Origin: Deltaproteobacteria bacterium
Lineage (GTDB): Bacteria; Bdellovibrionota; JACOXK01; 2-02-FULL-40-11
Reading direction: 5' to 3'
Assembly: GCA_016198185.1 (NCBI GenBank)
Contig: JACQJD010000005.1
Span: 1-32,181 of the forward strand
Length of the DNA: 32,181 bases
Shown: in pieces, positions 1 through 32,181 of the stretch
Numbering within the stretch: position 1 is the stretch's first letter
How the letters are laid out: every line of letters begins with the position of its first letter
Made by a program: the position numbers and the translations under genes
The notes under the pieces: generated by a model
What the model saw: the letters and a program-made list of their open reading frames with translations, nothing else
The model's database searches: none
What the model was told of the DNA's origin: nothing

Positions 1-2
1 AA

Positions 3-395
3 CGAAGGCAAGTCAAGAAGCAGCAACACAATGAAAGTCAGAGTAAAAAGGGGGGTCCTGTGGACCATGATCCTGAGAAACGAAGAACCCAGTTCCTTCA
101 AATGCCACAGGTCCAAAAACCTCTCGTACCATCGAAGATGGAAAGTGTTTTACACACAACCCTCTCGCGTTACATTCCCATGAGCACGAAGCAAGAAGTT
201 TGGAAACGGGATGAAGGAAAATGCACTTATGAAAGCCCCCAGGGGAGAAGATGTGAAGAAAGAGCGTATTTAGAAGTAGACCACATCCAACCTTTTGCAT
301 TGGGAGGAAAGGCAGAATTAGAAAACCTGAGATTGCTCTGTTCCACCCACAATCGTTACAGAGCGCAGCTGACGTTTGGAAAGTGGCGGGGATGA
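3..395 (+). CDS. HNH endonuclease family protein, C-terminal part (frame open to the window edge, 5' truncated)
   Basis: Frame open from nt 3 through 395; C-terminus RYIPMSTKQEVWKRDEGKCTY...GRRCEERAYLEVDHIQPFALGGKAELENLRLLCSTHNRYRA matches the HNH pattern (C..C, DHI, N, H). Confidence 0.75.
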   Translation, partial: RRQVKKQQHNESQSKKGGPVDHDPEKRRTQFLQMPQVQKPLVPSKMESVLHTTLSRYIPMSTKQEVWKRDEGKCTYESPQGRRCEERAYLEVDHIQPFALGGKAELENLRLLCSTHNRYRAQLTFGKWRG

Positions 396-469
396 ACGGA
401 AGGTCTATGGGTGGACTGGAACTTAATGGGATCTTTTCCGCCGCGTTTTTGATGAAGGGCTAATAACGA

Positions 470-1159
470 CTATTCAATGCTCGCCACGCGGTCGATGTCA
501 TCGCGTTGGCCGACCAAGACCAAGACGGTATCTTTATCGAGTAAATCTTCGGCGGTGGGGAGGCTGTTGTATTCTTGAACAACGGCACGGTCATCGGCAC
601 GGCGTCCTAATTTTTTGGTTTTCTTTAAGGCAATTACATTGACTTTGTATTTGGTTCGGAAGCGCACATCGCCAATGGTTTTTCCGATAAAGGGCACAGG
701 CACGCGAACATCGGCCAGGACATAGCCTTGCGATAAATCCACAGAATCTTCAAGCTTCGAATACAAAAGCTGGCGGCCAATTCGAATGCCCATGTCTTTT
801 TCAGGGTTCACAATGCGTGTGGCCCCCACTTCTCTTAAAATTTGTTCGTGAAGGGGTGAAGAAGCGCGGGCAATAATTTCAGGAATGCCCATGCGTTTTA
901 AAATAGCGGTGGTTAAAATGTTGTCTTGAATGTCTTTTCCCATGCAAATGATGGCGGTATCCACATCATGAAGCCCGGCTTCGAGGAGCGCATTTTCTTG
1001 CGTGCTATCGAGTTGAAGGGCATGGGTCACCATGTCTTTGACCAATTGGACCTTGGTTTTATCAATGTCGATGGCAATAATTTGAGATTCCCCTTTGGAA
1101 AGGGTTTCAATCAAATTTAACCCAAAATCACCTAAGCCAATTACTGCAAACTGTTTCAT
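470..1159 (-). CDS. trkA: Trk/Ktr-type K+ uptake regulatory subunit (RCK/TrkA-N + TrkA-C)
   Basis: MKQFAVIGLGDFGLNLIETLSKGESQIIAIDIDKTKV... Rossmann GxGxxG and RCK_C-like tail. Confidence 0.92.
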   Translation of the reverse strand: MKQFAVIGLGDFGLNLIETLSKGESQIIAIDIDKTKVQLVKDMVTHALQLDSTQENALLEAGLHDVDTAIICMGKDIQDNILTTAILKRMGIPEIIARASSPLHEQILREVGATRIVNPEKDMGIRIGRQLLYSKLEDSVDLSQGYVLADVRVPVPFIGKTIGDVRFRTKYKVNVIALKKTKKLGRRADDRAVVQEYNSLPTAEDLLDKDTVLVLVGQRDDIDRVASIE

Positions 1160-1202
1160 AGTTCTTTTTTCATATACTTATCGGAAACAAAAATAAAGTC
1201 CT

Positions 1203-4200
1203 TTAGTGCGATGTAATCTCTGGCGCCCCCTGGACAGTGGTCACCAATAAGTGCAGGAGCGATCGATCTTGGTCAAATTCAAGGGGATCGCGGTGGTACG
1301 CAATGCTGTTATCTAATTCATGGTAAAGTCCGGAAATTTTTTCTTGAAGATATGCATGGATGTTTAGGTCGCATTGTGTTTGAGTTAAGCTTTCAGAAAT
1401 CCCCTCCAGCAATGAGATTTCTCTTAAGTAAAAATCTGGAATCGTTGTTCCTCGGACTGTTTTTATTTTTTCGTATTTAGAGGTTCCTTGAACGATTTCC
1501 TCCATCGTAGGGCGCAAGCTTGGAGAATCGAGGCGTGTTCTGTTGAGGCCAAAGCTCTCTACATGAGCGAATGTTTTCATGGTTTGAAACAGCTCAGGAT
1601 CTTCTAAATAAAGTTTTACAAAAGGAGCGTTTAATTTCTTTTCCATCCATTCTTGAAATCTGGATCCAAATTTTTGGAGTTTTTCTTCATAGATTTCAAT
1701 TTGTGTTCCAATATGGACGAGCCCTTGATCCAAAGCCCAAAGTTTTTGTTGGAGGGTAGACTGTGTGTAACTTGGTAGAGGAGCAATGCCTGTTTGCTGT
1801 GACTGCCCATGCGTCTGAGTTTCTTGAAGCTGTTTATTTTCCTGCTCGATGGCATCCAGTAGGTGCTGTCTGTTTGTGAATGCTACTTTCATAGGATCGT
1901 TTTGGAGAAGGGCTTGATATTCAATGGCGATATCGCTCAAATAGAGTGCTTCTTGACGAGCAAGATCAAAAGCAGGTGCCAGTTCCTTTTCGTAATACTG
2001 AGCGATATCTTCCACGGGTGCTCTTTGTTCAAAAATCGCACGATATAATTTTGCTGTTTTTTCTTGGAGGCCCTCTTCTCGTGAACTGACTTGACTATAT
2101 TGCTTCCAGCTTTGTTCAATCGTTTCGGCAAATAAGAGAATGGTGGCTTGTTCAACCACAGTGGCAAGCACGCCCCAGGGGGTGGCAACTTTCATTCTCC
2201 AAATTTTGGGGCCCATTCTAAAGATGACTTCAAAACGTTTTCCTTCACCGATAACACCGATGGTAGGTTTAATTTCAATAAAAACGCTGGCCAAGGAATT
2301 GATTCCTGTAAAGACAAGGAAGGTGTTCATAATTTTAACGATATCCAGGGTTCCAGTTTTTAAAAGGTCCATGAGAATAAGACCACCCAGGAGCCCAATG
2401 TGGATTCTGGCCCATTCTGCACGGATGCGACCTATTCGTTCCTCTTGAATTTTTCCGACCCATTTTTCAATTTTAGGTTTCCAGTCTTGGGTCAGCCTTC
2501 CTTCGCTTTCTAGAAAAATGCGTTTAAATAAAAGTTTTTGGGTAAATAAAAAAGCTTCTCGCTGGAAAGGCATGGTCGCAAGACTTCCAGCCAAAGAAAA
2601 GAGCATACCGTCAATGACAGCCACTGGAAGTCCAGCAATCCAGGCGTTAAGACCAGCTTCATCACCTCGGTAGACATCCAAAGCCATTTCTAAAAGCTCT
2701 TTCAATCCCCAGACCATTCCAAAATGGGCGCCTCCCCAGGCGGCTTGAGATACCCGTAAGGTCATTCGGCGACTGAACCGAGGAGCGGTAAATGCTTGTT
2801 GAGCGACTTCTAAGAACTTTTTTTTCTGATGGTTTAATTTGAGATTTTCCAATCGTTTTTTGAATTGCAGCGTTAACGTTTTTGCACGTTCCAGATCTGG
2901 TTCGTCCAAAATTTGTTCCAATAATTCAAAGGTGACAAGTTCCGATGATTTTTTGGCAGGGGCGGAAGCAGTCGGTGCTTCTTGGGTCGGCGCGGAAACA
3001 ATCGGTTCTTCTTCGAGAGAAAGGGGAGCGGCTATGCTTTCGGGGGGTGATTCCATAGGACGGATGGGGGCGGCTGGGTTTTCTAGACGTGTTTGCCGAG
3101 CCGTGACAGGTTCAGGGGGTTCTTCTGGACGTACCTTTGCAGCCGGTGTTTCCAAAGGTGCTGTGGTAGAACGGGTATCAGCGGCAGCTTCTGCTGCAGC
3201 TTGTTGCAGCGGTACCATGGCCGATTTTGGTGATTCAGGTTTTGAAACCTGTTTGGGTGTTTTAGGGGGTTCGACTGCTGGAGGCACTTTTTTCTTCGTT
3301 TGGGAACTTGCTTCTGTTTCTAAGCGCGTTCTGAGAGTATGGGCTCTTTCTTTTAACACTGCCAGTTTTCGGTTTAACGCTTCTTCCGTTACCAAACGTT
3401 CATGTAGGCTGCCAATGTCTCCTCGCATAAAAGCTTCATAGGTAAAATCAACGTTCGGAAGTCTTTCATCCCACACACGATTTTCTTTTTCAAAACAGGT
3501 ACGAATGAAGCCTTCTTTCGCCGGCCAGTACTTGCTTCCTTGGCGAATTTCTACCTTGACCACTCGCTGAAACTGTTTTCCGCCGTCCGTGCGATAGAGT
3601 CGATGATGTCCTGCTTCGAGAGGAAAAAATCGTTCTACCCCAGAACCCGATATTTCTAATTCAACCGTTCCGGTGCGACGATCGGTAGAGAGTTCTGTAA
3701 TGTTCCATGGAGAAAGTTCGGTTTCGTTATGGCGTTTTCCATAAGCGACATACATTTTTCGAAGAAGGGTGATATCTGTCAAAGCTCCTGAAATAATGAT
3801 TCGAAGTGTGGTCGGGCCATTGGTGCGTGTTTGGACGCCCGTTTTTAAACTTTCTTCGATGCGCGTTAAGAGTTCTGTTTGTTTGCGTTGTTCTGCGGAA
3901 ATAGCATCGACCAGCTCTTGTTTTTCATGGGGCTGGGTTTCAGCATCAAATAGTTCTTTGAGTTCCCGTTCGTCCTGGATCGCTTGTTCATAGGCTGCAA
4001 TAAGATTTTGAGAACCATCCACCAGTCCTAATTTTAAAAGTTCAGCGTGAAGATCGGTCATTTCTTGCCGAATTTGGATTGGGGTTTCGCTATAAAACGT
4101 TTCACTGTGAATATGTCCAAAAACAAATTGAACGACCTCGCGAATGCTTCGTAAGCGTTCTTCCAATTGCAGCATCCATGGCTCATTTGATGGTTCAGGA

Positions 4201-5282
4201 ATAGAGATAGATTCTGCAGAGCATCTCACGTAGGTCTCTGGATCATAGCCTTCGACTTGGAACGCATTATCTGAGAACCGGTAGGTGCTTCGAGCCGATC
4301 GTATATTTTCTATGAACAACCGTTGTTGCTCATGGTGACCATCGATAAAAGCCTGAACGTGGGGTGCTTGGGCAAGTACTTCGGGAAGAGCTAAGTCTTG
4401 GCGAATGTTAAAAACTCTCTCTTTTCCATCCCTTGAAAAACGAACACGTTTTTTATAAGGATTGCCTCGATCTTTGGGAAAGCGGTTTGAATAAAATTCA
4501 ACTTGTGTGACTTCGCCTGTGCCTCGTCGTTCAAAATAATGAATCTCAACGCGGTGTTGGCCAATGTATCCATATTCAAAAACCTTGAACCAATCGGCTG
4601 CAGTGTCTCCCGGAATCAGAACATACGCCATCGGGACACTGGGGTTTGGAATAAACGGCCGCTCCTGGCGGGGATGTTGGAGGTCTTGCGTATACCCCGG
4701 TGGCAAATAGCCACTTTCTTGTAAAGAGCGGTAAATGCGTCGGTCATGCCAGGAGACAGCTGATTGTCGGGTGGCTTTTCTGATGTCTTGTAACAGCAAA
4801 ACCAAGGGATGAAATGAAGACCAGCCGACCGTTCCATTGGGTGAATAAATAACATCTCTGATTTCACCTGTGCGAAAATTAAATATAAAATGAAGGGATC
4901 CATTAAAGTCATTATTTTCATTCATGCCATGAAGGATCACATGCCACCATTGCTGATGACCTTCACGGTTCGAACTCCAGGGGCCCGGATGATTTGTTTT
5001 GATCCTGTGCACATTGGAATGAGGGCCAAAATCCCCAAAGTTTTCATAAACCGGTTTAAAGTCTCGAGGGACAATGCCAGCGTTTTTTAAGGGGGCTAAC
5101 AGTTTTTCAAATTGTTCTGGGGCAATATAAATGTCAGACGGGTTAAGCTCCTCCTGGCCGTAGGCAGGAGTACCCAAGAGCAAGACGCAGATGAGCATTC
5201 TTGCACCCTGATGGTAAAGAAAGTGACAATTTTTGTCACACGATGACAAAAATGCCCACAAGGTAAGACTCCATTTTTTCAT
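1203..5282 (-). CDS. Large exported/membrane protein of unknown function (1359 aa; start could be M29 at 5198)
   Basis: Long uninterrupted ORF; N-terminal hydrophobic segment MLICVLLLGTPAYGQ; Pro/Ala/Glu-rich linker; C-terminal hydrophobic segments (GLLGGLILMDLL, TPWGVLATVVEQATILLFAE); gaps of only 43 and 47 nt to the flanking trk genes. Confidence 0.88.
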   Translation of the reverse strand: MKKWSLTLWAFLSSCDKNCHFLYHQGARMLICVLLLGTPAYGQEELNPSDIYIAPEQFEKLLAPLKNAGIVPRDFKPVYENFGDFGPHSNVHRIKTNHPGPWSSNREGHQQWWHVILHGMNENNDFNGSLHFIFNFRTGEIRDVIYSPNGTVGWSSFHPLVLLLQDIRKATRQSAVSWHDRRIYRSLQESGYLPPGYTQDLQHPRQERPFIPNPSVPMAYVLIPGDTAADWFKVFEYGYIGQHRVEIHYFERRGTGEVTQVEFYSNRFPKDRGNPYKKRVRFSRDGKERVFNIRQDLALPEVLAQAPHVQAFIDGHHEQQRLFIENIRSARSTYRFSDNAFQVEGYDPETYVRCSAESISIPEPSNEPWMLQLEERLRSIREVVQFVFGHIHSETFYSETPIQIRQEMTDLHAELLKLGLVDGSQNLIAAYEQAIQDERELKELFDAETQPHEKQELVDAISAEQRKQTELLTRIEESLKTGVQTRTNGPTTLRIIISGALTDITLLRKMYVAYGKRHNETELSPWNITELSTDRRTGTVELEISGSGVERFFPLEAGHHRLYRTDGGKQFQRVVKVEIRQGSKYWPAKEGFIRTCFEKENRVWDERLPNVDFTYEAFMRGDIGSLHERLVTEEALNRKLAVLKERAHTLRTRLETEASSQTKKKVPPAVEPPKTPKQVSKPESPKSAMVPLQQAAAEAAADTRSTTAPLETPAAKVRPEEPPEPVTARQTRLENPAAPIRPMESPPESIAAPLSLEEEPIVSAPTQEAPTASAPAKKSSELVTFELLEQILDEPDLERAKTLTLQFKKRLENLKLNHQKKKFLEVAQQAFTAPRFSRRMTLRVSQAAWGGAHFGMVWGLKELLEMALDVYRGDEAGLNAWIAGLPVAVIDGMLFSLAGSLATMPFQREAFLFTQKLLFKRIFLESEGRLTQDWKPKIEKWVGKIQEERIGRIRAEWARIHIGLLGGLILMDLLKTGTLDIVKIMNTFLVFTGINSLASVFIEIKPTIGVIGEGKRFEVIFRMGPKIWRMKVATPWGVLATVVEQATILLFAETIEQSWKQYSQVSSREEGLQEKTAKLYRAIFEQRAPVEDIAQYYEKELAPAFDLARQEALYLSDIAIEYQALLQNDPMKVAFTNRQHLLDAIEQENKQLQETQTHGQSQQTGIAPLPSYTQSTLQQKLWALDQGLVHIGTQIEIYEEKLQKFGSRFQEWMEKKLNAPFVKLYLEDPELFQTMKTFAHVESFGLNRTRLDSPSLRPTMEEIVQGTSKYEKIKTVRGTTIPDFYLREISLLEGISESLTQTQCDLNIHAYLQEKISGLYHELDNSIAYHRDPLEFDQDRSLLHLLVTTVQGAPEITSH

Positions 5283-5329
5283 AAAAGTACTCTGCAGATA
5301 ATAAAATGCAAGTCTTATGCCAGATTTCG

Positions 5330-7093
5330 TTAGCCAACGACAATATATTCTTCGGGATATTCTACGTAAGATTCTTCGACGTCACGCTGAGCTAGGGCAA
5401 CGACGAAAGCAATGGGGCCCACCCGCCCAATAAACATGAGTAGTGTAATAACCATTTTGGAAAAAGAACTTAACGAAGCGGTAATTCCCATGGAAAGGCC
5501 GACAGTATTAAAAGCCGAAATGGTTTCAAACATGGTTGGGAGCAGTGGAAATTGATCATGGATGATAATCAACAAGGCAGCAAAAAATTGGATGAGGACA
5601 GAAAGAAATGTAAGCGCAATGGCTTTATGGATCGTGCTGGTTGGAATGGTTCGTTCAAACATCATGACATGGGGCTTATTGCGAATGACCGCACGCAAGA
5701 GCCCAAAGAGAACCCCAACGGTATTGACCTTAATTCCCCCGGCAGTAGAGCCAGACGCTCCCCCAATAAACATTAAAATCATGAGCATGAGTAAGGTTGC
5801 GTGACTTAAGGTGCCGACATCCAGGGTGTTAAAGCCAGCCGTTCGTGGGGTGACCGCTTGAAAGAAGGCGTTTAAAACTTTAAATTTGAGAGGCAAGTGA
5901 TTGAGTTGTCCAAAATATTCTGTAAATAAAATAAGAAGCGTTCCCCCCACAATGAGAACCCCGGTAATAGAAAGAACGATCTTGGTTTGCACCGAAAGCG
6001 CAATTTTAGGATGTTGTTTGGACAAAACCAAATGCTTTACATCTAAGACCACGAGAAAACCAATGCCTCCTAAAATAATCAGCATGGCCATCGTTAAGAG
6101 AAAATAAGGATCTTTTTGATACAATAAAATATTTTCGGGAAACAAAGACATCCCTGCATTGCAAAAGCCAGAGATGGCATGAAAAACGCCGTGATAAAAA
6201 GCATTATAAAATCCGTAACCTTGTGCTAGAAAACGCCAGATAAAAATAACGGCCCCTGCGCTTTCTACGATAAAAGTAAATTTTATGATTTGTTTCAAAA
6301 GATGCGTCAGCTGATGCGATGCTTTAAACTCAATGGTTTCGGTCATGATTCGTCGTCCTTCAATGCCCAATCCACCACGTAAGAGAAGGGCGATAAAGGC
6401 GCTTAACGTCATAATGCCCAGTCCCCCAATTTGCATCAAAATGACAATGACGATTTGGCCAAACAACGTAAAATCAGTTCCAGGCTGGAGCGTAATAAGG
6501 CCGGTGACACAGGTGGCAGACGTTGCTGTAAACAGTGCATCGATAAAAGGAATTTTTGAAGTTCCCGCCTGAGGTAAAGAAAGGACAACGGTTCCCAAGA
6601 CGATGACCAGGAAAAAGCCCCCTACCAACAGTTGAACTGGTTGAACGTGAAGCCCCAATAAAATGCGATTAAATTCTTTAAACTGCACCAAGACCGATAT
6701 AAAAAGAGCCAGTCTTAAAACAACGAAGTGTTCATGCTCTGGGGCAATTAAATGGGATGGATGAAAGGGAAGATGGAGCTTAATGAGATGAACATAACCT
6801 GCGTAGATGCAGGTTACCAATAACAACCCTGTAAACAGACAATCCCAAAATTCATCACTGACAAATGTGTACTTGGCCGAAGAAAGTCGGTACTTGATCA
6901 TCACTTCTAAGATGGAAAAGAAAATGACGCCGATGTTGATATACCCCAAGATTATTTTTGCATGAGGCGTTAACGGCAAGCCCGATTCAACAATCAGGGT
7001 AAAAAGATAAAAAAGCGCAATGGCAAATAAAAACGCATCTAAACTGTAGAGAAATTGCCAGTGCTTTTCGGGGTATCCAATATGATATTTCAC
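5330..7093 (-). CDS. trkH: TrkH/KtrB family potassium uptake membrane subunit
   Basis: Multi-TM protein with pore motifs TATSATCVTGLITL, SGFCNAGMSLFPEN, PRTAGFNTLDVG, SAFNTVGLSMGIT. Confidence 0.93.
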   Translation of the reverse strand: MKYHIGYPEKHWQFLYSLDAFLFAIALFYLFTLIVESGLPLTPHAKIILGYINIGVIFFSILEVMIKYRLSSAKYTFVSDEFWDCLFTGLLLVTCIYAGYVHLIKLHLPFHPSHLIAPEHEHFVVLRLALFISVLVQFKEFNRILLGLHVQPVQLLVGGFFLVIVLGTVVLSLPQAGTSKIPFIDALFTATSATCVTGLITLQPGTDFTLFGQIVIVILMQIGGLGIMTLSAFIALLLRGGLGIEGRRIMTETIEFKASHQLTHLLKQIIKFTFIVESAGAVIFIWRFLAQGYGFYNAFYHGVFHAISGFCNAGMSLFPENILLYQKDPYFLLTMAMLIILGGIGFLVVLDVKHLVLSKQHPKIALSVQTKIVLSITGVLIVGGTLLILFTEYFGQLNHLPLKFKVLNAFFQAVTPRTAGFNTLDVGTLSHATLLMLMILMFIGGASGSTAGGIKVNTVGVLFGLLRAVIRNKPHVMMFERTIPTSTIHKAIALTFLSVLIQFFAALLIIIHDQFPLLPTMFETISAFNTVGLSMGITASLSSFSKMVITLLMFIGRVGPIAFVVALAQRDVEESYVEYPEEYIVVG

Positions 7094-7131
7094 TAAAAAT
7101 AATTCTACTGGAAGGCGTGCCTAAATGACAA
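7091..7131 (-). promoter_or_regulatory. Candidate sigma70 promoter of trkH (TTGTCA-N18-TAGAAT), -10 eight nt from the GTG start
   Basis: Minus strand TTGTCA (7131-7126), 18-nt spacer, TAGAAT (7107-7102), 8 nt, GTG (7093-7091). Confidence 0.5.
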
Positions 7132-7216
7132 CTCTTTCTAAAAAAATAATCTTCCTTTGCCAGGTTCAACTGACAGTCAATTTTTTTCACTCTTTTTTAG
7201 AAAGAGTCGTCAAAAT

Positions 7217-7432
7217 TTAGACCAGATCTTCGTAGCTTTTTTCGGTTTTTTTCTTTTCGAAGTAGAGTTCGAGAGAATGAAATGCTTCTTTTCGTAGATG
7301 ATGGACGTGAACAAACTGCAAAAATGACTTGATCAAAGGCTCTTTTTTAAAGCTTGAAACGGTGCTGTCGGTCAACTCGACTTTAGGTTGGGATTCTGGA
7401 TGGTGCGATTTTCTGGGTTCCAAAGACGACAT
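7217..7432 (-). CDS. Small hypothetical protein (71 aa)
   Basis: Own promoter-like sequence immediately upstream; divergent from the aminotransferase, whose likely start (7539) lies outside this ORF. Confidence 0.5.
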   Translation of the reverse strand: MSSLEPRKSHHPESQPKVELTDSTVSSFKKEPLIKSFLQFVHVHHLRKEAFHSLELYFEKKKTEKSYEDLV

Positions 7433-7469
7433 TGAAAAAGACTATATAGCAAGAATGATTAAAAATCAA
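7433..7469 (-). promoter_or_regulatory. Candidate promoter TTGATT-N17-TATAGT, eight nt from the ATG of the 71-aa ORF
   Basis: -35 7469-7464, -10 7446-7441, ATG 7432. Confidence 0.5.
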
Positions 7470-7538
7470 GCACTTTTTCATAAACCCCTAAAAATCTTGA
7501 CATATTTTAAGCGATCCCATAGCGTCAGAAAACATTCT

Positions 7539-8675
7539 ATGCATAAGCATATGAGACTTTTTACGCCGGGCCCAACCCCTATCTTTCCTTTAGCCCAAAA
7601 GGCCATGTCGAGCCCAATCTTATACCATCGTTCTAAGGCTTTCGTGGAATTACTGTCTGGTGTTCGAGAGGGCTTAAAAAAGTTGGTTGGGACCCGCAAC
7701 GAGGTTCTGATTTTATCTTCCTCGGGGACTGGGGCGATGGAAGCGGCTATTTTAAATCTTTGTTCTCCGGGGGATGAGGTTTTGGTGATCCGTGCTGGAA
7801 AATTTGGTGGACGTTGGGCTCAAATTGTAAAAGCCCATGCTTTAACCGTACGTATTTTAGATATCCCATTGGGAGAAGTTCCAACGATTGCTCAGGTAAA
7901 AACGTTGATGATGCAATATCCAAATGCCAAAGCCTTATTGATTCAAGCCTGCGAAACGTCTACCGGTGTCAATTTCCCTGTTTCAGAAATTGCAGCGTTG
8001 ACGAAAAAAAGTGATCTCTTGTTGGTGGTGGATGCGGTCAGTTATCTGGGGGTCTCTCCTTTTTATATGGATAACTGGGGGGTCGATGTGATGGTTTCTG
8101 CATCTCAAAAAGGGTTGATGTTGCCCCCGGGGTTGTCTTTCGTTTGTTTCAATGAGAAAGCTTGGGCTGCACAAAAAAAATCAAAGCTCACCAAATATTA
8201 TTTTGATTTGGCCAAAGAGCGTAAAGCGATTGAGAACAATCAAACCGCCTATACCTCGTCGGTTACCCTCATTCAAGGCTTAGCGGTTGTTTTGTCTTAT
8301 GTTCATGAAATCGGAATGCAAACCCTGTTTTCAACCATTCACCAAAAGGCGCAGGCGTTGCGGAACGCTGTCCAGACGTTAGGGTTAGATTTATTTGCAA
8401 AAGTGCCCAGCGATGGTTTGGTGTCCATTGCCGTTCCCCATAAAATCGATGGCACAAAAATTGTAACGAAATTGCGAGATGAATATTCCATGACGATTGC
8501 AGGTGGGCAAGATGAACTCAAAGGTAAAATTATTCGAATTGCCTGTATGGGATACGTTCAATCCGAAGATTTAATTTTATTATTTGAAGCGCTTGAAAAA
8601 GTTTTGGTGGAGCTTGGGTTAAAAATAACCGTGGGGCAATCCGTGTCTGTGTTAAAAAAAGAATGGTCGCTTTAA
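7539..8675 (+). CDS. Class V aminotransferase (serine-pyruvate / phosphoserine / alanine-glyoxylate family)
   Basis: MRLFTPGPTPIFPLAQKAMSSPILYHRSKAF..., LLLVVDAVSYLGVSPFYMDNWGVDVMVSASQKGLMLPPGLSFV (PLP-Lys SQKG); start set at ATG 7539 or 7551, not 7329. Confidence 0.92.
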   Translation: MHKHMRLFTPGPTPIFPLAQKAMSSPILYHRSKAFVELLSGVREGLKKLVGTRNEVLILSSSGTGAMEAAILNLCSPGDEVLVIRAGKFGGRWAQIVKAHALTVRILDIPLGEVPTIAQVKTLMMQYPNAKALLIQACETSTGVNFPVSEIAALTKKSDLLLVVDAVSYLGVSPFYMDNWGVDVMVSASQKGLMLPPGLSFVCFNEKAWAAQKKSKLTKYYFDLAKERKAIENNQTAYTSSVTLIQGLAVVLSYVHEIGMQTLFSTIHQKAQALRNAVQTLGLDLFAKVPSDGLVSIAVPHKIDGTKIVTKLRDEYSMTIAGGQDELKGKIIRIACMGYVQSEDLILLFEALEKVLVELGLKITVGQSVSVLKKEWSL

Positions 8676-8678
8676 ACC

Positions 8679-10261
8679 ATGATTAAAATATTGGTATGCG
8701 GAAAGTTGGCAGATCCAGGGCTAAAACTGCTTTCTCAAGAAAAGCGTTTTGAGCTGGATGTCCAGACCGAGGTTGATGCCGCTTCTTTAAAACCCATCAT
8801 CGGAAAATATGATGCCATGACGGTGCGTTCTGAGACGTTGGTGACCAAAGCGTTATTATCTGCAGCCAAAAAACTCAAAGTCATTGTTCGTGCTGGCATT
8901 GGCGTAGACAATGTGGATGTGGAGGCCGCAACGCAGCAAGGAATTCTTGTGATGAATACACCGCTTGCCAATTCCACAACGACGGCTGAGCATGCCATCG
9001 CGATGTTACTTTCTTTGTGCCGACACATTCCCCAAGCCACGCAATCCCTGAAAGAAGGGCGTTGGGAGAAGAAAAGTTTTTTGGGTGTTGAGGTTTTTGG
9101 AAAGACGTTAGGACTTTTGGGATTGGGCAATGTGGGTAAGATCGTTGCAGATCGTGCTTTGGGATTAAGAATGAAAGTCATTGCGTATGACCCCTTTATT
9201 TCTAAAACAACTGCCCAAAACCTTTCGGTGGAGTTGGTGACGGAAGAAGAACTGTATCAAAGAGCTGATTTTGTTTCGGTTCATATGCCCCTCACCGATC
9301 AAACCCATTATTTTTTAAGCAAAGAAAAATTTTTAAAAATGAAAAAAGGGGCTTTGCTGGTTCATTGTGCACGGGGTGGCATTGTCCATGAAGCAGATCT
9401 TGCCGATATGATTACCCGTAAACACATTTCTGGAGCTGCTTTGGATGTATTTGAAGAAGAGCCCGTACGAGATCTTCGTTTGATTTCTTTGCCTCAAGTG
9501 ATTTGTACCCCTCACTTGGGGGCGGCTACCCATGAAGCTCAGCAAAAAGTGGGGATCGAAACCGCCAAGGTGTTGATGGATTATTTTAAAGAGGGGATCA
9601 TTCAAAATGCTGTCAATATGCCCTCGGTTACGCAAGAGCAACTTGCTGTTTTAAAACCTTATTTGGTTCTGATTGAAAAAATGGGAAATTTTTTAGGTCA
9701 AATGATGGAAAGTGGCAATTTAAAAGCGGTTGAGATTGAATATTCTGGCAAGGTGGTTGATTTGGACATGAAGCTTTTAACACATACCTTTATGATGCAG
9801 TTTCTCCGTCAGCATTTGGAGCATCCTGTCAATACCGTCAATGCACTTCTCATTGCCAAAGAACGGGGAATTTCGATTAAAACCACAATTTCAAATAATA
9901 CATCTGAATTTACGAGTCTTATTTTGGTAAAAGTAACGGGACAAGATCACGAACAAAGTTTGGCGGGAACGATCTTTCATCCCGATCAACCTCGCTTTGT
10001 TCGCATAGATCAATTTTATTTGGAGGCCATCCCAGAGGGGACGTTGCTTTATACCAAAAATAAAGATAAGCCAGGGGTGATTGGGGCGCTGGGAACTTTG
10101 TTGGGGAAAGAAAATATCAACATTTCAAGATTTCAATTGGGGTTGGATGAAAAAACCAAAGAGGCTGTTGCGCTGATCAATATTGATTCTCCCCTTCACA
10201 AAGAAGTTCTTCAGAAAATTTCTAAGATCCCACACATTCTTAGGGTCAAACAGGTGATGTT

Positions 10262-10265
<4 letters not shown>
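8679..10265 (+). CDS. serA: D-3-phosphoglycerate dehydrogenase
   Basis: RAGIGVDNVDVEAATQQGILVMNTPLANSTTTAEHAIAM, LGLLGLGNVGKIVADRA, C-terminal ACT-like GALGTLLGKENINISRFQLG. Confidence 0.97.
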
Positions 10266-12477
<2,212 letters not shown>

Positions 12478-12593
12478 TTGACCAAAAACGGTATCTAAGA
12501 GAAGCTTTTAAATTCAACATAAAAACTTCTTTCGGCGTACTGACGTATGGGTCGGAATCCCATATTTCTATGAGTCAATACGTACGACGAGGT

Positions 12594-12622
12594 TTGACAA
12601 AACGAAAATTTGCTTATATATT
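12594..12622 (+). promoter_or_regulatory. sigma70-type promoter TTGACA-N17-TATATT
   Basis: Perfect -35 (12594-12599), 17-nt spacer, -10 TATATT (12617-12622), 11 nt before GTG 12634. Confidence 0.65.
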
Positions 12623-12633
12623 GCGCAATTCTT

Positions 12634-15000
12634 GTGAATGAATTTTTGAAACCTATTATTTTTTCCTTTATCATCTGCATTTTTTCTCAAAGTGCCATTC
12701 TGAAAGCCCAAGATGAAAGCGAATTTTTATTTTGGTTGAATACGCCGTATTTAGGGGCCGGATATGGACATGTTGAACAAATGCAGCTGAGCCAAAAGGG
12801 AGATGTTCTTTTAATTAAACCGACTCGAGAGGCACCCGTACCTTTCCAACTTGAATACGATTTATATTCTTCAGATGAATACGGTTTATATTCTTCAGAT
12901 GTACGTGAATATTTTCGATCTCCTTATTTGTATGATGGTACCGGTTCAGAAGATCGTGCACAAATGGTTGCTTTAAGTGCTGATGGAAAATCAGTCGCTT
13001 ATGTGGATGCCGCATTTAACTGTGTTTGCCTAGATTTCTTCGAGAATAGAAATTCAAGGACCCGCTATGAAAGCCTATATTGTCATTCCAAAGAGGTTAA
13101 AACACTCTTATTTGATCCTTCCGGTCGGTACATCGTTTCAGGTGGATTGGATCAAGAGCTTTTGATTTGGGATCGCACGCTAGGAGACGTGGTTCAAGAA
13201 ATTTCACATCCGGCATCGATCTATCACGCAGCCTTTACTTCTGATGGAAATTACCTGATCAGCGCATCGTCTAAAGTTCATATTTTAAATATGCAAACAC
13301 ATGAATCCAAGTCTGTTGATTTAAACGCCGATGTTGACACGATCGCACTTCATCCCTCCCAACCGTATGTGGTTGTGGCTACAGCAAAAGGTATTTATGT
13401 TATCGATATTGCAAACGGTTCGATTGAGCGTGATATTCCACTGGGCGACCGATTTCACAATGACGTTAATGTCATTCAAGTAAGTCCAGATGGCGCACAC
13501 GTTTTAATTTTGTCCAAAGATGATCGGTTGGCGTATTTATTTCCATTTGAATTGGATCCTAGATTTGAAATTCAAATGAGACGGGTAACGACCCAAAAGG
13601 TTACAGCCGCGCAATTCCATCCCACAGAACCTTGGCTTCTTTTAGGAGATGAAATAGGGGTTACGCTTTACGCGTCTAAACAAGAAATGAACTTTGCGTA
13701 TCTTAAAATACCTTTCTGTCTGGAGGATCTTAAATGGAGCTCGGATGGAAGCTTTGCCATTCTTTCCAGATTTAGCCCAGACGCGGGGGATCCTAAAAAA
13801 CTTGCGAAATTGGATTTTAATCTTTGGAAACGTTCTTTGATGACACGGTATATAGATCTTTTTAAGACTGCGGGGGAAGGTCATGAAGAGCAAATGGATT
13901 ATTTTGAAAAGTTACTTTTTTTGGGGCCCAAAGACCCTGCGGTTATAGAATTTTTATTTGAAATGATCAATGGTCGTGGAGAAGGCGTTGGGCTCATCAT
14001 TGAGCAAGCGACGTTCGATCATTTGCATCAAATTGGCTATTATTTTTTGTCCGATGAACATGGAATAGATTTGGTGGCCGATCCAGCTCGTGTTCGATTG
14101 CAACATGGCGGAGATGAATGGGGCGACGATCCGATTTATATTACGGTGGATGGGATTAAGGTCAATACGATTCAGGTGAGTGATAGCCTGGTAGACGTGT
14201 TCTTAGAAAAGTACATTCGTATTTTAGATGACTTTCAGCGTCTCAATCGGATGGTCAATATTTGGTTGCATGGGGGACCTGTCATTCATGACGTTTTAGA
14301 TTTAGAAGCCGTACGTTATATCACCATGGATTCACGGCCGCCTTTTCATTCATTGGAGATGGCCAAAAGGGATGCTTTTCAAGAATGGGTTTTGAATGAA
14401 TTATATCCATCCTCTAAGATTGACCAAATATTGCAAAGGGTAGCATTTATTCCAGATTATTCGAATCTAAGGGCAGCTTCGACCCAGATTGAAATTGAAG
14501 AGGCGCTGGATTTGCTTAAGCGTGTGGGAGAGCTTAAATTATCAAGCTTTGAAAGTCGGTGCCTAGCGATGATGGAAAATCAAAAATATTTAAATTTACC
14601 TGCCCAATTATTATCTCAGCTGATGAGAACGCTGGCTCAGATTGGCGGAAATCAAACAGCACAATTTTTTTCAGGTTTGTTACAGAAAAAAGATGGTTTG
14701 GATATAAGGCTTTGGGTGGCACAAGCCTTAGAAGAGATGGGCTTTCAAGTGAAATATTTAAAAGAGCAAGATCGGTATCAATTGGGTTGTCGTGGGTTAG
14801 ATATTATGTATCATGCGGCAATGACGCCTCAAGGCAAACAAGTGGTCATGGTACAGATTGCGAAAAAGTATTTTAAAGAATTTGAGATGGATAACTTAGA
14901 GCCTATCGAGTTTAGACTGAAACACTTGGTGGATCGCCATGCTGCGTTTATTCCTATTCATCTTGACGCCCAGAAATTCGACGATTTGTTCGAATTTTAA
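12634..15000 (+). CDS. Exported WD40/beta-propeller-like protein with uncharacterised C-terminal region
   Basis: Signal-like MNEFLKPIIFSFIICIFSQSAILKAQ; repeats such as VKTLLFDPSGRYIVSGGLDQELLIWDRTLGDVVQEISHPASIYHAAFTSDGNYLISAS; start moved from TTG 12610 (upstream of the -10) to GTG 12634. Confidence 0.8.
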   Translation: MNEFLKPIIFSFIICIFSQSAILKAQDESEFLFWLNTPYLGAGYGHVEQMQLSQKGDVLLIKPTREAPVPFQLEYDLYSSDEYGLYSSDVREYFRSPYLYDGTGSEDRAQMVALSADGKSVAYVDAAFNCVCLDFFENRNSRTRYESLYCHSKEVKTLLFDPSGRYIVSGGLDQELLIWDRTLGDVVQEISHPASIYHAAFTSDGNYLISASSKVHILNMQTHESKSVDLNADVDTIALHPSQPYVVVATAKGIYVIDIANGSIERDIPLGDRFHNDVNVIQVSPDGAHVLILSKDDRLAYLFPFELDPRFEIQMRRVTTQKVTAAQFHPTEPWLLLGDEIGVTLYASKQEMNFAYLKIPFCLEDLKWSSDGSFAILSRFSPDAGDPKKLAKLDFNLWKRSLMTRYIDLFKTAGEGHEEQMDYFEKLLFLGPKDPAVIEFLFEMINGRGEGVGLIIEQATFDHLHQIGYYFLSDEHGIDLVADPARVRLQHGGDEWGDDPIYITVDGIKVNTIQVSDSLVDVFLEKYIRILDDFQRLNRMVNIWLHGGPVIHDVLDLEAVRYITMDSRPPFHSLEMAKRDAFQEWVLNELYPSSKIDQILQRVAFIPDYSNLRAASTQIEIEEALDLLKRVGELKLSSFESRCLAMMENQKYLNLPAQLLSQLMRTLAQIGGNQTAQFFSGLLQKKDGLDIRLWVAQALEEMGFQVKYLKEQDRYQLGCRGLDIMYHAAMTPQGKQVVMVQIAKKYFKEFEMDNLEPIEFRLKHLVDRHAAFIPIHLDAQKFDDLFEF
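12853..12900 (+). repeat. 24-bp in-frame tandem duplication (EYDLYSSD EYGLYSSD)
   Basis: gaatacgatttatattcttcagat / gaatacggtttatattcttcagat, one mismatch. Confidence 0.95.
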
Positions 15001-15028
15001 TTTTCAAATAACATTTCCGTCTATTTCA

Positions 15029-15057
15029 TTGACACCCGTCGGTGGGTTGCATATATA
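15029..15057 (+). promoter_or_regulatory. sigma70-type promoter TTGACA-N17-TATATA for the tRNA/mnmD transcription unit
   Basis: TTGACA 15029-15034, 17-nt spacer, TATATA 15052-15057, upstream of tRNA-Lys with no intervening gene. Confidence 0.65.
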
Positions 15058-15084
15058 AATTAGGTTTTGGCTGCACTTTTTTTC

Positions 15085-15200
15085 GTATGGGTCGTTAGCC
15101 GAGCGAAGCGAGTCCCGAGGGCAAAAGCCACTTGTGGCGAAGTCCGAGGGATCTCATTGTAATGGTATGGGTTCCTTCGCTACGCTCAGGATGACGGTCA
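15085..15200. repeat. REP-like interspersed element in the tRNA leader
   Basis: GAGCGAAGCGAG..CGAGGGATCTC..CCTTCGCTACGCTCAGGATGAC; CGAGGGATCTC (15145-15155) recurs inverted at 31599-31609 and 31668-31678. Confidence 0.6.
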
Positions 15201-15206
15201 AGGTAT

Positions 15207-15279
15207 GGGCCGTTAGCTCAGTTGGTAGAGCATCTCCCTTTTAAGGAGAGGGTCGAAGGTTCAAATCCTTCACGGCTCA
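15207..15279 (+). tRNA. tRNA-Lys (anticodon TTT)
   Basis: Cloverleaf: acceptor GGGCCGT/ACGGCTC, anticodon stem TCTCC-CTTTTAA-GGAGA, TPsiC arm GAAGG-TTCAAAT-CCTTC. Confidence 0.95.
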
Positions 15280-15285
15280 AGGTGG

Positions 15286-15360
15286 GTCCCCTTCGTCTAG
15301 CCCGGTCCAGGACACCTCCCTTTCACGGAGGTAACACGGGTTCAAATCCCGTAGGGGACG
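15286..15360 (+). tRNA. tRNA-Glu (anticodon TTC), CCA follows at 15361-15363
   Basis: Acceptor GTCCCCT/AGGGGAC, anticodon stem CCTCC-CTTTCAC-GGAGG, TPsiC arm ACGGG-TTCAAAT-CCCGT. Confidence 0.95.
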
Positions 15361-15412
15361 CCATTTGAATTGCAAAACGATCCTCCTTAGTGTTATTTCA
15401 GCTTTCCAAACC

Positions 15413-16273
15413 ATGAAGTGTGTTCCAACTCAAGATGGTACGTTGACCTGGTATTGCGATGATTATCGAGAGCATTACCATTCTTTAGGGGGGGCTTATC
15501 TGGAAGCTTATCGCATTTATGTGAAAGGGTGCGATTTGTTAGAAAAAGCGAGAACCTGTGATGAGATTTCCATCTTAGATATTGGGTTTGGTTTGGGCTA
15601 CAACGTTTTTGTGGCCATTGAGAATATCCTGGCCGTTCGGTCGTGGTGCAAAATTAACGTGGTTAGTTTTGAAATGGATCGATCGGTTTTGGAATTTAAC
15701 CAGTATCCAGCCTCACTGCATTTTTGGGCAAATCGAATTAAAAAACATTGGTTGATTCAAGACGATGGGGTGTCCTTTCAAGACGGTCAGGTGGATTTAA
15801 AAATTTATTTACAAGATGCGCGTTCTAAAATTGAATCTTTGCAGAAACGCTTTGATGCTGTTTTTCACGACCCTTTTTCACATCCAAAAAACCCAGAACT
15901 TTGGACGGTGGAATTTTTTTCATCTTTGGCGAAACTGACCAAGCCCGATGGAAAACTGGCAACGTATAGCATGGCAACCCCTGTTTTGAATGCCATGGAT
16001 GAGGCAGGGTGGTTTCCTGTGCTTGCTCGAGGAACAGGGACCAAAAAGTACTCTGTGGTGGCAACGCTTGAAAAAGAGGGGGGATTGTCACCCCACATGC
16101 TGGAAAAACTCGTTCGTTCAACAGAAAAAATACCGTATCGGGATTTGGGCTTGAAGCAATCTCGCCAATCTATTCTAAAGATTCGTCAAGAGGCATGTTC
16201 GAAATTGAAATCAAATCATTCTTGCACTCCCTCTGAAACCCGGTATGAAGAAGGACGATATGAGTTTATTTAA
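15413..16273 (+). CDS. mnmD: MnmD/MnmC2-like (DUF752) tRNA 5-aminomethyl-2-thiouridine methyltransferase
   Basis: DGTLTWYCDDYREHYHSLGGAYLEAYRIY, ILDIGFGLGYNVFVAIENI, DAVFHDPFSHPKNPELWTVEFFSSLAKLTKPDGKLATYSMA, GTGTKKYSVVAT; ATG 15413 preferred over TTG 15365. Confidence 0.85.
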   Translation: MKCVPTQDGTLTWYCDDYREHYHSLGGAYLEAYRIYVKGCDLLEKARTCDEISILDIGFGLGYNVFVAIENILAVRSWCKINVVSFEMDRSVLEFNQYPASLHFWANRIKKHWLIQDDGVSFQDGQVDLKIYLQDARSKIESLQKRFDAVFHDPFSHPKNPELWTVEFFSSLAKLTKPDGKLATYSMATPVLNAMDEAGWFPVLARGTGTKKYSVVATLEKEGGLSPHMLEKLVRSTEKIPYRDLGLKQSRQSILKIRQEACSKLKSNHSCTPSETRYEEGRYEFI

Positions 16274-17867
16274 ATTTAACGCTGCTGCGAAGAAAGAGTT
16301 GCTCGAGCGTGTTATTTCGCATGTTCAGCTCGCGTATCAAAACACCCCAGAAAATATAAGAGAAGAAGTTTTAGAGGAAATGATCTATTGGGAAAAAAAG
16401 CGCCTTGAAAAAATGCGGCATTCTTGGTGGCGCTCCCCCCGGCTGGATTTTTGGGAGCAGTATCAACAGCAGTATGTGGTAGCGCCTCGGGAAGTTCGCC
16501 ACCGCTTACTGGAGCAATCGATTGATCATTATGCCCATCAAATTGTTGGAAATTTTAGTCCTTGGGTGCATACGCTGGCAACGAAAGTGGTCCCTCCTTT
16601 TTTAAACTTTTTGCTCAATCCTTTTTCATTTCAAAAGCTCATTTCCTTAAGAAGCACACTGATCAATGAAAATTTGATCATTTCTGGAAACATTGCCAAC
16701 ATCAAAGCCTTGTTGCAACGAGGCACGTTGGTTTTTGTGCCAACCCATGTCAGCAATTTGGATTCTATCTTGTTGGGGACAGCGCTGCACGATTGTGATT
16801 TTCCGCCGGCGATGTATGGCGCAGGCTTAAATTTATTTCGAAATAAAATTATTGGATTTTTTATGAATCATTTGGGGGCCTATAAAGTCGATCGTCAACG
16901 CGTTCATACCTTATACAAAGATGTTTTAAAGGAATATGCGACTTCTTCCTTAGAAATGGGGTTTCATAATTTATTTTTTCCAGGTGGCACGCGAAGTCGT
17001 TCGGGTGCTATTGAAAAGCGGTTGAAGCTTGGGTTATTGGGAACCACGCTTGCCGCTTATGTCCGAAATTTAATACATGGGAAAAGGAATCCGAACCTGT
17101 ATGTGATTCCCGTGAATATCAATTGTCATCTGACCCTTGAAGCCGAAACGCTCATTCACGATTTTTTGGCTGTCACGGGGAAATCTCGTTACATTATTGA
17201 AAATGATGAATTTTCAAAGCCACAACGCGTTTATACGTATCTAAAAAACCATATGAATTTAAATTCGAAAAGTTTTATTCATTTTGGAGACCCCTTGGAT
17301 CCCTTTGGAAATCGTGTGGATGAGACCGGATGCTCTTTGGATCGCCACGGTCGCAAGATTGATATTTCAAAGTATGTGATGGCTCAGGGGGAAGTGAAAC
17401 TGGATTTCGATCGCGATCAAAATTATACGAAAGAATTGGCCACAACCTTGATTGATGTTTACCATCGCCATAATCGCGTATTGAGTACGAATTTGGTGGC
17501 CTTTGCCCTTTACGAAATGATCGCTCTGCGTCATCCAGACTTCGATATTTATCGGTTGATGAGAAGTCGTGTGTATCATGAACCTATTGAACTCATGGCA
17601 TTCTACAAAATGCTAGACCGTGTTGTTTCACACGTGCGAGCGCTTTCAGAACAAGGTAAGATTGTTTACAGTCAATATTTAAAGTCCTTAGATACGCAAG
17701 ATCTGGTGAGCGAAGCGCTCAAGTTTTTCGGGTCTTACCACGCTCGAAGAACGGTGTACCGGGAAGGGGATCGCATTTTTGTGGGGGATCTTTTGTTGTT
17801 GTATTACTATCATAATCGATTGGTGGGATATAATCTGGAAGACGAACTCAAGGACGTCTCGTTATGA
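16260..17867 (+). CDS. PlsB/PlsC-superfamily glycerolphosphate acyltransferase
   Basis: VPTHVSNLDSILLG (HX4D), GAYKVDRQR, LFFPGGTRSRSGAIEKRLKLGLLG; AAGGA upstream of ATG 16260. Confidence 0.88.
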   Translation: MSLFKFNAAAKKELLERVISHVQLAYQNTPENIREEVLEEMIYWEKKRLEKMRHSWWRSPRLDFWEQYQQQYVVAPREVRHRLLEQSIDHYAHQIVGNFSPWVHTLATKVVPPFLNFLLNPFSFQKLISLRSTLINENLIISGNIANIKALLQRGTLVFVPTHVSNLDSILLGTALHDCDFPPAMYGAGLNLFRNKIIGFFMNHLGAYKVDRQRVHTLYKDVLKEYATSSLEMGFHNLFFPGGTRSRSGAIEKRLKLGLLGTTLAAYVRNLIHGKRNPNLYVIPVNINCHLTLEAETLIHDFLAVTGKSRYIIENDEFSKPQRVYTYLKNHMNLNSKSFIHFGDPLDPFGNRVDETGCSLDRHGRKIDISKYVMAQGEVKLDFDRDQNYTKELATTLIDVYHRHNRVLSTNLVAFALYEMIALRHPDFDIYRLMRSRVYHEPIELMAFYKMLDRVVSHVRALSEQGKIVYSQYLKSLDTQDLVSEALKFFGSYHARRTVYREGDRIFVGDLLLLYYYHNRLVGYNLEDELKDVSL

Positions 17868-18934
17868 AATTACCCGTAGGTGTGATTGGGGGAGGTTCTT
17901 GGGGGACCACTCTGGCAGCGTTGATAGCTGCGACGGAACACCCTGTGAAACTTTGGTGTCGAGATTCCAAAGTTGTGCAAGAGATCAATGCCCAGCACAC
18001 CAATCAGGCTTATACCGGGGCGTATTTGCTTTCAGGCTATATTCAGGCAACCACAGAAATAAAAGAAGTCATTACCACCTGTGATCTTATTTTTATGGTT
18101 ATTCCTTCGAGAAGTTTCAGGTCCATTGCATTTGAAGTTGGAAAGTGGATTCAAGGAAATCAATTGTTGGTTTCGGCCACCAAAGGACTGGAACTGCCGC
18201 GTGTTAAGACCATGAGCGAAGTTTTAAAAGAAGAAACCTGTTGTAAAAAAATAGGGGTTTTATCTGGGCCCAATATTGCAACCGATATTCTTCAGGGGGA
18301 TCCTTCGGGAACCGTGATTGCCTCTCCTTATCAAGAAGTGATTGAACGTGTGCGAGATGTTTTAAATCAACCTCGTTTTAAAGTTTATGGAAATAAAGAT
18401 ATCCGCGGAACCGAAATGGCCGGTGCTTTAAAGAACATCATTGCCATTTCTTGTGGAATTGCAGAAGGGATGGGTCTTAAAAACAATGCCAAATCTTTCT
18501 TGATCACCCGAGGCATGATGGAAATGTCACGGTATGGTTGTTTTTTTGGCGGAGAGCTCCAGACGTTTTATGGTCTTTCCGGGATGGGGGACTTAATTGC
18601 AACGTGTTTTAGTCCACACAGTCGGAATCAAACGCTGGGGAGACATATTGCCCAAGGTCAAAAAGTTGAAGATGCTGTGAAAAAAATTCAGGGCGTGGTG
18701 GAAGGGATGTACAGTACTCAAGCTGTTTTTCACATGGCTAAAAAATTTCATATTTTTATGCCCATTACAGAATCCATTTATCGCATATTATTCGAAGGGG
18801 CGACCGTTGAAAACGAGATCAAATATTTGATGGAAGTTCGAATCAAATTTGAAGAAGGAAGTTTACGTACTTCTTATGCAGATTTGACACACACGCTTAT
18901 TCCCAAATATCCTATTCCAGAATATCTTTTATGA
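17864..18934 (+). CDS. gpsA: NAD(P)H-dependent glycerol-3-phosphate dehydrogenase
   Basis: VGVIGGGSWGTTLAALIA, VLSGPNIATDI, EMAGALKNIIAISCGIAEGMGLKNNAKSFLITRGMMEM; ATGA overlap with the upstream gene. Confidence 0.95.
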   Translation: MKLPVGVIGGGSWGTTLAALIAATEHPVKLWCRDSKVVQEINAQHTNQAYTGAYLLSGYIQATTEIKEVITTCDLIFMVIPSRSFRSIAFEVGKWIQGNQLLVSATKGLELPRVKTMSEVLKEETCCKKIGVLSGPNIATDILQGDPSGTVIASPYQEVIERVRDVLNQPRFKVYGNKDIRGTEMAGALKNIIAISCGIAEGMGLKNNAKSFLITRGMMEMSRYGCFFGGELQTFYGLSGMGDLIATCFSPHSRNQTLGRHIAQGQKVEDAVKKIQGVVEGMYSTQAVFHMAKKFHIFMPITESIYRILFEGATVENEIKYLMEVRIKFEEGSLRTSYADLTHTLIPKYPIPEYLL

Positions 18935-19821
18935 GAATTTTTTCATATCGGACCTTGTCCAAAGAATTTCAGGGTGTTCTGTATATTTGGGATGTGGATA
19001 AGACCTATTTAAATACGAACTTTGAATCTTTAAAAGGCTTATTCAAAATTATGTTTGAAGAAGCGGTGGATAAAGTGACCATCGCAGGTGCCAGAGAGCT
19101 CATCATTGAACTTCGAAAAGGAGCGGAAACTCAAATCGGAATTCATCCTGTTTATTTTATCAGCGCAAGTCCCGTTCAACTGAGAAGGGTGTTGGAACAA
19201 AAATTTTTACTGGATGGAATTCAACACGATGGCCTGATTCTCAAAGACTATCGTTGGTTTTGGAAGAAATATAAACATTTTCCTTTGAAAAATAATTTTG
19301 TTTATAAGTTGATTTGTTTGTTGTCGCATCGTTTGACGATGCCTCCCACAAGCCAAGAGATTTTGTTTGGAGATGACTTTGAACAAGACGACAAGGTCTA
19401 TGTTTTGTATGCCAATATTTTGAATGGCACAACCACAGAAAAAGCTCTTAAATCCATTTTAAAGCAAGAAGAGGCCAAGCCCCGTGAAATTTCAGATATT
19501 TTACAATGGGTCAAAGTGCTTCAAGAAAAGAAAAGCGCTCAGCCAGTGGTTCAAAAAATTTTTATTCATTTAATTGGAAAAAAGAAGAAGGCCGATCTCT
19601 TAAACCATGGTCAAATTATCGCTACCCGAAATTATCTTCAAACCGCTGCGATTTTGTATGAACTTAAAAAAATTTCAAAACTTGGTTTTCGAAAAGTGGC
19701 CAATGCTTTTGACATTAAATACGCACCCTCCGAATGGTCGTTCCGCAAAAGCTTGGAAGACTTGAAGGAACGAAAGCTGATTACAGAAGTTACGTACGAT
19801 GAACTTTCCAACTGGAAATAG
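18931..19821 (+). CDS. App1-like (DUF2183/LNS2-like) HAD phosphatase, putative phosphatidate phosphatase
   Basis: YIWDVDKTYLNTNFESLKG (DxDxT), HPVYFISASPVQLRRVLEQKFLLDGI, ILFGDDFEQDDKVY; ATGA overlap with gpsA. Confidence 0.7.
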   Translation: MRIFSYRTLSKEFQGVLYIWDVDKTYLNTNFESLKGLFKIMFEEAVDKVTIAGARELIIELRKGAETQIGIHPVYFISASPVQLRRVLEQKFLLDGIQHDGLILKDYRWFWKKYKHFPLKNNFVYKLICLLSHRLTMPPTSQEILFGDDFEQDDKVYVLYANILNGTTTEKALKSILKQEEAKPREISDILQWVKVLQEKKSAQPVVQKIFIHLIGKKKKADLLNHGQIIATRNYLQTAAILYELKKISKLGFRKVANAFDIKYAPSEWSFRKSLEDLKERKLITEVTYDELSNWK

Positions 19822-19858
19822 GCGTAAAGAGCGATGGATGGTATCGCTTTGAAGGTTA

Positions 19859-19939
19859 GCGTCGTCAGGCCACTGCCAACCTCTCTGTGGCGGCATTGCC
19901 TTTCAAGCCACAGAGAGGTTGGCAGTGGCCTGACGACGC
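19859..19939. repeat. 33-bp perfect inverted repeat with 15-nt loop
   Basis: gcgtcgtcaggccactgccaacctctctgtggc (19859-19891) / reverse complement (19907-19939). Confidence 0.97.
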
Positions 19940-19968
19940 AAGACGTTAGAAGATTATTAAATCGATAT

Positions 19969-20457
19969 TTACCGACTACAACAAGCGCCCCCTTGGGAGC
20001 TCGTGTCTCCTTCGGTTTTGCAACACTTGGATTTGATCCAACAATCCAGTCCCCATTTTTGACATCCCATCGCGGCCAGGGCTAAGGTTCCTCCTAAAAT
20101 GACAAAGGGATATTCAAAACCACCTTGGCTGCCAAAGAATCCATTCTTCCAGTGAACAGAAAAGATTGCGACCACCATGGCAAAACTTAAAAGCAATGCA
20201 AAAATGCGGGTTCCCAAACCCAATACCAGCGCTATGCCACCTAAAAACTCAGTGTAACCTAAAAGATAAGCCATGAGTGTCGGCATGGGGAAACCCAATT
20301 GAGTTAAAAATTGCGCAACACCTTCCAGGCCATGTCCGCCAAAAGCCCCCAATACTTTTTGACTGCCATGCATGATGAACGTACTGCCGATGACAAGCCG
20401 CAAAATGAGACTTGCCGTATCGGGGCACGGTTTACAACATCCTTTTTTAAATCCCAT
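19969..20457 (-). CDS. DoxX family membrane protein with Cys-rich termini
   Basis: LILRLVIGSTFIMHGSQKVLGAFGGHGLEGVAQFLTQLGFPMPTLMAYLLGYTEFLGGIALVLGLGTR; AAGGAGG six nt before ATG 20457. Confidence 0.88.
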   Translation of the reverse strand: MGFKKGCCKPCPDTASLILRLVIGSTFIMHGSQKVLGAFGGHGLEGVAQFLTQLGFPMPTLMAYLLGYTEFLGGIALVLGLGTRIFALLLSFAMVVAIFSVHWKNGFFGSQGGFEYPFVILGGTLALAAMGCQKWGLDCWIKSKCCKTEGDTSSQGGACCSR

Positions 20458-20597
20458 ATCCATCCTCCTTAAGTTGAAAATTCATTTGAAAAAAAAAGCA
20501 TATCAGGAAATTTTAAAGAAATTCAATAAAATTGGAGTTTTATTGCAGCGGTGGCAAAAGTGTGGTGAGCTTATTTGTTTGGAAGGAGTTCTTGGGT

Positions 20598-21986
20598 ATG
20601 TCAGAGCATTTTGATGTTGTGATTATTGGTGCGGGTGCGAGTGGTATTTTTACATCCATTATTTTGACTGGTGAGAATCCGCATTTAAAAGTTCTGCTGA
20701 TTGATAAAGGAAAGACGCTCAGTGAGCGCGATCGGAAAGTCGGGTGTGACCTCATGGAAGGCTGGGGAGGGGCAGGGAGTTTTTCCGATGGCAAATTGGT
20801 GTTTTCCACCGATCGAGAATATGGCGGCAATCTTCAAGAATATATTCACGACATGAATTTGTTCGGCCAATTGATGCAAACCGTAGATCAGACCTTCATG
20901 AAATTTTCGGATTATCCCGACATTCGTGTGTATGGCGATGACGATGTCAAAATTTCAGATATCAAAGTGCGTGCAGCCCGGTGTGGATTACACCTGCTTT
21001 CGGCGCGCATTCGACACTTGGGGACGGATCACAATTACACCATTTTAAAAAACATGTTGGCGGACATCGAGCCTCGGATTGATTTGCGATTCAATCATGA
21101 AGTGGTGGCGGTTCTTCCCAAATCAGATGGATTTGATATCCACATGAAAGATTTAAGAGGGTTACGAGAATTTACGGTTTCTTCCAAATATTGTGTGGTC
21201 GCGCCCGGTCGTCGGGGGATGCGTTTTTTTAGAAGTTTGGCTGAAAAACTAGAGTTGGAGCTCCTCAACAATCAAGTGGATGTCGGGGTTCGCGTTGAAG
21301 TCCCAAACTGGGTGATGAAAGAAATTTGTGATGTGGTCTATGAACCCAAGTTGGTGGCCAGAACGCCCAAAACAGATTTAAGGGCCAGAACCTTTTGTGT
21401 CAACTATGGGGGAGAGGTGGTGAAAGAAGAGGTAGATACGTTGGTCACCGTCAATGGGCATAGCTATCATGATGATACTTTAAAAACACCCAACACGAAT
21501 TTTGCATTGCTCGTTTCAACGAAATTCACAAAACCTTTCAATGACCCTTATGCCTATGGAAAATCGGTGGCGCAACTGTGTAATGTGCTCGGCGAAGGGG
21601 TGATTGTCCAGCGGCTGCGGGATCTCAAACAAAACAGGCGGTCTACGGAAAAACGAATTTCGGAAATGAATTTGCAGCCGACCTTAAAACACGCCACGCC
21701 TGGAAATTTAGGGTATGCTTTTCCGCACACACAACTTGGGGCCATGATGGAAATGCTTGAACTTTTGGATAAGCTCATGCCGGGAATTTGTGGCCCCGAT
21801 ACCTTGCTCTATGGCCCCGAAGTCAAATGGTACTCGAGCCGGACCATCTTAAAACCAAATTTGGAGTCTAAAGTGAAAAATTTGTATTGTGCAGGAGATG
21901 GTGCGGGAATTTCGAGAGGAATTGTTCAAGCTTCGCAGTGTGGCATTATCATCGCCAAAGATATCTTGGAAAAAGAAAATGTTTAA
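20598..21986 (+). CDS. FAD/NAD(P)-dependent dehydrogenase (COG2509-like)
   Basis: FDVVIIGAGASGIFTSIILT, GWGGAGSFSDGKLVFSTD, LYCAGDGAGISRGIVQASQCGI; GGAAGGAG upstream of ATG 20598. Confidence 0.9.
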   Translation: MSEHFDVVIIGAGASGIFTSIILTGENPHLKVLLIDKGKTLSERDRKVGCDLMEGWGGAGSFSDGKLVFSTDREYGGNLQEYIHDMNLFGQLMQTVDQTFMKFSDYPDIRVYGDDDVKISDIKVRAARCGLHLLSARIRHLGTDHNYTILKNMLADIEPRIDLRFNHEVVAVLPKSDGFDIHMKDLRGLREFTVSSKYCVVAPGRRGMRFFRSLAEKLELELLNNQVDVGVRVEVPNWVMKEICDVVYEPKLVARTPKTDLRARTFCVNYGGEVVKEEVDTLVTVNGHSYHDDTLKTPNTNFALLVSTKFTKPFNDPYAYGKSVAQLCNVLGEGVIVQRLRDLKQNRRSTEKRISEMNLQPTLKHATPGNLGYAFPHTQLGAMMEMLELLDKLMPGICGPDTLLYGPEVKWYSSRTILKPNLESKVKNLYCAGDGAGISRGIVQASQCGIIIAKDILEKENV

Positions 21987-22305
21987 ATGGGTGCCTTTCA
22001 TTTTGTGGTGCGTTCTTATTTTTTATCTCTCTCATCGGCCGGTTCCCCAGCCCCTGACAGAGGCCGAAACATTTCAGGGGATCGATATTTTGTATCATTT
22101 TATTGTGTATGGTGTTTTGGGATTTTTATTTTATAGAGTTTATCCTTCTTTCACAGCGACGTTCTTATTTTGTCTTTTATATGGGTTGAGCGATGAACTT
22201 CATCAAGCGATCCTTCCCTATCGCAGCTTTGAATGGAAGGATCTGGGGGTGGATGTTATTTCCGGCATAACCGGTGGAGGCGTGCGATGGAAGTTCTTCA
22301 AGTAG
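21979..22305 (+). CDS. VanZ-like family protein
   Basis: WCVLIFYLSHRP...DILYHFIVYGVLGFLFYR...LLYGLSDELHQAILPYRSFEWKDLGVDVISGITGG. Confidence 0.85.
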   Translation: MFKWVPFILWCVLIFYLSHRPVPQPLTEAETFQGIDILYHFIVYGVLGFLFYRVYPSFTATFLFCLLYGLSDELHQAILPYRSFEWKDLGVDVISGITGGGVRWKFFK

Positions 22306-22958
22306 GTCAATCGGTTCAAGGCAGACCTTTGGAAGTTTTTTTGGTTGGGACGAAGCCCCCGTTTATTCATTTCTATGGGGGCGTGCATGGCGATGAACCT
22401 GAAAGTGTGGATTTGGTTTGCAATCTCAAAAAATATTTAGAAAAAAACACACAAAAAAAATTTCTACGTTCGATATTGGTTTTTCCAAATTGCAATCCAG
22501 ATGGATCTGCCATGAATCAACGCATGAATGCTCATGGGGTAGATTTAAATCGAAACTTTCCGACGAAAAATTGGTCAAAAGAATGTAAAGAGATGCGATA
22601 CTTCCCTGGCGAAAGACCTGGATCTGAGCCTGAAATTTCGATCCTATTGGGGCTGATTCAAGCCTATCCTCCGGAAATTATTGTTTCTGTGCATAGCCTG
22701 ATCCCCCACCAGATGAATTACGATGGGCCGGCAAAACGATTGGCGTATGCCATGGCCCAAAAAAATAATTATCCGGTTACAGATCACATTGGCTATCCTA
22801 CGCCTGGGTCTTTGGGAGAATATGCTGGCAGAGAGCGAAAGATTGCGGTCATTACCTTTGAATTGCCCGAAAAAATTGCACCCGATGTGGCATGGAAATC
22901 ATCTCTGGAAGCTATGTTAGCGGCGATTTCTTTTCCAGCCAAAGATTTGACATTTTAG
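22287..22958 (+). CDS. M14-family zinc peptidase / murein peptide amidase (MpaA-like)
   Basis: GGVHGDEPESV, NPDGSAMNQRMNAHGVDLNRNFPTKNW, VSVHS, ITFELPE. Confidence 0.85.
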   Translation: MEVLQVGQSVQGRPLEVFLVGTKPPFIHFYGGVHGDEPESVDLVCNLKKYLEKNTQKKFLRSILVFPNCNPDGSAMNQRMNAHGVDLNRNFPTKNWSKECKEMRYFPGERPGSEPEISILLGLIQAYPPEIIVSVHSLIPHQMNYDGPAKRLAYAMAQKNNYPVTDHIGYPTPGSLGEYAGRERKIAVITFELPEKIAPDVAWKSSLEAMLAAISFPAKDLTF

Positions 22959-23036
22959 GGATCCCATTTCATACTGTTCTTAACTTCCGTTTTTAAACGA
23001 ATTCCAGCTTTACCCTGAATCAGAAAGGGTGTGACA

Positions 23037-24956
23037 ATGAACGATACCGGTATTTTGTTCGTAGGTCACTTTCAGCGCATTGCACAAGAACTCAAAAGAG
23101 AAATGGCCCTGCCTATGTTTACCAGCCCCGCTTGGCGAACTCAGGGGATGGCTCAGAAAAAAAATATTGGTGTGATTGTATCTGACAATCTCTCTGATTT
23201 GGAACGATCCAAAGAAGATCACCCAGAGTGGGTTCGGATTTATGTCATGGAAACCTTGGATATTGATCACGTTCAACAAGCCATCAATCGTGCGGAAGTT
23301 TTTCGATTTGTGAAAACCGCAAAAGATTTGCATCATTTGGAAGAAGCCCTTCATCAAGCGGTTTCTCATTTTCAATTGGTGTCAAAGCACACCACGCTTT
23401 TACACAATTTAAGGAATCAAAATAAAAAATTAGAAAAAGTGACGGAAACATTAGAGCGACAAATTAAAATACGTTCCGAAAAATTAAATCACATTCAAAC
23501 AGAATTGAATAAAACGCAGCAATACTTGCAATCGGTCAATACGCTGCTTTCGGAAATGAATGCCAGTGTGACCCGTGAGGATTTAGAGTTGCGGCTCAAT
23601 CACATGCTCAAAGAGCTTCTGCCCATTGTTTCGGTTCGTTTGGTTTTGGGAGCTTCCAAAGAAATGTTGGCGGAACTCAAACACATGCATGTGCAAAAAG
23701 TGGTGGTGCCGTTGATTTATCGAAAGAAAACAGTAGGGCATTTGTATTTTTTGTGTCGGGATGACGTGGCTTCGAAACAATTGATTCACGAGGCGGGTCT
23801 TTTGAAACAAATTGCAGATACCGTTGCGCTCACCATTGAAAAAATAAAAATTTTTGAAGAATCGGTGAAGCGTAAAGAAGAATGGCAGAAGACCTTTGAT
23901 GCCATTAAAGACCCAGTTGCCTTGGTGGGGCCTTCTTATCAGATCATTCGTGCCAATCTTTCCTATAGTCTTGTTTCAGGAATGAAAATTCAGAACTTGG
24001 TTGGGAAAAAATGTTACGAGGTTTTCCAAAAGCGTTCAGAGCCTTGCGAAGGGTGTCTTTTAAAACAGGCGTTGGTTCGTGAGATTCCTCAAAATTTCGA
24101 ACTCAAAAGTAAAGCACAGGAAACCTTTTACGCGACATCTTCTTTTCCCATCCAGTCTCAAGAGGAAACAGGGGTTGTGCAATACTATCGCGATCAAGGA
24201 GAAGAACGCCGGTTACGATACCAGTTGATTGAGGCCGAAAAAATGGCTGAAATGGGTATTCTGGCTGGGAGTGTTGCCCATGAAATCAATAATCCCTTAG
24301 GGGGGATCTTGGCTTTTAGTCAAATCTTATTGTCGGAGGTATCTCCAACCGATGCGATTGCCGAAGATATAAAAGAAATCGAAAGAGCCGCTGTAAAAGC
24401 AAAAAATATTGTTGAAAATTTACTTGTTTTTTCGAGGGTTTCTCAAAAAGAGGATCAGCATTCGTTGGCCATTGAAGAAGTGGTTGAAAAAGCACTGTCA
24501 TTGGCCATGCTCAATCTGAAGCATTATGCCATCGATATTCAAAAGACCTATGAACCGGTGCCAAAAGTCCATGGTGATTTTAATCAATTGGTCCAAGTCT
24601 TTTTAAATATTTTTCAAAATTCAATTCAGGCCATTCTCGAGAAAAAGATACCCAAACCGATGACCGGAAAAATAGAAATTCGAATTTATTCGCAAGCTTC
24701 CTCTGGCCAAGTGGTGGTGGATATTCAAGACAATGGAAAGGGTATTTCGAAGGAGCACTTATCACAGATTTTTGATCCTTTTTTTACAACCAAGAATAAA
24801 ATTGAGCACCCCGGGATGGGGCTTTCGGTGAGTTATCAAATTATCCGCCAATTGGGTGGGGCGATTAAGGTAGACAGCGATTTGGGCGTTGGAAGTAACT
24901 TTAAGATTATGTTGCGGGCTTCGATGGTCCTCTTGACGCGCCTAAAAGCGCCATAG
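23037..24956 (+). CDS. Soluble sensor histidine kinase: degenerate receiver-like domain, coiled coil, GAF-like, PAS with CxxC, HisKA, HATPase
   Basis: GSVAHEINNPLGGILAFSQILL (H-box), NGKGISKEHLSQIFDPFFTTK, GMGLSVSYQIIRQLGGAIKVDSDLGVGSNF. Confidence 0.9.
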   Translation: MNDTGILFVGHFQRIAQELKREMALPMFTSPAWRTQGMAQKKNIGVIVSDNLSDLERSKEDHPEWVRIYVMETLDIDHVQQAINRAEVFRFVKTAKDLHHLEEALHQAVSHFQLVSKHTTLLHNLRNQNKKLEKVTETLERQIKIRSEKLNHIQTELNKTQQYLQSVNTLLSEMNASVTREDLELRLNHMLKELLPIVSVRLVLGASKEMLAELKHMHVQKVVVPLIYRKKTVGHLYFLCRDDVASKQLIHEAGLLKQIADTVALTIEKIKIFEESVKRKEEWQKTFDAIKDPVALVGPSYQIIRANLSYSLVSGMKIQNLVGKKCYEVFQKRSEPCEGCLLKQALVREIPQNFELKSKAQETFYATSSFPIQSQEETGVVQYYRDQGEERRLRYQLIEAEKMAEMGILAGSVAHEINNPLGGILAFSQILLSEVSPTDAIAEDIKEIERAAVKAKNIVENLLVFSRVSQKEDQHSLAIEEVVEKALSLAMLNLKHYAIDIQKTYEPVPKVHGDFNQLVQVFLNIFQNSIQAILEKKIPKPMTGKIEIRIYSQASSGQVVVDIQDNGKGISKEHLSQIFDPFFTTKNKIEHPGMGLSVSYQIIRQLGGAIKVDSDLGVGSNFKIMLRASMVLLTRLKAP

Positions 24957-24962
24957 TATAAT
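24933..24962 (+). promoter_or_regulatory. sigma70-type promoter TTGACG-N18-TATAAT at the end of the histidine kinase gene
   Basis: TTGACG 24933-24938, TATAAT 24957-24962. Confidence 0.6.
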
Positions 24963-24968
24963 TTAAGT

Positions 24969-25203
24969 AAGTTTTCTTGCCTCACGTTGGAAGCCCCTTA
25001 AAGTGAAAAAGATGGTGCGTTATCTATTGAATATCAACTTTAGTTGAGGCTATGAAACGTCGAAACGTTGGGTGAGGGGAGAAAATCTCCGGTTGGTGAA
25101 CATAAGGTTTTGTTGTGAAAAATACTTAAGTTATTGAAATTTCTTATTTTTTTGTTCTCCCGTGTAGGTTGGAAAGAGAATGCAGGACCCAAAGGAGGAA
25201 CGT
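24969..25203 (+). promoter_or_regulatory. Long structured 5' leader of the sigma factor gene
   Basis: CCTCAC 24980-24985 / GTGAGG 25072-25077; TCAACT-TT-AGTTGA 25034-25047; AACGT-CGAA-ACGTT 25056-25069; GGAGA-AAA-TCTCC 25078-25090; AGGAGG before ATG 25204. Confidence 0.45.
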
Positions 25204-25968
25204 ATGAGCCAGGCACTTGCAAATTTGAAGAAGGATCCAAAGTCGCTTTCCCGACAAGACAAGCAAGACATTATTATAGAATATACTCCGCTGATTCGTT
25301 TTATTGCGCAAAGAATTGCTTCCAAGCTTCCCCCCAATGTAGATCTGGATGATTTAATCAGTTCTGGGGTGATCGGCCTCATGGATGCCATCGATAAATA
25401 TGACCCCACCAGAGACAATCAATTTAAAACATACGCGGAATTTCGAATTCGAGGGTCCATTTTAGATGAATTGAGAGCCCAAGATTGGGTGCCAAGGTCC
25501 GTTCGGGAAAAATCGAAGATTTTGGAAAAAGCCTATCGTAGGCTCGAACAAAAACATGGCCGAAAGGTGACCAAACTTGAAGTGGCCAAATCTCTCAAGA
25601 TGAATCTCGATGATTTTCATGAATTGTTGTCTTGTGTGAAATCTACCTCTGTGGTGAGTTTAGAGGATTTGAGTCAATTTCCTTACCGCGATCGCAATGG
25701 TATTTTGGGGTTTTTAGAGGATATGCGCGCCAACAATCCTCATTTTCAAATGACACTCAAAGATTTACAGGCCCTCGTCCGTCACGCTTTGGAGATGCTT
25801 GCCGAAAGTGAGCGGATGGTGCTGGCATTGTATTATTATGAAGACATGAACTTAAAAGAAATTGGAAGTGTTTTGGATGTCACGGAATCCAGAATATCTC
25901 AAATTCATTCGCAGGCGGTGCAGCGTTTGCGGGCCAGTGTTAAAAAAATGATTGAAAGCGATCTCTAA
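25204..25968 (+). CDS. fliA: FliA/WhiG-type (sigma-28 family) RNA polymerase sigma factor
   Basis: YTPLIRFIAQRIASKLPPNVDLDDLISSGVIGLMDAIDKYDPTRDNQFKTYAEFRIRGSILDELRAQDWVPRSVR; region 4 LKEIGSVLDVTESRISQIHSQAVQRLR. Confidence 0.93.
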   Translation: MSQALANLKKDPKSLSRQDKQDIIIEYTPLIRFIAQRIASKLPPNVDLDDLISSGVIGLMDAIDKYDPTRDNQFKTYAEFRIRGSILDELRAQDWVPRSVREKSKILEKAYRRLEQKHGRKVTKLEVAKSLKMNLDDFHELLSCVKSTSVVSLEDLSQFPYRDRNGILGFLEDMRANNPHFQMTLKDLQALVRHALEMLAESERMVLALYYYEDMNLKEIGSVLDVTESRISQIHSQAVQRLRASVKKMIESDL

Positions 25969-25969
25969 C

Positions 25970-26641
25970 ATGCGTGTGGTGAGCCTGAAAAATGCCGGCC
26001 CCCTCCTCGATGACAAGACGCGACAATGGATTCGTGTGCTCATGGAAGCTTTGAAATTAAAAGATCCGTATACTTTTTTTCATTCGGTCCGTGTTTCGGA
26101 ATATGCATTGATGATGGGCCGAAATTTGAATGTTTCTTCGACGGAGATGGTGTCTTTAGAATTGGGAGCTTTGTTACATGATTTGGGTAAAATTGGCGTT
26201 CCAGACCATATTTTAAAAAAAGAGGGAGCGCTGACGGAACAAGAATTTGAATGGATGAAAAAACATCCTGTGATGAGTGCCCAAGTCATTGGCCACTGTC
26301 AGTGGTTAAAAGACGTTGTTCCGATTGTAAAGCATCACCATGAGCGTATCGATGGCTTGGGGTATCCTGAAGGATTAAAGGGGGAGGCGATTTCCCCGTT
26401 AACACGTGCGGTTTTTATTGTGGATGCCTTTGATGCCATGACCTCCGATCGCCCCTATCGAAAAGCTTTGTCTTTTGAAGTTGCCTACCAAGAACTTGAG
26501 CGTTGTGCAGGGACTCAATTTGATGCTACATTGGTTGAAATTTTTATCCATGAGCACCAGCAGCAAAAATACAAACTTGAAAAAAGCCGATTCGTTGATT
26601 TTATCGACGACAACCCAGCGCTCCAAAAGAAAGCTGTCTGA
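25970..26641 (+). CDS. HD-GYP domain protein (putative c-di-GMP phosphodiesterase)
   Basis: HSVRVSEYALMMG, LGALLHDLGKIGVPDHIL, HHHERIDGLGYPEGLKGEAISPLTRAVFIVDAFDAMTSDRPYRKAL. Confidence 0.92.
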   Translation: MRVVSLKNAGPLLDDKTRQWIRVLMEALKLKDPYTFFHSVRVSEYALMMGRNLNVSSTEMVSLELGALLHDLGKIGVPDHILKKEGALTEQEFEWMKKHPVMSAQVIGHCQWLKDVVPIVKHHHERIDGLGYPEGLKGEAISPLTRAVFIVDAFDAMTSDRPYRKALSFEVAYQELERCAGTQFDATLVEIFIHEHQQQKYKLEKSRFVDFIDDNPALQKKAV

Positions 26642-27893
26642 ATTAGAACATGCTTTCTTGGTGGGGATTTGGCGTCCTGGCCAAGTGCGTTGGCAGGCCG
26701 AAGACTCTTTTCATGAGCTCAAAGAGCTAACCCGAACGGCAGGGGCCCAAGTGGTTGGTGAAGCTTTCCAGCATTTGAAATCCATTCATCCGCGGTTTTT
26801 TATTGGAACAGGCAAGGTCCAAGAAATGAAAGACCAGGTGTTCACCTGTGGCGCGGATCTTGTGATTTTAGATGAAGAATTAACACCGGCTCAGCAAAAC
26901 CATTTGGCGGAAGTGTTGGAGGTCAAAGTTTTAGATCGCACAGGTCTGATCTTAGATATCTTTTCCCAGCGTGCCAAAAGCAAAGAAGGTAAGCTGCAAG
27001 TGGAATTGGCAGCGCTCGAATATTTATATCCAAGACTCAAAGGGCAGGGGCATCTCATGTCTCGCTTGGGTGCTGGGATTGGAACGCGGGGGCCTGGCGA
27101 AACCAAACTGGAGACCGATCGTCGAAGGATGAGAGATCGTATTTCAAAACTCAAAGATGAAATTCAAAGCATTCAACAATCCAGAGAGCTCCACCGACGA
27201 AAACGGAAAGCCATTCCCATGCCCGTGGTAACGCTCGTGGGGTATACCAATACTGGAAAATCGACGCTCTTAAATGCACTGACCCACGCACAGGTTTTTG
27301 CAGAAAATAAATTGTTTGCCACGTTGGACCCCACCACCCGACGCCTTCGATTGCCGAGCGGGCATGATATTTTGCTGACGGATACGGTTGGGTTTATCAA
27401 AAAATTGCCGGTTGAATTGATTGATGCATTCCGTGCGACTTTGGAAGAACTCGAAGAAAGCGATGTTTTGGTGCATGTGATGGATGCCTCTGATCCTTAT
27501 CTTTCGGAGCGTGTGAAGGAGGTGATGAACGTTTTGACGCAGTTGGGGGTGGATCAAAAACCCATGCTTTATGTGTATAATAAAGAAGATTGTGTCAAAG
27601 ACTTGCGCCATGTGTTTATTCGTCAAGGTCGGTTGCAGCCTTCTTGCACGATTTCAGCCTTGAACCATTCTGGATTGGATACGCTTTTGAAAGAACTTGA
27701 AAAAATGACCGATCATTTTTATGAATGGATAGACCTTTCTATTCCGATTACGGATCAAAAGACCCTCGCTCTGATTCATGCGTGTGGTGTGGTGGCTGAG
27801 GTGAAGTATTCTGAAAAAACAATTCAGCTCAAAGCGCATGTGACCCACCCCATGGCTGAGAAGCTGCGGCAGCTTGCAAACAAAATCACCTGA
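26550..27893 (+). CDS. hflX: GTPase HflX (start uncertain: ATG 26475, ATG 26550 or TTG 26595)
   Basis: FFIGTGKVQEMKD, LDRTGLILDIFSQRAKSKEGKLQVELAALEYLYPRL, GTRGPGETKLETDRRR, LVGYTNTGKSTLLNALT, DTVGFI. Confidence 0.95.
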   Translation: MSTSSKNTNLKKADSLILSTTTQRSKRKLSELEHAFLVGIWRPGQVRWQAEDSFHELKELTRTAGAQVVGEAFQHLKSIHPRFFIGTGKVQEMKDQVFTCGADLVILDEELTPAQQNHLAEVLEVKVLDRTGLILDIFSQRAKSKEGKLQVELAALEYLYPRLKGQGHLMSRLGAGIGTRGPGETKLETDRRRMRDRISKLKDEIQSIQQSRELHRRKRKAIPMPVVTLVGYTNTGKSTLLNALTHAQVFAENKLFATLDPTTRRLRLPSGHDILLTDTVGFIKKLPVELIDAFRATLEELEESDVLVHVMDASDPYLSERVKEVMNVLTQLGVDQKPMLYVYNKEDCVKDLRHVFIRQGRLQPSCTISALNHSGLDTLLKELEKMTDHFYEWIDLSIPITDQKTLALIHACGVVAEVKYSEKTIQLKAHVTHPMAEKLRQLANKIT

Positions 27894-27998
27894 GTGTTCC
27901 TGTCTATTTGTATATGGAAACGGAGATGGTGTGGAATCAAGTTATGGGCCATCGCCCTGCAACGGAACCAGAATTAGAAAAAAAAAATCAACAGCCTG

Positions 27999-28205
27999 TT
28001 AATCTTTATTTTTCTTGGTTGTGTCTGGGGTTTCGTTATCTTTCGGCAAATTTTCTGGATCTACTTTTTCTCCGGGAATTCGGAATTTTTCGTTGGCCCA
28101 GTCTCCCAAATCTAAAAGTCGGCATCGTTCGGAGCAGAAAGGCCGAAAAGAACTTTTTTCCCATTCCACTTTCTTTTTACAGGTTGGGCATGTGACGATC
28201 ATCAC
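27999..28205 (-). CDS. yacG: DNA gyrase inhibitor YacG (zinc-binding)
   Basis: [41 protein letters not shown], a typical YacG sequence. Confidence 0.92.
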
Positions 28206-28235
28206 GTGGGACTATAGCATAGTTTTAAACTTCAG

Positions 28236-28264
28236 TTGCCAAAATAAATAAGTCGCGCTATATA
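28236..28264 (+). promoter_or_regulatory. Candidate promoter TTGCCA-N17-TATATA
   Basis: -35 28236-28241, -10 28259-28264; ATG at 28283; overlaps the divergent yacG upstream region. Confidence 0.5.
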
Positions 28265-28282
28265 AGGTTTTCTTTCTTATTT

Positions 28283-29170
28283 ATGTTGCGTAAATATATA
28301 CCTTTTGTACTCAGTGCTTTCTTTTTTTGTTTTTTGCCTCTCCTTGCTTTGGCGCAAGAGGAGGCGGAAAAAACGTATGTATTGGTGGGATATCGTGCAG
28401 AGTTTCACAATGAATATTCGATGCATGCTCCCCAGCAAGAGCTTGCCAAAGCGGAAGAAGAGTTTCGTAAAAATTTTAATTCAGCCGTTCTAGAAGTATC
28501 CAGTACGATGAATGCCTGGCTTTCTAAAGTTGAGTCAACGTTTTCTGAATTAAATCCTATGACGGATGAATTAGAGATCATGACGGCCATGGAATTTCTA
28601 GATGAATTTCGAACGCAATTTTCAATCATTCCCATTCTCTTTAAAGTGAAGGCTGAGGATGTTGAGAAGATTAAACAGGATTTATTGGAAACAGTACTTA
28701 CGATAGGAGAGTTTAAAGTAGAAAGGGTGTCTCAGGCCACGTATGCTTTTAAAGTCACCTGTGGGGTGTGGAGCAATGAGTTAGATGATTTGGATCCTTG
28801 GCTGAGCACAACCATTGAAAAGCAAAAGTTTTTTAGTTCACCCGTTTTGGCTCAAGAAGATGAGCTAAAGACGCTTTGCAAGGTGGTTCAACAATCTATT
28901 GAAACGCTTCCGGTGGAACTTCAAGAAAGGGCTTTGGTGCAATATCATTTGTTTTATTATATGGTAGGCGATCCTTCTTGGATCGATGATGGATTTCTTC
29001 CTCAAATGGCTCGGCCAACCTATGTGCGGGTCGAAGGCCAGCTCAAAGCAAAAGTTCCTTTGCCGATGATTGAAGAAGCGTGTGATGCGAAAGCATGCTT
29101 GATGATTCCAAAAAATGAAACACCGCCCCCAAGCCCAAAGAAAGTAGAAGCCGATGAAAACCATTTTTAA
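28283..29170 (+). CDS. Hypothetical exported protein (295 aa)
   Basis: Signal peptide MLRKYIPFVLSAFFFCFLPLLALAQ; promoter upstream; no family recognised. Confidence 0.8.
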   Translation: MLRKYIPFVLSAFFFCFLPLLALAQEEAEKTYVLVGYRAEFHNEYSMHAPQQELAKAEEEFRKNFNSAVLEVSSTMNAWLSKVESTFSELNPMTDELEIMTAMEFLDEFRTQFSIIPILFKVKAEDVEKIKQDLLETVLTIGEFKVERVSQATYAFKVTCGVWSNELDDLDPWLSTTIEKQKFFSSPVLAQEDELKTLCKVVQQSIETLPVELQERALVQYHLFYYMVGDPSWIDDGFLPQMARPTYVRVEGQLKAKVPLPMIEEACDAKACLMIPKNETPPPSPKKVEADENHF

Positions 29171-29381
29171 ACTTTTAGAGAATATTGAAAAAGCCATTAC
29201 GGCCCAAAAAGAAATTGTGGTGATTGATAAAAGTGGAAAATTTCACCGGGGCAATTTGTACGATCACTACGTTCGACTTTCTGCCGACAAACTTCGTGGA
29301 AAAGTAAAGCTTCGGCTTTCCCAAGACCAGCGCGAAATTGAAGTTGAGGCGACCGATATTTTGGACATTCAATTTCATTAA
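29154..29381 (+). CDS. Small hypothetical protein (75 aa)
   Basis: MKTIFKLLENIEKAITAQKEIVVIDKSGKFHRGNLYDHYVRLSADKLRGKVKLRLSQDQREIEVEATDILDIQFH; overlaps the upstream CDS by 17 nt. Confidence 0.65.
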   Translation: MKTIFKLLENIEKAITAQKEIVVIDKSGKFHRGNLYDHYVRLSADKLRGKVKLRLSQDQREIEVEATDILDIQFH

Positions 29382-29565
29382 GTGATTCATTATTTGATTT
29401 TGGCCGCTGCCCGCCCCTTTCAATAGAGGGGCCAAAAGATGCGGAATTATTTGTGCGTTTATCAATAGTTCTTAGTCGTAACCATTGAATTCTAATTTAA
29501 GTCCAGGAACAAGGCAGGTAATCCACTGGTTTGAAAAGTAGAGGCTCTCAAAGTTTGACCCAAAA

Positions 29566-29640
29566 ATGCCACGGGCCAATCAATACCCGAACTGGGGAAA
29601 GTCCATGACACGATTGTGTTTTTCTCAAAGCCTATTTTAG
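29566..29640 (+). pseudogene. Possible N-terminal remnant of a Y1/RAYT-like transposase (MPRANQYPNWGKSM...)
   Basis: MPRANQYP resembles the MPRANRYF start of RAYT transposases; frame then stops at 29638-29640. Confidence 0.3.
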
Positions 29641-29789
29641 AAAACAAGCAGTATTTGACCCAAAAATATGTTATTGAAGGGCTTTCTGTCTCTCAAATTT
29701 CAAAAATGACGGGACATAGTGACTGTTACGTCTATGCATCATTAAAGAAATTTGGTATCCCTCTCAGGTCGAAGATCAAGGATGGCTAG
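29616..29789 (+). CDS. Short HTH-domain ORF (57 aa), possible remnant
   Basis: KQYLTQKYVIEGLSVSQISKMTGHSDCYVYASLKKFGIPLRSKIKDG*; below the 60-aa cutoff of the supplied ORF track. Confidence 0.4.
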   Translation: MFFSKPILENKQYLTQKYVIEGLSVSQISKMTGHSDCYVYASLKKFGIPLRSKIKDG

Positions 29790-29857
29790 AATGCTTTTAG
29801 AGCTGGGAACTCCATTATTTACGCTCTGGGAATGTACTCCCAAAATAAGTTCAGGAT

Positions 29858-29908
29858 GAAATGTGCCTAAGGCACATTTCACTTCGAGCACCGAAGGTGC
29901 GAGGAAGT
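29858..29908. repeat. Palindromic REP-like element (two consecutive hairpins)
   Basis: GAAATGTGCC-TAA-GGCACATTTC (29858-29880); ACTTCgaGCACC-gaa-GGTGCgagGAAGT (29881-29908). Confidence 0.75.
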
Positions 29909-29960
29909 CCCCCGGTTTACAGCAATGAATATTTCATCGTTTTCATTCCAGAAAGAACGG

Positions 29961-30719
29961 TTATCGACACTTTATAAGATAAAAATAGACAAAACAGCTA
30001 GAGATATGATCTTTCCGATTTAAACAAGCTATGAACTCCTCTTTAAATTCATTAAATTTATCACCTAAATAGTTTTGTAAGCCTTTCATTCTCTCAAGTC
30101 TGTTTTCCCAGGCTGCTATTACATCTTTAGAGAGTTTTCCATCTTGTGACAACTCTTTATCTTTTAACAAAACTTTCTGCTCTAATTTTAAGGAGAGTGA
30201 GTTTATGGTTTTTTCAATATTTTCTCCCATATTAAAATCGTATAAATTTTTATCAAATAAGAGTTGATAAAAACCCTGAATAGCAGATTGTGTCTGTATA
30301 GATAAGGGAGAATGGTTTAATAACCCGCTCATTTCGGTAATCGCTAACCATCCTCCAGGTTTTAAATGTTTAAGCCAACTTTTGAGTGGTTGTCCAATAT
30401 TGGGAAAATAAGCCGCAGTAAAGCTACACCAAATGCCATCAATTTTAGGAAGGCCTAATTTTGATAAATCTGCAATATTAGCCTCAATAAATCTTGAATT
30501 TAAAATATTTTTCTTCCGTGCTTGCTCAAGAAGTTCGCTATCTTGGTCAATTCCAATTACACTTGCTCCTCGCTGCGACAAGAGAGCTGTTTGATCGCCA
30601 ATACCACAACCCAAATCCAAGACGGTACATTTGTTCAGAGGTGGCACCAGTTTAAATACTGTAGCCCAGTCTCGCCACTTATACTGTTTTTTATATTGTG
30701 TAGATAAACTTGAAGGCAT
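29961..30719 (-). CDS. Class I SAM-dependent methyltransferase
   Basis: LNKCTVLDLGCGIGDQTALLSQRGASVIGIDQDSELLEQARKKN, LKPGGWLAITEMSGL; GGAG upstream of ATG. Confidence 0.85.
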   Translation of the reverse strand: MPSSLSTQYKKQYKWRDWATVFKLVPPLNKCTVLDLGCGIGDQTALLSQRGASVIGIDQDSELLEQARKKNILNSRFIEANIADLSKLGLPKIDGIWCSFTAAYFPNIGQPLKSWLKHLKPGGWLAITEMSGLLNHSPLSIQTQSAIQGFYQLLFDKNLYDFNMGENIEKTINSLSLKLEQKVLLKDKELSQDGKLSKDVIAAWENRLERMKGLQNYLGDKFNEFKEEFIACLNRKDHISSCFVYFYLIKCR

Positions 30720-30746
30720 GTTAGTTGCTCCAAAATAAGTCTAATT

Positions 30747-31046
30747 TTAAGCAGCTTTTTTTAAAGGACGCATTGAAACAATGACCCCTAGAATAAGAGC
30801 AACCTTGACTAAAAAATCCAAACTCACTTCACTGATTTGTCCTGATTCCATTCTAGCAATTGCGGGCTGTTTACTTCCAACCAGTTCTGCAAGTTTTTGT
30901 TGGGAAAGCTTACGTTTAATGCGAACTTCTTTTAATTTTTCGATGAGTTTCTTTTTTTGATGAATGAGTTCCATTTCCACATCAGATAGTCCTAAAGCCG
31001 TACCAAATTCTTTAGCTGTCTTATATCGTTCTATTTTTGTTTTCAT
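30747..31046 (-). CDS. XRE/HigA-type antitoxin (HTH)
   Basis: LKEVRIKRKLSQQKLAELVGSKQPAIARMESGQISEVSLDFLVKVALILGV; ATGA overlap with the toxin ORF. Confidence 0.9.
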   Translation of the reverse strand: MKTKIERYKTAKEFGTALGLSDVEMELIHQKKKLIEKLKEVRIKRKLSQQKLAELVGSKQPAIARMESGQISEVSLDFLVKVALILGVIVSMRPLKKAA

Positions 31047-31363
31047 AATCCAATACTCCTTATTCTTGTTTTTAAAAGTTCTTCTGTTCTTCGATCAATT
31101 TTTTGTTTCTTCTTTTCGGTAGCATGCAAAACGTAAATAGCATCCCCAACCTTGATAACGTAAAATACCCGATATTCACCCTGCCGTCCTGATAACCTCA
31201 GCTCATGGAGTCCTTTTGCTATCGATGGAAGGGGTCTTGAAATCGGCATCCCAAGATTCTTCCCTGCCATCAAATCATCAAATAAAGCAAAGACATCGGT
31301 AATAATGTCTTTTGGTGCATCTTCTAACTCTCTCTTAGCCTGCTTTAAGATAACCACATCCAT
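31043..31363 (-). CDS. RelE/HigB (phage Gp49-like) toxin
   Basis: LHELRLSGRQGEYRVFYVIKVGDAIYVLHATEKKKQKIDRRTEELLKTRI; toxin-first order with a HigA-like partner. Confidence 0.9.
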   Translation of the reverse strand: MDVVILKQAKRELEDAPKDIITDVFALFDDLMAGKNLGMPISRPLPSIAKGLHELRLSGRQGEYRVFYVIKVGDAIYVLHATEKKKQKIDRRTEELLKTRIRSIGL

Positions 31364-31370
31364 AAGTATT

Positions 31371-31399
31371 AATATATAACGAATTCGTTATTATTTCAA
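31371..31399 (-). promoter_or_regulatory. TA promoter TTGAAA-N17-TATATT with 16-bp palindromic operator ATAACGAATTCGTTAT (31376-31391)
   Basis: Minus strand -35 31399-31394, -10 31376-31371, ATG 31363; palindrome almost fills the spacer. Confidence 0.7.
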
Positions 31400-31563
31400 G
31401 TGGAATCTGTACTATTTCTCAAGAATCAAAAAAAATGAACAACTAAATGATTTTTACCAAGTGGTTAGTAAGAACCTTTAAAAACATTGATTATAACCCG
31501 TTTTAGTCTGCTCCCCAAACATCGACTTCAATATGGTAAATACTGAGATGCTTCGCCCTTCGG

Positions 31564-31690
31564 GCTCGGAATGACAATTTGATGTGACATCGACGACAGA
31601 GATCCCTCGGCTTTGGAGGCTGTTGCCGAACTGTCATTCCGAGCGCAAAGCGCGAGGAATCTCGTTGGAGATCCCTCGAGCCTTTGGCCC
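31564..31690. repeat. Inverted pair of REP-like elements
   Basis: GCTCGGAATGACA (31564-31576) / TGTCATTCCGAGC (31632-31644); GAGATCCCTCG at 31599 and 31668. Confidence 0.75.
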
Positions 31691-31912
31691 TCGTTTTCTA
31701 GGTAAAAAATCCCCTATTTCATGGCTGGCTAAATATCTGTGATAGTACTTATTAAATGTTTGCCTGCTCAGTTGATGGTGCTTGTAAAAATCGGAAATGA
31801 AACGATATCGTACGTGTTGTTTCTTTTTAATCAGCTCATACTCACTTATTAAAAATTGCCACTTTTGCTGATAGTTTCGCTCTAAAGTTCGATCCTCTGT
31901 CGTTCTTCTCAT
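31634..31912 (-). pseudogene. Truncated transposase N-terminal HTH domain, C-terminus encoded by a REP-like repeat
   Basis: QKWQFLISEYELIKKKQHVRYRFISDFYKHHQLSRQTFNKYYHRYLASHEIGDFLPRKRGPKARG then repeat-encoded ISNEIPRALRSE*; GGAGG before ATG. Confidence 0.5.
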
Positions 31913-31981
31913 ATATTACTCCTCCGAATTCAAAACCTCTTTCATTCAAAGATTTTGTCAACGAATTACGTAACCTTTACA

Positions 31982-32020
31982 AGAATGACAGGGGCCCTGT
32001 GCGGGCCTCAGAATGACAGG
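31982..32020. repeat. Direct repeat AGAATGACAGG x2 flanking a GC-rich core
   Basis: 31982-31992 and 32010-32020. Confidence 0.6.
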
Positions 32021-32181
32021 CTGCTATCATGCAAACCGCATCCACTTCTACACCCATTTCTGTAAATATCTAAAATAATTGAGATATTTTCGACCCGGTC
32101 GCCCTCTGAAATTCCAAAATCCTGCCTATAAACTAGCCACTATCAAAACCTTAAACACCCACCCAGACAATGGGTTGGGGA

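Follow-up and report, generated by a model that had tools for sequence, protein, structure and literature searches.

The methyltransferase activity of MnmC, MnmC(m), has been reported on tRNA-Lys(UUU) and tRNA-Glu(UUC) species (PMC3936742, PMC9976899). In Escherichia coli this activity is independent of the oxidase (PMC3936742) and in Aquifex a DUF752 protein has been shown to function as a stand-alone enzyme (PMC3936742). Operons holding both tRNA genes and a protein gene are represented by thrU-tyrU-glyT-thrT-tufB of Salmonella, which has one promoter (PMC6134099). In the part of the literature that was covered, no described case was found of tRNA genes co-transcribed with the modification enzyme gene mnmD or mnmC.

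The window analyzed here, a stretch of 32,181 nt, carries genes for tRNA-Lys(UUU) and tRNA-Glu(UUC) directly followed by a gene for an MnmD-like U34 methyltransferase. A sequence-only reading had proposed that the enzyme and two of its substrates are made from one transcript, with stoichiometric coupling of tRNA supply to wobble modification, and of both to downstream phospholipid genes. Comparison with relatives favors another view, which we hold to be quite probable: mnmD occupies a permissive, variable slot beside its presumed substrate tRNAs, with co-transcription of an ordinary kind, and the pairing is coincidental. The comparison used a class sample of eight genomes from two families, the first with G000 (the source genome) to G005 and the second with G006 and G007; the source genus is represented by one genome, G000.

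All genes and elements described from purA onwards lie on the plus strand of the window. The gene purA (11173-12477; PF00709, 4e-189) neighbors the tRNA pair on the upstream side in each of the two families, and the order purA, tRNA-Lys, tRNA-Glu is kept in G001, G002, G003, G006, and G007. It is directly preceded by a sequence encoding a 309-aa HisZ/HisRS-like protein (10262-11191), which shows a weak match to an anticodon-binding domain (PF03129, 2.9e-4) and a partial match to the ATP phosphoribosyltransferase regulatory subunit. In the source genome only, a WD40-repeat protein gene (12610-15000; PF00400, 7.8e-14) stands between purA and the tRNA promoter; it is absent from that place in G001, G002, and G003. 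Right behind the purA stop codon is TTGAC (12478-12482), at the place matching that of the -35 box in the relatives, and it looks like a leftover of the original -35 box after insertion of the WD40 gene. The sequence CGTATGGGTCG is found twice, near 12540 and at 15084.

The strong promoter proposed at 15029-15057 was borne out, with TTGACA at 15029-15034, a spacing of 17 nt and TATATA at 15052-15057. It is the single match to TTGACA-N16-18-TATAWA when both strands of the window are scanned; a separate promoter scan, which requires T at the sixth position of the -10 box, skipped it for that reason alone. The -35 box, the 17-nt spacing and the TATA-type -10 box occur at the same position before tRNA-Lys in G000, G001, G002, and G003. 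Both tRNA genes are likewise present as proposed, tRNA-Lys(UUU) at 15206-15280 and tRNA-Glu(UUC) at 15286-15363, with Rfam RF00005 matching 15207-15279 (74.5 bits) and 15286-15360 (59.9 bits) and ARAGORN in agreement. Searched against Rfam, the leader gave no riboswitch and no known RNA besides the tRNAs. The genome has 32 tRNA genes above cut-off, and anticodons UUU and UUC were found solely at the mnmD locus (anticodons assigned by ARAGORN for the best 30 of the 32, the remaining two being Leu(CAA) and Leu(GAG)). This sole-copy status is provisional, because the assembly is 92% complete and several expected tRNAs, e.g., those for Gln and Thr, are missing from it.

Promoter and tRNA-Lys are separated in the source genome by 15085-15202, which consists of an extra tRNA-Lys 5' end (GTATGGGTCGTTAGC, 15085-15099, identical to 15203-15217 at 14 of 15 positions) followed by a composite, REP-like palindromic element of 103 nt (15100-15202). 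Three further copies exist in the genome, all before tRNA-Ala genes, one at tRNA-Ala(GGC) and two in tandem at tRNA-Ala(CGC); the copies, of about 70-105 nt, are located at 15085-15217 of the window, at 1494-1624 of locus L099 and at 1304-1516 of locus L013. In every copy the 5' end of the tRNA concerned (~15-19 nt) is present twice, which restores an intact tRNA, and in all three tRNA genes the element is joined after the same position, TAGC at nucleotide 11. With relaxed search criteria, no additional copy turned up in this genome, and none in the seven relatives. The 3' part of the element has the form GATCCTTCG...CTCAGGATGACG, a common REP-like motif that is mostly distant from tRNA genes in the relatives. 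In the predicted fold of 15064-15282 the duplicated 5' end pairs with the 3' acceptor strand of the real tRNA-Lys (z -2.3), and by this model it could act as a decoy that disturbs tRNA-Lys maturation or processing.

The methyltransferase gene (15413-16273) follows tRNA-Glu on the same strand after a spacer of 49 nt (15364-15412). As had been proposed, no terminator was seen between them: a hairpin scan of the spacer was empty, and the spacer folds no better than its shuffled versions (z +1.0), which gives no sign of a terminator or a structured leader. No consensus promoter was detected in 15363-15413, nor is mnmD preceded by a clear Shine-Dalgarno sequence. Short junctions of this form, lacking a terminator, are common in the source genome and involve unrelated genes; 13 of 30 tRNA genes are followed on their own strand by an ORF of 100 aa or longer that starts within 100 nt (ORFs called mechanically, with mnmD entered twice, via tRNA-Lys and via tRNA-Glu), e.g., tRNA-Arg(UCG), tRNA-Trp, and tRNA-Val(CAC). 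Judged by sequence, the locus has the tufB layout, with one promoter ahead of the tRNAs and no terminator before the protein gene. With the shared strand and the conserved promoter, this makes the proposed co-transcription likely, and tRNA-Lys, tRNA-Glu, and mnmD probably share one transcript of an ordinary, tufB-like kind. Downstream, the mnmD stop overlaps by 14 nt the start of a gene for a plsB-like acyltransferase (16260-17867; PF01553, 2.6e-13; relatives' orthologs 50-65% identical), which is followed, each with an overlap of 4 nt and in conserved order, by gpsA for glycerol-3-phosphate dehydrogenase (17864-18934; PF07479, 4e-52) and a gene for an APP1-like phosphatidate phosphatase (18931-19821; PF09949, 1.2e-10). 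These overlaps uphold the suggested link of mnmD to the downstream phospholipid genes; a purposeful coupling of enzyme and substrates was not supported.

Assignment of the methyltransferase agrees with the earlier proposal. The 286-aa product matches the DUF752 profile PF05430 with an E-value of 3.6e-25 (88.7 bits vs. a cut-off of 22) over positions 5-122 of 124. The best family by score is NCBIfam NF033855 (MnmC2 equivalog domain; positions 4-207 of 209), at 126 bits, below the cut-off of 136 as a divergent member would score, and for this reason the name MnmD is probable and not certain. The nearest solved structure is Aquifex MnmC2 (PDB 3VYW; E 9.3e-31, residues 4-250 aligned). A SAM-binding GxGxG-type motif and a D-x-F-S...N-P-x-L-W-T motif are both present, and G58/G60/G62, D153, F155, S156, N160, L163, W164, and T165 are invariant across about ten homologs. 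The protein is thus probably a divergent, single-domain MnmC2/MnmD. Genes for MnmG (920 bits) and MnmE (399 bits) are above cut-off and adjacent on contig C51, and a search of the genome for an MnmC1 oxidase gave only weak oxidoreductase matches, all below cut-off. Since MnmEG is present and no MnmC1 scores above cut-off, the enzyme probably methylates nm5U supplied by MnmEG with ammonium, and presumably it acts on the adjacent tRNA-Lys and tRNA-Glu.

What follows the tRNA pair differs between relatives. Genes for plsB-like, gpsA, and APP1-like proteins adjoin the pair or stand near it in G001, G002, and G003, and the slot between tRNA-Glu and plsB holds mnmD in the source genome, nothing in G001 (plsB starts ~20 nt after tRNA-Glu), three opposite-strand genes in G002, and about nine genes of sugar-nucleotide or glycan type in G003 (4833-13182 of locus L093, on contig C37), the last of which shares 4 nt with the start of plsB. 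The promoter, the tRNA pair and the plsB operon are constant in the family; the variable slot has several different occupants, of which mnmD is one.

Elsewhere mnmD keeps other company. It was found in two of the eight class genomes, G000 and G006, and not in other members of the source family, including G002 (completeness estimate 100%). In a phylogenetic tree the MnmD of the window is sister to that of G006 (support 100/98), and the two are separate from a group of Bdellovibrio- and Bacteriovorax-like genomes. In G006 the gene is flanked by ligA and ftsZ and has no tRNA beside it. No tRNA at all was seen within 1.5 kb of 29 further mnmD loci, and no tRNA with a UUN anticodon in flanks of up to 5 kb at 80 loci (7 tRNAs in 648 kb of flank); the two sets share at least three loci and give about 106 distinct other loci. 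A survey of mnmD neighborhoods, which the sequence-only reading had suggested, thus shows the adjacency once in about 107 loci, at the window itself, neither kept across species nor arisen repeatedly.

These comparisons bear on the idea of an evolved enzyme-substrate operon, in which mnmD would be retained behind its two substrate tRNAs to keep the capacity for wobble modification in step with tRNA supply. The enzyme family is the correct one, with MnmC(m) reported on these tRNA species; both tRNA genes, as the only ones found with their anticodons, would fit a functional link, and strand, gap and missing terminator allow one. However, the adjacency is a single occurrence, each family member read has different slot content, the sister lineage has mnmD at another place, the cluster is without a third substrate such as Gln(UUG), and tRNA-to-ORF junctions with unrelated genes are common in this genome; we regard such an operon as improbable. 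Still less probable is a version confined to the lineage of G000, where capture of mnmD would have created a self-adjusting unit, tRNA output and wobble methylation co-varying while the mRNA is freed by tRNA processing.

Functional co-transcription may be doubted for the junction itself. If mnmD had its own promoter or transcription start within tRNA-Glu or the spacer, and most tRNA transcripts ended or were cut earlier, the neighborhood would carry no shared message, and the unclear Shine-Dalgarno sequence before 15413 does suggest that translation from a long transcript may be weak. Yet the spacer shows neither a terminator-like hairpin nor a consensus promoter, and in G001 plsB begins so close behind tRNA-Glu that there is no space for a promoter outside the tRNA gene, which leaves this explanation unlikely, if the least so of the alternatives. 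The changing gene content downstream of tRNA-Glu would also suit integration of mobile elements at the tRNA 3' end with mnmD as cargo. Against this, a search past the cargo in G000, G002, and G003 for att-like copies of the 3' end of tRNA-Glu gave none of at least 11 nt, the slot of G000 has no integrase, and mnmD is sister to a copy from the same class; its G+C and GC3 resemble those of its neighbors, so a recent foreign origin by composition was rejected as well. We consider integration of this kind scarcely likely.

The reading of a coincidental pairing looks the better one because the slot of the relatives is empty or filled with unrelated genes. Under it, the conserved promoter would drive tRNA-Lys(UUU) and tRNA-Glu(UUC), and transcription would continue into whichever gene comes next; in the family this is the plsB-like/gpsA/APP1-like operon, preceded by a variable slot. 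In G000 that slot is occupied by mnmD, a gene placed elsewhere in the nearest relative of the class. Processing at the tRNA 5' and 3' ends would free both tRNAs and a separate mnmD-plsB-gpsA-APP1 mRNA, and a strict stoichiometry, as the sequence-only reading had it, would be broken by this separate processing. The position of mnmD would then be an outcome of gene shuffling, with no selection for the pairing and no evolved coupling of substrate and enzyme. The coupling proposed from this one genome is not supported as a purposeful one, given a slot gene that varies or is absent in the family, an adjacency that is unique among the loci examined, and junctions of the same form that are common in the genome.

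If the coupling were true, it would be a new way of matching tRNA supply to wobble modification. As it stands, the case counsels caution, as a striking enzyme-substrate neighborhood in a single genome dissolves on reading the same locus in relatives, and its lasting value is as a clear example in which a conserved tRNA promoter feeds a downstream slot whose gene varies. Compared with known systems, the enzyme resembles MnmC2 of Aquifex aeolicus (DUF752, 3VYW), likewise a single-domain methyltransferase with no fused FAD oxidase, but UUN tRNAs lie beside none of the Aquificota loci checked. It shares with E. coli MnmC(m) the methyltransferase family, the KNPxLWT motif and the SAM-binding glycine motif, whereas the E. 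coli methyltransferase forms one fused protein with the oxidase MnmC(o) and here no oxidase was found above cut-off. In the tufB operon, too, a single promoter stands ahead of tRNA genes and a gene for a protein, a layout known from transcription units of bacteria; it differs in that its protein is EF-Tu. Here the protein gene is mnmD, in a slot where the gene varies among relatives.
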